From NCBI RefSeq assembly GCF_004346865.1, contig NZ_SMGR01000005.1, positions 1-64,000 of the forward strand: a DNA stretch of 64,000 nucleotides, written 5' to 3'. This document shows positions 1 through 64,000 of the stretch, piece by piece. The DNA comes from Shimia isoporae (GTDB lineage Bacteria; Pseudomonadota; Alphaproteobacteria; Rhodobacterales; Rhodobacteraceae). The number at the start of each line of letters is the position of its first letter. The first letter of the stretch is position 1. Below the pieces are notes generated by a model. It did not search any database and had not been told where the DNA came from. It saw only the letters and a list, made by a program, of their open reading frames with translations. A program made the translations under genes and the position numbers.

Positions 1-1843
1 TCACGTCAAAGCCGTCACCATCCGCGAAACCGAAGACATCCGACCCTTCGCCACCATAAAGCTGGTCGTTACCCTCACCGCCCCAGATCGTGTCGTTGCC
101 GTCGCCGCCATAGAGGCTGTCTTCGCCAGTCCCGCCGTCTATGAAGTCGTTCCCGGCTTCGCCAGAAAGTTTGTCATTTCCGGCGTTGCCAACGAGGCTG
201 TCGCTGCCGTCTCCGGCCCAGAATTCATCGCCCCCGCTGCCGCCAATGACTGTATCGTCGCCGTTGAATGTGTCAGCGTGAATGCGGACGCTCGATGCGG
301 AACCATCAATGTAGTCGTCATTGTTGGTTGTTTGCTGGCTCTCGACATTTACAAATCGACCGTCAGCGTTACCCAGCTGAAAACTGCCGCTGTTGTCACC
401 GTCGTACACGATCTCGACACCTTCGCCAGTGCCCTGATCGTCAAACTTGATCTGGTCCCACCAGCCACCACCATCGATGACAGTGTTGTTGTCGCCTTCG
501 TGAACCAGAAAGACGTCGTTGCCCTCTCCGCCATAAAGCGTGTCAGAGCCTGTGCCGCCAGTTAGTGTGTCGTAGCCATCTCCGCCGTACAGCACGTCAC
601 TGTGCGCACCGCCGTCCATGTAATCATTGCCGTGTCCACCATGAAGCGTGTCATTTCCATCGCCCCCGTACAGCGTGTCGTTGCCTGAGCCACCGCCCAG
701 ACTGTCGTTGTGAGCGCCACCGTCGAGGAAGTCATGGCCCTCCCCGCCAAGCAGCGTGTCATAACTGTCGCCGCCATACAGCGTGTCATTTCCCGACTCG
801 CCATCCAAGTAGTCTGCGTGGTTGCCACCGGATAGATAATCCTCGCCGGACCCACCGAACAACGTATCGTTACCGTCGCCGCCGGTCAGGGAGTCGTTGC
901 CCCAATCCCCGTGCAAGGAGTCGTCGCCGCGGCCACCGACAATCGTGTCATCGCCACCATAGCCCTGAACTTTCATACCCGAGCTATCAGCGTTCAGGTC
1001 AAAAGTATCTCCATAATCAGTGCCCACCAAATGCTCGATTTCAGTGAAATCACCATAGGTCGAGGTGCCCTTGAAGTCATAGTTGCCGGCCTCGTTGCCG
1101 GTCATCGTGACGTTCACGCCTTCTGTGCTGGCCCAGTTTGAAAAACCCAGAACGTCCCAGTCTGCATACCCTTCACCACCTTGGACCTTGACGTATTCAT
1201 GGTCGTCAGTGACCCAGATGTTATCCATCCCGTTGCCGCCGTTGATGGTGTCCCGACCACTGTCCCCGCTGAGCCAGTCGTTGCCGTCACCGCCAATGAT
1301 CTGGTCATCACCCGAACCGCCAATTATGGTGTCATCTCCGGCACCGCCATCAATCAGGTTGCGGCCGGAACCACTCGACCATGACCCGATCCGGTCGTTG
1401 CCGTCTTCACCGTAGATGGTGTCGTTCCCGTCGCCGAAAACGATGGTATCGTCCCCTTCACCGCCTCGGATACGGTCCCCGCCGGTCGGGTTATACACGT
1501 TGTCATCTGTGTCGTAGATAATGTCGTCGCCCGAACCGGCTACAATATTGTCGTTGCCGGTTGTTCCCTCGATGGGGGCTTCAAAACTGGAGACCGTGCC
1601 TTGTTCCCATGAATCCGTCAGGCTTTGATCATCTGGAATAAAATAGATGTTCCCGCCGTTTTCGTAAAACATGCCGGTCACAGTGCCATAGGTCGCAGGA
1701 AAGTCCACTTGACCGGAGCCCAGCGGAAACGCGTGATCTTCGGAGATCGTTTCGTTGCCCCAGGTCGTGGCGAATTCGTCCCCAATGCCGAGACCGTCAC
1801 TGCCGTTGTCTACGGCGATTTTGTATCCAGTTAACTGTGCCAT
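1..1843 (-). CDS. RTX-type calcium-binding repeat protein (C-terminus outside window)
   Basis: The reading frame runs from an ATG at 1843 to the window edge without a stop, so at least 614 residues are present and the C-terminus is missing. After about 100 non-repetitive N-terminal residues come roughly thirty glycine/aspartate-rich nonapeptides of the GGxGxD type (for example YGGDGNDTL), arranged in three blocks separated by two non-repetitive stretches of about 75 residues. Such repeats form calcium-filled parallel beta-rolls in proteins exported by type I secretion. No N-terminal signal peptide is visible, as expected for that route, whose signal would lie in the missing C-terminus. No catalytic domain is recognisable, so it may be adhesive, structural or part of a larger enzyme. 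No secretion ATPase or membrane-fusion gene lies within the window. Confidence 0.88.
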
Positions 1844-2089
1844 CTATTTCTCTCCAGACACACAGGGCCTAAATGCCAGTGGTTAATGAAAGGGAAAGAG
1901 ATGTAGGTGAGTTGCAGCAGAATTTCAGTGCATTTCCTGAAAATTGGAAACGCATGAAAGCATAATTATTTCAATGCCTTATGACTTATATCTGAATGAC
2001 TGCAAAGCAGGATTGCACGGAGCGCAACATATTCACACGACAACATGCGTTAACCTTCTCTGCGAGAACGAGATCAGTTTTTTAGAAAT
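1844..2089. other. Non-coding gap upstream of the RTX gene
   Basis: This AT-richer stretch of about 250 bases separates the RTX start from the tRNA gene. It must hold the RTX promoter on the minus strand. I see no convincing open frame, strong hairpin or repeat in it. Confidence 0.5.
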
Positions 2090-2166
2090 TGGCGATCCCT
2101 GAAGGACTCGAACCCTCAACCTGCTGATTAGAAGTCAGCTGCTCTATCCAGTTGAGCTAAGGGACC
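2090..2166 (-). tRNA. tRNA-Arg (anticodon UCU)
   Basis: On the minus strand the sequence begins GGTCCCT and ends AGGGATC followed by G and an encoded CCA. The seven-base acceptor stem pairs completely if one G-U is allowed. The anticodon arm GCTGA-CTTCTAA-TCAGC places TCT in the anticodon position, which reads AGA arginine codons. The T arm carries the usual GTTCGAGTC. The gene is 77 bases long with the CCA end encoded. It lies 57 bases after the universal stress protein gene on the same strand. Confidence 0.96.
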
Positions 2167-2223
2167 GCTTGGAAGTGTTCCTAATCCAAGGCAGGAAGTT
2201 TGCCCAGAGGCTATTTCAATAAC

Positions 2224-2628
2224 CTAGCGATGTACGAACACAGCGCAGGTCGCATGACGCACAACTTTGGCCGCCGTCGACCCGAGCAGATAGTCTGCAA
2301 ATTCAGGTTTATGAGAGGCGATCACGATGCAGCCGATGTCGTTCTCCGCCGCATAGTCTGAAATCGTACGATAGGCATGCCCCTGCCGGATCACCGGCTT
2401 AACGCCTTCCATATTGGCGGTTTTTTCCTTCAGAAGATCCGCTGCACGGTCAAACCCTTTTCGCAGGGCATCTTCTCCCAGATATGCGCGCGCCAATCCC
2501 CGCGACACCTCAAAAACGTGCAGTGCCGTGATTTCTCCGCCGGGATTCAGGAGCTTTTGCGCTGCCGCCAGAGTTTCTCCTGAAACCCCGTGATCAAGCG
2601 CCATCGGCACCAGTATCTTGTCAAACAT
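2224..2628 (-). CDS. Universal stress protein (UspA family)
   Basis: This 134-residue cytoplasmic protein has the UspA fold: the N-terminal strand MFDKILVPMALD and a C-terminal stretch GSTAAKVVRHATCAVFVHR that matches the nucleotide-contacting glycine/serine segment and final beta strand of the family. It starts at an ATG with AAAGGAG upstream and follows the zinc dehydrogenase gene by 25 bases, so it is probably the last gene of the TRAP/DHPS operon. Small Usp proteins are often encoded with TRAP transporters (TeaD is the known example, where it modulates uptake), so a role in tuning this transporter is a reasonable inference. Confidence 0.88.
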   Translation of the reverse strand: MFDKILVPMALDHGVSGETLAAAQKLLNPGGEITALHVFEVSRGLARAYLGEDALRKGFDRAADLLKEKTANMEGVKPVIRQGHAYRTISDYAAENDIGCIVIASHKPEFADYLLGSTAAKVVRHATCAVFVHR

Positions 2629-2653
2629 CGCTTTCTCCTTTCAACGGGGCCAA

Positions 2654-3625
2654 TCAGCCCCACGGTCTCAAAATGACTTTCGGCGCGGCTACCACGCCCG
2701 TACGAATGTCAGCAAAGGCAGAAGCGCCATCTTCCAAAGGGCGCTCCTCGACCCAATCCAACGGCCCCAGACGTCCGTCAAACAGAGCCTGTGCCGTCTC
2801 GCGGAACTCGGACTGGGTATAGGTGTAGGTGCCAATAAAGGTGACTTCCTGAAGCGTCATACGCCGCACGTCCAGTCCGCCTACACCGTCTCCAAGTCCA
2901 ATGTGGGCGATTACGCCTCCTGGCTCGACATGTTCGGATGCCGTCGCTCGTGTTTGCGCAATGCCAACAGCATCCACAACCATCGGCGCTGGCCCTTCTG
3001 CATCAGCAGCAACTTTCTCACCGCATCTGTCTCTCAGATACGCGGCACGGACCGGGTTGGGCTCTATGATACATGTTTCTTCAATACCCTGCGCCCGCAA
3101 AGCCAGAGCGGCTGCCAGGCCGATGGCGCCACCGCCAAGCACCAATGCGCGTTTTTCCATTCCTGTATGAAGCGCCGCGATCGCCAGCTTGGCCGCATGC
3201 CAACTTACGGCAAGCGGTTCCGTCATCGCGGCCTTCTGCATAGGTACGCCTTCCGGCACCTCGACAAGGTTGCTTTCTGGAACTGATACGAATTGCGCAA
3301 ATGCGCCTTCCCGCGGAGGCATCGAAATGATCTCCCGAGCCGAACAAATATTCTCTCTACCTGCTCGGCAAGCCGCGCATTTTCCACATGATACAAGAGG
3401 ATTGATCGTTACCCGCCGCCCGTCACGCTCCACGACACCTGCAGCCTCATGTCCGAGGACCAAGGGCGCGGGACGACGCGCATCGTGCCCCAGGTAAGCG
3501 TGCATGTCGGACCCGCAAATCCCAGACGCATCCACTCTTACAAGCGCTTCACCGGCAGCGGCGACCGGGACCGGCATGTCACGAAAGCCGAGCGTCTCTT
3601 TTCCTTCATAGACAAGCGCTTTCAT
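2654..3625 (-). CDS. Zinc-dependent alcohol dehydrogenase, DHPS-operon associated
   Basis: This is a 323-residue medium-chain dehydrogenase. Cys37 and His59-Glu60 match the catalytic zinc site and Cys80, Cys83, Cys86 and Cys94 form the structural zinc lobe. The Rossmann motif LGGGAIGLAAAL (about residues 168-180) binds NAD(P). The start has a clear AGGAGG. It lies eight bases after the hpsN-like gene and is therefore co-transcribed with it. In known DHPS pathways accessory dehydrogenases (HpsO and HpsP) interconvert the DHPS enantiomers so that HpsN can use both. This enzyme is a good candidate for such a role, but the exact substrate and stereochemistry are inferred from context only. Confidence 0.85.
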   Translation of the reverse strand: MKALVYEGKETLGFRDMPVPVAAAGEALVRVDASGICGSDMHAYLGHDARRPAPLVLGHEAAGVVERDGRRVTINPLVSCGKCAACRAGRENICSAREIISMPPREGAFAQFVSVPESNLVEVPEGVPMQKAAMTEPLAVSWHAAKLAIAALHTGMEKRALVLGGGAIGLAAALALRAQGIEETCIIEPNPVRAAYLRDRCGEKVAADAEGPAPMVVDAVGIAQTRATASEHVEPGGVIAHIGLGDGVGGLDVRRMTLQEVTFIGTYTYTQSEFRETAQALFDGRLGPLDWVEERPLEDGASAFADIRTGVVAAPKVILRPWG

Positions 3626-3633
3626 GCCACCTC

Positions 3634-4941
3634 CTAGCCTTTGGCCGATAGATCGAAGTTCTCTCCGGGAAAGTACTTCGCCAGACGTGCGTCAGCAGCA
3701 CGGGCGTGGCCTTCCATACCTTCCAGCCGGGAAATCCGCGCAGTTGCCTGAGCGACGGCCTTTGATCCCTCGCGGGTTGCGCGCTGCCAGGTGACAATTT
3801 TCATGTACTTGTGCACTGACAGGCCACCAGTGTAGCTCGCCGCCCGCGACGTCGGAAGGACGTGGTTTGTGCCGGCGGCCTTGTCGCCGTATGACACTGT
3901 TGTTTCTTCTCCGAGAAACAACGACCCGTAACAGGTCAGCCGCGACAGCCACCAATCAGGATCTGCCGCCTGTACCGTTAGGTGCTCCGGCGCATATTCA
4001 TCCGAAGTTGCGGCCATTTCCTCTCGATCCGAACAAAGGATCACTTCCGCATAGTCCCGCCACGCCGCGGTCGCGTTTTCTCGGTTCACGTCTGGCAGGT
4101 CTTCGATCAACTCAGGTACCATCGTCATGACCATCTCGGCCAGTTCACGATTGTCGGTCACCAGCCACACAGGAGAATTATACCCGTGTTCCGCCTGACT
4201 GACCAAATCCGTGGCCACGATATGGGCGTCCGCTGTTTCGTCCGCCAAAATCAAGCTGTCCGTAGGCCCTGCGATCATATCAATGCCAACGCGGCCAAAC
4301 AGGATGCGCTTGGCCTCTGCCACAAACTGGTTGCCGGGTCCGACAAGGATGTTCGCCTTGGGTAGCCCAAACAGGCCAAAGGTCATGGCCGCTACGCCCT
4401 GCACGCCACCCATTGCCAGAATGCGATCTGCGCCGCAGGTATGCGCGGCATAAACGATCGCAGGCGCCACACCTTCGCCGGGATGCGGAGGTGAGCAAGC
4501 CGTGATGTGGCGACAGCCAGCGACCTTCGCGGTCGTAACCGTCATGATCGCACTCGCCACGTGAGAGTAGCGTCCCCCGGGAACATAACAGCCAGCCGCA
4601 TCCACCGGGATTGCCTTTTGTCCTGTCACAAACCCAGGCACAATCTCGGTTTCGAAATCATGCACAGTACCCCTTTGCAACTCGGCAAACCGGCGCACAT
4701 TGTCATAGGCAAACCGGATATCGTCCTTAAGTTTCTGAGGCACCTTGGCGCAAGCCTCAGCGATGTCGTCTTCGGACATCAATGGCGCGCCCTCGTATTT
4801 GTCGAACTTCGCCGCATACTCCAAAGCCGCTGCATCTCCACCTGCTTCGATATCTTTCAGGATGGTTTTTACAGTCTCATGTACATCGGATGATCCCGAC
4901 TTAGCCGTCAAAGTGGCCTTCTTCAGATACTCGCGCGCCAT
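3634..4941 (-). CDS. hpsN: Sulfopropanediol 3-dehydrogenase (HpsN-like, HisD superfamily)
   Basis: This 435-residue protein is a full-length member of the histidinol dehydrogenase superfamily. The residues equivalent to the HisD zinc ligands are present (Gln249, His252, Asp353, His412), as is the catalytic pair Glu319-His320 in YAPEHL and the conserved GTNHVLPT. A cell normally keeps HisD with its histidine genes. Here the gene sits between a TRAP transporter with a DUF475 gene and an alcohol dehydrogenase, as expected for HpsN, the NAD-dependent enzyme that oxidises 2,3-dihydroxypropane-1-sulfonate to sulfolactate. The start has AAGGAGG four bases before ATG. No sulfolactate desulfonation genes (suyAB, slcD, comC) are in the window, so the rest of the pathway must lie elsewhere. 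Confidence 0.85.
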   Translation of the reverse strand: MAREYLKKATLTAKSGSSDVHETVKTILKDIEAGGDAAALEYAAKFDKYEGAPLMSEDDIAEACAKVPQKLKDDIRFAYDNVRRFAELQRGTVHDFETEIVPGFVTGQKAIPVDAAGCYVPGGRYSHVASAIMTVTTAKVAGCRHITACSPPHPGEGVAPAIVYAAHTCGADRILAMGGVQGVAAMTFGLFGLPKANILVGPGNQFVAEAKRILFGRVGIDMIAGPTDSLILADETADAHIVATDLVSQAEHGYNSPVWLVTDNRELAEMVMTMVPELIEDLPDVNRENATAAWRDYAEVILCSDREEMAATSDEYAPEHLTVQAADPDWWLSRLTCYGSLFLGEETTVSYGDKAAGTNHVLPTSRAASYTGGLSVHKYMKIVTWQRATREGSKAVAQATARISRLEGMEGHARAADARLAKYFPGENFDLSAKG

Positions 4942-4950
4942 TCGGCCTCC

Positions 4951-6015
4951 TTATGATCCCGTGAGTTGTTGTTCTTCCCGGCGGTTGTGGCGGATCGACG
5001 AAAACAGTGCCAATCCGATCATCATCACCCCGACACCGCCGGTAATCATCTCCGGCACATGCCAAAGCGACTGCATGAACATGATCAGAGCGAGCGCAAA
5101 GATCGAATAAAATGCGCCGTGTTCAAGATACCGAAAGTGCTGCAGCGTGCCCTTTTCCACCAACATGATGGTCATCGACCGCACATACATCGCGCCGATA
5201 CCGAGACCGATGGCAATCAGAATAATGTTTGAGGTCAGGGCAAAAGCGCCGATCACACCATCAAAACTGAAACTTGCGTCCAGTACCTCCAGATACATGA
5301 AGGCGCCGAAGCCGCCTTTGGCTCCCGCGTTCATCATCGCCTTGTTGGAATTGTCCAGATAGGTGCCAAGCCCGTCGACCAGCGTGAACACCAGCAGCCC
5401 CATAATCGCCGAAAACAGAAAGGTCTGCTGCTTGTAATCGGGCAGGAAGCGGGAGATCACAATCACGATCACCAGAACAAGCGCGATCTCAAAGCCACGC
5501 ACCGACCCGCACTTCCTGAGCCTGTGCTCCAAGCCTTTTAGCCAATCTACGGACTTGTCTTCGTCCACAAAAAACGTGAGCGAGACCATCATCAGAAACG
5601 TTCCGCCAAATGCGGCAATCGAGCTGTGTGACTGATGCATGATATGGCTGTATTGCTCTGGGGCGACCAGAGCGAGACGCAGCGCCTCGATCGGGCTGAG
5701 CCACGCAAATACCGTTACGATCAAAAGCGGAAACACAATCCGCATCCCGAACACGGCGATCAGAATGCCCCAAGTTAGAAACCGGCGCTGCCACTCAGGC
5801 GTCATGTCTTCCAGCTTGTTGGCGTTCACAATCGCGTTGTCAAACGACAAGGCAATTTCCAGTGCGGCCAGCACTGTTCCAATCAGGAGGAAGGACAGAA
5901 CACCCCCAACGGTACCTTCTGTTTCCCAACCCAACCAGGCCGACAGAAACAGGCCAATGACCGTGACGATGAGCGCCCATTTGAGATAGGCGAGAGGAGA
6001 TTTTGCAGTAGTCAT
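4951..6015 (-). CDS. DUF475 family integral membrane protein (TerC-like)
   Basis: This 354-residue polytopic membrane protein has about eight to nine hydrophobic segments. It has two related acidic motifs inside membrane segments, EIALSFDNAIVNAN near residue 55 and EVLDASFSFDGVIGAFA near residue 245, which is the signature of DUF475 and the wider TerC superfamily of putative ion transporters. It is three bases downstream of the TRAP permease and nine upstream of hpsN, so it is firmly inside the operon. Its function is not established. Export of an inorganic ion, a sulfur product such as sulfite, or metal supply to the dehydrogenases are all possibilities and none is proven by the sequence. 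Confidence 0.85.
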   Translation of the reverse strand: MTTAKSPLAYLKWALIVTVIGLFLSAWLGWETEGTVGGVLSFLLIGTVLAALEIALSFDNAIVNANKLEDMTPEWQRRFLTWGILIAVFGMRIVFPLLIVTVFAWLSPIEALRLALVAPEQYSHIMHQSHSSIAAFGGTFLMMVSLTFFVDEDKSVDWLKGLEHRLRKCGSVRGFEIALVLVIVIVISRFLPDYKQQTFLFSAIMGLLVFTLVDGLGTYLDNSNKAMMNAGAKGGFGAFMYLEVLDASFSFDGVIGAFALTSNIILIAIGLGIGAMYVRSMTIMLVEKGTLQHFRYLEHGAFYSIFALALIMFMQSLWHVPEMITGGVGVMMIGLALFSSIRHNRREEQQLTGS

Positions 6016-6018
6016 AGC

Positions 6019-8331
6019 TTATTGACCGTAAATGTAACTGGGCAACCAAAGTGCGATTTGCGGGAAGAGGAAGATGAGCGTCAGACCGATCAACTGGATC
6101 ACCATGAACTGCATCATCCCGAAGTAGATGTCGCGCAAATCCCACTCGGGCACAACGCCTTTCAGGAAGTAAGCCGACAAAGCCACTGGCGGACTGAGCC
6201 AGGCAGTTTGCAGGTTCACCGCAACCAGAATGGCGAACCAGATGAGCAGGTCATTCTGATTTTCGAAGCCAAGGTCCAAAGAGATCACCGTCGGGATCAG
6301 GATCGGGATGATGATCAGGACAATTGGTACCCACTCCAACGGCCAGCCCAAAAGGAAGATGAGCGCCATTATCAGGATCAGGATCAAAACAGGGCTCATA
6401 TCCAGCGACAGCAGCAATTCCGTCAGCATCTTAGGGGTTCCAAGGTTCGAGAATACCGCACCAAAGAAATTGGACGCAGCCACAAGGAACATGATCAGAA
6501 CCGTGATCTCGAGGCTTTTGATTAAAGCGTCATACAGGCCCGGAATGGTGAATTTGCGATAAAGCGCCGACAGAACAACCGCACCGAAAGCACCACAAGC
6601 CGACGCTTCTGCGGGCGTTGCCCAACCTGCCAAAATAGAACCCAGAGCAAAGGCGATCAGAACCGTAGGCGGCACAAGTCCCATGAAGAATTCATACCAG
6701 AGTTCCGAAAAATAGAACCCGCCTGGGCGCGCCTTATCAAGCCAGCGATAGACCATTGTCATTATGCCGACCCAAGCGAGAGGAACAACAATCCCTCCCA
6801 AAGGGAAACCGAACCCGACTGTCACGCCTCGCGTGATCAGCCATACCAATGCGATCAACGATGCCATCACGATGATCACTTCGAGAAGGTAGTAGTCCGA
6901 TGTCTCAGGTTGTTCTTCAGGCGGCAGAATCGGCCCCAGATCCGGGTTGATCCAACACCGCCCCAAAGAATAGAGAAGGTACAGCCCGGCGAGCATGACG
7001 CCCGGAACAATCGCCGCGCGGAACAGATCGGTCACCGGCACTTCCAGCACCGGTCCCATCACGATCAGCATGATAGAAGGTGGGATCAAAATACCCAGCG
7101 TGCCACCGGCAGTGATTGTGCCGGCCGCCAGACGTACATCATAGCCCGATTTGTTCATAGTGCGCGCGGCCATAATGCCGAGAATGGTCACCGACGCACC
7201 CACAATACCCGTTGCAGCAGCAAAGATTGTCGACACGAATAGGACCGCAATGAACAGTGCGCCGCGCGTGCGGCTCATCATCATCTGGACCGCTTGGAAC
7301 AGGCGCTCCATAAGCCCCGCCTGTTCCATCACGATGCCCATAAAGATGAACAGCGGAACGGCCACCAACTGGTCGCTCAACATCACCGAGTTCGTCTGCA
7401 GGGTCATCAGGAAGGTCGCGAGCTTGAAGTTCGCTCCCCAGGTTCCAAAAACAAACCCAAGGAAAATCAGGGTGAACGAAATCGGGAAACCCACGAAAAT
7501 CGCGAACAGCATCACTGCCAACATGATCAAGCCGATCGTCGGCTTGTCTATGCCGGGTCCCTTACCGAAAACGCTTTCCCAAAAATCACCAAGCGGAACA
7601 AGATCCGGGAAGAATACTCCCAATGTCACAATGGTCAGAGCGATGACGTAGAAAGGCAGGATACGAAGGAATATCCGTTCGCGTTCCTTGCCCATTTGGT
7701 GGAACGCGCGGAATAGCTCCGGGAAGCCCTGCAGAAACAACAGCGCGGCGCCAACCGGCATTGCCAGCCTTGCCGGCCACAGGATCGGCGCCCAGGTGCT
7801 GTCTGCGGCAGTTTCGTTTACCAGAAACGCCTTGAGCCAGTATTCCGTTGAAACCCATGTGAAAAACAGCATCGCTGGCAGATAAAACGCCATGTAGAGC
7901 GTCGCATCTACCGTGGCCTGCGTTTTTGGCGACCACGTTCGGTAAAGAAAGTCTGCGCGGATATGCACGCCTCTCAAGAGGGCATAACCCGCAGCCGCCA
8001 TGAAGATCACGCCGCCAAGCATCCGGCTTATATCGTAAACCCAGAGCGTCGGCCCCAGCCCCCACGCGGTGGCCACATCGTGCATGCCATTTTGCGTCAG
8101 TATCGCGAACATGTTGCGCGAGAACACTTCGTAGACGATGGCTAGAATGAGCGGGATCATCAGCAAACAGATGATGCGACCAGCCCAGAGATTGAGAACA
8201 TCAATCGCCGCCGTGATTGGCCTCTGCCAGGGCGTCATGTCTTCCGGCGTTTCACCCGGCTTTTCTGTGCGTCGCTCCGCAATAAGCTCGTCTGTAATGT
8301 CGAGCTCGTCCGGTATCACCTCTTCAGCCAT
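6019..8331 (-). CDS. TRAP transporter permease, fused DctQ-DctM
   Basis: This integral membrane subunit of a TRAP transporter takes up an organic anion using an ion gradient. About 770 residues hold a DctQ-type small permease domain (roughly residues 30-230, four helices) joined to a DctM-type large permease (roughly 255-770) with repeated helices and motifs such as GILIPPSIMLIVMGP. I place the start at the ATG at 8331 (MAEEVIPDEL). The longer reading from 8385 would start inside the hairpin that follows the dctP gene. It pairs with the binding protein just upstream. The operon context (HpsN) points to DHPS or a similar C3 sulfonate as the cargo. Confidence 0.93.
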   Translation of the reverse strand: MAEEVIPDELDITDELIAERRTEKPGETPEDMTPWQRPITAAIDVLNLWAGRIICLLMIPLILAIVYEVFSRNMFAILTQNGMHDVATAWGLGPTLWVYDISRMLGGVIFMAAAGYALLRGVHIRADFLYRTWSPKTQATVDATLYMAFYLPAMLFFTWVSTEYWLKAFLVNETAADSTWAPILWPARLAMPVGAALLFLQGFPELFRAFHQMGKERERIFLRILPFYVIALTIVTLGVFFPDLVPLGDFWESVFGKGPGIDKPTIGLIMLAVMLFAIFVGFPISFTLIFLGFVFGTWGANFKLATFLMTLQTNSVMLSDQLVAVPLFIFMGIVMEQAGLMERLFQAVQMMMSRTRGALFIAVLFVSTIFAAATGIVGASVTILGIMAARTMNKSGYDVRLAAGTITAGGTLGILIPPSIMLIVMGPVLEVPVTDLFRAAIVPGVMLAGLYLLYSLGRCWINPDLGPILPPEEQPETSDYYLLEVIIVMASLIALVWLITRGVTVGFGFPLGGIVVPLAWVGIMTMVYRWLDKARPGGFYFSELWYEFFMGLVPPTVLIAFALGSILAGWATPAEASACGAFGAVVLSALYRKFTIPGLYDALIKSLEITVLIMFLVAASNFFGAVFSNLGTPKMLTELLLSLDMSPVLILILIMALIFLLGWPLEWVPIVLIIIPILIPTVISLDLGFENQNDLLIWFAILVAVNLQTAWLSPPVALSAYFLKGVVPEWDLRDIYFGMMQFMVIQLIGLTLIFLFPQIALWLPSYIYGQ

Positions 8332-8372
8332 ATGCCCCGTCCCCATTCGAAGTTTTGAAGTCTTATCAGGAT

Positions 8373-8404
8373 CGGAAAGCCCCAAGAGGGGTCAGGGCTT
8401 TCCG
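8373..8404 (-). terminator. Hairpin between dctP and dctQM
   Basis: A perfect 10-base-pair inverted repeat (CGGAAAGCCC / GGGCTTTCCG) with a 12-base loop begins about 18 bases after the dctP stop. No T-run follows on the minus strand, so it is more likely a partial terminator or an RNA-stabilising hairpin that raises binding-protein levels over permease levels than a full stop. Confidence 0.7.
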
Positions 8405-8421
8405 TTTGTTTGCGCGCGCTG

Positions 8422-9516
8422 TTACTTGAGGCTGTCGGCAAACGCCTTGCCGAGGTTCGCGTTCGATGTCTGGGCACCGGCCCAGAACGGAACAGCGATC
8501 TCCGCAAAGTCTTTCTGCGACTGCCACACTTCAGCAAAGAACGCATTGTCGGCTGCCGCTGCTTCCAGCGATGCCTGCGCCGCGTTCATATACTCGGAGA
8601 AGTAGTCAGTCGGCGTGTCGTGCAATTGCACACCGTGGTTTTCGGTCAGATCTTTGAGAGCCTTACCGTTCTCGAAGATACGATAGGACATCGCTTTGGA
8701 AAGAGACGCATTCGCTGCCACTTCCAGAGCTTTCTTCTCACCGTCGGTCAGACCGTCATAAACGTCGCCGTTGATGTACAGGTCGGCGTTCACAACAACC
8801 TGGTGCAGACCTTGCAAGTAGTAGTGCTTCAGCACTTTCTGGAAGCCGAACACAGAGTCAGGCTTGGGGCAGCACCATTCGGCAGCGTCGATCGTGCCTT
8901 TTTCCAACGCAGGCAGGATGTCTCCGCCGCCCATCGCAACCGCGGCCACGCCGATGTCGCTGTAGGCCTTACCCACCATGCCCGGAGGCGCGCGGAAGCG
9001 CAGCTTGCGGAAGTCGTCCATCGAGGCGATTGGTTCCGGGAACCAGCCCAGCGCTTCCGGTCCAACCGGCTGCAACATAAAGCCCTTCACGTTCACGCCC
9101 ATCTCGTCCCAAAGACGGTCATACAGCTCTTTGCCGCCGCCATACTGGAACCACGACAGAAACGCGATGTTGTCGAGGCCAACACCTGCGCCGGCAATCG
9201 GCGCGCCAAACAGGTTTGCAGCAGGGTGCTTACCACCCCAGTAGTGTGTCCAGGCAAAACCGCCTTCGATCAGGCCGCTGTCCACTGCGTCCAGCGTTTC
9301 ACGCACACCAACAACGGCGCCCGCAGGCAGAATTTCGAACTTCACCGAACCGCCGGTCAGCGCTTCCACGTCGTTCGCGAATTCCTGCAACATATGCACT
9401 TCATCCGCCTGCGCCGGAATAACCGACTGCACACGGATCACCGTCTGAGCCAGTGCGGCCGAGGCGGTCAGCGCGAGGGCGGTCACCCCCACAGCTACGG
9501 TCTTCAGATTAAACAT
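8422..9516 (-). CDS. TRAP transporter substrate-binding protein (DctP family)
   Basis: This is a 364-residue periplasmic binding protein with a cleavable signal peptide (about residues 1-23, ending ASAALAQ). The mature part has the DctP-family layout, including GVRETLDAVDSGLIEGGFAW and the RFRAPPGMVGKAYSDIG region near residues 180-200 that contains the arginine that usually pairs with the ligand carboxylate or sulfonate. The ATG at 9516 has GGAGG seven bases upstream, better placed than the GTG one codon earlier. It captures substrate for the fused DctQM permease downstream, and in this operon DHPS is the likeliest ligand. The family members closest in look are the mannitol/chloroaromatic-type DctP group, so the ligand is an inference. 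Confidence 0.92.
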   Translation of the reverse strand: MFNLKTVAVGVTALALTASAALAQTVIRVQSVIPAQADEVHMLQEFANDVEALTGGSVKFEILPAGAVVGVRETLDAVDSGLIEGGFAWTHYWGGKHPAANLFGAPIAGAGVGLDNIAFLSWFQYGGGKELYDRLWDEMGVNVKGFMLQPVGPEALGWFPEPIASMDDFRKLRFRAPPGMVGKAYSDIGVAAVAMGGGDILPALEKGTIDAAEWCCPKPDSVFGFQKVLKHYYLQGLHQVVVNADLYINGDVYDGLTDGEKKALEVAANASLSKAMSYRIFENGKALKDLTENHGVQLHDTPTDYFSEYMNAAQASLEAAAADNAFFAEVWQSQKDFAEIAVPFWAGAQTSNANLGKAFADSLK

Positions 9517-9618
9517 CACGTTTCCTCCCTTGATGTTTTGCCCTCTGTCCTTTGCTTATGTTCACCAGGGCCGAAGGCGCTTACCTGGCGTTGTCCTCCT
9601 AAAGTCCTTCTGTGCCTG

Positions 9619-11220
9619 TCATCCTGCTGCGTCCCCCAGAATGAGGTCGCTTGCTTTTTCCCCGATCATGATCGCCGGAGCATTTGTGTTTCCGCTGACG
9701 ATGCGCGGCATTATCGACGCATCCGCCACCCGCAGCCCTTTGACGCCAATCACCCGCAAACGCGCGTCCACCACCGCCATCGGATCGGTGCCCATCTTGC
9801 AGGTTCCAGTAGGGTGATAAATTGTCACCGCCGTCTGCCGTGCCCACTCCAGAGTGCCCTCTTCGTCGTCGAAAGCCACTTCGCGTCCCGGTGCGTATTC
9901 TTCAGTGATCTGGGATTTCAAAGGCTCGGTCTCGGCAATCCTGCGTGCCACCTGAATGCCCTTCACAATCGTGCGACAGTCCGTGTCAGTAGCAAGATAA
10001 TTCGGGTGAATTTCAGGATGATCGTCAATGTTCGCGGATGTGAGCTCCAAATGCCCTGCACTTTCAGGACGCAATTGAAGAACGGACGCCGTAAAGGCCG
10101 AGAACTTGTGCGCCCCTTCTGCCGGGCTATCGGCACTAAAGGGCTGAATATGAAACTGGATGTCTGGCGTAGCCAGATGGTCTTCTGTTTTCAGAAAGCC
10201 CGTCCCAAGGCTTGCTGCCATCGTCATTGGGCCACGCTGCGTCAATGCATATTGCGCCGCAATGGCTGCCTGCTTGAAGATATTGCTGGTCTCGACATTG
10301 ATGGTGCTCAGCTTGGTTTTGAAAACCGGGCGCGCCTGCAAATGATCCTGAAGGTTCTTGCCTACGCCTTTTAGCGCCGCCTTTACCTCGATCCCGTGGG
10401 CCGCCAGTTCGTCCGGATCACCGATACCGGAAAGCATCATGATTTGCGGAGAGCCAATCGCCCCCGCGCTCAGGACAACTTCGCGCCGCGCTCGCACGTC
10501 CTGAAGCTTGTCTTTGACCCGCGCCTGCACGCCAACGGCCCGACCGTCTGACAATAGCACCTTCTGGGTTTGTGCATCCGTTACGACGGTCAAATTGGAC
10601 CGGCCGCGTGCAGGCGCGAGATAAGCCGCCGCAGAGGAGCAACGGCGGCCGCCTTTCATGGTCAGCTGAAAATAGCCGACCCCTTCCTGATCTTCTCCGT
10701 TGTAGTCCGGGTTGCGCTTGTACCCGGCTGCTTCCGCCGCATCGACCCACAGGTCGACAACTTCGCGCGTCAATCTTGAGTTCTGCACAGACAACGGACC
10801 GTCTTTTCCGCGAAGACCGCTTGCGTCCTCGCCCTCCCAGTTCTCGGCGCGCTTGAAATAAGGGAGAACATCCTCCCACGACCATCCGGAACAGCCAAGC
10901 TGCGCCCAGCCGTCATAATCTTCCTTTTGCCCGCGCACATACAGCAGGCCATTGATCGAGCTTGAGCCCCCAAGCACACGCCCGCGCGGCCAGGGAATGG
11001 AGCGGCCCGAAATACCAGGGTCCGGCTGGGTAACATAACGCCAATCCGTACCCGGGTTCCCCATCGTGCGAAAATACCCAACAGGAATGTGAATCCACGG
11101 ATTTGAGTCTTTGGGACCGGCTTCCAATAACGCCACCGTATATCGACCGCACTCAGAGAGGCGGTTTGCAAGGGCACATCCGGCTGATCCGGCACCTACG
11201 ACAACGTAGTCAAATTCCAA
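9619..11220 (-). CDS. GMC-family FAD alcohol dehydrogenase (choline dehydrogenase-like)
   Basis: This flavoenzyme of about 533 residues has the N-terminal FAD motif VVVGAGSAGCALANRL, the first GMC signature around RVLGGSSSINGLLYVRG, the second signature GAIGSPQIMMLSGIG and the C-terminal HPTGTCKMG with the catalytic histidine. The family oxidises primary or secondary alcohols such as choline and polyols. The likely start is TTG at 11220, six bases after GGAG. An upstream TTG at 11238 lacks such a site. It is the first gene of the operon that continues into dctP, and it diverges from the IclR gene. In this setting it could oxidise DHPS or an alcohol delivered by the same transporter. The annotation as choline dehydrogenase would rest on homology only. 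Confidence 0.88.
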   Translation of the reverse strand: MEFDYVVVGAGSAGCALANRLSECGRYTVALLEAGPKDSNPWIHIPVGYFRTMGNPGTDWRYVTQPDPGISGRSIPWPRGRVLGGSSSINGLLYVRGQKEDYDGWAQLGCSGWSWEDVLPYFKRAENWEGEDASGLRGKDGPLSVQNSRLTREVVDLWVDAAEAAGYKRNPDYNGEDQEGVGYFQLTMKGGRRCSSAAAYLAPARGRSNLTVVTDAQTQKVLLSDGRAVGVQARVKDKLQDVRARREVVLSAGAIGSPQIMMLSGIGDPDELAAHGIEVKAALKGVGKNLQDHLQARPVFKTKLSTINVETSNIFKQAAIAAQYALTQRGPMTMAASLGTGFLKTEDHLATPDIQFHIQPFSADSPAEGAHKFSAFTASVLQLRPESAGHLELTSANIDDHPEIHPNYLATDTDCRTIVKGIQVARRIAETEPLKSQITEEYAPGREVAFDDEEGTLEWARQTAVTIYHPTGTCKMGTDPMAVVDARLRVIGVKGLRVADASIMPRIVSGNTNAPAIMIGEKASDLILGDAAG

Positions 11221-11328
11221 AGTTGGCTCCAATATCAAAAAATGAGACTTTTTGTCCTGTTTTTTGTATGATCAACGACGCTACAGTGATTCCGCCACAA
11301 GTCAAAAGATTTCTATAAGGCCAGATTC
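11221..11328. promoter_or_regulatory. Divergent promoter region, GMC/TRAP/hpsN operon versus iclR
   Basis: About 110 bases separate the two divergent starts, with A/T-rich tracts (AAAAAATGAGACTTTTTGTC and TTTTTTGTATGATC). Both promoters and any IclR operator must lie here. I cannot identify the operator with confidence. Confidence 0.5.
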
Positions 11329-12096
11329 ATGACTGAGACCGACCGCATACCGACCAACCTGCGCACGCTACTGATCCTTGAGGTCTTGGGAAAAAGCGAC
11401 CAGCCGATGACGGCGACCGAGATAAACGCGGCACTGGGGCTCCCCAAGCAAACTGTGCACCGTCTCTGTGCCACGCTTGAACAGAACGGGTTTCTGACGC
11501 GCTTGGGCAAGTCAAAGCATTACCAAGTCGCGCGCCGCTTACGCGAACTCGGCGTTGGGTTGCTTTACAATTCCCGCGACCACATCGTGCGCCGTCAAAT
11601 CCTGCTTGATGTGGCCCGTGAGGTTCGGGAGACGGTGAATTACGTCGTGCCCGAAGACGATGGCATGAGCTATCTGGATCGCGTCGAAGCCGATTGGGCC
11701 TTCCGCATCCAACTGCCAATTGGCACCAACGTACCGTTTCACTGCACCGCTTCCGGAAAGGCGTTTCTTGCGAGTCTGGCACCCGTCACCCGCCGCAAAT
11801 TCGTGGCATCCCTTAATCTGGAACGCATGACCAACGCGACGCATGTCACACAAGACACTTTGCTTGCCGAACTAAAGGAGATCACCCGCCTTGGCTATTC
11901 GATGGATCGCGAGGAATTCCTCGAAGGCATGATTGCCATCGCCGTACCTGTCAAGGATCCGACGGGGCGGTTTATTGCGGCGCTGGCAATCCACGGCCCC
12001 ACGCAGCGGGCTTCGATGCAGGAAGCAACCGAGAAAAAGGAAATTTTGCAGGCTGCTGCTGACCGGCTCGGCGGCGCACTGTTTCCAACTGCCTAG
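11329..12096 (+). CDS. IclR family transcriptional regulator
   Basis: This 255-residue regulator has an N-terminal winged helix-turn-helix (about residues 10-65, including TATEINAALGLPKQTVHRL) and a C-terminal IclR effector domain (about 75-250) with the characteristic LPIGTNVPFHCTASGKAFLA and AIAVPVKD motifs. It is divergent from the GMC-TRAP-DUF475-hpsN operon and is therefore its probable local regulator, responding to a substrate or intermediate such as DHPS or sulfolactate. It converges with and overlaps the next gene by four bases. Confidence 0.93.
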   Translation: MTETDRIPTNLRTLLILEVLGKSDQPMTATEINAALGLPKQTVHRLCATLEQNGFLTRLGKSKHYQVARRLRELGVGLLYNSRDHIVRRQILLDVAREVRETVNYVVPEDDGMSYLDRVEADWAFRIQLPIGTNVPFHCTASGKAFLASLAPVTRRKFVASLNLERMTNATHVTQDTLLAELKEITRLGYSMDREEFLEGMIAIAVPVKDPTGRFIAALAIHGPTQRASMQEATEKKEILQAAADRLGGALFPTA

Positions 12097-12728
12097 ATCC
12101 GGCTCTTCATCCAGCCCGCCGCCGTCTTGCAAACCGCCGACAGATGATCCTGCTGCGATAGCCCCGTGACCCGTTTTCGTGGCTTGAGATCATGGTCACC
12201 ATCCTCCAACCAAAAAACGTCAACCGTCTCCGACAATCCATATCCCGCAACTTCATTCATCGTCCCAAATGGATCTCGCGATCCCTGGCAAATCAAAAGG
12301 GGGGCTTTGGCATCTTGCAGATGGTCCGTACGGAGCTTCTCCGGCTTATTTTGCGGATGAAAGGGATATCCAACGCAAACCACCCCGCCGATGCGACCTG
12401 CTGCGAAAAGATCACCGCCAATCAAGCTCGCAACTCGTCCACCCATCGACTTGCCGCCAAGGAAAACCGGCCCGTCTTGTCCCAACTCGTCGAAAGCGCT
12501 GCGGAACTCGGCTTCGATTTTCTCAATTCTGGGCGGCGGCCGCCGTGGCCCGCCGGACCGACGCGCCGCCATATACTCAAACTCGAAACGCACGACGCGA
12601 ATTCCGGACAACGCGAGCCCATCTGCAATGTGATTCATGAAAGGGATATCCATGGCCGCGCCGGCACCGTGCGCGAAAACAAACGTACAGTCTGCATCGG
12701 CAGCCTCGTTGACCAGAAACTCCACCAT
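12093..12728 (-). CDS. Alpha/beta hydrolase (KANL3/Tex30-like family)
   Basis: This 211-residue cytoplasmic protein has an alpha/beta-hydrolase fold. The oxyanion region is FAHGAGAAMD (residues 18-27), the nucleophile elbow GKSMGG puts Ser94 in place, and Asp152 (GSRDPFG) and His179 (DGDHDLKP) complete the triad. It belongs to the small Tex30/KANL3-like hydrolase group, whose substrates are mostly unknown. It stands alone on the minus strand between iclR and the urea transporter and shares no obvious operon. Confidence 0.85.
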   Translation of the reverse strand: MVEFLVNEAADADCTFVFAHGAGAAMDIPFMNHIADGLALSGIRVVRFEFEYMAARRSGGPRRPPPRIEKIEAEFRSAFDELGQDGPVFLGGKSMGGRVASLIGGDLFAAGRIGGVVCVGYPFHPQNKPEKLRTDHLQDAKAPLLICQGSRDPFGTMNEVAGYGLSETVDVFWLEDGDHDLKPRKRVTGLSQQDHLSAVCKTAAGWMKSRI

Positions 12729-12877
12729 CGCATGGCCCTCCCAATTTCACTTCGACGAAATACCTCTGAGCAAACCCAAGGTCACCCAAAATTCGCGGCG
12801 TCCTGAGATCCAATGGCAAACCAAAGTTTTCAAACTGCCTTCTTGACGGGCGCATTTTTCGAGGTCACGCTGAATTT

Positions 12878-13258
12878 GTGATCAGTTTGAAAACAATTTG
12901 CGCCTCGATCCTTCTTGTTCTGCCTCTTGCCGGACAGGCCCGTGCCACTCAGGACATCGTTATGACATTCGCGGGATGCACCGGCCGGTTTTCCGCCGAG
13001 ATGGAACACAGCTGGCTTGTGGCAGATGACCGCGCCGAAGCCTTCCAGAGCGAACGCCAGACTTTCGTCTCTATTCTCGAAGCCGCAATGAACACCAATC
13101 ACCGGGCCGTCCTCGGGCACCGGATACAAACCAAGCATGCACATGCCTCTCTTTTGGCCATTGCCAGTTTTAGCGACGATGCAACCCGCGCGCGAACCGC
13201 GCGCCTGCTCGCGAATGACTATTTAGAGGGCTGTCGCAGCCTGATTTTGGGCGGCTGA
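12878..13258 (+). CDS. Small exported protein upstream of the urea transporter
   Basis: This is a predicted 126-residue protein starting at GTG, since no ATG fits. The first 23 residues (ending AGQARA) form a good Sec signal peptide, leaving a mature protein of about 103 residues with two cysteines (AGCTG near the start and EGCRS near the end) that could form a disulfide. I recognise no family. It is on the same strand as urtA and about 290 bases upstream of it, so it may belong to the urea-uptake regulon. The ribosome-binding site is weak. Unknown function. Confidence 0.65.
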   Translation: MISLKTICASILLVLPLAGQARATQDIVMTFAGCTGRFSAEMEHSWLVADDRAEAFQSERQTFVSILEAAMNTNHRAVLGHRIQTKHAHASLLAIASFSDDATRARTARLLANDYLEGCRSLILGG

Positions 13259-13546
13259 CAAACCAGACATCCTACAAATGGTTAATTTTTCAGCTGAAAT
13301 TCGACTCTTGTCTGATTTTTGAGCGCTCATTTCGGAATCCGAAGATTCATTTCCCACCGATGTTTACGAGTCACGCACCTCTGACCCTATGGTGAGCACG
13401 GGATGAAAAACCCGATTGAAAACGTGCGACGGATCCGGCCTAGGAACCATTGGTCCATCGCACGCCGCAATAAATTGCGTAGGCGGAATATGGGGGAGTT
13501 GCCAATGCTTCGCAAGACCGCTGCGCGTCGTAAGAAGGGACATACG
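13259..13546 (+). promoter_or_regulatory. Leader region upstream of urtA with dyads
   Basis: About 290 bases without a credible gene. It contains a short palindrome TTCGG-AAT-CCGAA (13331-13343) and a bulged stem-loop (13463-13485; GCAAT/ATTGC inner stem with CGCC/GGCG outer stem) some 60 bases before the urtA ATG. A frame open from 13403 continues into UrtA but encodes a basic, non-signal-like extension, so I treat this as untranslated leader and promoter. No textbook sigma-54 or riboswitch motif is convincing. Confidence 0.5.
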
Positions 13547-14821
13547 ATGTCAAAGAAACTACTTGGCGCCACCACCGCACTGATGATGACCGCAGCCATG
13601 CCAGCACTTGCTGACTGCCCTGTAAAAGTAGGCGTTCTGCACTCACTCTCCGGCACCATGGCCATTTCCGAAACTACACTAAAGGACACGATGGAGCTGC
13701 TGATCGAACAACAAAATGCCGCCGGTGGTGTTTTGGGTTGTGACATCGAAGCTGTTGTCGTGGACCCCGCTTCCGACTGGCCTCTGTTCGCTGAAAAAGC
13801 ACGTGAGCTGCTGACCGTGCACGAAGTCGACGTGATTTTCGGCAACTGGACATCCGTGTCCCGCAAATCTGTGCTTCCGGTTATTGAAGAACTGAATGGA
13901 CTTCTGTTCTACCCGGTTCAGTACGAAGGTGAAGAAAGCTCCAAAAACGTCTTCTACACCGGCGCGGCGCCCAACCAACAAGCCATTCCGGCCACTGACT
14001 ACTTCCTTGAAGAACTGGAAGTCGAAAAATTTGCGCTTCTGGGCACCGACTACGTCTACCCGCGCACAACCAACAACATCCTTGAAAGCTACCTGCAGCA
14101 AAAAGGCATCGCGGCTGACGATATCTTCGTCAACTACACGCCGTTTGGCCACTCCGACTGGTCCAAGATCGTTGCTGACGTCGTTGCTCTGGGTGCAGAC
14201 GGCAAAAAGGTCGGCGTGATCTCTACGATCAACGGTGATGCGAACGTTGGCTTCTACAAAGAACTGGCAGCCGCTGGTATCTCGGCAGATGACATCCCGG
14301 TTGTCGCATTCTCCGTGGGTGAAGAAGAACTCTCCGGTCTGGACACGTCCAACCTTGTCGGCCACCTCGCGGCATGGAACTACTTCCAGTCTGCTGAATC
14401 CGACGCCAACGATGCCTTTATCGAAGCATGGAAAGCCAAGATGGGCGAAGAGCGCGTGACCAACGATCCTATGGAAGCCCACTATATCGGCTTCAACATG
14501 TGGGTGAATGCGGCCACCGCAGCCGGCACCACTGAAGTGGACGCAGTACGCACCGCAATGTACGGCCAAGAGTACCCGAACCTGACCGGTGGTACCGCTG
14601 TCATGCTGCCGAACCATCACCTGGCGAAACCGGTTCTGATCGGTGAAATTCAGGAAGATGGTCAGTTCGACATCATTTCCCAGACTGAAGAAGTTCCGGG
14701 CGATGCTTGGACAGACTTCCTGCCGGAATCTGCTGTACTGGTCTCCGACTGGAAAGAACTGGGCTGCGGTATGTACAACACCGAAACCAAGTCCTGCGTT
14801 CAGATCAAATCCAACTACTGA
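13547..14821 (+). CDS. urtA: Urea ABC transporter substrate-binding protein UrtA
   Basis: This periplasmic binding protein of 424 residues has a signal peptide ending PALA before DCPVKVGVLHSLSGTMAISE. That start, the FGNWTSVSRKSVLPVIEE segment and NGLLFYPVQYEGEE are typical of UrtA/FmdD-type urea or short-chain amide binders in the Liv superfamily. I chose the ATG at 13547 because it has GAAGGGA upstream and begins directly with the signal peptide. It heads the urtABCDE operon, which normally responds to nitrogen limitation. No urease genes are in the window, so hydrolysis must be encoded elsewhere. Confidence 0.95.
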   Translation: MSKKLLGATTALMMTAAMPALADCPVKVGVLHSLSGTMAISETTLKDTMELLIEQQNAAGGVLGCDIEAVVVDPASDWPLFAEKARELLTVHEVDVIFGNWTSVSRKSVLPVIEELNGLLFYPVQYEGEESSKNVFYTGAAPNQQAIPATDYFLEELEVEKFALLGTDYVYPRTTNNILESYLQQKGIAADDIFVNYTPFGHSDWSKIVADVVALGADGKKVGVISTINGDANVGFYKELAAAGISADDIPVVAFSVGEEELSGLDTSNLVGHLAAWNYFQSAESDANDAFIEAWKAKMGEERVTNDPMEAHYIGFNMWVNAATAAGTTEVDAVRTAMYGQEYPNLTGGTAVMLPNHHLAKPVLIGEIQEDGQFDIISQTEEVPGDAWTDFLPESAVLVSDWKELGCGMYNTETKSCVQIKSNY

Positions 14822-14837
14822 TCTGATTTGAAAAGAT

Positions 14838-14865
14838 TTCCGGACGCCGCCATTGGCGTCCGGAA
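14838..14865 (+). terminator. Hairpin between urtA and urtB
   Basis: A perfect 11-base-pair stem (TTCCGGACGCC / GGCGTCCGGAA) with a six-base loop lies 16 bases after the urtA stop, with no T-run. It probably protects or partly terminates the urtA message so that the binding protein is made in excess over UrtBCDE. Confidence 0.75.
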
Positions 14866-14895
14866 CCTCGGACGACCCTCTCAGGACATACTCAA

Positions 14896-16839
14896 ATGTT
14901 GACCCTATGCCGCCTATTGGTTGCTTGCATGGCTCTCTGCCTGCACGCCCTCCCGGCAACCTCCCAGACCGAAGACGCCCCGATTCAATTGCTCCTTCAA
15001 GAGCATGCCGAGGTACTAAAGAAGTCCTCACGCAAAACCATCGGGCCCGCCATCGACGCGCTTGCCAACAGTGGCCTTGAAGATGCGCAGGTGGTTCTGG
15101 AACGTTGGCAAAATAAGGACATGTGGGTCAGCAAGAAAAACGGCCTCTTTGTCTTCGCCGAAAAGAAAGACAACAAAACCCTTTCACTTTTTGACGTGGC
15201 CGGCAGCAAGACAATCGGCGAAGGCGCAAAGAAAGATTTCAAGCAACTCAAGCCCAATTCCGGCATCCGCGGACTGATCGGCGCAGCCCTTGTACAGTTC
15301 CAGCTCAATAGCCCCGACGCGGCGGTCCGCGCTACTGCACTCACAGCCATAGAGCGTGACGCTGAGGCCTCCCACCTACTTGCACTTCGCGGCTCCATCG
15401 ACGATGAGCCGGATCCCGCCCTCAAAGCCCGTAAACAACGTCTCGAACGCCTGCTCACCATCCGGTTCGCCGAAGACGACATCGAGCGCATCGCGGCCAT
15501 CAACAGCTTCGACGGAGACTTGGGAGTAGATGTCAGGGCAGCCTTGAACCCTCTGGTTGCAACCGAAGTTGACGCGGCACCGACGCTTCCGGAAGGCGCG
15601 ATGCCGATCGAACTGCCGCGGCAAGAAGCCTACGCACTTTTGGTGTCCAAAGGCCTTGCCCAAGCCCAAATCTCAAACGCCGCCATCCGCGAAACCCTTG
15701 TCGCCAATATCAACGGCACGACAGTTGCCGGTATCCAGGTCGCATCGCTCGACACCGATACCGCACGATTGGCCGCCTACAACGCTCTCGCAGCACAAGG
15801 CGCCGCCGCCCCCACGATTTCCGAAGCCGACATCACAACCACACTGGCGGCCTACCAATTCTACCAAACCTTCACAAATGCCCCAATCGCCGTAGCGTTG
15901 GCCGCACAAAACGTGCTGGAAGGCATCGAAACCAGTGTTGCATTAAACCAAACGGCTGATCTCGCGCTCGACGCGATTTCACTGGCGTCCATCTACTTCC
16001 TTGCCGCCATCGGCCTTGCCATCACCTTTGGCGTCATGGGCGTGATTAATATGGCGCATGGCGAATTCATCATGATGGGCGCGTACACCGGATACGTCGT
16101 GCAGCTGGTGGTGCCTGATTACACCCTGTCCATCATCGTTGCGATCCCGGCCGCATTTATGGTGACCTTCGCGGCCGGTGTCGCAATGGAACGCCTTGTG
16201 ATCCGTTGGCTCTATCACCGTCCGCTGGAAACCCTTTTGGCGACATTCGGTGTTTCAATCGCATTGCAACAACTCGCCAAAAACATCTTTGGCACCCAAG
16301 CCCGCCCGCTCACGGCCCCCGGCTGGCTCGATGGCTCTTGGGTTATCAACGATGTTGTCTCTATCAGCTATATCCGCATCGCGATTTTTGTTCTCGCTCT
16401 ACTGTTCCTGGGGCTGTTTCTGTTCGTGATGAACCGCACACGCCTTGGCCTCGAAGTTCGCGCTGTCACGCAGAACCCGCGGATGGCGTCTTCGATGGGC
16501 ATCAACCCCGACCGCATCAACATGCTGACCTTTGGATTTGGCTCGGGCATCGCGGGAATCGCGGGCGTCGCAATCGGCCTTTATGCCAAAGTCACCTCGG
16601 AAATGGGCACCGACTACATCGTACAGTCCTTCATGACCGTCGTTGTCGGCGGCGTCGGCAACATCTGGGGCACGCTTTTGGGCGCGACCCTCGTTGGCAC
16701 GCTGCAAAAAGGCATCGAATGGCTGAACCCGTCCAACACCCTTGCGGCTCAGACCTACATGATCCTCTTCATCATCTTCTTTATCCAGTTCCGGCCACGA
16801 GGCATCATTGCTCTCAAAGGCCGCGCGGCGGAGGCGTAA
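14896..16839 (+). CDS. urtB: Urea ABC transporter permease UrtB
   Basis: This 647-residue membrane subunit has a signal-like N-terminus (to about residue 24), a long periplasmic domain of about 320 residues, then the LivH-type permease from about residue 350. The permease has GVMGVINMAHGEFIMMGAY, NRTRLGLEVRAVTQNPRMASSMGI and the ATPase-contact region. Large N-terminal domains are known in proteobacterial UrtB but not in LivH itself. The stop abuts the urtC start (TAA then ATG), indicating coupling. Confidence 0.95.
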   Translation: MLTLCRLLVACMALCLHALPATSQTEDAPIQLLLQEHAEVLKKSSRKTIGPAIDALANSGLEDAQVVLERWQNKDMWVSKKNGLFVFAEKKDNKTLSLFDVAGSKTIGEGAKKDFKQLKPNSGIRGLIGAALVQFQLNSPDAAVRATALTAIERDAEASHLLALRGSIDDEPDPALKARKQRLERLLTIRFAEDDIERIAAINSFDGDLGVDVRAALNPLVATEVDAAPTLPEGAMPIELPRQEAYALLVSKGLAQAQISNAAIRETLVANINGTTVAGIQVASLDTDTARLAAYNALAAQGAAAPTISEADITTTLAAYQFYQTFTNAPIAVALAAQNVLEGIETSVALNQTADLALDAISLASIYFLAAIGLAITFGVMGVINMAHGEFIMMGAYTGYVVQLVVPDYTLSIIVAIPAAFMVTFAAGVAMERLVIRWLYHRPLETLLATFGVSIALQQLAKNIFGTQARPLTAPGWLDGSWVINDVVSISYIRIAIFVLALLFLGLFLFVMNRTRLGLEVRAVTQNPRMASSMGINPDRINMLTFGFGSGIAGIAGVAIGLYAKVTSEMGTDYIVQSFMTVVVGGVGNIWGTLLGATLVGTLQKGIEWLNPSNTLAAQTYMILFIIFFIQFRPRGIIALKGRAAEA

Positions 16840-18096
16840 ATGTCCGATATTGCACTTAATCCGCCACGCAAACCCTTTGTGGCGCGCTACCCAGCCATGA
16901 TCGTCTTTCTCGCCATCCTCGGTCTTTTCACCGCCGGAGTGACAGTGTTGGCCGAAGGGTTCGGCATAGGCGTGATCTCCACGTCTTTCGTAAAAACGCT
17001 CGGTAAAACCCTTTGCCTCTGTATGGTCGCGCTCGCCATGGACCTTGTGTGGGGGTACTGCGGCATCCTCTCTCTGGGGCACATGGCCTTCTTCGGCATC
17101 GGGGGCTACGCCATTGGCATGTGGCTGATGTATGCGCGCACAGAAATCATTGTCGCCACTTCGCTTGCCAACGCCCCCCTGCCCCCGACCTCTGCAGAAA
17201 TCTCCGACGGGATCGCAACGCAAATTTTCGGCGTGGTCGGCGCCTCCGAGTTTCCGCCAATCTGGGCCTTTGCCCATTCTTTCCCGCTGCAACTCGCCGC
17301 CGTGGTGCTGGTCCCCGGCCTTCTGGCATTCGTCTTTGGCTGGCTCGCCTTCCGCAGCCGCGTCACCGGCGTCTACCTGTCGATCTTGACCCAAGCCATG
17401 ACGCTCGCCCTGTCACTTTACCTTTTCCAGAATGACAGCGGTCTGCGTGGCAACAATGGCTTGTCGGGCCTGCAAAACCTGCCCGGCCTCGATCACGTAC
17501 CGCAATCCACAGTCTCGATCCTCTTCTTCTGGGCTTCCGCGCTGGCGCTGGCGCTCGCATTCATGGTTTGCTCTTGGGTGATCTCCGGCAAGTTCGGCTC
17601 TGTCATTCGCGCCATCCGCGATGATGAAGCTCGCGTGCGCTTCCTTGGCTATTCGGTGGAGGCCTACAAGCTCTTCATTTTCACGTTCACGGCGATCATC
17701 GCCGGCATCGCCGGCGCGCTCTACTACCCGCAGGCGGGCATCATCAATCCAGCTGAAATCGCACCGATCGCGTCTATCTATCTAGCTGTCTGGGTCGCAA
17801 TTGGGGGGCGGGGCAAGCTCTACGGCGCAGTCATCGGCGCAGCATTCGTCTCTCTGCTGTCCACATGGTTTACCGGTGGTCAAGCGCCGGACATCAACCT
17901 TGGGTTTTACACGATCCAATGGGTGGACTGGTGGACCATTCTTCTCGGCATTTCCTTTGTTGCCGTCACCATTTTTGCGCCGCGCGGAATCGGAGGCCTT
18001 TTTGACGTGATTGCCGACCGTCGCGCCCCCAACCGGCATGGCGCCGCGCTGGGGCCTGACGCAGGTAGTCTGCAAGAAAAGGAAGCCGACAAATGA
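16840..18096 (+). CDS. urtC: Urea ABC transporter permease UrtC
   Basis: This 418-residue LivM-type inner-membrane permease has around ten hydrophobic segments and the family motif GSVIRAIRDDEARVRFLGYSV (abbreviated: RAIRDDE near residue 257). It forms the translocation pore with UrtB. It begins right after the urtB stop and overlaps the urtD start by four bases (ATGA), typical of a tightly coupled operon. Confidence 0.95.
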   Translation: MSDIALNPPRKPFVARYPAMIVFLAILGLFTAGVTVLAEGFGIGVISTSFVKTLGKTLCLCMVALAMDLVWGYCGILSLGHMAFFGIGGYAIGMWLMYARTEIIVATSLANAPLPPTSAEISDGIATQIFGVVGASEFPPIWAFAHSFPLQLAAVVLVPGLLAFVFGWLAFRSRVTGVYLSILTQAMTLALSLYLFQNDSGLRGNNGLSGLQNLPGLDHVPQSTVSILFFWASALALALAFMVCSWVISGKFGSVIRAIRDDEARVRFLGYSVEAYKLFIFTFTAIIAGIAGALYYPQAGIINPAEIAPIASIYLAVWVAIGGRGKLYGAVIGAAFVSLLSTWFTGGQAPDINLGFYTIQWVDWWTILLGISFVAVTIFAPRGIGGLFDVIADRRAPNRHGAALGPDAGSLQEKEADK

Positions 18097-18833
18097 GCAC
18101 GCTACTCGAAGTCTCCGGTGTCTCCGTGTCTTTTGACGGCTTCAAGGCCATCAACAATCTTGCGTTCCAGATTGGACCGGCCGAGCTGCGCGCCGTTATC
18201 GGCCCCAACGGCGCGGGCAAGACGACCTTCATGGACATCATCACCGGAAAGACCAAGCCGGATGAAGGCCGCGTACTCTGGGGCGAGAAATCAACTTCCC
18301 TGCTGTCCATGAATGAAAGCCGCATCGCGCAGGCCGGTGTCGGCCGCAAATTCCAGCGCCCCACCGTTTTCGAAGACCAGACAGTCGCCGAAAACCTGAT
18401 GCTGGCCTTGAAAAATGACCGCTCACCTTTCGCTGTTCTGGGTTTCCGCCCCAAACAAAGCGACCACGACAAAGTCGCCGATATTGCCTCGCAGATTGGC
18501 TTGCTCAGTTCGCTTGAGCGCAAGTCCGGAGAACTCTCTCACGGCCAGAAACAATGGCTCGAAATCGGCATGTTGCTGTCTCAGGATCCCAAACTACTTC
18601 TGGTGGATGAACCCGCTGCCGGCATGAGTCCGGCAGAGCGCGAGCACACGACTGAACTACTGGTCGAAGCCGCCAAAACCCGCGCAGTTGTGGTTGTCGA
18701 ACATGATATGGAATTTGTCCGTCGGCTGAACTGCCGGGTGACGGTGTTGCATGAAGGTTCCGTGCTGGCCGAAGGCTCGCTTGACCACGTAACCAGCGAC
18801 GAACGCGTAATCGAGGTGTACCTTGGCCGATAA
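18093..18833 (+). CDS. urtD: Urea ABC transporter ATP-binding protein UrtD
   Basis: This 246-residue ATPase of the LivG type has Walker A GPNGAGKTT (about residues 34-42), signature LSHGQKQW, Walker B LLLVDEPAAGM and the switch histidine in VVVEHDMEFV. The LSHGQ rather than LSGGQ signature is usual in UrtD. It overlaps urtC by four bases and urtE by eleven. Confidence 0.95.
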   Translation: MSTLLEVSGVSVSFDGFKAINNLAFQIGPAELRAVIGPNGAGKTTFMDIITGKTKPDEGRVLWGEKSTSLLSMNESRIAQAGVGRKFQRPTVFEDQTVAENLMLALKNDRSPFAVLGFRPKQSDHDKVADIASQIGLLSSLERKSGELSHGQKQWLEIGMLLSQDPKLLLVDEPAAGMSPAEREHTTELLVEAAKTRAVVVVEHDMEFVRRLNCRVTVLHEGSVLAEGSLDHVTSDERVIEVYLGR

Positions 18834-19530
18834 TCTTCTGCAGATCGACAACCTGACGCTCCACTATGGCGGCAGTCAGATCCTGAACGGCGTTTCGCTC
18901 GATGCCAAAATCGGCGAAGTCGTCTGCGTTATGGGCACAAACGGCGTCGGAAAAACCAGTCTCCTCAAGGCACTGTCCGGCACTCATGCCCACAGCGGGG
19001 GCACATATACGCTCTCCGGCGAAACTGTCGCAAAAACTTCCGCCCACGCGCTGGCCAAAAACGGCGTCGCCTATGTGCCGCAAGGACGAGAGATTTTTCC
19101 TTTCCTGACTGTCAGGGAGAATTTGGAAACGGGTTTTGCATGCCTGCCGCGCTCCGAACACAGGATTCCTGACGAAATCTTCGACCTGTTCCCAATCCTC
19201 AAAGACTTCCTGTCCCGTCGCGGCGGTGACTTGTCAGGAGGCCAGCAACAACAACTCGCCATTGCCCGTGCCCTGATCACGCGGCCGAAACTCCTGCTGC
19301 TTGACGAGCCAACAGAAGGTATCCAGCCAAACATCATCAAACAAATCGGTGATGTTATCCGACACCTACGCGAACAAGGCGAAATGTGCATCATTCTCGT
19401 CGAACAGTTCTTCGACTTTGCCTATGAGCTTGGGGATCGTTTTGTGGTGATGGACCGGGGCGCCGTGAAGCTCACAGGCACGACTGAAACGATAGCCAAA
19501 GACACGCTCCGGGACGCTGTCTCTGTTTAA
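18823..19530 (+). CDS. urtE: Urea ABC transporter ATP-binding protein UrtE
   Basis: This 235-residue LivF-type ATPase has Walker A GTNGVGKTSLL, signature LSGGQQQQLAIARAL, Walker B LLLLDEPTEGIQP and the UrtE-typical QPNIIKQIGDVI. It powers urea import with UrtD. It starts inside the end of urtD (overlap 18823-18833). The stop overlaps the convergent MATE gene by four bases, so there is no room for a conventional terminator between them. Confidence 0.95.
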   Translation: MADNLLQIDNLTLHYGGSQILNGVSLDAKIGEVVCVMGTNGVGKTSLLKALSGTHAHSGGTYTLSGETVAKTSAHALAKNGVAYVPQGREIFPFLTVRENLETGFACLPRSEHRIPDEIFDLFPILKDFLSRRGGDLSGGQQQQLAIARALITRPKLLLLDEPTEGIQPNIIKQIGDVIRHLREQGEMCIILVEQFFDFAYELGDRFVVMDRGAVKLTGTTETIAKDTLRDAVSV

Positions 19531-20942
19531 CGGTTCTTCACCCGAGAGCCGAAAGAGCCATCTATCGACCCGCTCAAGTTCGGATGATGCGGGTCGACAT
19601 CGCCCGGCTTCGGCAATTTCCCAAACACGCGTTTCACCATGATCCAGCTTACGGCCGCAAAAATCATTCCACCTGCTGCCTGCCCTAACAACACACCTGA
19701 GGCACCGGCGACCTGCGCGCCAAGTATGGCAAACGGCAACGTGCCCACGGTATGCCGCCCCCAGTTCACCCAGGTTGAATAGATCGGGTAGCCCAGATTG
19801 TTAAAGCTGGCATTGCCGACAAAAATGAAACCGTTGAACACCGAAGCCAACGCCAAAGGCCCGCAGAAGAGATAAATCAACACCCGCGTCTCACCTTCCG
19901 CCTGGAACAAGTCGGCAATCGGTGCTCGCAGCACAAACAGAACAGCCGTCATCAAAAGCACATAGACCGCAGTGAACTGAAGCCCCGCGACATAGGCCCC
20001 GCGCACTCGGTTTGTTTTGCCAGCGCCAAAGTTCTGGCCAATGATCGGCCCGATGGCGCCTGAGAGGGCGAAAATCACGGAAAAAGCCACGGGCATAAGT
20101 CGGCCGATCACCGCCATGCCGGCAACTGCATCGGTGCCAAACTGAGCGATCTCACGCACAATGATTGCATTGCCCACAGGTGTCGCCACGTTTGTAAGAA
20201 CCGCAGGTATCGCGATGGCACGCACTGCATGGAAATCTTCGCGCACGTGCGCAGGCGACGGCCGCGCAAACCCGCCGTAAGTCCGGATCGCGGGCAGCAA
20301 CGCGAACGTCATCATTGCAATTCTGGCTGCGACCGACGCAATCGCCGCTCCGTCGAGCCCGAGCCCCACACCAAATATCAGGATCGGGTCCAGAACCGCA
20401 TTCACGATCCCGCCGTACAGTGTTGCCTGCATAGCGCGCCGTGCGTCGCCAAAGGCACGCAGGACCGCCATGCCCGCCATAGCCAACGCCATGACCCACA
20501 TTGTCGGCAGGATGAACCATACATAGCGTACCGCAAGCCTCAGAACTTCATCCTGCGCGCCAAGCGATTTCAGGATCGCCTCGACATTCAACAACACAAG
20601 AACCGGCACCAACAGTCCGACCAGAACACCAAGCGTCGCGACGCTCGTGGCGTATTGCCTCGCTTGCCCTTCCCTCCCGGCGCCGATTTCACGCGCCACA
20701 AGCGAACCGGCGGCAATCGACAGGCCGACATTGATGGAGTTGGTGAAAAATAGCACGGTCGCCGCATAACCCACCGCCGCCGCCAATGCGTCGTTCCCCA
20801 ACATCGCTATGAAGGCCATGTCGACAAAATCGACAGCAAAGATGGCCATCAATCCAATGCTGGTTGTGAGCGACATGCGCGTCACATGTCGCATCAGGCT
20901 GCCTTCAAGAAAGACCGCCGACTTGCCGCTCTGGTTGCTCAC
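19527..20942 (-). CDS. MATE family efflux transporter
   Basis: This 471-residue membrane protein has about twelve helices in two similar halves. The N-terminal VDFVDMAFIAMLGNDALAAA and the GAGREGQARQ loop are typical of MATE cation/drug antiporters, which export organic cations or toxic metabolites using proton or sodium gradients. Its ATG overlaps the stop of the CPA2 antiporter gene (ATGA), so it is co-translated with it. Substrate unknown. Confidence 0.92.
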   Translation of the reverse strand: MSNQSGKSAVFLEGSLMRHVTRMSLTTSIGLMAIFAVDFVDMAFIAMLGNDALAAAVGYAATVLFFTNSINVGLSIAAGSLVAREIGAGREGQARQYATSVATLGVLVGLLVPVLVLLNVEAILKSLGAQDEVLRLAVRYVWFILPTMWVMALAMAGMAVLRAFGDARRAMQATLYGGIVNAVLDPILIFGVGLGLDGAAIASVAARIAMMTFALLPAIRTYGGFARPSPAHVREDFHAVRAIAIPAVLTNVATPVGNAIIVREIAQFGTDAVAGMAVIGRLMPVAFSVIFALSGAIGPIIGQNFGAGKTNRVRGAYVAGLQFTAVYVLLMTAVLFVLRAPIADLFQAEGETRVLIYLFCGPLALASVFNGFIFVGNASFNNLGYPIYSTWVNWGRHTVGTLPFAILGAQVAGASGVLLGQAAGGMIFAAVSWIMVKRVFGKLPKPGDVDPHHPNLSGSIDGSFGSRVKNR

Positions 20943-22951
20943 TCTTGGTCCGCTTCCTGTTCGGCTTTCAGGTCTTCCTTGGTCGGTGGCGTCCAGCCGC
21001 GCTCCGTTCGCATACGGAACGCCTCGCCCTTTCCGGAAAGGATATCGTCGCGCTGATCGATAAACTCTTTCGCTTTGTCGAGGTATTCCTGATTTTCATG
21101 CACGGGAACGCTCGGATCATACACGGAAGCCAGAGCAGCCAGCATGGCGCGGTCATCGTCGACAAACGCGCGCGACAGCATTTCCGCATCAAAGGCGTGC
21201 ATACCCATCTCTTCATAGGCAGATCGCCCAGCACGCACGGCGCTGTCAAAGGTGTCACGGACAATGTGGTCCGCTCCCGCTGCGTAGAGCTCGTAAACAT
21301 GGTGACGGTCCACTGCGCGCGCGACAATCGGTAGGCTCGAGTGCTCGTGCTTCACATGACGCACAATCTCGGTCGCGGCATCGCGTTCGTCAATTGCCAC
21401 CACCAGCAGTCTCGCCTCGTGGATTCCCGCGGCATGCAACAAATCGGCCCGTGTCGCATCGCCAAAGAACACCTTCACACCAAACCGGCGAAGACGCTCC
21501 AACTGCACCGACGAATAGTCCAGTACCGTTGTCTCGTAGCCTGCCGATCTCATCATACGATTCACAACGCCACCAAAGCGGCCATGACCAGCGATAATGA
21601 TCTGGCCGGTTTCGTCGATCTCGTCCGGTTCCTTTTCCTCTCCGCCGGACACCCGCGGCAGGATGACCTTTTCATAAAGAATGAACAGCAGAGGTGTCAG
21701 CATCATCGACAACGCCACCACCAGCAAAAGCTGGTCTGCGATGTCCTGCGGGATCACGTTGTTCGCCACCGTGAAGGACAGAAGCACAAAACCAAACTCG
21801 CCTGCCTGCGCCAGCCCCAGTCCGAACAGGTACTTGTCGCCACCGCGCAGCTTAAAGATATAGGCCAACCCAAAGAGCACGAGCGCCTTGAGTGCCATCA
21901 AGCCAAGCGTCAATCCGAGGAACAAACCGAAACTTTCAAATAGGACGCCAAAATTTACGGCAGCACCAACGGTCATAAAGAAAAGACCCAGCAGCAATCC
22001 CCTGAACGGGTCGATGTCACTTTCCAGCTCGTGCCTGTATTCGCTGTTGGCAAGCACCACCCCGGCAAGGAAAGTCCCCAACGCTGGGGACAACCCTACC
22101 AGTGTCATCAAAAGCGCAATGCCGATCACGAACATCAACGCCATTGCCACAAACAATTCCCGCAGGTTCGCCATTGCAACGAAACGAAACGCGGGCGTCG
22201 TCAGGAATGCACCGCCCACGACAACCCCTGCTATTGCCGCAATTGTGGCCAGAGTCGCCTGCCACGCGGGCAATCCTTCGACCAGATTGATGTTCATTCC
22301 GTGGCCGCCGCCGTGATCATCGCTGTGCGCTTCGTCGTGGCCATCGCCGTGGTCGTCGTGATGCGCATCACCTTGCGCAGACTCGGCCACCACTTCCGTT
22401 CCGTGACCCGCAACATGGGTACCGACATCTGACATTTCCGGCATCGCCAGCAACGGAATCAGCGCCAACATCGGAATGACGGCAATGTCCTGAAACAACA
22501 GCACCGAAAAGCTGGCCTGACCACCGTCCGATTTCATCAGGCCTTTCTCGTTCAGCGTCTGCAGAACAATCGCTGTCGACGACAACGCAAGAACCAGACC
22601 GCAGGCCAGAGCAACGGTCCATGTCAAACCAAAGAACATCGACACGCCCATGACCAATGCGGTTGTCACACCCACTTGAAGCCCGCCAAGCCCCAACAGG
22701 CGGTGACGCATCTGCCAAAGCATCTTGGGCTCAAGTTCCAACCCAACGAGAAACAGCATCATCACGACGCCGAACTCGGCGAAGTGCTGGATCGCCACGA
22801 CGTCAACATTCAAGGTTGCAAGGATTGGGCTGATGACCACTCCAGCAATCAAGTAGCCAAGAACCGAGCCTAGCCCCAGCCTCGAGGCGATCGGAACAGC
22901 CGCTACGCCGGCAACCAGAAAGACAAAGGCAAGTACAAGAAAATCAGTCAT
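20939..22951 (-). CDS. CPA2 monovalent cation:proton antiporter (KefB/KefC type) with His-rich insert
   Basis: This 670-residue protein has an N-terminal Na+/H+ exchanger-like domain (about residues 1-165 and 225-420, including FGVVMMLFLVGLELEP) and a C-terminal RCK/TrkA-N domain (about 455-570, nucleotide-binding GHGRFGGVVNRMM). Kef systems release potassium in response to electrophile-glutathione adducts. Between the two membrane halves, residues 179-219 form a loop with nine histidines alternating with Asp and Gly, which is not part of canonical KefC. The KefF-like gene lies three bases upstream, as in the kefFC operon of enteric bacteria. Confidence 0.92.
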   Translation of the reverse strand: MTDFLVLAFVFLVAGVAAVPIASRLGLGSVLGYLIAGVVISPILATLNVDVVAIQHFAEFGVVMMLFLVGLELEPKMLWQMRHRLLGLGGLQVGVTTALVMGVSMFFGLTWTVALACGLVLALSSTAIVLQTLNEKGLMKSDGGQASFSVLLFQDIAVIPMLALIPLLAMPEMSDVGTHVAGHGTEVVAESAQGDAHHDDHGDGHDEAHSDDHGGGHGMNINLVEGLPAWQATLATIAAIAGVVVGGAFLTTPAFRFVAMANLRELFVAMALMFVIGIALLMTLVGLSPALGTFLAGVVLANSEYRHELESDIDPFRGLLLGLFFMTVGAAVNFGVLFESFGLFLGLTLGLMALKALVLFGLAYIFKLRGGDKYLFGLGLAQAGEFGFVLLSFTVANNVIPQDIADQLLLVVALSMMLTPLLFILYEKVILPRVSGGEEKEPDEIDETGQIIIAGHGRFGGVVNRMMRSAGYETTVLDYSSVQLERLRRFGVKVFFGDATRADLLHAAGIHEARLLVVAIDERDAATEIVRHVKHEHSSLPIVARAVDRHHVYELYAAGADHIVRDTFDSAVRAGRSAYEEMGMHAFDAEMLSRAFVDDDRAMLAALASVYDPSVPVHENQEYLDKAKEFIDQRDDILSGKGEAFRMRTERGWTPPTKEDLKAEQEADQE

Positions 22952-22954
22952 CGC

Positions 22955-23554
22955 TTATGCCCCTTCCAACACCGACGGAATACTGTCGAAATACAGACAT
23001 TCTGCAGCCTCTGCTTTCTCAAGATCGACCCGGTCATCGCGCAGTCCCGACAAAAGGTCGGCGAACCCCGCTGCATGTGGCCCGGGGTCTGCTCTGAGTG
23101 CATTGTGAAACACATATGGTGCGGCGAACCGCATCTTGCTCAGTCGGGCGGTTTGTTCAAAAGGCGTGAGAAACGTCCGCAAGCTGAAATGCTGGTATCC
23201 ACCCTCGGAGTAAGCATCCTCCGGTCCAGCTGCCGTCACGGCCAACATCATCCATTTGCCACGCAGTTTGTCCCCGTCCTTGCCATAGGCAAATCCATGT
23301 TCCAGCGTCAGGTCTATCCATTCCTTCAACAGCGAAGGCGCGGAATACCAGAAAATAGGAAACTGAAAGACGATAACATCGTGATCCAGAAGCAGTTTCT
23401 GCTCTTTGTCGATATTGATATTGTGGCGCGGATAATTGGCGTAAAGATCTACACGCGTAACACCTTCAACGGCTTGTGCCGCATCCCACATCGCCTTGTT
23501 GGCATGGGAAAACCTGTGGCCGGGATGGGCGTAGTAGTGGATGACTTTGGCCAT
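22955..23554 (-). CDS. NAD(P)H quinone oxidoreductase, KefF-like (flavodoxin fold)
   Basis: This 199-residue flavoprotein of the NQO1/KefF family has N-terminal KVIHYYAHPGHRFSHANKAMW for FMN phosphate binding and FQFPIFWYSAPSLLKEWID for the flavin-ring region. I place the start at 23554, which has GGAGG upstream. A longer frame to 23647 adds a basic tail without support. KefF activates KefC and also reduces quinones. The adjacency to the antiporter supports this role in electrophile defence. Confidence 0.9.
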   Translation of the reverse strand: MAKVIHYYAHPGHRFSHANKAMWDAAQAVEGVTRVDLYANYPRHNINIDKEQKLLLDHDVIVFQFPIFWYSAPSLLKEWIDLTLEHGFAYGKDGDKLRGKWMMLAVTAAGPEDAYSEGGYQHFSLRTFLTPFEQTARLSKMRFAAPYVFHNALRADPGPHAAGFADLLSGLRDDRVDLEKAEAAECLYFDSIPSVLEGA

Positions 23555-23670
23555 GAAACCTCCATTGTTCACCGAAGGCCAAGGCCTCCCATGCGGCTTC
23601 ATGTCCCCACCACAAAACCTGTTCGCTTTCTTTTTGATAAGCGGCACAGGAAGTCAGGGCAAGCATGTCA

Positions 23671-23693
23671 GACGCGCAGGCAACCTGCGCGTC
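23671..23693 (-). terminator. Hairpin after the creatinase gene
   Basis: A perfect 10-base-pair stem (GACGCGCAGG / CCTGCGCGTC) with a three-base loop lies 13 bases beyond the creatinase stop. There is no clear T-run. It plausibly ends the creatinase/Pot operon before the kefF-like gene. Confidence 0.6.
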
Positions 23694-23705
23694 CGCATAG
23701 ATCAC

Positions 23706-24923
23706 CTACCGGTCAATGATGTTGTGGCCCGGTCCGTATGGAAAGCCTGTGATATTCTCAGCGCCATCTTCCTCGACCACCAGAATATCATGCTCCCGGT
23801 ATCCGCCCGCGCCCGCGACGCCTTCCGGCACCCATATCATCGGCTCGATCGACACAACCATGCCCGGCTCCAACACGGTGTCGATGTCTTCCCGCAGTTC
23901 CAAACCTGCCTCGCGACCGTAGTAGTGGCTCAACACACCAAAGCTGTGGCCATAGCCAAACGACCGATACTGCAACAGATTTTCGCTTTCAAAAAAGCGG
24001 TTAATCTCGGCGGTGATACCAGAACACGTCGCCCCCGGCTTTATGAGGCTCAAACCCAACTCATGCGCCGCCACGTTGGCCTCCCAAAGGCGCAGGCTCT
24101 CTTTGTCCGGCTCTCCGCAGAAAAGCGTTCTCTCCAACGCAGTGTAATAGCCGGAGATCATCGGAAACGTGTTGAGTGACAGGATATCGCCCTTCTCCAA
24201 CACACGCTTGGTCACAGGGTTGTGCGCGCCGTCCGTGTTGATACCGGACTGGAACCAAACCCACGTGTCACGATATTCCGCATCCGGATACGCACGAGCT
24301 ATCTCTTCCTCCATTGCATCCCGGCCCGCTATGGCAATTTCGATTTCAGTCGCGCCTTCACGTATTGCTGCGTGAATAGCGGCTCCCCCGACATCCGCCG
24401 TGCGCGCACCGCCCTTAATCAAGGCAATCTCTTCCGGCGACTTCACCATTCGCGCGCGCATCGTATCCGGCGCCACGTCCACCAGGTCGGCCTCAAGAAA
24501 CTCGACGGCCATGTCTCGTTGCGCCAGCGTCAGGTGATCGTTTTCCACGCCAACACGCTTTGCACCGCCCACAAGTGACGCCACCGCACGCCAGTAGTTG
24601 TTACGCTGCCAGTCTGTGTAGATCACATTGCCTTCAACTGAGCGCCGCCAAGGCTGGCCGGCGTCAATATTGGCCGAAACCGTCGTGCAATCGTCCATTG
24701 TCACAACGCAGCCGTATGGGCGTCCGAAAGCACAATAGAGAAAGCCGGAATAATAAGCGATGTTGTGCATCGACGTCAGCAACACTACGGGAATGTCCCG
24801 TGCGCGCATTATGGCCCTCAACCCTTCAAGGCGACGGGCGTATTCGGCCTTGCTGAAGGGAAGCGGCGCTTTTTCACCGTTTGGCCGGTTAAAGAACTCT
24901 GGGCGGTTGGAAAGGTCTGTCAT
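23706..24923 (-). CDS. Creatinase (creatine amidinohydrolase, M24 family)
   Basis: This 405-residue homodimer-type enzyme would hydrolyse creatine to sarcosine and urea. It matches the Pseudomonas creatinase along its whole length. The catalytic His232 equivalent is His234 in TDGAHNPVT, Glu264 sits in ALERTLF, His326 in FGYGHSFG, Glu360 in SIEPMI, and His378 in GGYREHDI. As in true creatinase, the two metal-ligand aspartates of M24 peptidases are lost (Asn in LSLNTF), fitting a metal-free hydrolase. The second of two adjacent ATGs (24923) has the better AGGAG spacing. It closes an operon with a Pot-type importer that may bring in creatine or a related guanidino compound. Urea made here could feed nitrogen metabolism. 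Confidence 0.92.
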   Translation of the reverse strand: MTDLSNRPEFFNRPNGEKAPLPFSKAEYARRLEGLRAIMRARDIPVVLLTSMHNIAYYSGFLYCAFGRPYGCVVTMDDCTTVSANIDAGQPWRRSVEGNVIYTDWQRNNYWRAVASLVGGAKRVGVENDHLTLAQRDMAVEFLEADLVDVAPDTMRARMVKSPEEIALIKGGARTADVGGAAIHAAIREGATEIEIAIAGRDAMEEEIARAYPDAEYRDTWVWFQSGINTDGAHNPVTKRVLEKGDILSLNTFPMISGYYTALERTLFCGEPDKESLRLWEANVAAHELGLSLIKPGATCSGITAEINRFFESENLLQYRSFGYGHSFGVLSHYYGREAGLELREDIDTVLEPGMVVSIEPMIWVPEGVAGAGGYREHDILVVEEDGAENITGFPYGPGHNIIDR

Positions 24924-25082
24924 CATGCTCTCCTGTCCGGGCCGAACAGTATGCCCGGCCACAAAGTCCCGGCGTTCAGGACAAGGCGGCCTCGACATGC
25001 GAGGACCATGCTGTCCGCTCCCCCGCGACGCCATCGCGGCCGGACACCATACACCACTGGCTATGTCAGCCTGTGTTTCAGG

Positions 25083-26294
25083 TCAAGATGGGCTCATTCC
25101 ACGCAAGCGCTCGGACCGGCGACGCAACATTTCTACGGTCGCCAAAAGCAGGATAGAAATTACGACAAGGATTGTCGCAACAGCCAGAATAGTCGGACTG
25201 ATCTGTTCGCGCAGACCCGTAAACATTTGCCACGGCAGCGTCTTCTGGCTGGCCGAGCCAACGAACAGGACGACCACGACTTCATCAAACGAAGTGATGA
25301 AAGCAAACAGGCCTCCGGAAATCACACCTGGCAGGATCAGAGGCATTTGAACGCGGAAGAAGGTCGTGACCGGGCTCGCTCCCATATTCGCAGCCGCACG
25401 GGTCAACGAATGATCGAACCCCACGAGCGTTGCGGTTACAGTGATAATCACGAAGGGAATGCCTAAGACCGCGTGCGCAAGGATCACTTTTACATACCCC
25501 ACAAAGGTCTTGTTCAAACCGAGAGAGCCTTCCAGCCAATTGCCGATGTCGCTGTAAAAAAAGAACATGCCGGTTGCTGAAATGATCAGGGGAACGATCA
25601 TTGGAGAAATCAGGACAGCCATAATGGCCCGCCGACCCGGCACATGGCTCTGGCTCAGCCCTATCGCTGCCAACGTGCCAAGGCTCACCGAGATAATCGT
25701 CGCAATCGGTGCGATAATCAGCGAGTTCTTGAAGCTCCGCTGCCACTCGTTGTTGGTAAAGAAGTCGCGATAATGTTTTAGCGAGTAGCCTTCTGCCTCG
25801 AAGCGCAGCATCTCGGGTGTAAAGGTAAAGAAGTCCTGCGCATTGAAGCTCAATGGCATCACCACAAGGATCGGCGTGATCAGGAAGACAAAAATCGCGC
25901 CGCAGATTACCCGGAAAGTGTAGTGCCAAAGAACCTGCCCACCTGTCAGGTAAGGCAGCAGTTTCGCGCGGTAGCGGCCTTCATAAAGCCAATAGGTGAA
26001 CCAATGGATGAAGGCACCGTAGAATATGCCAACAAAGACGGCAGGCAGCCCACCCATCATCGCACCCAGACCGGCGAAAACAGCCAAGGTCACCGTCTGA
26101 GCACGCCGCTCGTTCTTGAACAGATTGACATAGCAAAGAGCGCCAACGACAGCCATCACGGCTCCGATCAGAACTCCCAACAGGCCGGACCCGTTGGCCG
26201 TGCCCACAAAGAGTCCGAAGAAACCACCCGCCAGGGCAACACTGGGCAGAACCAAAGACATCGGTTTGCGTGAAATCGGAGTGAGTGAAGCCAT
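25083..26294 (-). CDS. ABC transporter permease, PotC-like
   Basis: This 403-residue inner-membrane permease has extra N-terminal hydrophobic segments (about 1-125) before the standard type I importer domain. The EAA loop is seen as RAAANMGASPVTTFFRVQMPL near residue 310 (shortened: AANMGASP). PotC/YdcV-type permeases import polyamines or other cations with PotB. It lies five bases after the PotB-like gene. The N-terminal region of about 130 residues is longer than in E. coli PotC. Confidence 0.9.
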   Translation of the reverse strand: MASLTPISRKPMSLVLPSVALAGGFFGLFVGTANGSGLLGVLIGAVMAVVGALCYVNLFKNERRAQTVTLAVFAGLGAMMGGLPAVFVGIFYGAFIHWFTYWLYEGRYRAKLLPYLTGGQVLWHYTFRVICGAIFVFLITPILVVMPLSFNAQDFFTFTPEMLRFEAEGYSLKHYRDFFTNNEWQRSFKNSLIIAPIATIISVSLGTLAAIGLSQSHVPGRRAIMAVLISPMIVPLIISATGMFFFYSDIGNWLEGSLGLNKTFVGYVKVILAHAVLGIPFVIITVTATLVGFDHSLTRAAANMGASPVTTFFRVQMPLILPGVISGGLFAFITSFDEVVVVLFVGSASQKTLPWQMFTGLREQISPTILAVATILVVISILLLATVEMLRRRSERLRGMSPS

Positions 26295-26299
26295 TGTGT

Positions 26300-27571
26300 T
26301 TACCCCAATTTCACGTTGTCGATGCCGACGATCTTGTCATAGCACCAGTAGAGCAACAGAACGACGCCTAGCAGGATCGTCCCCAAAGCCGCTGCCAGAC
26401 CCCAATTCAGCGAACTGGAGATATGGTAGGCGATCCGGTTCGAGATAAAGACACCCTTGGTGCCGCCAACGATTTCAGGCGTGATGTAATAGCCAATCGC
26501 AAGGATGAACACGAGGATCGAACCCGCCCCGATACCCGGCACTGACAGCGGGAAGTATACCCGCCAGAAAGCCGTCCAGTTGGTCGCGCCCATAGACTTC
26601 GCCGCGCGCAAATATGTCGGCTGGATCGTGCGCATCACCGAGTACATAGGCAGTATCATGAAAGGCAGCAGAATATGGGTCATCGCAATGATCGTGCCCG
26701 TCGCGTTGTTAATCAGGGCCAGGCGACTGTCATCCGCAACCAATCCCAACCACACGAGCGTTTCGTTGATCACACCCTGTTGTTGCAACATCACTTTCCA
26801 AGCCGAGGTGCGTACAAGCAGCGACGTCCAGAACGGCAATAACACAAGGATCATCAACATATTCGCGGTTCTCGCAGGCAAATTCGCCAGAAGCCACGCA
26901 ACCGGATAAGCCAGCAATATGCAGCTACACGTGATGATCAGCGACATGATCAAAGTCCGCTGGAACAGCTTGATTAGGATACGCTTGTCTTCGGGCTGCA
27001 CTTGAGCGCCCTCTGGTGTACGGCGCATATCAACCGCGTTCAGGAAATAGCCGTTGGTGATCTTAACAGAGTGGGTTTTGATCACGGCCCAGGTCTCCGC
27101 CTCTCCCCATTTCTTGTCGATATCTATCAACTTTTCCTTGAAAGGCGCGTCTTCGGCTGGGTCCAACCGCTTGATCTTGCGGCCAGACTTCCGGAACAGA
27201 GACGACATTCCGGTCTGCTCATAGTTCAGGCGGGTACCGAGTTTGGTGTGTTCCTTGTTTTCGATGGCCACGACCATGTCAGCAACAAACGCCTGATAGA
27301 CCGGTTCGTCCGGTGCTTCGCCGCTTTCAACATCCCAATCCTGCAACGCGACCACCGTCAAAGGCAGCGTTTGAGAAACCATCCCGTTCTCCACAGAACG
27401 GAACAACATCGACCCGATTGGAATGATGAAAGAGACCAAGACAAAGATCAGGAGCGGAGCAATGAGCGCCATCGCGCGCATTTTCTGAACTCGCAAAGAC
27501 CGGGCAAGGCTGCGTTTCAGCGGCGTGCCATCTGCGGCCAATACCGGACCCGACTGGGTTGCATCGCTCAT
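26300..27571 (-). CDS. ABC transporter permease, PotB-like
   Basis: This permease of about 423 residues has an N-terminal helix, a large external loop of about 150 residues, and then the core permease helices. The EAA-like motif is AAKSMGATNWTAFWRVYFPL (about residues 310-330). I prefer the ATG at 27571 (MSDATQSG) over 27610. The large loop after helix 1 is common in the rhizobial/roseobacter PotB-like permeases paired with D-type binding proteins. It follows the binding protein after a strong hairpin. Confidence 0.9.
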   Translation of the reverse strand: MSDATQSGPVLAADGTPLKRSLARSLRVQKMRAMALIAPLLIFVLVSFIIPIGSMLFRSVENGMVSQTLPLTVVALQDWDVESGEAPDEPVYQAFVADMVVAIENKEHTKLGTRLNYEQTGMSSLFRKSGRKIKRLDPAEDAPFKEKLIDIDKKWGEAETWAVIKTHSVKITNGYFLNAVDMRRTPEGAQVQPEDKRILIKLFQRTLIMSLIITCSCILLAYPVAWLLANLPARTANMLMILVLLPFWTSLLVRTSAWKVMLQQQGVINETLVWLGLVADDSRLALINNATGTIIAMTHILLPFMILPMYSVMRTIQPTYLRAAKSMGATNWTAFWRVYFPLSVPGIGAGSILVFILAIGYYITPEIVGGTKGVFISNRIAYHISSSLNWGLAAALGTILLGVVLLLYWCYDKIVGIDNVKLG

Positions 27572-27622
27572 ATTTCTGATCCCGTTGATTTTTCGCGGTG
27601 GTTTGTCCACCGTCGGTTTGGT

Positions 27623-27649
27623 CTGAGGGGGCAGAACCCGCCCCCTCAG
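27623..27649 (-). terminator. Hairpin between Pot-type binding protein and permease genes
   Basis: A perfect 10-base-pair stem (CTGAGGGGGC / GCCCCCTCAG) with a seven-base loop starts 12 bases after the stop of the binding protein. It is GC-rich with no T-run, so a stabilising or partly terminating role is likely. Confidence 0.72.
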
Positions 27650-27661
27650 GAAGTTTTGCGA

Positions 27662-28750
27662 TTACTTAGCCAGCCACGCCTGGAACTTCGCGTCGATGTC
27701 GTCGCGATAGTCAGCCCAGAACTCGTAGTTGTAGAGGAACGTGTTCTTGGCGTTTTCAGGATCGGTCGGCATATGCGGTGCCATGTCGATGCCCAGGTCA
27801 GCGTGCTTGCCAACAAGCGGAGCGGAAGACGCGCGGGCCGGACCGTAGGAGATGTATTTCGCCTGATCCGCAAGGCGCTGGGTGTCAGTCGCGAACATGA
27901 TGTAGTCAAGCGCGCGTGCTTTGCGTTCATCTGACAAGCCTGCCGGAATGATCCAACCGTCAAGGTCAAACACCTGCGCGTCCCAAAGCATCGCCACCGG
28001 CTGCTTCTGCTCTTCGATCACAGAGAACAGACGACCGTTGTAGGTCGAGCCCATGATAACTTCGCCATCTGCCAGAAGCTGCGGCGTGTCTGCACCTGCA
28101 GACCACCAGATCACGTCGTCCTTGATGGTGTCGAGTTTGGCCAGAGCCTGATCCTGACCTTCCGGAGTCGCCAGAACGTCATAGACGTCTTCCTTCGCAA
28201 CGCCGTCACACAGCAGAGCCCATTCCATATTGTTGATCGGACGTTTCTCGAGCGAACGCTTGCCCGGGTAAGTCGCGGTGTCGAACACAGCGCAGATTTC
28301 TGTCGGCGCAGTATCACCTACGAGGTCGGTGCGGTAACCGAAGGTGGTCGAATATACGATCTGCGGAATAAAGCACTCGGACACCAGCAGGTCACCGAAG
28401 TCTTCGGATGCCGAGGTGCCATCTGGCGCCGCTGCCAGCTGCGTATCCGGATCGATTTCCATCGCCAGACCCTCGTCACACAGACGGATCGCATCTGCAG
28501 CCACAACATCCACAACATCCCATGTGACGTTGCCGGCTTCATCCATCGCGCGCAGCTTGGCCACTGCTTCGGCAGAGCTGTCGTCGTTGATGATGGTCAC
28601 GCCAGTCTTTTCGGAATAGGGCTCGTGATACGCCCGCAGTTGCGACTTGGAATAAGCACCGCCCCAGGAGACGATAGTCATTTCTTCCGCGATGGCGGCA
28701 GGTGCCACCAGAGCGGTTGTGACGGCAAGAGCTGTCAGTTTGGTTTTCAT
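27662..28750 (-). CDS. ABC transporter substrate-binding protein, PotD-like
   Basis: This 362-residue periplasmic binding protein has a signal peptide ending PAAIAEE and then EMTIVSWGGAYSKSQ, the usual opening of the spermidine/putrescine-binding group (SBP type 2). ATG at 28750 has AAGGAG eight bases upstream, better than the GTG three codons earlier. It lies between the ATPase and permease genes of the same importer. The creatinase and ammonia-lyase genes in this operon suggest a small nitrogenous cation such as creatine or another guanidino/diamino compound rather than a classic polyamine, by inference. Confidence 0.92.
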   Translation of the reverse strand: MKTKLTALAVTTALVAPAAIAEEMTIVSWGGAYSKSQLRAYHEPYSEKTGVTIINDDSSAEAVAKLRAMDEAGNVTWDVVDVVAADAIRLCDEGLAMEIDPDTQLAAAPDGTSASEDFGDLLVSECFIPQIVYSTTFGYRTDLVGDTAPTEICAVFDTATYPGKRSLEKRPINNMEWALLCDGVAKEDVYDVLATPEGQDQALAKLDTIKDDVIWWSAGADTPQLLADGEVIMGSTYNGRLFSVIEEQKQPVAMLWDAQVFDLDGWIIPAGLSDERKARALDYIMFATDTQRLADQAKYISYGPARASSAPLVGKHADLGIDMAPHMPTDPENAKNTFLYNYEFWADYRDDIDAKFQAWLAK

Positions 28751-28827
28751 TTCAAACACTCCTTGTTGAACTTAATTTTGTTGCTTCCCCCGGATCTTTC
28801 GCCCGGGTTTCTAACTGCTGAAAATTG

Positions 28828-29928
28828 TTACGCATCGAGCGCGCGGCAATCCTGCGGCAACCAGCCGATTTCGATTTCCTGCCCGGGCGTAAGTTTAACG
28901 GCATCCGGCGCATTTCGGGTTTTCACGATGAAATCGTCGTTGCCGGCCACCGAAAGGCGGAACCGGAAGATGTCGCCCATGTAAATGAATTCCAGCACCT
29001 TTGCCTTCAGCGTATGAGCATCAGGATTCAGCCTGTCCTTGTTGAATTCCACGCGCTCCGGACGGATGGAAACTTTGGTACGATCACCGACGTTGTGCAC
29101 ATTGACGGGTTTGGCGTCGATCTCCTCGCCATCATCCAAAGTGATCACGCAGGTGTCTCCGCTCATCGATGTCACCACGCCTTCCAGCGTGTTGTTCTCG
29201 CCAATAAACTGCGCAACAAAACTGTTTTCCGGCTCCTCATAGAGTTGGTCCGGCGGGGCCAATTGCTGAATGCGGCCATCATCAAAAACGGCCACGCGAT
29301 CGGACATTGTGAGCGCTTCCGTTTGGTCGTGCGTCACGTAAACCGTCGTAATGCCCAATTCGTGCGCCAGACGGGTGATCTCGAACTGCATGTGCTCGCG
29401 GAGTTGTTTGTCCAGAGCCCCAAGAGGTTCGTCCATGAGAACCAGTTCAGGTTCGAAAACCAACGCCCTTGCCAGAGCGATCCGCTGCTGCTGGCCGCCA
29501 GACAGTTGCGCCGGGCGGCGTCCGCCGAATTCGCCCATTTGCACCATATCCAGTGCACGCTTCACCTTGGCTTCTCGCTCGGACTTGCCCAGCTTGCGAA
29601 CTTCCAATGGAAACGAAAGGTTCTCAGCCACCGTCATGTGCGGAAAGAGCGCATAATTCTGGAACACCATCCCAATGCCCCGCTTGTGCGGCGGGATATT
29701 GTTGATTGAGGTACCTCCCAGAAGGATTTCTCCATGGGTGGCTGTCTCGAAACCTGCGAGCATCATCAGGCAGGTGGTCTTGCCGGACCCAGACGGCCCC
29801 AGCATCGTGAGAAATTCTCCTCTCGGCATCGAGAGGTTCAGGTCTTTAACGACGAGATTCTCACCATCATAAGATTTCTGCACACGTTTGAACTCGACAA
29901 ACGCATCGTGGTTCCCCGTATCAGCCAC
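28828..29928 (-). CDS. ABC transporter ATP-binding protein, PotA-like
   Basis: This 366-residue ATPase has Walker A LGPSGSGKTT, Q-loop MVFQNYALFPHMTV, signature LSGGQQQRIALARAL, Walker B ELVLMDEPLGALD and a C-terminal TOBE domain (about 285-360). I chose GTG at 29928 because GGGAG precedes it by five bases and the frame further upstream shows no similarity. It energises the Pot-type importer whose other subunits follow. Confidence 0.92.
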   Translation of the reverse strand: MADTGNHDAFVEFKRVQKSYDGENLVVKDLNLSMPRGEFLTMLGPSGSGKTTCLMMLAGFETATHGEILLGGTSINNIPPHKRGIGMVFQNYALFPHMTVAENLSFPLEVRKLGKSEREAKVKRALDMVQMGEFGGRRPAQLSGGQQQRIALARALVFEPELVLMDEPLGALDKQLREHMQFEITRLAHELGITTVYVTHDQTEALTMSDRVAVFDDGRIQQLAPPDQLYEEPENSFVAQFIGENNTLEGVVTSMSGDTCVITLDDGEEIDAKPVNVHNVGDRTKVSIRPERVEFNKDRLNPDAHTLKAKVLEFIYMGDIFRFRLSVAGNDDFIVKTRNAPDAVKLTPGQEIEIGWLPQDCRALDA

Positions 29929-30062
29929 GGTCACTCCCTGTCTTTCATGTCGCGGCAAGTTGATCCCGCCGTCGCATTTGACACTGCCATTAGAACGCGC
30001 CGCTTCCGACTTTAGCAAGTACGAAAACGACAGTTCTGTAACAGCCCCGCCTTGTTAGCGCC

Positions 30063-30770
30063 CTACATTTGGGCATTCACAAGCGCCTTCATGTGCCATG
30101 CAAGGCTTTGATTACTGGACAAAACCGGCTTTCCGATTTTTTGCTGCACCACCTCAAGTGCCTCAAAAGTGCGCAGGTTTGTGCAGCTAATGAACACCCC
30201 GTCAACGCCTGTATCCCCCCCGAGTCGTGCCGCAGCGTCAACAACAGATTCGCTCGAGATGCGCGCGACCCGCGCTTCCTCCGCGACTCCAAAGCTTCCA
30301 AAGACCGGCATTTCGATCCCTTCATCGGCAAAAGCATTTCGAAGCGGAGTGTTCACCTCCTCGATATACGGGGACAGCAGCGCCATTCTCGAAATTCCGA
30401 GATCGGCGGCGCAGGCGACGGCCGCACGCAAAGGATTGGTCACTGCCGTGGTTTCACACCCTGACCGGACAAGGTCCTCGACCCGATCCGACCCGATAAC
30501 TGAACTGGCGGATGTGCAGGCGTATCCGACAACACCGAGTTTCCGCGAATTGGGCAACAAACCGGCGGCTACCTTTAAATCAGCAGCCATGGCGGAAAGG
30601 GTTTGTGTCGTAACCTCTTCCCCGCTTGGAATGCGCGACACATACATCGGGCTGGGGTGATCTGCGAATGCCTGTTTGAATTCTGGCTCAATGGTTTCGT
30701 CGACCTGCAAGACGATCAGTCCCATCGCAGGTGCGTTTCTGTCGTCCAATTCGTAGCTCAGCGCACTCAT
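30063..30770 (-). CDS. Maleate isomerase / Asp-Glu racemase superfamily enzyme (EutA-like)
   Basis: This 235-residue protein has the two-domain racemase fold with a cysteine in each half, Cys85 in GYACTSASS and Cys196 in ISCTNLRT, as in maleate cis-trans isomerase and arylmalonate decarboxylase. The ectoine-utilisation protein EutA belongs to the same group. Its ATG overlaps the stop of the M24 gene (ATGA). The neighbours, an M24 hydrolase and a PLP ammonia-lyase, reproduce the family make-up of EutA, EutB and EutD, but the EutC and EutE families are not here. Reaction not assignable from sequence. Confidence 0.8.
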   Translation of the reverse strand: MSALSYELDDRNAPAMGLIVLQVDETIEPEFKQAFADHPSPMYVSRIPSGEEVTTQTLSAMAADLKVAAGLLPNSRKLGVVGYACTSASSVIGSDRVEDLVRSGCETTAVTNPLRAAVACAADLGISRMALLSPYIEEVNTPLRNAFADEGIEMPVFGSFGVAEEARVARISSESVVDAAARLGGDTGVDGVFISCTNLRTFEALEVVQQKIGKPVLSSNQSLAWHMKALVNAQM

Positions 30771-31912
30771 ATTACCGGAAGCTCCCGCCCGATCCGTGGG
30801 CTCAAAAAACGGGCACCCGTTTCGGTGATCGCGATGTTCTCTTCGTGCACGAGGATTTTGTTACCGACGGAGATTCCCGGTTCCAGCGTCAGCACCATCC
30901 CCGTCTCCAACACCGTGTGATCTGTTGGGATGAGCGAAGGCCATTCGGTCAGAGACATGCCCAAACCATGCCCCAACCGTCCGGCGTCTGTGCCGCCCGT
31001 TCCGGCAGCAACCACGTCGTTCATGACATGGAACAACTCTGCAGCGGTCACACCCGGCTTCGCGAGCTCGAATGCCGCGTCGGAAGCATCGATCAGTTTG
31101 CCGAACGCAGAGAGAACGTCTTCCGACACGCTCCCGACAGCCCAGTTCCGGTCATAGTCAGAAAAATACCCGTCCCAAACGACTCCTGTATCCAGCATCA
31201 GGACATCGCCACGAGTCAAAGGTGCGTCGGTTGCTGGTGAAATGACGTCGCCATATCCCCCTTGCTCCGCGCCACCCGCGAGGTAGGACACCCAATCCCC
31301 TCCCTCTTCAAGGCACAGCATTTGAAATCTGCGGTATATCTGCTCCAGCGGCTTCCCCTCTGCGGCAATCTCCGGTACCCGCGCAAAGGCCCGTCCAGCA
31401 ATAGCACAAGCCGTTTCTATCTTTGCAATTTCCGCATCTGACTTGACCATTCTCAACGCTCTAAGAATGCCCCCGTCCCCACAAATCTTCCGCTGCCCGA
31501 TGCCATCGCGAACCCGCTGAAAATCCGCGAGCGGCATCCGCAATAGCGTCTCATGTCCATCTGGCACGCCAATCCGCGCCCCCTCCGGCGCCACCTCGCA
31601 AAGCGTGTCTGCCAAGAGGCTCACTCCGTCATCACGCAAATCCGGCGCGGTCCATGTTCGGATGTCGTCAATCCAGGTTTGTCCCATCAGCGCAGCACCA
31701 ATCGAAGGGATAACTGCAATTGGCTTGCCGCTGATAGGCAGGATCAGAAACCATGGCCGCGTTGGGCTTTCCCAAAACCTTGTCAGATAACCGGTGAAAT
31801 ACCGAACCTCCGGCTCTGTAGTCAGGAGCAAAGCCGAAAGCCCCGCATCGGCCATTCGAGATTGAGCGCGCGCGCAGCGCGCTTCAAACTCGCTTTCAGA
31901 AAACCCGCGCAT
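30767..31912 (-). CDS. M24 family metallohydrolase (Xaa-Pro dipeptidase/EutD-like)
   Basis: This 381-residue protein has a creatinase-type N-domain (1-150) and a pita-bread C-domain with all five metal ligands: Asp241 (LDTG), Asp252 (SDYDR), His315 (GHGLGM), Glu344 (LEPG) and Glu358 (HEEN). This separates it from the metal-free creatinase in the same operon. Members cleave Xaa-Pro dipeptides, ectoine (EutD/DoeA) or related amides. The ATG at 31912 (MRGFSES) is preferred, since earlier starts would run into the lyase gene. It lies five bases after that gene and overlaps the next by four. Confidence 0.88.
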   Translation of the reverse strand: MRGFSESEFEARCARAQSRMADAGLSALLLTTEPEVRYFTGYLTRFWESPTRPWFLILPISGKPIAVIPSIGAALMGQTWIDDIRTWTAPDLRDDGVSLLADTLCEVAPEGARIGVPDGHETLLRMPLADFQRVRDGIGQRKICGDGGILRALRMVKSDAEIAKIETACAIAGRAFARVPEIAAEGKPLEQIYRRFQMLCLEEGGDWVSYLAGGAEQGGYGDVISPATDAPLTRGDVLMLDTGVVWDGYFSDYDRNWAVGSVSEDVLSAFGKLIDASDAAFELAKPGVTAAELFHVMNDVVAAGTGGTDAGRLGHGLGMSLTEWPSLIPTDHTVLETGMVLTLEPGISVGNKILVHEENIAITETGARFLSPRIGRELPVI

Positions 31913-31917
31913 GACTG

Positions 31918-32964
31918 TCAATCCGGGACCTCCGACAAAAAGCACAGCACCCGAGACGTACCGGTTAATCCGATTTTTTCTCGTGCTGCGCCGTCCAGAA
32001 CCGCGGCAAGTCCAGCGCCGCCGGAAGCCGTTGTTTCCAAACCCATCTCGGCCATTACACCCAGACACCCCTTCACATCTTCGTCGCTTAGCGTCAAAAA
32101 CGCATCCGCATCCCGAGCAAGTCCATTGAGCGCAATCAACGACGGCTCCTTGCAATCCAATCGCCCCATTATGCTGTCAGGCCCATCCGCGATCACGGCC
32201 GCCCCAGCTTCAACCGAAGCTTGCAAAGCCGGCGCGGCGACCGGCTCGACAACCACAATTTCAGGGGCATTCCCCCAGACCTTTCGGACGTAGGCTGCCA
32301 CTGCACCGGCCAAACCGCCAACGCCCGCTTGCAGAACCACATGGGTTGGAACTGTCGGGCACTGTCGGACAGCTTCGGCTGCCATCTGCAAATAGCCTTC
32401 CATCAAAATATGCGGCAGTTCGGCATAGCCTTCCCAAGAACTGTCCGACAGCAAAGTCCAACCGTTTTCTTCGGCGGCCTTGGCAGCAGCCGCCATAGAA
32501 GCAGCATAACCCGCGCCTTGGCGCACGACGGTGGCCCCTCGATCGGCAAGGCGCGCCGCAAAACTCTCGGGAACAGTTTCGGCTATATAGACAACGGCTT
32601 GCGCCCCAAAAACACGCGCTCCTGCTGCAACGCTCATACCGTGATTACCCGCACTTGCTGTCACATAAGTCCGACCAATCAGGCTCTCTGCATCCGGTTC
32701 CCCGTTTGAAGCATCCCATGCCTGACGGGCTATGACATAGGCTGCGCCCAGCGCTTTGAACGATCCAAGACCCATCCGCGAACGCTCATCTTTGACCCAT
32801 AGCGCCCCTACTGAACCGTTAGAGGACACATCTGCCAAGGGCGTCTCTTTCGCAACAGGACACAAGTTTAGCAGCGCCGAAACCCGATCCTCGTCAACCG
32901 ACGGATATGGGTATCCATCTACCAGCTTGTCTTTGCCCTTAAACGGGTTGGCGACCAATTTCAT
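31918..32964 (-). CDS. PLP-dependent ammonia-lyase, diaminopropionate ammonia-lyase/EutB-like
   Basis: This is a 348-residue fold-type II PLP enzyme. The cofactor lysine is Lys70 in GSFKALGAAY, and ASAGNHGMSVA binds the phosphate. DSSWEGYAELPHILMEGY and PTHVVLQAGVGGLAGAV closely match diaminopropionate ammonia-lyase (YgeX), more than threonine dehydratase. Such enzymes release ammonia and a 2-oxo acid from 2,3-diaminopropionate or a similar amino acid. The start at 32964 (MKLVANPF) is preferred over 32988 on protein grounds, though the ribosome-binding site is not decisive. It is the first gene of the operon that runs to the creatinase. Confidence 0.85.
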   Translation of the reverse strand: MKLVANPFKGKDKLVDGYPYPSVDEDRVSALLNLCPVAKETPLADVSSNGSVGALWVKDERSRMGLGSFKALGAAYVIARQAWDASNGEPDAESLIGRTYVTASAGNHGMSVAAGARVFGAQAVVYIAETVPESFAARLADRGATVVRQGAGYAASMAAAAKAAEENGWTLLSDSSWEGYAELPHILMEGYLQMAAEAVRQCPTVPTHVVLQAGVGGLAGAVAAYVRKVWGNAPEIVVVEPVAAPALQASVEAGAAVIADGPDSIMGRLDCKEPSLIALNGLARDADAFLTLSDEDVKGCLGVMAEMGLETTASGGAGLAAVLDGAAREKIGLTGTSRVLCFLSEVPD

Positions 32965-33071
32965 CGTTCTGCACTGCTCCCATGCCAATCAACCGCGCCA
33001 GCTTAGCCACCAGCTTCGGCCTTGCCCATTACAATTTGCCAAGCTGGAATACCCGTCTGAAAAGGCGCACA

Positions 33072-33105
33072 AAAAAACGCCGCGACTATCTCGAGCCGCG
33101 GCGTC
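33072..33105 (-). terminator. Rho-independent terminator of the acyl-CoA synthetase gene
   Basis: On the minus strand an eight-base-pair GC stem (ACGCCGCG / CGCGGCGT) is followed directly by seven Ts. It lies just after the acyl-CoA synthetase stop and isolates that gene from the ammonia-lyase operon downstream. Confidence 0.9.
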
Positions 33106-33127
33106 CTGACGAGCGCTGGATGTATCC

Positions 33128-35053
33128 CTAGCTTCCCCACTCCCACGTCGGAATGAAGCCTTTCAAACAGTTGTCTACTTTGGTTTCGTCACCATCGACT
33201 TTGGGCACAACCTGCGCGACCATGCCCCGTTTCTTGTCATCAACAACTTCGGCCACACGCTGTTCCAAGCCTGCGTTTTCCAGAACCTGATTGAAAACGC
33301 GCTTGATAGCACGCTTGCGTAGTTCGGGTTTGAATACCTTTCCAACAAGCGTCAAAGGCATCTCTGAAACGATTTCCAAATACTTGGGGGCCGCCGCCCG
33401 TTCCGAAATGTGCTGCTTCGCAAAGGAAAGTAGTTCTTCGGATGTTCTGGACGGGCCCTCCACAAGTTCGACGTAGGCACAAGGCAACTCGCCGGATTTT
33501 TCATCCGGTTGACCGACGGCGGCGACGAACGACACGTCATGATGCGCCATCAAAGCTTCCTCAATGACAGCAGGATCAATGTTGTGCCCGCCGCGAATGA
33601 TCAGATCTTTCGCGCGCCCTGTGATCCAGATGTATCCGTCGGCGTCCTTACGACCCAAATCCCCGGTCCGGAGGTATTTCTCCGCTGCATAAAGACCAGC
33701 GTTCTTTTCCGCTTCAATGTAGGTCGCGCCGACATTCACGCCGGGCGAATGCACGCAAATTTCGCCAATCTCATCAACGCCACATTCCCGTTCGACGCCA
33801 TCTTGAGTGATATCAAGCACTTTGACATCGGCAAACGGCACCGGAATGCCGACCGAACCAACCTTGTCCGCAACACCTGGCGGCGTGATGGACGCCATGC
33901 AGGTGTTTTCGGTCATTCCGTAGCCTTCCATGACGGACAATCCTGTGGCCTCGTTAAACTGCCGGAACAAATCCATTGGCATCGGAGCCGACCCGGACGT
34001 CGCCAGCCGCAACGTCGACACATCTGCATCAACCGGCCGTTGCATCAATGCCGCAGCAGCCGTGGGCACGATGATCGAAACGGTTGCCTTATGCCGTTCA
34101 ACCAACTTCCAGTAGTTGTCGAAAACACCGTCTCCGCGGAACCCTTGCGGCGTCGGCAAGATCAGGTGCGCCCCACCCTGCAGGCACTGTCCCAGAACAA
34201 CGTGTCCTGCCATTACATGAAACAAAGGCAGCGGGCACATAATGACGTCCTGCGTGTCAACCATGCCTTCGCTGAACATCCACCCCTGATAAATGATCGC
34301 AGATACCTTGTGTTGAGCAACCTTCGGCGTGCCGGTGGTCCCGCCCGTGTGGAAATAGGCGGCATAGCGATCCTCTCTGGCGTCTTCAAAGTCCAAAGCC
34401 GCATGGTTTTGCTTGGCGAGTTCCTTGGCAAACCGCAGCACTTTGGCCTTGTGACGATTGGGGTTTTTGGGTCGGATCAAGCCGACTATGCCGCGCTTGA
34501 TCGGGCTCAGATACCCCGCGAGGTCGATTTCCAACACTGTCTCGACGCTCGGTGCGTGCGATACGGCATCAGAGCATTTTTGCGCGATGTCGGTCTTTGG
34601 CAAGCTGCGCAAAGTAATTACGACCTTTGCTTTCGTTTCGCGCAAGATGCCACTCACTTGCTCTGCTTCAAGCAGCGGGTTAATCGGATTCACGATGCCC
34701 ACACACATTGCCCCGAGCATCGCCACAACCGTTTCCGCACAATTGGGCAATACCAACGCAATCACATCTGTCGGGCCGACCCCCAACCCACGCAACAGGT
34801 TCGCACATTGGGTCACCTGTGCGTACAATTCTCCGTAGGTAAGCGTACGCCCCACATCGTCAGGATCAGACGTCAACTGAAACGTGATGGCCGGTTGGTC
34901 CGGATGCTGCTTTGCTTTGGCCGCCACCATTTCATGGATAGAGTGATATGGCTGGGTTTCTTCCCAACTTGCAGTCTCCGCGAGGGCGCGTTTCGCGTCA
35001 TACGCCTCTTGCAGCTGGCGAAACAACGTTTCGCCTTTGGCTAGTTCTGTCAT
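33128..35053 (-). CDS. Acyl-CoA synthetase (AMP-dependent ligase)
   Basis: This 641-residue ANL-superfamily enzyme activates a carboxylic acid as acyl-adenylate and then acyl-CoA. The P-loop-like FHTGGTTGTPKVAQH (about residue 245), the EGYGMTEN motif, YLRTGDLGRKDADG and GRAKDLIIRGGHNIDP are all present, and the C-terminal catalytic lysine lies in VGKVFKPELRK. The start has GGGAGGA. It is monocistronic with its own terminator and diverges from a flavoprotein/2Fe-2S reductase pair across a 240-base region with a palindrome, so the three genes probably form one functional unit. Chain length and substrate are not evident. Confidence 0.9.
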   Translation of the reverse strand: MTELAKGETLFRQLQEAYDAKRALAETASWEETQPYHSIHEMVAAKAKQHPDQPAITFQLTSDPDDVGRTLTYGELYAQVTQCANLLRGLGVGPTDVIALVLPNCAETVVAMLGAMCVGIVNPINPLLEAEQVSGILRETKAKVVITLRSLPKTDIAQKCSDAVSHAPSVETVLEIDLAGYLSPIKRGIVGLIRPKNPNRHKAKVLRFAKELAKQNHAALDFEDAREDRYAAYFHTGGTTGTPKVAQHKVSAIIYQGWMFSEGMVDTQDVIMCPLPLFHVMAGHVVLGQCLQGGAHLILPTPQGFRGDGVFDNYWKLVERHKATVSIIVPTAAAALMQRPVDADVSTLRLATSGSAPMPMDLFRQFNEATGLSVMEGYGMTENTCMASITPPGVADKVGSVGIPVPFADVKVLDITQDGVERECGVDEIGEICVHSPGVNVGATYIEAEKNAGLYAAEKYLRTGDLGRKDADGYIWITGRAKDLIIRGGHNIDPAVIEEALMAHHDVSFVAAVGQPDEKSGELPCAYVELVEGPSRTSEELLSFAKQHISERAAAPKYLEIVSEMPLTLVGKVFKPELRKRAIKRVFNQVLENAGLEQRVAEVVDDKKRGMVAQVVPKVDGDETKVDNCLKGFIPTWEWGS

Positions 35054-35238
35054 GTATCCTCCCTTGCCCGTTCGGGCTATTGCCGCAAGGTTGATCCAAT
35101 TTTTTGCCGTTTGGCGACAATTTTCCGTAGATGACGTAGCTGGACCCTCCCTCCGTCCGCGCGCCCAATCTCAATCTAAGCCATTGAATTATAATTAAAC
35201 TATCATCCTTCAAAGGCCTTTCAGACAATCTTGACAGT

Positions 35239-35263
35239 GATAAGATTTTTAGCTGATCTTATC
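35239..35263. promoter_or_regulatory. Palindromic operator candidate in divergent promoter
   Basis: A perfect inverted repeat GATAAGAT-N9-ATCTTATC sits 31 bases before the flavoprotein start, immediately after a TTGACA hexamer (35231-35236). Eight-base arms 17 bases centre to centre are the size of a dimeric repressor site. Its position over or next to a promoter suggests control of the flavoprotein operon. Confidence 0.65.
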
Positions 35264-35294
35264 GTTGCTAAGATTGACCAAGGGAGGGCGAATC

Positions 35295-36809
35295 TTGAAA
35301 GACTTCGATGCCATTGTGATAGGCGCAGGCAACGCCGGCCTTTCTGCAGCGACTACACTGCAACGTGGCGGCATGCATACATTGCTGCTGGAGCGCCACA
35401 ACATACCAGGTGGATGCGCTACATCTTTTGTTCGCGGAGACTATGAATTCGAAGTCGCACTGCACCAGCTTTCCGGCCTGGGTACCGAACAAGAACCTTC
35501 GATCTTGCGTCACGTCTTCAACAGCTTGGGCCTTGAAGGCAAAGTAGACTATGTCGAAGAACACCACCTGTACCGGTACGCGGTGCCCGGCGTGATCGAC
35601 ATCACTTTACCGGCCAGCGTGAGCGGCATCGTCGAGGTTCTCAGGGAGGCTTTCCCTGAAGAAGCCCATAAAATGAAACCTTTCATGGATCTTTGCGAAG
35701 TATTGACGCTTGAGGCCTATATGGCCTTTCCCCGCGCCAAGGCGACCGGCGACCCGGAGGTGATCAAAAAGAACTGTCGCAACTTTGTGAAATACGGCCT
35801 GCGAAGTGCCAAAGACGTACTCGACGAATTCTTCGACGATCCGGTCCTTAAAGGTGTCCTTGGCGGCTATTGGGGGTATATGGGCCTGCCTCTGAAGGAG
35901 CTGCCTTTTTCCGATCTTGGCGTCATGCTTTATGCCTATGCCGCAATGAAACCCTGGCACGTGGTTGGCGGCTCTCAGGCGATTTCAAACGCTCTGCTGG
36001 ATAGCTTTCTTGAGGCCGGTGGCGAGGTGCGCTTCAATTGCGGCGCGGAGCAGATCCAGACTGAAAACGGCGCGGTCGCGGCTGTACGAACGGAAACAGG
36101 CGAAGTTTTCACCACCAATCAGGTCATTTCCAACGCCAGTTCCATCCTAACTTACAATCACCTTCTGGATCGCCCGGAACTCGCAGGCGAGGTTCGCAAT
36201 GATTTTAAGTCCCGCCGCATGGGAACATCCGGCTTCGTCCTCTATATGGGGCTGGATTGCACACCCGAGGACCTGGGCCTGAAAGTCGCCACCAACTTTA
36301 TCGCTGATACAATTGACGATGAAGCCCAGCATGCAGAAGCGCTCACACTCGAAGGCGCACCGAAAGGCTGCCTGTTCACCTGTTACACGGTCGGTGACAA
36401 GTCGATGGCGCCTGAAGGAAAATCCGTCGTTGCATTGATGTGCCTTCAATACGGCTCGGCTTGGGACCACGTAAAACCAGAGGACTATGCGGCCACGAAG
36501 TTCGCCTATGCAGAAAAACTCATCGATTTAGCCGAAACTGTCATTCCGAATATTCGAGGCCACATCGAAGAGATCGAGGTAGCTACACCTATGACCATGA
36601 TGCGCTACCTCAACACCCCCGGTGGTGCCATCTACGGCTTCGCACAGGACATCGCGGAACATGGCGCCGTGCGCGACAGGTTCAAACCTGTCCATGGCCT
36701 TAGCCTCGCCGGTTCCTGGTCGGGCATGGGCGGGTTCCAACCCACCTATCAAGCAGGCGCATCCGTAGGCGGCTCTATCCTGCGCAAGCAGAACAGGAAG
36801 GCAGGTTAA
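35295..36809 (+). CDS. Phytoene desaturase/RetSat-like FAD oxidoreductase
   Basis: This flavoprotein of about 504 residues has the N-terminal dinucleotide motif AIVIGAGNAGLSAATTLQRGG and the C-terminal FAD motif GLSLAGSWSGMGGFQPTYQAG typical of the CrtI/carotenoid isomerase/retinol saturase group. The start is most likely TTG at 35295, six bases after GGGAGGG. Relatives catalyse desaturation, isomerisation or saturation of polyenes. No other carotenoid gene is present. The 2Fe-2S reductase two bases downstream suggests that the flavin is fed electrons from NAD(P)H, favouring a reductive role such as double-bond saturation of an acyl-CoA or polyene, which is inference. Confidence 0.83.
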   Translation: MKDFDAIVIGAGNAGLSAATTLQRGGMHTLLLERHNIPGGCATSFVRGDYEFEVALHQLSGLGTEQEPSILRHVFNSLGLEGKVDYVEEHHLYRYAVPGVIDITLPASVSGIVEVLREAFPEEAHKMKPFMDLCEVLTLEAYMAFPRAKATGDPEVIKKNCRNFVKYGLRSAKDVLDEFFDDPVLKGVLGGYWGYMGLPLKELPFSDLGVMLYAYAAMKPWHVVGGSQAISNALLDSFLEAGGEVRFNCGAEQIQTENGAVAAVRTETGEVFTTNQVISNASSILTYNHLLDRPELAGEVRNDFKSRRMGTSGFVLYMGLDCTPEDLGLKVATNFIADTIDDEAQHAEALTLEGAPKGCLFTCYTVGDKSMAPEGKSVVALMCLQYGSAWDHVKPEDYAATKFAYAEKLIDLAETVIPNIRGHIEEIEVATPMTMMRYLNTPGGAIYGFAQDIAEHGAVRDRFKPVHGLSLAGSWSGMGGFQPTYQAGASVGGSILRKQNRKAG

Positions 36810-36811
36810 CA

Positions 36812-37972
36812 ATGGCTCCCAATGATATTCGCTCCGTCATCGACGGTTTTGATGACGCACGCGCCCGCATGCAGGACATGGCGCGCACTGGTCATGACTT
36901 CGCCGGAGAAGGCGACGCCGTCAAAAATCGGATCAACGCGTTGCACCCCAAACGGCTTTCCCTCACTGTCTCTGATGTGATCGCGGAGACGGACACGTCT
37001 CGAACGCTACGTCTCACGCCTGACGCTGGCAATCTGCCGCCGTTTTTGGCGGGCCAGTATGTGAACGTGTTCGTCAATGTGAACGGCGTGGATACCGCAC
37101 GGCCTTTTGCAATCAGTTCCGCTCCCCAAGACCGCAGCCACTACGACATCACAGTTCGCAAACTGCCCGGGGGCTTCGTCAGCCCTTGGCTTGTCGAAGG
37201 CCTTCAGATTGGTGCGAAAATATCCTCTTCCGGCCCAATGGGATCTTTCTTTGTAAACCCGATCCATCATGGAAAGGACTTGGTGTTTTTGGCGGGGGGC
37301 TCCGGAGTTGCCCCCGCAATAAGTATGATCCGCGACCTCGCTGCACGTCAGACAGGCGCCAAGTTCCACTTGATTTACGGATCGCGGTCCCCGGACGACA
37401 TCATCTTTGAAACGGAGCTTCAAGAGCTCCAGCAAGCCAACGATTTTCTGACGGTTACCAACGTGATTTCCGAACCGCAGGAAGGCTTCAAAGGCCGGAC
37501 GGGTTTCATAGATGCTGCATTTATGACCGAGTTGTGCGGCGACATGTCTGGCAAAACGGTTTACCTCTGTGGACCTCCGGCAATGAACGAAGCCTGTGCA
37601 GCCATGCTGCGGGACATGGGGTTCCCGGACAAACGCCTGCACATAGAAGCAAACGGCCCTCCGGTTGATCCAACATCTCGATCGGGATGGCCGGTTGGCC
37701 TCTCAGCGGAGCATCCGGTGACAGTCACGGTCAAAGGACACGGAAGCTTTGAAACAAAAGCTGGCGAGCCACTTCTAAACGCCCTTGAGAAGGCCGGCTA
37801 CCAAATCGAGAATGCCTGTCGTTCTGGTGAGTGCAGCCTCTGTCGTATCAAAGTTCTTTCTGGCGAGGTTTTCAATCCTTCGGAAGCGAAGTTGCGCCAG
37901 TCCGATCGGCGGTTTGGGTGGGTGCACTCCTGCGTAGCCTATGCGACCACTGACGTGGAAATCCTGATTTGA
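36812..37972 (+). CDS. Ferredoxin reductase-type flavoprotein with C-terminal 2Fe-2S domain
   Basis: This 386-residue electron-transfer protein has an N-terminal helical extension of about 45 residues, an FAD-binding domain with RPFAISSAP, an NAD(P)H domain with FLAGGSGVAPAISMIRDL and YLCGPPAMNEA, and a plant-type 2Fe-2S domain with Cys336, Cys341, Cys344 and Cys374. The layout is that of oxygenase or desaturase reductases such as HCP reductase or phenol hydroxylase reductase. It is two bases after the flavoprotein and almost certainly co-translated, with the flavoprotein as probable electron acceptor. No oxygenase gene is nearby. Confidence 0.9.
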   Translation: MAPNDIRSVIDGFDDARARMQDMARTGHDFAGEGDAVKNRINALHPKRLSLTVSDVIAETDTSRTLRLTPDAGNLPPFLAGQYVNVFVNVNGVDTARPFAISSAPQDRSHYDITVRKLPGGFVSPWLVEGLQIGAKISSSGPMGSFFVNPIHHGKDLVFLAGGSGVAPAISMIRDLAARQTGAKFHLIYGSRSPDDIIFETELQELQQANDFLTVTNVISEPQEGFKGRTGFIDAAFMTELCGDMSGKTVYLCGPPAMNEACAAMLRDMGFPDKRLHIEANGPPVDPTSRSGWPVGLSAEHPVTVTVKGHGSFETKAGEPLLNALEKAGYQIENACRSGECSLCRIKVLSGEVFNPSEAKLRQSDRRFGWVHSCVAYATTDVEILI

Positions 37973-38004
37973 ACCAACTTGCGTCGCCTACTGGCGGCGC
38001 AGTC

Positions 38005-38601
38005 TCACACCCGCTGCTGCGCGTTCATAAAAGTACGCAGGATTCCTTCAACGCCATCTTCCGGCGGTACAATCAACTCCTCGCCGACGAGCGAAGCAAG
38101 TCCGTGAACCATGCCCCAAGCCCCTTGCGACAAGGCCTCGGCGCGACTTGGGTCACTGACCATGCGCTCAAATTCGGCCTTCAAAATGGCATACGGCTTT
38201 GTCGCTTCCCGCTTCAACTCGGAGTGAAAAACCTCGGCTGCCTCATCAGCGCCAGGAGTCATAGTGGACAGCATCAATCGGTAAAGGTTCGCATTATCCA
38301 GGGCGAACTGAACATAGGCAGCCCCAAACAAGAGGACCTGTTCCCGCGGAGACTGGTCAGGCGTGCGGCGGCTTTCCATCGCTTCGGCCAGTTGCCGAAA
38401 TCCCCCTGCACTTATTGCAAGAAGCAACGATCGCTTATCTGGAAAATGTGCGTATGGCGCGGTCCGACTTACACCGACGCGTTCTGCGACAGCCCGCAAC
38501 GAGAGTTTCTCTGCGCCCTGCTCACGCAGAAACGCCGTTCCGGCCGCAACAAGTGCCGCCGACAAATTGCCGTGATGATATGTGCCTGTTTTTTCCGCCA
38601 A
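38005..38601 (-). CDS. TetR family transcriptional regulator
   Basis: This regulator of about 198 residues has a TetR helix-turn-helix near residues 28-50 (SLRAVAERVGVSRTAPYAHF) and a C-terminal ligand/dimerisation domain of the WHG type. A frame open to 38811 would overlap the next gene's promoter and lacks similarity. I place the start at TTG 38601, ten bases after GAGGAGG, which gives normal TetR length. It converges with the 2Fe-2S reductase and diverges from the parvulin gene. A 15-base palindrome upstream suggests autoregulation. Confidence 0.85.
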   Translation of the reverse strand: MAEKTGTYHHGNLSAALVAAGTAFLREQGAEKLSLRAVAERVGVSRTAPYAHFPDKRSLLLAISAGGFRQLAEAMESRRTPDQSPREQVLLFGAAYVQFALDNANLYRLMLSTMTPGADEAAEVFHSELKREATKPYAILKAEFERMVSDPSRAEALSQGAWGMVHGLASLVGEELIVPPEDGVEGILRTFMNAQQRV

Positions 38602-38631
38602 CTTGTTAGAGCCTCCTCGTGGTGCAATCCG

Positions 38632-38646
38632 CTCCGACGTTCGGAG
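38632..38646. promoter_or_regulatory. Palindrome upstream of the TetR gene
   Basis: The perfect dyad CTCCGA-CGT-TCGGAG lies 30 bases ahead of the TetR start and about 140 bases before the parvulin gene. Size and position fit a TetR-dimer autoregulatory operator. It does not resemble the GATAAGAT palindrome at 35239. Confidence 0.5.
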
Positions 38647-38785
38647 TAAATACGCGAATTGGCCTCGAGCGCCAGACAAAACGCTGGGGCAAGCAGCCCC
38701 ACAACGACCGTTCTCGACACTTGCGCCATGGGTCGGACTGTGTTGAGGTTTTAGGGACTTCTCATCGACCAATCCAAAGTCCCAA

Positions 38786-39637
38786 ATGACCATTATCACA
38801 CGACTCCTCAAAGAACCGCTCCTGCACTTTCTGCTGATCGGCGCCGGAATTTTTGTAGTTTTTTACGCGATGAACCCGGCTGCGAAAGAAGAGACTTCAG
38901 ACAAGCGCATCGAGATATCAGAAGCTGAAATGGCGCAGATGGCGCAAAAATTCCAAACAACTTGGCGCCGCCAACCGAACGATGAAGAGCTGACCGTTCT
39001 GATCGACAGCAAGGTGCGTGAACATATTCTCGTTCAAGAAGCTCTGTCTCTTTCCCTTGATCAGAATGATGCCGTTATCCGGCAGAGGCTGGCCCAGAAA
39101 ATGACCTTTCTGATCACCTCGGCTGCGGGCGCTCTCACGCCATCGGAGAGCGACCTGCGTGGGTACTTTGAGGAAAACAGTGAGCAGTATGCGTCGGAGC
39201 CGAAACTGGCTTTCCAGCAAGTATTTCTTGCAGAACAGCAGGATCAGGCAGCTTTCGATGAAGCCTTATCCGCGCTCAATAGCGGCGCTGACCCTGTTTC
39301 AATCGGTCAACGCTCCATGCTGCCCGCAGAAATTCGCCTTTCAACGCGCCCTGCTGTCGACGGTATGTTCGGCCGCGGTGTTTTTGACGCCGTGCTGACC
39401 GCCCCAACTGGAACCTGGCACGGCCCCATACAGTCCGGCTTTGGCTATCACGCCGTGTTTGTCACCGAACTCGTGCAAGGAGAACTACCTGAGTTCGCAG
39501 CCGTACAGGACGCCGTGATCTCAGATTATCGGGAAGGCAAAGCACAGGAACTGACTGAGGAAATCCTCAAGGAACTCCGAGCAAGCTACGATGTCGTCCT
39601 TCCGGATCAGGCCGCGCGGGACGCAATCACACAATGA
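38786..39637 (+). CDS. Membrane-anchored parvulin-type peptidyl-prolyl isomerase
   Basis: This 283-residue protein has one N-terminal membrane anchor (about residues 13-31) and a periplasmic region. It has a SurA/PpiD-like N-domain (about 40-130) and a parvulin-like rotamase region (about 140-245), recognisable by the paired EPKLAFQQVFL and GFGYHAVFVTELVQGE strands. It is weaker than classic PpiC in the catalytic region, so it may act mainly as a chaperone. It overlaps the HupE-like gene by four bases (ATGA), implying coupled expression. Confidence 0.82.
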   Translation: MTIITRLLKEPLLHFLLIGAGIFVVFYAMNPAAKEETSDKRIEISEAEMAQMAQKFQTTWRRQPNDEELTVLIDSKVREHILVQEALSLSLDQNDAVIRQRLAQKMTFLITSAAGALTPSESDLRGYFEENSEQYASEPKLAFQQVFLAEQQDQAAFDEALSALNSGADPVSIGQRSMLPAEIRLSTRPAVDGMFGRGVFDAVLTAPTGTWHGPIQSGFGYHAVFVTELVQGELPEFAAVQDAVISDYREGKAQELTEEILKELRASYDVVLPDQAARDAITQ

Positions 39638-40644
39638 CCGTGAAACGTATCTTTCTCGCGCTTATAGCCCTGACATGGCTGATCCCGAACTCGGCCTTCG
39701 CTCACGCACTGGAACCGGGCTATCTAGAAATCCGCCTCGTCGGCGCTGACAGCTATCGGGTTTTCTGGCGCAAACCCGACGTGCAGAGCGCACCGATGGA
39801 GATTTTTGCGGTCCTGCCCGCACATTGCGAAACGCGCGAAGGTCCCGCGCCCACATCTGACGGCCAAGCTTGGGTATCGGCTTGGGTGACCAATTGCGCC
39901 GGAGGTCTTTCCGGCGGACAGATCCTGATCCGCGGGCTTGAAGCACAGAACACCGACGTTCTTGTACGGTTTCCCGGGCCGGACGGCACCGTCTACACCC
40001 AGCGCCTGACCCCTCTGGAGCCTTCTTTCGAGGTGCCGGTCGATCCGTCTTCGTTTGACGTGATCCGAAGCTACCTTCCGCTCGGGGTCGACCACATTCT
40101 GGAAGGCCTTGACCATCTGCTGTTTGTTTTCGCTTTGCTGCTTCTCATCTCTGATCGCTGGCGGCTTGTCGGGGCAATTACTGCATTCACAGTTGCGCAC
40201 TCCATCACGATGGCCGCTGCAACTTTGGGATGGGTCGCGCTCCCGGGGCCTCCGGTTGAGGCCGTTATTGCCCTTTCGATCATGTTCCTCGCGTCTGAAC
40301 TACGCCACAAAGGCGGGCAGGACATGCGATTGTCCGAACGCTATCCGTGGACCGTGTCCTTCTCCTTCGGTTTGCTACATGGCTTTGGTTTTGCAGGCGC
40401 ACTTCGTGACATCGGCTTGCCTCAAACCGACATTCCTCTCGCCCTTCTGTCGTTCAACCTCGGGGTCGAAATTGGCCAACTGATCTTCGTCGCCGCCGTT
40501 CTGGTCACCGCAACAATCCTGCGCCGCCTTGTCCCATGGGCTGTGGCGTGGGTACGCCCCGGCACACCTCTTTGGATACTGAGCGTCTACGCCATCGGCG
40601 GCGTATCGGCCTACTGGTTCATAGACAGGGTATCGGGGTTCTGA
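39634..40644 (+). CDS. HupE/UreJ-like membrane protein
   Basis: This 336-residue protein has a signal peptide ending NSAFA, an extracytoplasmic domain of about 130 residues, then about six to seven membrane helices. The signatures DHILEGLDHLLFVFALLLL, FTVAHSITMAAATLG and GLLHGFGFAGAL are those of the HupE/UreJ_2 family, some of whose members are nickel/cobalt permeases. The extra N-terminal domain is typical of the second subfamily of unknown cargo. The gene is coupled to the parvulin gene and converges with the DUF3604 gene, so metal supply to that putative metalloenzyme is a possible role. Confidence 0.85.
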   Translation: MTVKRIFLALIALTWLIPNSAFAHALEPGYLEIRLVGADSYRVFWRKPDVQSAPMEIFAVLPAHCETREGPAPTSDGQAWVSAWVTNCAGGLSGGQILIRGLEAQNTDVLVRFPGPDGTVYTQRLTPLEPSFEVPVDPSSFDVIRSYLPLGVDHILEGLDHLLFVFALLLLISDRWRLVGAITAFTVAHSITMAAATLGWVALPGPPVEAVIALSIMFLASELRHKGGQDMRLSERYPWTVSFSFGLLHGFGFAGALRDIGLPQTDIPLALLSFNLGVEIGQLIFVAAVLVTATILRRLVPWAVAWVRPGTPLWILSVYAIGGVSAYWFIDRVSGF

Positions 40645-40662
40645 AACATCACCCCAAACGTG

Positions 40663-40695
40663 AAAACGGCCGCTCAACGCGGCCGTTTTGTTTTT
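40663..40695. terminator. Bidirectional terminator between hupE-like and DUF3604 genes
   Basis: An 11-base-pair stem (AAAACGGCCGC / GCGGCCGTTTT) with a five-base loop and flanking T/A-runs, including GTTTTT on the plus strand, lies between two convergent stops at 40644 and 40712. It should stop transcription from both sides. Confidence 0.88.
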
Positions 40696-40711
40696 GGGTT
40701 GTTGGCTCCAA

Positions 40712-42634
40712 TCAGCCTTCTGGCGTGTACCAGATCGGCGACGTGTAGGCGCGTTCCTGACCGATAAGCTCTGCGCCTTCCGGGATTTCGGCACCAAGGC
40801 GAACCTTGTCATATACCACCCAGCGCGGGGTCGGAATTTCCAGAACCCGCACGTAATAGAACGCGCGCTCAGCAGGATCGAAATCCGGGTCAGTCCAGAT
40901 TGCGGTCAACTCCGAAGCACCGATTGTGTTGGTCCAAGTTGCCGCCTCAAGATCGACGGTGTTGCCAACCGCAGGCACTTTTCCATTCGCGTCCGGTTCG
41001 CGATCACCAGACCACGCAACATCATAGACCTTTTCTTGCAGTGTGCCATCGGCCTCAAGCCAGCCTTTGACAACCTGAACACGGTCCAGATTGGCACCGA
41101 TCGGATCGCGCAAAGCAATGATCATGAAGTTGGGCGCGTCGGACGTTTGGGCTCCAAGGTCACCGCCCATCGGAGCGCCTTTCTCGTACCCGATAAAGGC
41201 TGGCGCGCGCGAGCGCAAATCGTCGTCCTCAAACTCCCAGCCCCCGAAGAAACGCACGGTCATGCGGGGACCGGTCGTCGCATAGGTTTCTTTTCGCTTC
41301 ATCGCGTCAAAGATTTCGCGCCGGGTGTTATTCTTGGCCCACACACCGGTATAGCCCGACGCCAGAAGGCGATAGCCTTCAATTTCGCCAAGGTCGGACT
41401 TCACGAACGGGTGGTTCATGCGCGTGGCACTCGGCTCCACGGACGTGGACTTGCCAAAGAAGTTTTCTTCTTCGGCTGTGGCCAGCGCGGTATGGCTGTC
41501 AGTCGCAGCGCCGATACCGAATTTGTATGGGTTAACGCCCAGCTTTTGCTCAAGAAGCAAGCCTTGTTTCAGCGCCTCACGCGCGTACTCCCGCGACAAC
41601 ATATCGTCGGTCTTCAACTCGGTGATGTCGAGGTTGCCAACATCCCAGTTCTCATAGTCCGCAAACTCGTCATCCGGAGACAGATACGGGTGCGCTTCAC
41701 CATCCCCCTTGATCTGGGTGATCTCGTAGTGCGGCTCCCATTTGGCGCGCAACTTGACGTATTCTTCGTCCACCTTGCCACCATGATATGTGTCCTCGGT
41801 CGGGAACATCCAGCCGTTTGACAGGTTGCCGTTGTGGGCAAAAGCCATCGCGGTGCCGCCAGTGCGCTCCTCGTAATCTTCAAGCCACTGCCAAAGGTAG
41901 AACGGATCGGTGTCGCCAAAAGGCGCCTGTGTCACAGGCGGCGACACCTGTAACGCAGAATTGGCACCATCGCGCAGCATGACATTCCGGTGCAGGTTGA
42001 AACCCTTTGGCACAGAGGTCCATTCAAAGCCGATGAAGGCCGTGAAGTGGCCCGGCTCGTTGGCATCTTCTGCTGCATCAACAATGCGTTCCCAAACGCG
42101 GTCATAGGCTTGAGCGCCAGTGCTGTAAGACGTGAGGAAACTCTCCGGAAGTGTGCCTTGAGTGAACGACGTGATCAAATCAACGGCTGCAACCCCCGCA
42201 GCGGCGCCACCCTCAAGGAACCCCGCGTACCACTCGCGTCCCTTCTCTTCGGCAAGAACATTCGGTGCACCGTTCTGAAGATCGATCGCAAAACCCATCA
42301 GGTCGGTGTGATCGGTCAAAACCATCCAATCGAGCGGCCGCCCCAGCTTGACCGGCAAGCCCGTTGAAGAAATGATTTCTTCGCCTTTGGCCAGTTTCCA
42401 GGCATCCTCAGGCCCAAGCGTGTTACCAAACAAGCCAGCGTCCAGTGACATACCCGTATGGACGTGGGTATCACCCCAAAAAACGTTGCTCGGGAACGAG
42501 CGTTTGGCGTAAGGCGAGTAGGTTTTGCCCGGATAAAGGGTTTCAAACTGTTCAGGATCGGCTGCGCCTCCATCGGCCCAAACCGGTGTCGCCAAAATGG
42601 ACGAACACAGCAACAAAGCGCTCAGTCTTTTCAT
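40712..42634 (-). CDS. DUF3604 family exported protein (PHP-like metallohydrolase)
   Basis: This 640-residue protein starts at 42634 ([12 protein letters not shown]) with GGGAG upstream. The signal peptide ends PVWADGG. The N-terminal [16 protein letters not shown] and the later VLTDHTD recall the metal-binding HxH and H motifs of PHP-type phosphoesterases. The rest is the long DUF3604 region, including [16 protein letters not shown] and [20 protein letters not shown]. No activity is established in what I know of the family. It converges with the HupE-like gene, and an exported unknown gene starts divergently 220 bases away. Confidence 0.85.
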
Positions 42635-42854
42635 AATCCGTCTCCCAAAAAACAAATCTCTCAATACCGACCAACATGGCCGCACCTCGGAACCCTACCA
42701 CGTAAATTGCTGGTGTCAGGGAAAAATTTTCTCTCATCCCGCCTCGCACCGTGAACGTATTTGGCCCATAGTGCACTGGACTTTCAGCGACCGTTCTCGT
42801 TTCAGGTTAGGGTGAGTACGGCTGTTAAAAGAATTGGATTGATTTGGGCGACAC

Positions 42855-43841
42855 ATGAAAAACCTCGCAAAATCCATATGTTTAGCGACCTTGCTGCTGG
42901 CGACTCCAGCGCTGCCTTGCGCTTTTCACGGCTACACTCCAGTTCCCACACTTGTTGAAAAACTGATCGACAGCAGCGACATCGTTCTGGCTCGCCCATC
43001 CCCGCAAAATCTTTTCCGGTTCACCCCTGTTGAGGTTCTTCGCGGCGAAGTTTTAATGGACGAAATTCCCCATCTTGTGGACAGCGCTACAAGGCGGCGT
43101 ATCGCAAACAAACCCGAAGACCGCGTCCTCTTTGCCAAAAACGCACTGACAGGCGAATGGACACGCCTCGCCTACATAGATGGCGACATGGACGATGCTC
43201 TTCGCGAAATCATGCAACGGCTGCCGGACTGGCGCGACGGAGAATTGGAAAGCCGTGCCGCCTACTTTTCGACCTTGCTCGGACACGACAATGCGGCCCT
43301 GAATACCCTTGCCCTACGAGAGCTGGATCTTCTGGATTACGGGACCTTCCGTGCCCTGTCGCTCCAGATCGACGCGGCGCGACTTCAATCCCGGCTGAAC
43401 ATATTGACCGAACTGGACCTCCAACCGATCCGCGTACTGTTGCTCGGTCTAAGCGATCAACAAGGGATGACCGATTTTTTCCGAGAAGGCGTCCGGCTTC
43501 ACGCCAAAAGCGACGGTCCAATGATCGGCGCATATGGACTTGCGCTGCTGGAATATCAGGGAGCAGCAGCCGTGGAGTGGATCGTACAGCGACAACTCGC
43601 GCCTCAAGCGCTACCAGCCCAGGCCCGCAGCACGCTCGTGGCGGCCATGGCCATTCACCATGAGGTCGGAGCCGCCGAAACGTCCGTGGCAATTCGCGAC
43701 GCTCTTGCGCGCGCCGTCGTTGTTGACCGCGAACTTGCCTCGTTGGTTAACCTGCACTTCAACCTGATGCTGGATGAAACCGAAACCAAAGACCTCGGCC
43801 TGGAAGTCGTTCTGGCTCTGACCACCGTTTCCAGTAACTGA
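42855..43841 (+). CDS. Exported protein of unknown function
   Basis: This 328-residue protein has a signal peptide (about residues 1-21, ending PALPCA) and possibly a lipid-type or disulfide cysteine at 22. The N-terminal part (DSSDIVLARPSPQNLFRFTPVEVLRGE) resembles the short beta domain found in proteins that mention a tissue-inhibitor-like fold. The rest is helical and leucine-rich with HEAT-like character. I do not recognise the family. It is divergent from the DUF3604 gene and may be part of the same envelope module. Confidence 0.75.
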   Translation: MKNLAKSICLATLLLATPALPCAFHGYTPVPTLVEKLIDSSDIVLARPSPQNLFRFTPVEVLRGEVLMDEIPHLVDSATRRRIANKPEDRVLFAKNALTGEWTRLAYIDGDMDDALREIMQRLPDWRDGELESRAAYFSTLLGHDNAALNTLALRELDLLDYGTFRALSLQIDAARLQSRLNILTELDLQPIRVLLLGLSDQQGMTDFFREGVRLHAKSDGPMIGAYGLALLEYQGAAAVEWIVQRQLAPQALPAQARSTLVAAMAIHHEVGAAETSVAIRDALARAVVVDRELASLVNLHFNLMLDETETKDLGLEVVLALTTVSSN

Positions 43842-44198
43842 CCGCCTGCTCCTCCGACGGCTCTAGAACTGCGCTCTCAGCTGGGTTTTCTGCACTTTAC
43901 CCATCGAGTTGCGTGGCAATGCCTCCGACACTTCAGGCCTGAGAGGACGTTTGAATCGCGCCTGCCCGCCCCTCTTTGTGAAAGCTTTTACCGCCCCCAC
44001 GATAGCCGCACAAAACATACGATCCCAAAGAATCGCAGACCGTGTAATCGATACAAAAACCCTGCGTATTTTGATTTTTAGCGCGATTTTTAGCAGAATA
44101 GTACACAGGCATGGTAAAAACATACTAGCGACCCGGCGTCAGCTTTCGCCACCCTAAGAGGGTCTTGTCCAAATCCGGGCAACGATTGGGAGGAAATT
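43842..44198. promoter_or_regulatory. Gap before the polyol operon: gene remnant and promoter
   Basis: This 357-base interval holds the ligase remnant (43863-44006, minus strand) and then an AT-rich stretch with a tandem repeat GATTTTTAGC at 44073-44082 and 44085-44094, 12 bases apart. The smoE promoter should lie between 44060 and 44190. smoE itself has GGGAGGA just before its ATG. Confidence 0.55.
43863..44006 (-). pseudogene. C-terminal remnant of an acyl-CoA/malonyl-CoA synthetase
   Basis: About 47 residues before a stop read like the last part of an ANL ligase: ARFKRPLR, then EALPRNSMGKVQKTQLR, which carries the conserved catalytic lysine region (PRNxMGKVQK is typical of malonyl-CoA synthetase). 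Upstream of that the frame loses all similarity and no start or adenylation domain exists. This is therefore a decayed 3-prime end, left by a deletion. Confidence 0.75.
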
Positions 44199-45482
44199 AT
44201 GAACAAACTGAAGACGACCTTTCTGGGCCTGTCTATGTGCGCTGCCAGCGCGCTGACCGCCCATGCACAAGAACTCACTATCGCGATCGTGAACAACGGT
44301 CACATGATCAACATGCAGAAAGTGGCCGAGGCGTACACCGCAGACACCGGCGTAAAGCTGAACTGGGTTTCGCTGGAAGAAGGTGTTCTGCGAGAGCAAG
44401 TCACATCGGACACCGCAACCGGTGGCGGCCAGTATGACATCATCAACATCGGCATGCAGGAAGCGCCCATTTGGGGTGCTGCCGGCTGGATCGAACCTCT
44501 GGAGTTCGGTGCCGAGTATGACATCGACGACATGCTGCCCGCGATCCGTAATGGCCTGAGCCACGAAGGCACTCTTTATGCCGCCCCGTTCTACGGCGAA
44601 AGCTCGATGGTCATGTACCGCAAGGACCTTACAGACGCAGCGGGTGTGTCGATTGCCGACAACGACAGCTGGGACAACATCAAGGCCGCCGCGATGGCAA
44701 TCCACAATCCTGACGCCGGTGTCTACGGCGCCTGCTTGCGCGGCAAGCCGGGCTGGGGTGACAACATGGCCTTCATCACGACCGTCGTAAACTCATTTGG
44801 CGGCGCGTGGTTTGACAAGGACATGCGTCCGACGATCGACTCCGACGAATGGCGCGCAGCCATCAACTTCTATGTTGATCTGCTCGGCAACTACGGTCCT
44901 CCGGGCTCCGAAGGCAACTCCTTCAACGAAATCCTGGCGCTCTACAACGAAGGCAAATGCGGCATGTGGATTGATGCCACAATCGCGGCCTCCTTCCTCG
45001 AAGTCGACGGTGTGGCATACGCTCAATCGCCGAACGCGGGCAACCCAGTAGGTGCAAACTGGCTCTGGGCTTGGGCAATGGCGGTTCCTGCCGGTTCCCC
45101 GAACTCTGATGAAGCCAAGAAGTTCATCGAATGGGCAACCTCCAAGGACTACATCAAAGCCGTGGCAATGCACCCTGAATTCGGTTGGGGCTCTGTGCCG
45201 ACCGGTACGCGTGCCTCCACATACGCCTATCCTGAGTTCAAGGCAGCAGCGGCCTTCGCCGGCGCCGAAATGGCGGCCATTGAAAGCGCAGCTCCAGAGG
45301 CAACGGACCTGAAACCATACGTAGGTGTGCAGTTCGCCGCGATCCCAGAATTCCCGGAAGTCGGCTCCGCTGTCGCACAGGAAATGGCTGCAGCTCTGTC
45401 CGGTGCGAAGTCTGTTGATGACGCTCTCGCAGCATCTCAGGCCGCAGCAGACGCGATCATGTCCGAGGCGGGTTACTACTAA
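44199..45482 (+). CDS. smoE: Polyol ABC transporter substrate-binding protein (SmoE-like)
   Basis: This is a 427-residue type-1 (MalE-like) binding protein with a signal peptide ending LTAHA, then QELTIAIVNNGHMINMQK. NAWLP-like loops and DNMAFITTVVNSFGGAWF are typical of the sorbitol/mannitol binding group. The neighbours (two permeases, SDR, mannitol dehydrogenase, ATPase) identify the cargo as a hexitol such as sorbitol or mannitol. The start has GGGAGGAAATT before ATG. Confidence 0.9.
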   Translation: MNKLKTTFLGLSMCAASALTAHAQELTIAIVNNGHMINMQKVAEAYTADTGVKLNWVSLEEGVLREQVTSDTATGGGQYDIINIGMQEAPIWGAAGWIEPLEFGAEYDIDDMLPAIRNGLSHEGTLYAAPFYGESSMVMYRKDLTDAAGVSIADNDSWDNIKAAAMAIHNPDAGVYGACLRGKPGWGDNMAFITTVVNSFGGAWFDKDMRPTIDSDEWRAAINFYVDLLGNYGPPGSEGNSFNEILALYNEGKCGMWIDATIAASFLEVDGVAYAQSPNAGNPVGANWLWAWAMAVPAGSPNSDEAKKFIEWATSKDYIKAVAMHPEFGWGSVPTGTRASTYAYPEFKAAAAFAGAEMAAIESAAPEATDLKPYVGVQFAAIPEFPEVGSAVAQEMAAALSGAKSVDDALAASQAAADAIMSEAGYY

Positions 45483-45497
45483 CCCCCTCCTCCCCGG

Positions 45498-45529
45498 GAA
45501 AGGCCTGACACCCCTCTGTTGGGCCTTTC
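45498..45529 (+). terminator. Hairpin between smoE and smoF
   Basis: An eight-base-pair stem (GAAAGGCC / GGCCTTTC) with a 16-base loop begins 15 bases after the smoE stop. It has no strong T-run and probably raises binding-protein mRNA over the rest of the operon. Confidence 0.65.
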
Positions 45530-45603
45530 TCCCTCATCTCTGATTTTCCCGTCAATTTGGTCCCTGATCTATCGGTCAAACCCCTTCGGATTACCCCAGC
45601 CTC

Positions 45604-46545
45604 ATGTCCAAACGAACACTCCCCCGCCTGCTTCAGACCCCAGCCGTCCTTTTGCTGCTGATGTGGATGCTGGTGCCGTTGGGTATGACGCTCTACTTCT
45701 CATTCATTCGCTATGTCCTGAACAGCCTGCGACGTCCGGAATGGACAACGCCGAGCCTCAGCAACTGGCGCGGCTTCGGAAATTACGAATATGTCCTGTT
45801 CAAAGCCAAGGACTTCTGGTTCGCCGTACAGAACAGTGTCCTGATCGTCGGTTCCGTCATCATTCTGACCGTTGTGCTTGGCCTTGCAATTGCGGTTCTG
45901 ATCAACCGGTCATTCCCCGGTCGCGGCATCGTGCGCGTGCTGCTCATCTCGCCCTTTTTCGTCATGCCAGCGGTCAACGCGGTCTTGTGGATCAACATGA
46001 TCCTCGATCCGGTACTCGGTTTGAACGGCCTCGCCGTTGCCGGGCTCAATGAAATGATCGCAGGATTGAAGTCCTTCCCTGTCTTGGGTGGTTTCTTTTC
46101 GTTATGGCCCGAGATCGAACCAATCTCGTTCCGCGCCACGCAAACATCTGCAATTGCAGTGATCATCATGGTCACGTGGCAATGGACCCCGTTCGCCGTC
46201 CTTATTTTCATGACTTCGCTTCAATCTGAAGACCAGCAACAGAAAGAAGCGGCCATTCTGGACGGCGCCAATGCCTGGTCCATGTTCCGCAATCTCACAT
46301 TGCCGCATCTGGGGCGTCCTATTGCGATCGTCGTGATGATCCAGGCGATCTTCCATCTGAGCCTTTATGCGGAAATCGAAATCGTCAGCCGCGGAAACGG
46401 CAACAAAAACCTGCCTTATCTGATCGGCGAATTCGCCACCAACAACATCGGCGCAGCCAGCGCCACCGGCATCATCGCCGTCATCTTGGCCAACATTGTT
46501 GCAATCTTCCTGCTGCGAATGGTCGGCAAGAGCCTGATGGACTGA
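45604..46545 (+). CDS. smoF: Polyol ABC transporter permease (SmoF-like)
   Basis: This 313-residue MalF-type permease has about six helices. The EAA loop is seen in KEAAILDGANAWSMFRNLTLPHL (AAILDGANAW near residue 220). It follows smoE after a spacer and is 12 bases before smoG. It makes the membrane channel with SmoG for hexitol import. Confidence 0.9.
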   Translation: MSKRTLPRLLQTPAVLLLLMWMLVPLGMTLYFSFIRYVLNSLRRPEWTTPSLSNWRGFGNYEYVLFKAKDFWFAVQNSVLIVGSVIILTVVLGLAIAVLINRSFPGRGIVRVLLISPFFVMPAVNAVLWINMILDPVLGLNGLAVAGLNEMIAGLKSFPVLGGFFSLWPEIEPISFRATQTSAIAVIIMVTWQWTPFAVLIFMTSLQSEDQQQKEAAILDGANAWSMFRNLTLPHLGRPIAIVVMIQAIFHLSLYAEIEIVSRGNGNKNLPYLIGEFATNNIGAASATGIIAVILANIVAIFLLRMVGKSLMD

Positions 46546-46557
46546 GGAAAAATCACT

Positions 46558-47394
46558 ATGGCAATCGTCGCTCAATCTTCCAAATTCGGCAAAGTCTTCT
46601 GGCCTGTTCTCGCTTGGACAGTCGCTCTGGTATTCTTCTTTCCGATCTTCTGGATGGTGTTCACCAGTTTCAAGACCGACGCCGATGCTGTGAAGCCGGA
46701 ACACCTATTCGTTTTCAAGCCGACGCTCGAAAACTACCTCAATATGACCGAGAATTACGACTACTGGCGCTTTGCCATCAACTCGGTCATCACCTCGACC
46801 TTTGCCACCGCGCTGACCCTCGTTGTGGGTGTACCAGCAGCCTATGCCATGGCTTTTGATCCCTCCAAAGCTACCAAGGACATTCTGGTATGGATGCTCT
46901 CCACAAAGATGCTTCCCGCCGCTGCCGTGCTTTACCCGATGACCTTCCTCACCAAGAACTTCCTCGGCATCTACGACACCAAATTCCTGATCATCCTCGT
47001 GCTGAGCCTGATCAATCTGCCGATCGTGATCTGGATGCTCTTCACCTACTTCAAGGAAATCCCACGGGAAATTATCGAAGCCGGCAAAATGGATGGCGTC
47101 AGCACCTGGGGCGAGATCAAGGATATCCTTGTTCCACTTGCTTGGGGGGGCGTCGCCTCAACAGCGCTTCTTTGCTTCATATTCTGCTGGAACGAGGCCT
47201 ACTGGACTGTGCGCCTGACGACGACAGAAGCCGCCACCCTTTCTAAACTCATCGAAGGCAACCGAGCGCCCGAAGGTCTCTTTTTTGGCCGCCTGTCCGC
47301 AGTGTCGACCGCTGCCGTCGGCCCGATCGTAGTCCTTGGTTGGTTCTGCCAGAAACAGCTGGTCCAGGGTCTGACATTCGGAGCCGTCAAATGA
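46558..47394 (+). CDS. smoG: Polyol ABC transporter permease (SmoG-like)
   Basis: This 278-residue MalG-type permease has six helices and the EAA motif EIIEAGKMDGVSTWGEIKDILVPLA (shortened: EAGKMDGVSTW near residue 178). Its stop overlaps the SDR start (ATGA). Confidence 0.9.
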   Translation: MAIVAQSSKFGKVFWPVLAWTVALVFFFPIFWMVFTSFKTDADAVKPEHLFVFKPTLENYLNMTENYDYWRFAINSVITSTFATALTLVVGVPAAYAMAFDPSKATKDILVWMLSTKMLPAAAVLYPMTFLTKNFLGIYDTKFLIILVLSLINLPIVIWMLFTYFKEIPREIIEAGKMDGVSTWGEIKDILVPLAWGGVASTALLCFIFCWNEAYWTVRLTTTEAATLSKLIEGNRAPEGLFFGRLSAVSTAAVGPIVVLGWFCQKQLVQGLTFGAVK

Positions 47395-48164
47395 TCCCGC
47401 AGGATGCAGCCCCCACCAGTCTGAAAGGCAAAACCTGCCTTGTCACCGGCGCCAACGGAGGCATCGGGTCTGCCGCCGCAGATCATTTCGCCGCGCTCGG
47501 AGCGCGGGTCATGACGACGGATGTCTCCGACAGCTACATGGGCGAGGCCGACGCAGACCATCGCGCGCTCGACCTTATGTCCGACCTTGGCCTTGCCGCC
47601 TGTCAGAAATGGATCGCCGAAGAGTGCCCTGATGTGCTTTTCAACAATGCTGCCGTCTTCGACATGGGAAGCATACTTCAAGCTGATCTCGAGCAATACG
47701 ACCGGCTTTTTAGCCTCAATGTGCGCGCGATGTATGGCGTGATGCAGGGCGTGGCCCAAACACTCGTCAAAGTTGGCAAGGCCGGCTCGATCATCAACCT
47801 TGCAAGTCAGGCAGGCCATCGGGGTGAAGCGCTTGTTGCCCACTACTGCGCCTCAAAGGCCGCGGTCATAAGCTACACCCAGTCCGCGGCACTGGCGCTC
47901 GCCGAACACAAAATTCGCGTCAACGCAATAAGCCCCGGGGTGATCGACACCCCGATGTGGGAGCACGTCGACGGCCTTTTTGCAAAGTATGAAAACAAAG
48001 CCAAAGGCCAGAAAAAGCGAGAGGTCGGCGAGGCTGTTCCGCTCGGCTATATGGGCAAACCCTACGAGATCGCCCGCGTCGCCGTCTTCCTGGCCTCGGA
48101 TCAATCGCAATATATGACCGCACAGACGCTCAGCGTCGATGGCGGCAACGTTCTTAGGATGTGA
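47391..48164 (+). CDS. SDR family oxidoreductase, polyol dehydrogenase-like
   Basis: This 257-residue short-chain dehydrogenase has VTGANGGIGSAAADHF (cofactor TGxxxGxG), FNNAAVFDMG, the catalytic serine in NLASQAGHRG and the YxxxK in HYCASKAAV. A polyol operon commonly holds such an enzyme (SmoS-like sorbitol dehydrogenase), oxidising a hexitol to a ketose. The ATG overlaps the smoG stop, and the AraC gene starts four bases after the SDR stop. Confidence 0.85.
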   Translation: MIPQDAAPTSLKGKTCLVTGANGGIGSAAADHFAALGARVMTTDVSDSYMGEADADHRALDLMSDLGLAACQKWIAEECPDVLFNNAAVFDMGSILQADLEQYDRLFSLNVRAMYGVMQGVAQTLVKVGKAGSIINLASQAGHRGEALVAHYCASKAAVISYTQSAALALAEHKIRVNAISPGVIDTPMWEHVDGLFAKYENKAKGQKKREVGEAVPLGYMGKPYEIARVAVFLASDQSQYMTAQTLSVDGGNVLRM

Positions 48165-48168
48165 GCCC

Positions 48169-49065
48169 ATGTCAATCATCCTGCCAGAATACGAATACGT
48201 CGATCGCGCCACCGAAACCATCCGGTATCTGGAACATGGCTGGCCGACTGACCTGTGCCGCTGGCACAGCCACGAGGAATATGAACTGCATCTGATCACG
48301 GCCACACGGGGCAAGGCTTTTGTCGGCGACTACATTGGCGATTTCAAACCCGGCGCGCTTTTTTTGACGGGCCCCAATCTACCGCACAATTGGGTGACCG
48401 ATGAAATCACCAGTCCCGAGCCTGTGGAAATCCGCGACATGCTCGTGCAGTTCCATCCCGAAAACGTCAAAACCCTCACACAGGCTTTCCCGGAGTTCAA
48501 CGAAATGAACGCCATGTGGGACGCGGCCAAATCAGGAATTGAATTTGTCGGGTTTGACCCGACATTTGCGCGCGGCCACTTTGAGCGCATCCGCAATACA
48601 CGTGGCGCCGAACGCATCGCCGCCTTCATCCGCTTCCTCGTTCGGGTAAACGAGCACGCCGAGAAAAAAGTCCTTTCGGTCGCAAGCGTGACCCAACCGG
48701 AAGGCAACAGCAAACAGGCCCGCATTGGCAATGTTGTCGACCACATCGTCCAGAACTTCACTGAAGACATCTCGCTCGATCAAGCCGCCGACATGGCCAA
48801 TATGAGCGTGGCTGCCTTCTCGCGAAACTTCCAGAAAGTCACTGGTAACCGCTTTGTAGAGTTTGTGAACCGCATTCGTATCGGCCACGCCTGCTCGATG
48901 CTCTATGCCACTGACGATCAGGTCTCGACGATCTGCTACGATGTCGGCTTTCAGAACCTCGCCAACTTCAACCGTCATTTCCTTAAGATGAAGGGAATGA
49001 CCCCGACCGAGTACCGCGAAACCGCACGTGCGGAACTTGTCCGCAAGGAAAGGGTCGACTCATGA
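48169..49065 (+). CDS. AraC family transcriptional regulator of the polyol operon
   Basis: This 298-residue regulator has an N-terminal cupin-like sensor (about 1-160, HSHEEYELHLI) and a C-terminal double helix-turn-helix (about 195-290, DQAADMANMSVAAFSRNFQK and ISTICYDVGFQNLANFNRHF with the first one shortened). It starts at ATG 48169, its Shine-Dalgarno lying in the SDR end. Embedded within the operon with a four-base overlap to mtlK, it probably activates smoE expression in the presence of hexitols. Confidence 0.9.
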   Translation: MSIILPEYEYVDRATETIRYLEHGWPTDLCRWHSHEEYELHLITATRGKAFVGDYIGDFKPGALFLTGPNLPHNWVTDEITSPEPVEIRDMLVQFHPENVKTLTQAFPEFNEMNAMWDAAKSGIEFVGFDPTFARGHFERIRNTRGAERIAAFIRFLVRVNEHAEKKVLSVASVTQPEGNSKQARIGNVVDHIVQNFTEDISLDQAADMANMSVAAFSRNFQKVTGNRFVEFVNRIRIGHACSMLYATDDQVSTICYDVGFQNLANFNRHFLKMKGMTPTEYRETARAELVRKERVDS

Positions 49066-50474
49066 CGCCGACTCTCTCGCGCAGCACATACGACATCTCC
49101 GCATGCCAACCCGGTATCGTGCATCTCGGGTATGGCGCTTTTCACCGGGCTCATCAGGCCGTTTTTGTAGACGCATACATGCAGGAAACAGGAGACCTGC
49201 GCTGGGGCATTGTGCCCGTCAACCTCCGCGCTTCCGAGGCAGGAGCCTTCGCAACCATGCAACAAGGCGGTGACGGCTATGTGCTGAAAACCACATCGCC
49301 CGAAGGCCAAGTTACCTTTCAACTGGTCCGCGCCCACATTGGCGCCGCAGACTGGTCAAAGAACGCGGAGGCAGCAGAGAACCTGTTGGATCTCCCGTCG
49401 GTGCATGCGGTCACCATTACCGTGACCGAAAGCGGCTATTACCTCGATGATGCCAATGAGGTCCTGAACCTGTCCGATCCGGTGATTGCGGCCGAGATCA
49501 ACGGTGGCAATCCAAAATCCGTCTACGGTTTCCTCGCCAATGCTCTGCAAAGGCGTGCCAGTGGCAACGGTCAGCCCATAACGATTATGTGCTGCGACAA
49601 CATTCGCGGCAACGGACGGATGTTGCAGCGTAGCCTCCTAAGTTACCTCTTCGCGACTGACCGCGCCGACCTCGCCAACTGGGTCCAAGCCAACGCCAGC
49701 TTTCCGAATTCTATGGTCGACCGCATCACTCCACGTGCTGCGGCCCATCTCGCGGCCGAGGTCGCCAAACACTTCCCCGACCACGCCTCTTCCCCGGTCA
49801 GCGGTGAGGCGTTCATCCAATGGGTTCTCGAAGACAACTTCGCAGGTCCGATGCCAGACCTGCCCCGCGCAGGGGTAGAGGTCGTTGCGGATGTCGACCC
49901 CTTTGAGGAGGCCAAAATTCGCATCCTTAACGGCGGTCATTCCGGTCTTTGCTATCTTGGCGCGCTCGCAGGGCACACAACGTTTGATGCCGCAATGCAC
50001 GACCCTTCGCTGCTTCCGCATTTCGAAGGCTGGGAGTTTGAGAATATCCTGCCAGGGCTGACACTCGACCTGCCCTTTGACAAGGAAGCCTACACCCGCG
50101 AAGTCGCCGCCCGCTTTGGCAACATTGCAATTTCAGACCAATTGGAACGCATTTGTATGGACGGCTGGTCAAAGATGCCGATCTATATCCGCCCGACGCT
50201 GGCGTCTTGCCTGTCGCAGGGTATTTTACCGACCTATGGCTTTGATTGCGTCGCAAGCTGGTATGTTTTCGCACGCCGCAGTCTCTCAGGCACAATGCCA
50301 ATCCCTTATCACGAACCATATTGGGAAAACCTGAAACCGCTTCTCTCAGAAGGTCAGGAAGAAGTTTTCGCCATTACGTCCGCCCTTTGGGGCGACCTGC
50401 CCGCCCTTTACTCAGACTTTGTGCCGGGGATTGTCTCGGCCATCAAAAGGATCGAAGAACAATGGCCAGTCTAA
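49062..50474 (+). CDS. mtlK: Mannitol/polyol 2-dehydrogenase (MtlK)
   Basis: This is a 470-residue long-chain mannitol dehydrogenase. The N-terminal HLGYGAFHRAHQAVFVD binds NAD; CCDNIRGNGRMLQRSLL and RILNGGHSGLCYLGALAGH, with the active-site lysine region KIRILNGGHS, are family signatures. It converts mannitol to fructose and often also arabitol or sorbitol. It overlaps the AraC gene by four bases and smoK by thirteen. Confidence 0.93.
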   Translation: MTPTLSRSTYDISACQPGIVHLGYGAFHRAHQAVFVDAYMQETGDLRWGIVPVNLRASEAGAFATMQQGGDGYVLKTTSPEGQVTFQLVRAHIGAADWSKNAEAAENLLDLPSVHAVTITVTESGYYLDDANEVLNLSDPVIAAEINGGNPKSVYGFLANALQRRASGNGQPITIMCCDNIRGNGRMLQRSLLSYLFATDRADLANWVQANASFPNSMVDRITPRAAAHLAAEVAKHFPDHASSPVSGEAFIQWVLEDNFAGPMPDLPRAGVEVVADVDPFEEAKIRILNGGHSGLCYLGALAGHTTFDAAMHDPSLLPHFEGWEFENILPGLTLDLPFDKEAYTREVAARFGNIAISDQLERICMDGWSKMPIYIRPTLASCLSQGILPTYGFDCVASWYVFARRSLSGTMPIPYHEPYWENLKPLLSEGQEEVFAITSALWGDLPALYSDFVPGIVSAIKRIEEQWPV

Positions 50475-51502
50475 CCGTCCGTGGCGTCACAAAATCCTAC
50501 GGCGATGTTCAAGTGATGCACGGCATCGACCTCGATATTGCCGACGGAGAATTTGTCGTGTTTGTGGGCCCTTCCGGCTGTGGCAAATCCACTTTGCTTC
50601 GCATGATCGCAGGCCTCGAAGAGATCACAAGCGGCACAGTCGCCATTGGCGAGGAAGTGGTCAACGACGTTGCCCCAGCCAAGCGCGGCGTTGCCATGGT
50701 GTTCCAGACTTACGCGCTCTATCCGCACATGGATGTTTACAAAAACATGGCTTTTGGATTGCGGCAGGCAAAAACTCCGGAAGACGAAATCGACCGCCGC
50801 GTGCGCCAGGCCGCCGAGGTCCTGCACATCACCGACTATCTCGACCGCACGCCAAAGGCCCTGTCTGGCGGCCAGCGTCAACGCGTCGCCATCGGGCGCG
50901 CGATTGTGCGCGAACCCGAGGTATTCCTGTTTGACGAGCCCCTATCAAACCTTGATGCCGCCTTACGCGTTCAAACCCGCCTTGAAATCGCTCGTTTGCA
51001 CGAGCGACTCGGCGCGACCATGATTTACGTGACCCACGATCAGGTCGAAGCCATGACGCTTGCGGACAAAATCGTTGTGCTGCGCGATGGACGCGTAGAA
51101 CAGATTGGCAGCCCGATTACCCTCTACGAGAATCCGGTTAATACCTTTGTCGCGCAGTTCATTGGCAGCCCGAAGATGAACTTCTTTGCCCCCTCTGTCT
51201 TGGCCGACACCGCCTCATCGGAGGTGAAAAAAGGCTCTGACAACGACACAATCATCGGCATCCGTCCCGAACATTTCCGCATCTGTGACCCGTCCGAAGC
51301 CGTTATTTCGGCCAAACTCGAACTGCTTGAACACTTGGGGGAACACGTCCTTATTCATCTGATCGCAGACGACGGCACCGAATTCATCGCCAAATCGGAA
51401 ACGCCCCCCACCGCCCAAAAAGGGGAATACCTCCCGCTAACGGCCGACGTCGGGCGGGTCCATTTTTTCGACAAGGCCAGCGGACAGTCTAAAGGCCGTT
51501 AA
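50462..51502 (+). CDS. smoK: Polyol ABC transporter ATP-binding protein (SmoK-like)
   Basis: This 346-residue MalK-type ATPase starts at ATG 50462, inside the end of mtlK. Walker A GPSGCGKST, Q-loop VFQTYALYPHMDV, LSGGQRQRVAIGRAI, Walker B VFLFDEPLSNLD and a C-terminal TOBE domain are all present. It drives the SmoEFG importer and is the last gene of the polyol operon. Confidence 0.93.
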   Translation: MASLTVRGVTKSYGDVQVMHGIDLDIADGEFVVFVGPSGCGKSTLLRMIAGLEEITSGTVAIGEEVVNDVAPAKRGVAMVFQTYALYPHMDVYKNMAFGLRQAKTPEDEIDRRVRQAAEVLHITDYLDRTPKALSGGQRQRVAIGRAIVREPEVFLFDEPLSNLDAALRVQTRLEIARLHERLGATMIYVTHDQVEAMTLADKIVVLRDGRVEQIGSPITLYENPVNTFVAQFIGSPKMNFFAPSVLADTASSEVKKGSDNDTIIGIRPEHFRICDPSEAVISAKLELLEHLGEHVLIHLIADDGTEFIAKSETPPTAQKGEYLPLTADVGRVHFFDKASGQSKGR

Positions 51503-51524
51503 AAAAGGGGGCTCTTTGCCCCCT
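51501..51524 (-). terminator. Terminator of iclR, between convergent genes
   Basis: On the minus strand the stem AGGGGGC/GCCCCCT with a five-base loop is followed by six Ts, giving a strong intrinsic terminator 15 bases beyond the IclR stop. On the plus strand the T-tract is weak, though the hairpin would still help end smoK. Confidence 0.85.
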
Positions 51525-51538
51525 GCTCTCCGAACATC

Positions 51539-52294
51539 TCAGTCGAAGGTCGCTTGAATATTTGCCGACGTTTCCAAGAGGGCTTGTTCGATTACATCCC
51601 GGTGTTCGGCAAATCTTGACGAAGGCACCGGCACGGAAATGGCGTGCAGGTCGCCCGACCAATCCGAGAATGCAAAGCCAACCGCGGAGACTCCCGACGA
51701 GTGTTCGTCCATGTCATAAGCCAGCCCCGTTTGTCTCACCCCATGCAACTCCTGCAGAAAGGCCGTCTCGTCGGCTTTGGCGGCGTTTCGATCCCATTCG
51801 TTGCGGGCCAATTTGAGAGCTTCACCCTCTTCTAGTGCCGCGAGGCAGGCTTTACCGTTTGCCGTTGTGGTTAGCGGAAAGACTTCCCCGACTTGAGAAA
51901 TCGTGGTGAGACGATGGGTGCCGGGCACCTGATCCAGAAACACCATGCCGATGCCGCGCATAACCGCAAGGTCCGTTGTCTCGCCCGTCTTGTGGGTCAA
52001 TTCGGTCAACAACAAGCGACAATGCTCCACGATGTTGTACTGCGCAGCCCCCGCCAAAGCCGCAAGCTCCGGTCCGAGCACGAGCCCCCGTCCCTGCGGC
52101 GCGCTGATCACCAGGTTTTCCTCAATCAAAGCGCTGGTGATTCTCTGCACCGTAGAGCGGGGCAAATCGACCCGCGATGCGATCTGCCCGAGGCTCAACC
52201 CCATTTGCGTATCTTTCAAAGCGCGCATGATTGCCGCTGCCCGAGAAATGACCTGAATTCCAGATTTTTGATTTTTCTCATCTAATTCAGTCAT
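51539..52294 (-). CDS. IclR family transcriptional regulator of the cyclase/BKACE operon
   Basis: This 251-residue protein has an N-terminal winged helix-turn-helix (about 15-75, SLGQIASRVDLPRSTVQRI) and an effector domain with GEVFPLTTTANGKACLAAL and FSDWSGDLHAISVPVPSSRF. It is divergent from the cyclase-to-BKACE operon across 215 bases that hold three similar ACCGCAWTR motifs, so it likely represses or activates that operon. Confidence 0.93.
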   Translation of the reverse strand: MTELDEKNQKSGIQVISRAAAIMRALKDTQMGLSLGQIASRVDLPRSTVQRITSALIEENLVISAPQGRGLVLGPELAALAGAAQYNIVEHCRLLLTELTHKTGETTDLAVMRGIGMVFLDQVPGTHRLTTISQVGEVFPLTTTANGKACLAALEEGEALKLARNEWDRNAAKADETAFLQELHGVRQTGLAYDMDEHSSGVSAVGFAFSDWSGDLHAISVPVPSSRFAEHRDVIEQALLETSANIQATFD

Positions 52295-52355
52295 TTAAAT
52301 TCTTCTCCAGGTCAAAATCGGCGACACTTTTGTCCGCCGGCTGTCAAATTACTGT

Positions 52356-52409
52356 ACCGCAATACGGGTCATGTCAACCGCATTGTGAACTTTTTTGTTG
52401 ACCGCATTG
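52356..52409. promoter_or_regulatory. Three-fold ACCGCAWTR repeats in divergent IclR/cyclase region
   Basis: ACCGCAATA (52356) and ACCGCATTG (52377 and 52401) recur with starts 21 and 24 bases apart, about two helical turns. Spacing and location between a regulator and its probable target suggest regulator-binding half-sites. The first copy lies in a partial palindrome with CGGGT. Confidence 0.6.
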
Positions 52410-52509
52410 CGATGCATCTGCATCACTAAGCGGGACAGGTGGGAGGAGCCACCCTGACAATTTGAACAACGAAACGCCGTCCCTTCGGCGAACAGAGGAG
52501 ATATGCCTG

Positions 52510-53346
52510 ATGGTTGAAATCCGCGGCATCGAGTTCCAGGCGAACACTGACAACGACATGGGAATCGAGTTCTACAACCTGAGCCATCGCTTCGGTTTCC
52601 AATGCCCGAACTGGCCTTACTTCAAAGACGTACAGATCGACCGGAAGCACTACATGGCCAAATCCGGCGTGTTGTCCCAGACGATCACAACCACCATGCA
52701 CGTGACGACGCACATCGACGCGCCGGCCCACGTCGTGCAGGGCACACCGTTCATCGACGAAGTACCTTTGCCCCATTTCTTTGGCTCCGGCATCGTGGTG
52801 AGCATCCCGAAGAAAAAATGGGAACCCATAACGGCAGACGATCTGGAAAAGGCCTGCGGTCACGCCATTCGCCCCGGCGACGTGCTGATCATCAACACGG
52901 GTTGGCACAAGGAGTACGAAGACGGAGATTATTTCGCCTACTGCCCCGGTCTCGTGAAATCCGCGGGAGAGTGGATGGTCGAAAAAGGTATCAAGGTCGT
53001 CGGCCACGACACGCAGGCCAATGACCACCCGCTTGCCACCGCCATCGGCCCACAGCGCAACGGCCCGATCATGCCCCACCTTGAGCAGGAGTATTTCGAA
53101 TGGTCCGGTGGCCGTGACTGGAAAGACGATTTTCCGGAATGGGAGCCGGTGCACAACGTCCTGTTCAACAACGGCATTCTCGGCATCGAAAACGTTGGCG
53201 GCGATCTGGACGCTGTCACCGGCAAGCGCTGCACATTCGCCTTTTTCCCATGGAACTGGGATCGCGGCGACGGCTGCATCATCCGCCTCGTGGCGATGAT
53301 CGACAAAGGACAGCAGTATCGCATCGAAGCAGGCGAAAACTTCTGA
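52510..53346 (+). CDS. Cyclase family metal-dependent hydrolase (kynurenine formamidase-like)
   Basis: This 278-residue protein belongs to the cyclase/KynB fold. The metal site is His64-x-x-x-His68-x-Asp70-x-x-x-His74 (HVTTHIDAPAH), where the usual HxGTHxDxPxH has Thr in place of Gly. DVLIINTGWHKEY and KVVGHDTQANDHPLA are further conserved blocks. Relatives hydrolyse N-formylkynurenine, cyclic imides, isatin or lactones. The start at 52510 has AGGAG nine bases upstream, and the ATG at 52503 leads straight to a stop. It opens the operon that ends in BKACE. Substrate unknown. Confidence 0.88.
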   Translation: MVEIRGIEFQANTDNDMGIEFYNLSHRFGFQCPNWPYFKDVQIDRKHYMAKSGVLSQTITTTMHVTTHIDAPAHVVQGTPFIDEVPLPHFFGSGIVVSIPKKKWEPITADDLEKACGHAIRPGDVLIINTGWHKEYEDGDYFAYCPGLVKSAGEWMVEKGIKVVGHDTQANDHPLATAIGPQRNGPIMPHLEQEYFEWSGGRDWKDDFPEWEPVHNVLFNNGILGIENVGGDLDAVTGKRCTFAFFPWNWDRGDGCIIRLVAMIDKGQQYRIEAGENF

Positions 53347-53360
53347 TTTCCACCCCGACT

Positions 53361-53388
53361 GGCCGCCGCCAACGGTGGCGGCCTCTTT
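53361..53388 (+). terminator. Hairpin between cyclase and cupin genes
   Basis: GGCCGCC / GGCGGCC (loop 53368-53376 with further CC/GG pairing) is followed by TCTTTT. It looks like an attenuating terminator that lowers the downstream message compared with the cyclase gene. Confidence 0.65.
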
Positions 53389-53404
53389 TCCAAGGACAGG
53401 CAAA

Positions 53405-53764
53405 ATGCACGTCAAACGCTTTCAGGATGCGCAAGCATACGACGCCCCGAACCATTTCGGCTGCCATGGCCTACGCCTTCAGGGTTTTGAGGAAAACGGG
53501 CCTCAAAACCAGTGGATTGGCTTCAGCCAGTTTCTACCGGGCGGCGGCGCGGGACCGGACAGCACTCCCTTTGAAAAAGTCTATGTGGTCCTTGAAGGCG
53601 AAATGACCGTGATCATCGAAGGTCAGGAAACCGTGCTCGGCCAATACGACAGCTGCACAATCCCGCCCGATGAAGTGCGTACGATCGAAAACCGCCGCAA
53701 CGACATCTGCAAGATGCTCGTTGTGATCCCCTACCCGCCCGCAGCTCAACCGGAGACCAAATGA
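53405..53764 (+). CDS. Small cupin-domain protein
   Basis: This 119-residue single-domain cupin has the motifs EKVYVVLEGEMTVIIEG (residues about 50-66) and YDSCTIPPDEVRTIENR. Classic metal-binding histidines of cupin motif 1 are largely absent, so it may be an isomerase/lyase, a sensor or structural protein rather than an oxygenase. The ATG at 53405 is chosen. The stop overlaps the SDR start (ATGATG). It is probably a pathway enzyme or accessory acting on the same substrate. Confidence 0.8.
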   Translation: MHVKRFQDAQAYDAPNHFGCHGLRLQGFEENGPQNQWIGFSQFLPGGGAGPDSTPFEKVYVVLEGEMTVIIEGQETVLGQYDSCTIPPDEVRTIENRRNDICKMLVVIPYPPAAQPETK

Positions 53765-54561
53765 TGACCGTGATGGCCGACCCTCTCTCCATGTTCAACG
53801 TTGATGGCCAGGTTGCCCTGATCACCGGTGCCTCAGGAGCATTCGGCATGGTCGCAGCCCGCATTCTCGCCGGCGCCGGCTGCAAACTGGTTCTTGCCGC
53901 AGGCAACCAGTCCGCGCTGGATGATATCACTGCAGAGTGCCGTGAAATGGGCGCGGATGTTGTCGCCCTGAACGTCCGGCCCAGCGACGAAGCCGCCTGC
54001 GAAACACTCGTGCAGGAGGCAGTCCGGGCTTTCGGCCAACTCGACATTCTTGTTGTCGCATCCGGTATGAACAAGGTTGCCTTGATCAACGACATGGCGC
54101 CGGAAACCTTCACAGGTGTGATGGACGCAAATGTCACGCAATCCTGGCTTCTGGCGCGTTCGGCCGCCGGACAGATGAAAGCGCAGGGCAACGGCGGGAA
54201 AATTGTTCTGGTTTCCTCGGCACGCGGTCTTCTGGGACACCCTGCTGGCTATACAGCTTACTGCGCATCTAAAGCCGCAGTGGATGGCATCACAAAGGCA
54301 CTGGGCTGCGAACTCGGCCCGACGGGCATCACCGTTAATGCCATCGCGCCCACCGTATTCCGGTCACCGCTTACCGCCTGGATGTACGAAGACACCGACG
54401 AGGCAACAAAGGTCCGCAACGGCTTCCTCGCGCGTGTGCCCAAAGGCCGCCTTGGCGAACCCGAGGATCTGGCTGGCCCACTCCTGTTCCTCGCCTCCAA
54501 GGCATCCGATTTCTACACAGGGCATATCCTTTATGCCGACGGCGGCTACACGGCGGGCTGA
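53761..54561 (+). CDS. SDR family oxidoreductase
   Basis: This 266-residue SDR has LITGASGAFGMVAARIL for cofactor, VVASGMNKVALINDM, serine in LVSSARGLLGHPAGY and YCASK. The cupin gene overlaps it by four bases and the 3-hydroxyacyl-CoA dehydrogenase-like gene follows at once. It probably oxidises or reduces a hydroxyl group in the same pathway. A FabG-like or gluconate 5-dehydrogenase-like label would be only a general guess. Confidence 0.88.
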   Translation: MMTVMADPLSMFNVDGQVALITGASGAFGMVAARILAGAGCKLVLAAGNQSALDDITAECREMGADVVALNVRPSDEAACETLVQEAVRAFGQLDILVVASGMNKVALINDMAPETFTGVMDANVTQSWLLARSAAGQMKAQGNGGKIVLVSSARGLLGHPAGYTAYCASKAAVDGITKALGCELGPTGITVNAIAPTVFRSPLTAWMYEDTDEATKVRNGFLARVPKGRLGEPEDLAGPLLFLASKASDFYTGHILYADGGYTAG

Positions 54562-54564
54562 TTG

Positions 54565-55491
54565 ATGACACGCTCAGAAAACATCGCAGTCATCGGCGCC
54601 GGTCTCATGGGGCACGGGATTGCACTGACCATGGCTCGCGCGGGTCATTCTGTTACGATCACCGACCCGATTGACACCGCCCGCGAGACCGTAAAGGACC
54701 GCGTTGCGCAAAGCCTGTCAGCTATGGGCTGTTCTCCGGCCGAGACAGCTCGCACGCTGCCACGTATCTTTGTGAAATCTACCACAGCAGGTGCTGTCGC
54801 GACGGCGTCTGTCGTGTTCGAGGCGGCGCCTGAGAAAATGGCGCTGAAACAGTCGATCTTTGCCGAGATCGAGGCCCACGCCTCTGAAACCTGCATTCTG
54901 GCGTCCAACACGTCGGTCATGCCCATAACCGAAATCATGACAGGCCTGCGCCTGAAATCCCGCGCCCTAGGCACCCACTGGTGGAACCCGCCGCACATGA
55001 TCCCGTTGGTAGAAGTCATAAAGACTGCCGACACGGATCCTTCCGTCGCACAAAGGATGTTTGATCTCCTGCACGGCGCGTCAAAAACACCGGTGATGGT
55101 CGAAAAGGACGTACCTGGCTTTATCGGAAACCGCCTTCAACACGCCCTCTGGAGGGAAGCCGTCAGTCTGGTTGAGAACGGCATCTGCGACGCTGAAGCT
55201 GTTGATACAGTTATCAAATCCAGCTTTGGAAGACGGCTGGCCGTGCTCGGCCCGCTGGAAAACGCAGATCTCGTGGGCACGGACCTCACTCTCGATATTC
55301 ACGAAAACGTCCTGCACGACATCGAGGCGCGACAAGGTCCGTCTCCCTATCTGCAAACCCTCGTAGCCGAGGGAAACCTCGGCATGAAATCGGGACAAGG
55401 ATTCCGCAGTTGGTCCGACGAAGAAGCCAACGCGGTGCGGGCGCGTGTCGCCAGCCACCTCACCAAACTCGAGACCATTCTGGATACCTGA
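54565..55491 (+). CDS. 3-hydroxyacyl-CoA dehydrogenase-like (beta-hydroxy acid dehydrogenase)
   Basis: This 308-residue protein has the N-terminal NAD motif VIGAGLMGHGIALTMARAGH (residues 9-28), SNTSVMPITEIM, the catalytic His137 in GTHWWNPPHMIPLVEV and the C-terminal 3HAD helical domain (NRLQHALWREAVSLVENG). It has the length of single-domain members such as L-gulonate 3-dehydrogenase or carnitine dehydrogenase, with no enoyl-CoA hydratase part. It presumably oxidises a 3-hydroxy acid to the 3-keto acid used by BKACE. ATG 54565 is chosen over TTG 54562. Substrate unknown. Confidence 0.88.
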   Translation: MTRSENIAVIGAGLMGHGIALTMARAGHSVTITDPIDTARETVKDRVAQSLSAMGCSPAETARTLPRIFVKSTTAGAVATASVVFEAAPEKMALKQSIFAEIEAHASETCILASNTSVMPITEIMTGLRLKSRALGTHWWNPPHMIPLVEVIKTADTDPSVAQRMFDLLHGASKTPVMVEKDVPGFIGNRLQHALWREAVSLVENGICDAEAVDTVIKSSFGRRLAVLGPLENADLVGTDLTLDIHENVLHDIEARQGPSPYLQTLVAEGNLGMKSGQGFRSWSDEEANAVRARVASHLTKLETILDT

Positions 55492-55530
55492 AAATCACCC
55501 GGCGGGGAGGCCGGGACAAGGGAGGACCAC

Positions 55531-56811
55531 ATGACGAAGACTTTCAGAAAACCCTCACGCCGCGCATTTCTTGCCGGAGCCACCGCGGCGCTTGCGACGC
55601 CGGCCTTGCTGAAGTCCACGCGGGCCTACGCGGCCACGCCAACACTCAAAGTGGGGCATGTCAGCCCGCGCACCGGCCCGCTCGCCGGATTTGCCGAAGC
55701 CGATGACTTCGTGCTCAAGGGCATCGAAGCCGCCATGTCTGCCGGACTGGAAAACAACGGCAAGAACTGGAATATCGAGATCATCTCGAAGGATAGCCAG
55801 TCTAACCCGAACCGCGCCGCCGAAGTCGCGGCCGACCTGATCCTGGGCGAGGAAGTCGACATTATCGTCGCCGCTTCCACACCGGACACGGTGAACCCCG
55901 TTTCTGATCAGGCTGAAATCAACGAAGTGCCTTGCATCACGACAGACTGCCCATGGCAGCCTTACTTCTTTGGCCGCAACGGCGTTCCCGGCGAAGGCTT
56001 CGCCTCCACCTACCACTTCTTCTGGGGCCTCGAAGACGTGATCGGCGCTTTTCTCGACATGTGGGGGCAATCGGGTGCTGCCAAGAAAGTTGGTGGACTT
56101 TTCCCCAACGACGCCGACGGCAACGCCTGGGGCGACAAGGAACTGGGTCTGCCGAAACCTCTCGCCGCGGCTGGCTACGATCTCATCGATCCGGGCCGCT
56201 ATCAGCCACTTTCCGACGACTTCTCCAACTACATAGCTGCCTTCAAGGACGCCGGCTGCGAAATCGTCACCGGCAACATGATCCCGCCTGACTTCGCGAC
56301 CTTCTGGGCGCAGGCCGCTCAACAGGGTTTCAATCCCAAAGTGGTTACCATTGGCAAAGCCCTTCTCTTCCCGTCCGTCATAGAAAGTCTCGGCGACCGT
56401 GGCGACGGCCTGACATCCGAGGTCTGGTGGTCCCCCAACCACCCGTTCGCCTCCTCATTGACAGGCGCATCAGCCAAGGATCTGGCAATGGGCTACACTT
56501 CGGAAAGCGGTCGCCCATGGACCCAGCCCATCGGGTTCAAACACGCCCTGTTCGAAGTGGTCGCGGACGTCGTGAAACGCGCCGAAGATCTTGAAGATCC
56601 GGAAGCGATCGTTGCCGCCATCGCCGGCACCAATCTCGACACAATTGTTGGCCCCGTGAACTGGGCTAACGGCCCGATCAACAACGTCACCAAAACACCG
56701 CTTGTGGCCGGCCAGTGGCAGAAGGCGGGAGATGCCTTCGAGTTGCAGGTGGTCGCCAATGCCAATGCTCCGGAAATTCCGGTCACGGCCGATCTGAAGC
56801 TGCTTGGCTGA
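55531..56811 (+). CDS. Liv-type ABC transporter substrate-binding protein with Tat signal
   Basis: This 426-residue binding protein of the branched-chain amino acid/amide family begins with a Tat-type leader SRRAFLAGATAALATPALL, cleaved near ARAYA. The mature part starts LKVGHVSPRTGPLAGFAEAD, as in Liv-type receptors. Tat export means it may fold before translocation. The preceding ribosome-binding site GGGAGGA is strong. It belongs to the only complete importer in this operon and should bring in the pathway's substrate. Confidence 0.92.
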   Translation: MTKTFRKPSRRAFLAGATAALATPALLKSTRAYAATPTLKVGHVSPRTGPLAGFAEADDFVLKGIEAAMSAGLENNGKNWNIEIISKDSQSNPNRAAEVAADLILGEEVDIIVAASTPDTVNPVSDQAEINEVPCITTDCPWQPYFFGRNGVPGEGFASTYHFFWGLEDVIGAFLDMWGQSGAAKKVGGLFPNDADGNAWGDKELGLPKPLAAAGYDLIDPGRYQPLSDDFSNYIAAFKDAGCEIVTGNMIPPDFATFWAQAAQQGFNPKVVTIGKALLFPSVIESLGDRGDGLTSEVWWSPNHPFASSLTGASAKDLAMGYTSESGRPWTQPIGFKHALFEVVADVVKRAEDLEDPEAIVAAIAGTNLDTIVGPVNWANGPINNVTKTPLVAGQWQKAGDAFELQVVANANAPEIPVTADLKLLG

Positions 56812-56831
56812 TATTCCCAAGCACTTCCGTC

Positions 56832-56861
56832 GCGCGGCGCCAAGGTCCCTCGGTGCCGCGC
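56832..56861 (+). terminator. Hairpin between binding protein and livG-like genes
   Basis: GCGCGGC / GCCGCGC with additional CC/GG pairing (56832-56861) occurs 20 bases after the stop of the binding protein and ahead of the ATPase gene. There is no T-run. It fits the same pattern as the other four binding-protein genes in the window. Confidence 0.65.
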
Positions 56862-56879
56862 ACATCAAAAGAGCAGACA

Positions 56880-57608
56880 ATGACACCACTCCTCAAACTC
56901 ACCAACCTGCAAAAAGCGTTCGGCGCGGTCACTGTGGCCGACAATCAAAGTTACGAAGTCATGCCCGGCGATGCATTGGGTGTGCTGGGCCCTAACGGGG
57001 CTGGCAAAACGTCAATGTTCAATCTGATCACTGGCACGCTCAAACCAAATGGCGGATCGATCCACTTTGACGGCAAAGACATCACCAATTGGAGCGCCGC
57101 CAGACGCAGCCACTCCGGCATTGCGCGCAGCTTTCAGGTGCCGCAACCGTTTTCCGGCATGACTGTCTTTGAAAACGCGATGATCGCCGCCACACAGTCT
57201 GCGGGACTGCACGGCCATGCTGCGGAAACGCTCTGTCTCGACGTGCTCGATCAAACCGGGCTGATGTCCAAGGCCAATGTGCTGGCCGGAAGTTTGACCT
57301 TGCTGGAACGCAAGCGCCTTGAGTTGACCCGCGCTCTTTGCACCACCCCCAAACTCTTGCTGCTCGATGAAATCGCAGGTGGTTTGACCGAGGCGGAATG
57401 CCAGTCGCTCATAAAAACGATCAAGGACATTCACGCCGGTGGCGTAACCATCATCTGGATCGAACATGTCGTACACGCGCTGCTCTCGGTGGTCGATCGC
57501 CTGATCGTAGTGGATTTCGGCAAGCTGATCGCCGAAGGCCCTCCAAAGGACATCATGGAAAGCCCGCAGGTCAAAGAAATCTATCTGGGGATCGAAGCCG
57601 ATGCCTGA
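56880..57608 (+). CDS. ABC transporter ATP-binding protein, LivG-like
   Basis: This 242-residue ATPase has Walker A GPNGAGKTSMF, RSFQVPQPFSGMTVFEN, a degenerate signature (LTLLERKRLELTRAL in place of LSGGQ) typical of this LivG subgroup, and Walker B LLLLDEIAGGL. The start at 56880 is preferred to the upstream frame. It overlaps the LivF-like gene by eight bases. Confidence 0.92.
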   Translation: MTPLLKLTNLQKAFGAVTVADNQSYEVMPGDALGVLGPNGAGKTSMFNLITGTLKPNGGSIHFDGKDITNWSAARRSHSGIARSFQVPQPFSGMTVFENAMIAATQSAGLHGHAAETLCLDVLDQTGLMSKANVLAGSLTLLERKRLELTRALCTTPKLLLLDEIAGGLTEAECQSLIKTIKDIHAGGVTIIWIEHVVHALLSVVDRLIVVDFGKLIAEGPPKDIMESPQVKEIYLGIEADA

Positions 57609-58308
57609 GACCATTCTCATTATGAACGGGCTAAACGCCCACTACGGCGACTTTCAAGCTCTCTACGGCGTAGACATGCACATCGACGCCGGCGAGATTC
57701 TCGCCATCATCGGAGCCAACGGAGCGGGCAAAACAACGCTGATGCGCTCCATCACCGGACTGCTGAAAAACGGCGCGAACCAGATACTGCATGCGGGTGC
57801 CGACATCGGTGGACTGCGCGCAGACGAAATCGCCACACGCGGTATCGCCATGGTGCCGGAAGGTCGCCAGCTCTTTCCCTCCTTGTCGGTAAAGGAAAAC
57901 CTGATGATCGGCGCGCAAGTCGGGCGTAAGGGCCCATGGGATTTGCAGGCGGTCTACAAACTCTTCCCCATTCTGGAAGAACGCAAGGACCAGCAGTCCA
58001 CATCGCTGTCGGGAGGCCAGCAACAAATGGTCGCCATCGGCCGCGCCCTGATGTCCAACCCCGATCTTATCCTTTTTGACGAGATCAGCCTCGGCCTAGC
58101 ACCGGTCATCATCAAAGACATCTACCGCGCTCTGCCCGGCATCATCGGCGAAGGCATGAGCGCCATCATTGTAGAGCAAGACATCGCACAGGCGCTGAAA
58201 GTCTCCTCAAGGGTCTACTGCCTCCAAGAAGGCCGCGTCTCGCTCGAAGGCGCATCTGACACAGTTTCGCGCGAGGAAATTTCCCGCGCCTATTTCGGGA
58301 TCGAATAA
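57601..58308 (+). CDS. ABC transporter ATP-binding protein, LivF-like
   Basis: This 235-residue ATPase has Walker A GANGAGKTTLM, signature LSGGQQQMVAIGRAL, Walker B LILFDEISLGLAP and VEQDIAQAL. It pairs with the LivG-like ATPase and starts within its end. Confidence 0.93.
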   Translation: MPETILIMNGLNAHYGDFQALYGVDMHIDAGEILAIIGANGAGKTTLMRSITGLLKNGANQILHAGADIGGLRADEIATRGIAMVPEGRQLFPSLSVKENLMIGAQVGRKGPWDLQAVYKLFPILEERKDQQSTSLSGGQQQMVAIGRALMSNPDLILFDEISLGLAPVIIKDIYRALPGIIGEGMSAIIVEQDIAQALKVSSRVYCLQEGRVSLEGASDTVSREEISRAYFGIE

Positions 58309-58309
58309 T

Positions 58310-59173
58310 ATGGATTGGCTGAACGCAATCGTGCAAGGCACGCTTCTGGGCGGTCTCTATGCCCTCTTCGCGGCTGGTTTGTCGCTGATTTTCGGCGTCA
58401 TGCGACTCGTTAATATCGCGCACGGCGATCTCATCGTACTCGGCGCGTACCTCGGCCTGACCGTGACCACGGCCACGGGACTGCACCCGCTGATGGCGCT
58501 CGCCATCGTCGTACCGGCCATGGCCCTCATCGGCTACGTCCTGCAACGCGGACTGCTCAACCAGACGCTCGGTGATGATCTGTTGCCGCCGCTTCTGGTC
58601 ACATTCGGCCTCAGCGTTATCATTCAGAATGCCCTTCTCGAAGGCTACACTGCCGACCCGCAAAAACTCTCGGCCGGAGGACTGGAAACCGCCAGCTTCG
58701 CCGTCGGCGGCCTCACCCTCGGCGTGTTGCCTGCCGTGACCTTTGCCATTGCGATTGCCGTGATCTGGGGGCTGCAATGGGTGTTTTACCACACCGCTCT
58801 CGGTCGCGCCTTCCGTGCTGTGTCCGACAATCAGGACATCGCGCAACTGATGGGCTTAAACAAACGCCACATATTCGGTCTCGCTATGGCCCTTGCCCTG
58901 GCTGTCACGGCGGTTGCAGGCATCCTTCTGGGCATCCGCACAAGCTTCGATCCCTCAATCGGCGGCGGCCGCCTGATCTTCGGCTTCGAAGCCGTCATCA
59001 TTGGCGGGCTGGGCAATCTTTGGGGCACTTTGGCCGGTGGCGTCATCCTCGGCGTGGCCCAAACGATCGGAGCGAAAATCGATCCCGGCTGGCAAATTCT
59101 CGCAGGCCACATCGCCTTCCTGATCATTCTCGCCGTACGCCCCAACGGCCTCTTCCCGAGGATTTCAGCATGA
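58310..59173 (+). CDS. ABC transporter permease, LivH-like
   Basis: This 287-residue LivH-type permease has about eight helices and the family's FGVMRLVNIAHGDLIVLGAYLG near the N-terminus (VNIAHGDL) and GLNKRHIFGLAMALA in the ATPase-contact region. It begins one base after the LivF-like stop and overlaps the LivM-like start by four bases. Confidence 0.93.
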   Translation: MDWLNAIVQGTLLGGLYALFAAGLSLIFGVMRLVNIAHGDLIVLGAYLGLTVTTATGLHPLMALAIVVPAMALIGYVLQRGLLNQTLGDDLLPPLLVTFGLSVIIQNALLEGYTADPQKLSAGGLETASFAVGGLTLGVLPAVTFAIAIAVIWGLQWVFYHTALGRAFRAVSDNQDIAQLMGLNKRHIFGLAMALALAVTAVAGILLGIRTSFDPSIGGGRLIFGFEAVIIGGLGNLWGTLAGGVILGVAQTIGAKIDPGWQILAGHIAFLIILAVRPNGLFPRISA

Positions 59174-60183
59174 ACACCACCCCCTATTCCGTAACCCGAT
59201 CCTCACAAGCCGCCCGCATCGCGGCCATTCTCGGCGCAGTCACTCTGGTTGTCTTGATCGCCGCGCCCTGGTGGGCCGGTCGCGCCGACATGCGCCTGAT
59301 GGGAGAACTCTTCCTGTATCTGTCGCTGGCCACGCTCTGGAATCTCATGGCCGGATATGCCGGTCTGGTATCGGTCGGCCAACAGGCCTACGTCGGCTTT
59401 GGCGGTTACATGCTCTTTGCCCTAACCATGTTCGGCGGGCTGCATCCGCTTGCCGCAATCGCACTCGCGGGCATTCTGGGCGCTCTGATCTCCATTCCGG
59501 TCGCCGTGCTGATCTTTCGTCTGCGTGGCGCTTACTTTGCCATTGGCACCTGGGTCATCGCCGAAGTCTTCCGGCTTGGCTTTGCACAGGTCTCTGCACT
59601 TGGCGGCGGCTCCGGTTCCTCTCTGCCAGTGGCGATCGTAAAGTCGTTGGCATCCAAACGCGCCATGCGCGAAAGCCTTTCCTACTGGCTGGCACTTGGC
59701 GCCGCAGTGCTTGTGATCTCCGCGGTCTACCTGTTCCTGCGCTCCCGCAAAGGGCTTGCCCTAACTGCGATCCGCGACAACGAAATGGCGGCCAGCAGCC
59801 TTGGTATCGACATATGGCGCACAAAATTCATCGTCTACGTCGTGACCTCGGCCTTCACAGCCATGATCGGCGCTTTGATCTTCCTACAGAAGTTGCGCAT
59901 CTCGCCGGATGCCGCGTTCTCCGTGAACGACTGGACCGCTTTTGTGATCTTTATCGTCGTGATCGGGGGCATCGGCACCATCGAAGGTCCGATCATAGGC
60001 ACTCTTGTCTTCTTCCTGCTGCGAGAAACGCTGGCCGACCTTGGCACCACCTACCTGATCGTTCTCGGCGTTGTGGCGATTGTGGTCATGCTCAAGGCCC
60101 CCAAAGGCATTTGGGGTCTGATCCGCAGCCGCTTCGAACTCCAGATATTTCCCCTCGGCTATCGCGTCACCAAACGCAACTGA
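59170..60183 (+). CDS. ABC transporter permease, LivM-like
   Basis: This 337-residue LivM-type permease starts at 59170 (ATGA overlap with LivH). The motifs LMAGYAGLVSVGQQAYVGFG and LTAIRDNEMAASSLGIDIW are present. It completes the importer of the cyclase/BKACE operon. Confidence 0.93.
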   Translation: MNTTPYSVTRSSQAARIAAILGAVTLVVLIAAPWWAGRADMRLMGELFLYLSLATLWNLMAGYAGLVSVGQQAYVGFGGYMLFALTMFGGLHPLAAIALAGILGALISIPVAVLIFRLRGAYFAIGTWVIAEVFRLGFAQVSALGGGSGSSLPVAIVKSLASKRAMRESLSYWLALGAAVLVISAVYLFLRSRKGLALTAIRDNEMAASSLGIDIWRTKFIVYVVTSAFTAMIGALIFLQKLRISPDAAFSVNDWTAFVIFIVVIGGIGTIEGPIIGTLVFFLLRETLADLGTTYLIVLGVVAIVVMLKAPKGIWGLIRSRFELQIFPLGYRVTKRN

Positions 60184-60201
60184 CACTAAGGAGCCGCCCC
60201 A

Positions 60202-61137
60202 ATGGCCAAGCAAAAAACCATCATCACCTGCGCAATAACCGGCGCAATTCATACCCCCACGATGTCCGATGCGTTGCCTTACACCTATGACGACATTGCC
60301 CAACAGGCGATGGACGCTGCCGAGGCCGGGGCTTCCATCCTCCATCTGCATGCTCGCGACAACGAAACCGGTGCGCCTTCGGTAGACCCAAACGACTTTG
60401 CTCCCTTCCTGCCGCGCATCAAACAGGCGACCGACGCCGTCCTCAACATCTCCACCGGCGGTTCGCTAACCCTCTCCATTCAAGACCGCATCACTCCGGC
60501 AAAAACCTTCTCGCCGGAAATGTGCTCCATGAACATGGGGTCGATGAACTTTTCGTTTCACCCTTTGGCAAATCGCTACAAAGACGACGACTGGAAGTTC
60601 GACTGGGAAAAAGACTACGTCGCCAACTCGGATCAGAATATCTTTCGCAACACCTTCCGCGACATCAAGGAAGCTGCCGATACACTGGCTCCGCACGACA
60701 TCAAATTCGAGCACGAATGCTATGACGTCGGACATCTGTACAACCTGAAATTCTGCATGGACATCGGCCTCTTCAAAGCCCCGATCTTCATCCAGTTTAT
60801 CTTCGGCATTCTTGGTGGCATTGGCCCCGAAGTCGACAACCTGATCTTCATGAAACGCACCGCCGACCGACTGTTTGGCGACGACTATCGCTGGTCCGTA
60901 CTCGGCGCAGGTGGAGCCCAGATGTCACTGGCCACCACCGCCAGCCAAATGGGCGGCAATTTGCGTGTTGGCCTTGAGGACAGCCTCTTCCTGTCACGCG
61001 GCAAACTCGCTGAAAGTAATGCCGCGCAGGTCTCGAAGATACGCCGCATCGTCGAAGACCTCGGATGTGAAGTGGCCACGCCGGACGAGGCGCGCGAGAT
61101 TCTGGATCTCAAAGGCGGGGATCGCGTGAATTTCTGA
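60202..61137 (+). CDS. Beta-keto acid cleavage enzyme (BKACE, 3-keto-5-aminohexanoate cleavage family)
   Basis: This 311-residue TIM-barrel protein has the N-terminal ITCAITGAIHTPTMSDALP, the zinc-binding HLHAR (His48, His50) and GALGGGGAQMSL-like GAGGAQMSLATTASQMGG near residue 235, followed by RVGLEDSLFLSRGKLAESNA, as in BKACE proteins. Such enzymes condense a beta-keto acid with acetyl-CoA and split it, yielding acetoacetate and a CoA ester (or the reverse donor pattern). AAGGAG lies eight bases before ATG. It completes the operon. Different BKACE groups act on keto-aminohexanoate, dehydrocarnitine, beta-ketoglutarate or others, and this one's substrate is open. Confidence 0.9.
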   Translation: MAKQKTIITCAITGAIHTPTMSDALPYTYDDIAQQAMDAAEAGASILHLHARDNETGAPSVDPNDFAPFLPRIKQATDAVLNISTGGSLTLSIQDRITPAKTFSPEMCSMNMGSMNFSFHPLANRYKDDDWKFDWEKDYVANSDQNIFRNTFRDIKEAADTLAPHDIKFEHECYDVGHLYNLKFCMDIGLFKAPIFIQFIFGILGGIGPEVDNLIFMKRTADRLFGDDYRWSVLGAGGAQMSLATTASQMGGNLRVGLEDSLFLSRGKLAESNAAQVSKIRRIVEDLGCEVATPDEAREILDLKGGDRVNF

Positions 61138-61151
61138 CCCGTGAGGATCTT

Positions 61152-61177
61152 GCGGTCATCGTTTCACCGATGACCGC
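61152..61177. terminator. Terminator-like hairpin between BKACE and LysR genes
   Basis: A perfect 10-base-pair stem (GCGGTCATCG / CGATGACCGC) with a six-base loop lies 14 bases after the BKACE stop and before the convergent LysR stop at 61197. It probably ends both transcripts although no long T-run is seen. Confidence 0.7.
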
Positions 61178-61196
61178 TACAAACGCACGCAGGCAC

Positions 61197-62099
61197 CTAA
61201 ATAGCTGCCACGGCACGCCTTATGTGCGCTTTCAAACCGGCCACGAGATCGGTTTCAACCTGACCATGGCGGCGCAATATACCTATGCTGCGCGACAGAC
61301 GCTGATCGGCGAACGGTACGAAATGCACATCAGCCGCCTTTCCCGCAGACTCCGGAACAAGGGCAACTCCGAGACCTTCCTGAACCATCTCAAGCGCGGT
61401 CGAAGTCCGCCCGACTTCGATTTGCCAAACCGCCGTTTGTCGCGCGCGCGCCATCGCCTCATCTATCAGCAAACGGTTGCCCGTGCCGCGCGCGGGCAAG
61501 ATTAGAGCCTCCTTTTGGAAGTCCCCCCAGTCCACCTGAGATTTCGTTTTCAACGGGTGCTTAGCGGGCACCGCCAAAACAATGCTTTCGTCAAAAAGCG
61601 GGTCGAATTCGATCGCCGGATCCAGTGCCGGAATAGACGAGATCCCGAAATCGGCATCACCCTCTGCGACGGCTTCCGCAACCTCATTCGCCGGTACGTC
61701 GATCACCCTGATCCTTGCCGATGGCCTACGCCCCCCGAACGCCTTGAGTGCAGGTATCACAATCCGCCCGATCACCGTCGGAATGCTTGCAACCGTGATT
61801 ACGGTGTTGCGTTGATGGGCAAATGCCACGCTTTCGTCCCGCATGGCGCGCGCCGTTTCCTCAGCATCCTGCAAAATTGCCTCCGCCCGCGCCTGCAAAC
61901 GCTTTGCCGCAAGCGTGGGTTTTACGGCGCGTGTGGTGCGTTCGAAGAGTTGGCTGTCCAACGCCTCTTCCAACTTCTGGATACGCCGCGTCACGGCAGA
62001 CTGAGAGAGATTAAGACGCTCGGAGGCGGCGTGGAACGACCCGGTTTCCTTCACGGCGAGAAACGCTTCCAGATCGCCGAAATCATAATTGATGCTCAT
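61197..62099 (-). CDS. LysR family transcriptional regulator
   Basis: This 300-residue regulator has an N-terminal winged helix-turn-helix (residues 1-65, HAASERLNLSQSAVTRRIQ) and a periplasmic-binding-like effector domain (about 90-295). It is divergent from tcuA, as TcuR is in Salmonella-like tricarballylate operons, and is therefore the probable TcuA/TcuB regulator. Confidence 0.92.
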   Translation of the reverse strand: MSINYDFGDLEAFLAVKETGSFHAASERLNLSQSAVTRRIQKLEEALDSQLFERTTRAVKPTLAAKRLQARAEAILQDAEETARAMRDESVAFAHQRNTVITVASIPTVIGRIVIPALKAFGGRRPSARIRVIDVPANEVAEAVAEGDADFGISSIPALDPAIEFDPLFDESIVLAVPAKHPLKTKSQVDWGDFQKEALILPARGTGNRLLIDEAMARARQTAVWQIEVGRTSTALEMVQEGLGVALVPESAGKAADVHFVPFADQRLSRSIGILRRHGQVETDLVAGLKAHIRRAVAAI

Positions 62100-62179
62100 G
62101 GCGCATCAATCCTCCACAATCAGACATTTGTCAAATCAACATAGCAGGCGTACCCAGGAAACAGCCAAGGAAACAAGCC
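62100..62179. promoter_or_regulatory. LysR/tcuA divergent promoter region
   Basis: Eighty bases between the two starts include a short palindrome ATTTG-T-CAAAT at 62126-62136, a candidate LysR-type site. Nothing else stands out. Confidence 0.45.
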
Positions 62180-63562
62180 ATGACGCAATATGATATCGCT
62201 GTGATAGGCGGCGGAAACGCAGCCCTTTGCGCAGCCATGACAGCCGCCGAGGCCGGTGCCAAAGTTCTTATTCTGGAAACCGCGCCAAAGGCATATCGCG
62301 GGGGGAACTCGCGGCACACCCGCAATTTCCGCTGTATGCACAGCGCCCCTCTCGGCCCTCTCGTAGACAGCTACTCTGAGGACGAGTACTTCGACGACCT
62401 GATGAAGGTCACCAAGGGCAAGACCGACGAAACCCTCGCTCGATTGGCCATTCGCACGTCCGAAGAATGCCTTCCTTGGATGGAAGAACACGGCGTGCGT
62501 TTCCAGCCCAGCCTGTCCGGCACACTCTCTCTGGCGCGCACAAACGCCTTTTTCATGGGCGGTGGCAAAAGCTTGGTGAACGCTTACTACCGAACCGCCG
62601 AGAAGCTCGGCGTGGATGTGTTGTACGAGGCGGCAGTGACCCATCTGGAACTCGATGGCGACCGCATCGCATGGGTCGACTACACCCACGAAGGCCAACC
62701 GCACCGCATCAGCCCCAAATCGGTCGTCGTCGCATCCGGCGGGTTTCAGGCCGACACCGACTGGCTCACCCGTGCTTGGGGTCCCGCAGCCAAGAACTTC
62801 CTGATCCGTGGCACACCCTACAACCGAGGGGTCGTGCTGGCCGACCTTCTGGAACAAGGCATCAATCAGGTGGGTGACGCGGACCAGTGTCACGCTGTCG
62901 CCATCGACGGCCGCGCTCCCAAGTTTGACGGAGGCATTGTAACGCGCCTTGACTGCGTACCTTTCTCGATCGTTGTCAACAAAGAGGCCGAGCGCTTTTA
63001 TGACGAGGGCGAAGATGTCTGGCCAAAGCGTTATGCCATATGGGGCAGACTCGTGGCCGCACAACCCGATCAGGTCGGCCATGTGGTGATCGACAGCAAA
63101 TCCATCGACCTTTTTATGCCCTCGGTTTTCCCGCCGCTCAAAGCTGACACCCTCGAAGATCTCGCAGAACTGATGGGAATTGACGGCTCCAAACTCAAAG
63201 CCACAGTCGATACCTTCAATGACGCCTGCGGTGACACGTCCGGTTTCCATCCGACCGAACTCGACGGCGTCGCCACCTCCGGCCTGACGCCGCCCAAAAC
63301 CAACTGGGCCCGCCCGATCACCGAGCCCCCGTTTTACGGGTACTCGTTGCGCACCGGTGTGACCTTCACCTACCTCGGCCTCAAAGTCGACGAAAACGCC
63401 CAGTGCAGCACCGCCAACGGCCCCGTCAAAAACCTGTGGGCCGCCGGAGAAACCATGGCCGGATCCATTCTCGGACAGGGCTATCTCGCCGGTTACGGCA
63501 TGACCATCGGAACCGTCTTCGGACGCATCGCAGGCCGGGAGGCCGCCGCCCATGCAAGTTGA
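62180..63562 (+). CDS. tcuA: FAD-dependent tricarballylate dehydrogenase TcuA
   Basis: This 460-residue flavoprotein of the succinate dehydrogenase/fumarate reductase group has IAVIGGGNAALCAAMTAAEAG for FAD, RGGNSRHTRNFRCMH, ASGGFQADTDWLTRAWG and GSILGQGYLAGYGMTIG. It is proposed to oxidise tricarballylate to cis-aconitate, with TcuB reoxidising the flavin. The next gene, TcuB, overlaps it by eleven bases, which strongly supports the assignment. Confidence 0.88.
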   Translation: MTQYDIAVIGGGNAALCAAMTAAEAGAKVLILETAPKAYRGGNSRHTRNFRCMHSAPLGPLVDSYSEDEYFDDLMKVTKGKTDETLARLAIRTSEECLPWMEEHGVRFQPSLSGTLSLARTNAFFMGGGKSLVNAYYRTAEKLGVDVLYEAAVTHLELDGDRIAWVDYTHEGQPHRISPKSVVVASGGFQADTDWLTRAWGPAAKNFLIRGTPYNRGVVLADLLEQGINQVGDADQCHAVAIDGRAPKFDGGIVTRLDCVPFSIVVNKEAERFYDEGEDVWPKRYAIWGRLVAAQPDQVGHVVIDSKSIDLFMPSVFPPLKADTLEDLAELMGIDGSKLKATVDTFNDACGDTSGFHPTELDGVATSGLTPPKTNWARPITEPPFYGYSLRTGVTFTYLGLKVDENAQCSTANGPVKNLWAAGETMAGSILGQGYLAGYGMTIGTVFGRIAGREAAAHAS

Positions 63563-64000
63563 TCTAATTCAGGAAGCCCGCCGTCAGGCCGAAATCTGCA
63601 ACGCCTGCCGCTATTGCGAGGGCTATTGTTCGGTCTTTCCCTCCCTGCACGCCAACCGGTCCTTCAGCGACGGTGACATCACGCAGCTGGCAAACCTCTG
63701 CCACAACTGCCGGGGTTGCTACTATGCGTGCCAATACACCGCCCCGCACGAGTTTGACCTGAACCTTCCTGCGGCATTGGCCGAAGTGCGCCGCGACAGC
63801 TGGGAAACCTATGCTTGGCCGCAGCCGCTGGCCCGTCGTTTCAACACCCACGGTGCCGCAATCGCATTGGCGCTGGTCCTCGGGTTCGCCCTTCTCTTTG
63901 CAGCCATCAAAGCCCTCGGCTCGGCGGGGGGCGAAGGCTTCTACGCAGTCCTGTCCCACAACGCCATGGTCGCAATCTTCGCGCCGGCCTTCCTCCTGCC
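63552..64000 (+). CDS. tcuB: Tricarballylate utilisation protein B, TcuB (truncated by window end)
   Basis: The N-terminal 149 residues are present. Two cysteine clusters, CNACRYCEGYC (residues 16-26) and CHNCRGCYYAC (residues about 50-60), match the two iron-sulfur clusters of TcuB, the membrane protein that passes electrons from TcuA to the quinone pool. Membrane segments begin near residue 105 (AIALALVLGFALLF). The C-terminus lies beyond the window edge. Confidence 0.9.
   Translation, partial: MQVDLIQEARRQAEICNACRYCEGYCSVFPSLHANRSFSDGDITQLANLCHNCRGCYYACQYTAPHEFDLNLPAALAEVRRDSWETYAWPQPLARRFNTHGAAIALALVLGFALLFAAIKALGSAGGEGFYAVLSHNAMVAIFAPAFLL

Follow-up and report, generated by a model that had tools for sequence, protein, structure and literature searches.

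A conserved operon of Shimia isoporae predicted to import phloroglucinol and degrade it reductively

Introduction

The operon at positions 52510-61137 of the window (the whole 64 kb stretch of Shimia isoporae DNA analysed here) raises the question of which compound it serves. An earlier note on this DNA regarded the operon as a candidate undescribed one and its substrate as not deducible from the sequence. Phloroglucinol, or 1,3,5-trihydroxybenzene, is a ring compound found commonly in both plants and brown seaweeds. Its degradation pathway in the anaerobic bacterium Clostridium scatologenes has been rebuilt from a phloroglucinol reductase (PGR, an SDR), a dihydrophloroglucinol cyclohydrolase (DPGC, of the cyclase family), a triacetate-forming dehydrogenase (TfD, a 3HAD) and a triacetate acetoacetate-lyase (TAL, a BKACE), and the cluster has already been reported in marine alphaproteobacteria (PMC10470551). 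The four catabolic enzymes of the operon are those of this published pathway (PMC10470551), which makes phloroglucinol the most likely substrate, and neither statement of the earlier note is supported. Since the cluster is already known from marine alphaproteobacteria, the operon is one more instance of a pathway already described, equipped with an importer of its own and an extra cupin, and not a new kind.

Results and Discussion

An ORF check and profile searches revealed ten genes, all open, on the plus strand at 52510-61137, in the order cyclase, cupin, SDR, 3HAD, binding protein, two ATPases, two permeases and BKACE; a divergent IclR-family regulator gene (51539..52294, minus strand; IclR_C 111.6 bits, HTH_IclR 44.3 bits) precedes them. 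The co-direction, the named families and the adjoining IclR gene described before were thus found again, but the count is ten and not nine. Likewise, of the several four-base overlaps claimed, those between the cupin and SDR genes (53761-53764) and between the two permease genes (59170-59173) are present, whereas the two ATPase genes overlap by 8 bases (57601-57608). The start codons are ATG 54565 for the 3HAD gene and ATG 56880 for the first ATPase gene. For the cupin, ATG 53405 is a more likely start than GTG 53375, because Met is found there in 88 of 89 aligned rows (window included) and AAGGA lies upstream.

Of 80 BKACE-centred loci taken from other genomes, the best of 484 relatives and hence close ones, 65 have all eleven genes, IclR included, with order and orientation unchanged. 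Two more of the 80 hold all eleven genes rearranged, and nine of the remaining 13 end at a contig edge. Because of the collinearity in 65 loci, the conserved order is far beyond chance. The distribution in the order is patchy (29 of 292 genomes sampled, about a tenth), and related clusters are also found on plasmids of other orders. The IclR gene lies within 10 kb of the cyclase gene in 85 of 89 cyclase loci, and the cupin is found with the cyclase in 87 of them, across phyla, in line with the expectation that cyclase, cupin and BKACE regularly co-occur. The earlier note had considered that cyclase, cupin and 3HAD might be scattered without BKACE and importer; the unit was not refuted as far as BKACE is concerned, but some relatives lack the importer or have a substitute for it, which makes it a replaceable part of the cluster. 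Downstream of the BKACE gene, a LysR gene and a TcuA-like gene form a pair at 61197-63562, which was dropped as a candidate part of the operon, not being conserved beside it in relatives. The genes upstream of IclR showed no conservation beside the operon in the BKACE-centred loci of other genomes.

It is very probable that the operon imports phloroglucinol and degrades it reductively, without oxygen-using enzymes. This reading is based on the one-to-one match of four catabolic families with the set rebuilt from C. scatologenes, co-located in both clusters. At the residue level the cyclase, the 3HAD and the SDR loop fit this match, whereas the reported NADPH motif and the BKACE Trp are not shared. 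Import would be the task of the Liv-type ABC importer and its exported binding protein, with phloroglucinol as the predicted cargo. The full importer noted before was found, in five parts, all on the plus strand: the periplasmic binding protein (55531..56811; Peripla_BP_6 139 bits), with a leader, SRRAFLAG, judged by eye to be of twin-arginine type, and, by profile matches, ATPases of LivG (56880..57608) and LivF type (57601..58308) and permeases of LivH/UrtB (58310..59173) and LivM/UrtC type (59170..60183). The only solved relative of the binding protein at E ≤ 0.001 is 4ey3/4eyg/4eyk, a weak match of 36.8 bits. In contrast, the transporter that the C. scatologenes paper describes as its own is "a major family transporter" (PMC10470551).

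The SDR (53761..54561, plus strand), a putative phloroglucinol reductase, would then reduce the keto tautomer to dihydrophloroglucinol. Its best solved relative is 5g4k/5g4l, which we take to be Clostridium phloroglucinol reductase (the structure record itself says SDR only), at 181.4 bits, with the next other solved protein 39 bits lower (142.8). The two proteins are 41% identical and have in common the loop PTVFRS-LT-WM, kept in at least 81 of 87 rows. No PDB code for a phloroglucinol reductase is given in the text of PMC10470551. The NADPH motif TR(S/N), reported for phloroglucinol reductases (PMC10470551), is not in the window SDR, where the position reads AAGN; AGN is common to the eight most frequent variants there, which cover 37 of the 87 rows. 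Because of this replacement cofactor use may differ, and we infer an enzyme that works like PGR, cofactor aside, without claiming it as a member of the NADPH-type PGR subfamily. Not every cluster has the same kind of SDR, since the SDRs of two distant clusters (L107 and L129) lack the loop. In the published pathway the SDR is the first enzyme to act, as a reductase (PMC10470551).

The cyclase-family protein (52510..53346, plus strand; PF04199 117.6 bits) is the predicted DPGC, a metal hydrolase that would open the ring by C-C hydrolysis to give (S)-3-hydroxy-5-oxohexanoate. Of the "ring or amide opening" suggested for it, ring opening stands but amide opening does not, the published step being a C-C (retro-Claisen) hydrolysis, not the opening of a lactone or amide (PMC10470551). 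Its W-P-Y at 35-37 (of 90 aligned rows, all have W35 and 88 have Y37) corresponds to Trp20 and Tyr22, singled out in CsDPGC (PMC10470551), by comparison through the reported positions and an alignment with the clostridial L129 homologue, which has the W and Y at exactly 20 and 22. Kynurenine formamidase was rejected as an identity for the cyclase (41.3 against a cut-off of 223.05), and the AlphaFold model, with a mean pLDDT of 46.3, was not used as evidence.

Oxidation of (S)-3-hydroxy-5-oxohexanoate to 3,5-dioxohexanoate (triacetate) would fall to the 3HAD (54565..55491, plus strand; 3HCDH_N 167.9 bits, 3HCDH 72.9 bits), as the presumed triacetate-forming dehydrogenase. Its S117, H138 and N189, present in 86 of 86 rows, have the same spacing (21 and 51) as the catalytic Ser122, His143 and Asn194 reported for CsTfD (PMC10470551). 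The TfD type is further marked by the lack of Lys56 and Asn221, which contact CoA in HBD. The best solved match of the 3HAD is 4om8. 3HAD and BKACE are found together in carnitine breakdown, and the 3HAD has the fold of carnitine dehydrogenases, which is the part of the carnitine parallel drawn before that holds. The protein nevertheless scores far below both carnitine models (150.5 bits with carnitine 3-dehydrogenase, whose cut-off is 592, and 124 with the other, whose cut-off is 414), carnitine breakdown involves no ring opening, and the nearest solved BKACE is BKACE15, so that a carnitine-like or other quaternary-amine pathway through these two enzymes has a negligible chance of being correct. 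Vitamin B6 breakdown was also discarded, as judged by the 3HAD, the best NCBIfam match of the 3HAD, FHMPC dehydrogenase, reaching only 238.1 against a cut-off of 500.

In the last step, the BKACE (60202..61137, plus strand; PF05853 348.7 bits), as a putative triacetate acetoacetate-lyase, would convert triacetate with acetyl-CoA into acetoacetate and acetoacetyl-CoA. It passes NF053538 (3,5-dioxohexanoate:acetyl-CoA acetone transferase) with 533.3 bits at a cut-off of 430; this name is weak evidence, because four of four paralogues tested outside the operon also pass. BKACE15 of Paracoccus denitrificans (8RIO/8RIP/9HNF; 377.8 bits for 8rio) is reported to have 3,5-dioxohexanoate among its confirmed substrates, and also accepts beta-ketohexanoate, 5-hydroxy-beta-ketohexanoate and others; its genetic context is reported to suggest aromatic degradation, and its physiological role is stated to be unknown (PMC11961710). 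CsTAL has Trp16 and lacks the Glu14 amine contact (PMC10470551); the equivalent position, located through the L129 alignment, is Ile16 in 99 of 102 rows, a hydrophobic residue other than Trp. The window BKACE belongs to the long type; its identity to the short-type enzymes of clusters L125 and L129 is only 31-33%.

The same families could also serve a different route, with the cyclase acting as a lactonase on 3,5-dihydroxyhexanoate lactone, SDR and 3HAD oxidizing the hydroxyls, and BKACE cleaving 3,5-dioxohexanoate. This is chemically consistent, and BKACE15 accepts both 3,5-dioxohexanoate and 5-hydroxy-beta-ketohexanoate (PMC11961710); yet we consider it very improbable, as it leaves unexplained an SDR nearest to 5g4k with its substrate loop, the DPGC-type Trp/Tyr of the cyclase, and the chalcone-isomerase, intradiol dioxygenase and phloretin-hydrolase-like genes found in the neighbourhood of relatives. 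On the phloroglucinol reading, acetoacetate and acetoacetyl-CoA could go on to acetyl-CoA through thiolases and a 3-oxoacid CoA-transferase whose genes lie elsewhere in the genome, where seven thiolases and a CoA-transferase subunit (216.3 bits, cut-off 128.5) exceed their cut-offs. The genes read at 49.5-64 kb include no thiolase, CoA-transferase or kinase, and acetoacetyl-CoA synthetase (TIGR01217) stays below its cut-off in this genome. The steps of SDR, cyclase, 3HAD and BKACE were shown for the C. scatologenes enzymes (PMC10470551), and by analogy we infer that the operon proteins perform the same four. Import, oxidation to a beta-keto acid and acetyl-CoA-dependent cleavage, as proposed in the earlier note, hold on this reading.

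The operon can be further compared with several known clusters. Cyclase Trp/Tyr and 3HAD catalytic residues are kept relative to C. scatologenes, as judged by the positions reported in the paper, whereas IclR, a cupin free of metal ligands, a long-type BKACE with Ile for Trp and an SDR without TR(S/N) distinguish the operon. Acetoanaerobium noterae (L129) holds all five core homologues, as cupin-SDR-3HAD-cyclase-BKACE (48, 39, 45, 36 and 33%, respectively, by tblastn), but has a short-type BKACE, an SDR of another kind, and no IclR or Liv importer match. The gene after its core set matches phloretin hydrolase marginally (22.1 bits against a cut-off of 22.7), and a chalcone-isomerase-domain gene (195.6 bits, cut-off 25) lies three genes further on. 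PF18089, the phloretin-hydrolase family, is absent from the genome studied here and present in four of 292 genomes of the order, two of them with the cyclase; the operon itself contains no phloroglucinol-producing gene. Plasmids pSWIT02 of Rhizorhabdus wittichii RW1 and pLA3 of Novosphingobium pentaromativorans carry cyclase-cupin-SDR-3HAD-BKACE in the order of the operon, neither with a Liv importer match, and the pLA3 operon contains an MFS gene. The RW1 set adjoins a gene annotated as hydroxyquinol dioxygenase, and near the RW1 and Aminobacter MSH1 sets there are genes annotated as hydroxyquinol/intradiol dioxygenase and iron-containing alcohol dehydrogenase/maleylacetate reductase.

The cluster of Rhizobium sp. 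ACO-34A (L131) differs in enzyme content, with two cyclases, no BKACE match and a fumarylacetoacetase-annotated gene, and variant substrates may therefore exist. For the operon itself, the same chemistry on another ring (a methyl-, acyl- or phlorotannin-derived phloroglucinol, or another 1,3-cyclohexanedione), with phloroglucinol a poor substrate, would also accord with the distance of the SDR from 5g4k in identity and cofactor motif, and with the range of BKACE15 substrates (PMC11961710). We regard it as unlikely, since the published steps for unsubstituted phloroglucinol require exactly these four enzymes, and the cyclase, with its near-invariant Trp and Tyr, is 85-94% identical among the BKACE-centred loci holding it.

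A separate problem is the control of the operon. IclR would act on the divergent promoter. The divergent intergenic region contains three exact ACCGCAWTRYGR boxes (at 52356, 52377 and 52401) that make up a candidate operator (52356..52412). These are the only exact matches in the window, the motif having been derived from that same region; with one mismatch allowed there are seven, not above chance (shuffled mean 5.22; 27 of 100 shuffles reach seven). ACCGCATTGCG was found in 20 of the 72 intergenic regions compared, that of the window among them in the count of 72. Between cyclase and cupin, a strong hairpin followed by a T-run (53361..53389, plus strand) lies in a 58-base region with a folding energy of -22.2. 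All 51 such regions that could be extracted, out of 70, fold at -12 or below, GC content being uncontrolled, and TTTT occurs in 25 of the 51. The hairpin is possibly an attenuator or an RNA stabilizer.

The cupin (53405..53764, plus strand; Cupin_2 41.8 bits) lacks the usual metal ligands: the metal-His positions of TM1459 read D62, T64, K68 and R102 (numbered from 53375, as are the following). K68 is kept in 87 of 89 rows and R102 in all 89, and H27, W47 and Y70 are likewise near-invariant. The name "beta-D-galactosidase" was rejected for this protein (95.2 against a cut-off of 175). Our guess is that it is a binder or a tautomerase. Neither "cupin" nor "ABC transporter" occurs in the main text of PMC10470551, and among the literature matches listed there was no study linking a cupin to phloroglucinol; in those on Roseobacter, phlorotannin clusters and phloroglucinol degradation, only PMC10470551 bears on the operon. 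We tentatively raise the possibility, which we consider less likely than not, that the reductive pathway has an overlooked fifth core member in a metal-free cupin, for instance a keto-enol tautomerase feeding the reductase with the ketone form or the cyclohydrolase with the right ring form, and a marine importer dedicated to phloroglucinol from brown-algal phlorotannins.

With phloroglucinol, a conserved cluster that had no known substrate is given a prediction that can be tested directly. If it is true, marine bacteria of this group would possess, together with a dedicated importer, a pathway that consumes the monomer of brown-algal phlorotannins without an oxygenase, and the phloroglucinol pathway would have a regular cupin partner.

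Organization of the operon

In the operon (52510-61137, + strand), genes for a hydrolase of the cyclase family (PF04199), a Cupin_2 protein with a probable start at 53405, an SDR and a 3HAD are followed by those for a binding protein whose leader is of the twin-arginine type, two ATPases, two branched-chain-type permeases and a BKACE (PF05853). The co-directional block described in the earlier note was confirmed, with the correction that it comprises ten genes and not nine; the genes are tightly packed. An IclR-family gene (51539-52294, - strand) is divergent from it. The G+C content of the operon, 0.57-0.60 in 2-kb steps, falls at the upper end of the range of the window (0.54-0.60), which belongs to a contig of 236 kb in a genome of 4.2 Mb. 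A divergent LysR gene and a gene of an FAD enzyme adjoin the operon (61197-63562), the latter matching tricarballylate dehydrogenase TcuA (667.7 bits vs a cut-off of 369); comparison with the loci of relatives indicated that this pair is not conserved alongside the operon.

Predicted degradation of phloroglucinol

Phloroglucinol degradation was reconstituted previously from C. scatologenes enzymes: according to the main text of that report, PGR, an SDR, reduces phloroglucinol, DPGC, a Mn-dependent enzyme of the cyclase family, opens dihydrophloroglucinol by C-C hydrolysis, TfD, a 3HAD, forms triacetate, and TAL, a BKACE, produces acetoacetate and acetoacetyl-CoA (PMC10470551). The four catabolic genes of the window represent the same four families, making the set complete, with the cupin as the sole extra. 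Trp and Tyr positions which, as stated in the same text, distinguish DPGC from isatin hydrolase (PMC10470551) are occupied by Trp in 90/90 and by Tyr in 88/90 aligned cyclases, and Ser, His and Asn occur at the TfD spacing in all 86 aligned 3HAD sequences. Among solved proteins, the closest to the SDR were 5g4k/5g4l, which we take to be a Clostridium phloroglucinol reductase; their PTVFRS-LT-WM loop is shared by at least 81 of the 87 aligned SDR sequences. Two features count against assignment to phloroglucinol, namely AAGN at the NADPH motif position of the SDR and Ile in place of Trp in the BKACE. The closest solved relative of the latter is BKACE15 of Paracoccus denitrificans (8RIO/8RIP/9HNF), reported to accept 3,5-dioxohexanoate (PMC11961710). 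The NCBIfam equivalog NF053538 (3,5-dioxohexanoate transferase) also labels BKACE paralogues outside the operon, at loci L116, L117, L118 and L123 of other genomes, and this label looks too broad.

Taken as a whole, phloroglucinol degradation is a highly probable function of the operon. The products of the pathway could be consumed by thiolases and a 3-oxoacid CoA-transferase, a subunit of which, like the thiolases, is encoded elsewhere in the genome. The single solved relative of the binding protein, 4ey3/4eyg/4eyk (36.8 bits), is presumably an aromatic-acid binder of Rhodopseudomonas.

Conservation and distribution

When named genomes were searched with the BKACE as the centre, which covered close relatives only (the best 80 of 484), 65 of the 80 loci had all eleven genes, IclR included, in the same order, and two (L069 and L074) had all of them rearranged. 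Contig ends truncated nine loci, parts of the block were missing from L059 and L079, L077 was devoid of the cupin and the SDR, and L087 retained every core gene but not the importer. Of 292 genomes sampled evenly across the order, 29, our own included, had the cyclase at E <= 1e-20. In 27 of these, the contig of the cyclase also carried, at a distance of 7.5-8.1 kb, a BKACE with an identity of 77% or more. As to the other two genomes, a contig end intervened in G155, and the operon of G248 (L112:8196-9941) ends inside the SDR gene, with no match to the 3HAD, the importer or the BKACE within the 19 kb examined beside it. Two BKACE genes of that identity had no cyclase beside them (one in G148 and a second copy in G097). 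Since the BKACE family is far commoner (120/292 genomes of the order at E <= 1e-60), the cyclase is tracked by its BKACE orthologue group and not by BKACE generally.

Few genomes outside the order have the cyclase. It was detected in 3/385 genomes of a class sample at E <= 1e-40 (our own and two of other families) and in 7/398 of a phylum sample at E <= 1e-20 (our own, two of the same family and four more distant); one of the distant four, G565, encodes a 34% relative with the other core genes absent nearby.

Kept and replaceable parts

A full-length cyclase was present in 89 of the 106 loci scanned. In these 89, a relative within 10 kb was found for the cupin, the SDR and the 3HAD in 87 each, IclR in 85, BKACE in 84 and the binding protein in 75. 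These rates are biased, as similarity of the BKACE was the criterion by which most loci were picked, contig ends truncate several of them, and at least one genome entered the count twice (as L078 and L111). A cupin match was present in all seven plasmid records examined, of ten found by the cyclase alone. The kept part is cyclase-cupin-SDR-3HAD-BKACE, mostly with IclR, and the importer is a replaceable part. A more distant Liv importer is positioned beyond the BKACE in G350 (L105), an MFS gene lies within the operon of Novosphingobium pLA3, and no match to the Liv importer was obtained in the copies of Planktomarina (L087) and RW1.

A gene for an MBL-fold hydrolase is inserted in the operons of Pacificitalea, as annotated (L128:12912-13895), and Aminobacter (L130:15394-16362). 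A plasmid variant of Rhizobium sp. ACO-34A (L131:11171-17118) consists of two tandem cyclases, an SDR, a 3HAD, a fumarylacetoacetase-annotated gene and a cupin; a BKACE was searched for in it with no match, and the variant perhaps serves a related substrate. Distant cyclases (24-25% identity) adjoining another BKACE (65-67%) at L118:9073-10595, L120:8720-10252 and L121:9320-10870 suggest a second cyclase-BKACE pathway in the order.

Independent context for the phloroglucinol assignment comes from clostridial Acetoanaerobium noterae, where the homologous genes stand in the order cupin-SDR-3HAD-cyclase-BKACE. Behind them come a gene that matched phloretin hydrolase marginally (22.1, cut-off 22.7) and, farther along, a chalcone-isomerase-domain gene (195.6 bits), neither of which had an NCBIfam match at 1e-10. 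Phloroglucinol would be released from flavonoids by enzymes of these kinds. Close to the sets of RW1 and Aminobacter MSH1 are genes whose annotations read hydroxyquinol or intradiol dioxygenase and iron-containing alcohol dehydrogenase or maleylacetate reductase, with only sub-threshold NCBIfam matches.

The intergenic regions

All three exact matches of the window to ACCGCAWTRYGR fall in the divergent intergenic region, within 57 bp, a test that is partly circular because the motif was derived from that same region. With one mismatch there were 7 matches in the window, not above chance (mean 5.22). Relatives carry close variants, such as ACCGCATTGCG in 20 of 72 intergenic regions. Between the cyclase and cupin genes, a strong GC-rich hairpin with a T-run (53361-53389) is present, also in relatives; all 51 extractable spacers (of 70) folded at -12 or below, without a GC-matched control. 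The hairpin perhaps separates the dose of the cyclase from that of the remaining genes.

The cupin as a partner of the pathway

The cupin had no further match in the genome at E <= 0.01. The predicted model of the protein (mean pLDDT 78.2) best matched the Mn cupin TM1459, whose metal-histidine positions correspond to D62, T64, K68 and R102 (numbered from 53375), the fourth metal ligand of TM1459 used in this comparison being presumed. Since non-His residues occupy these positions and K68 (87/89 aligned sequences) and R102 (89/89) are nearly fixed, the cupin is conserved, yet not a classical metal cupin.

Among the papers listed for phloroglucinol together with cupin, none concerns such a protein, judging by titles and abstract openings, and neither the word "cupin" nor "ABC transporter" appears in the main text of PMC10470551. 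As that text already states the presence of a phloroglucinol cluster in marine alphaproteobacteria (PMC10470551), the operon is a further case of a known pathway, to which it adds its own transport and a conserved cupin partner.
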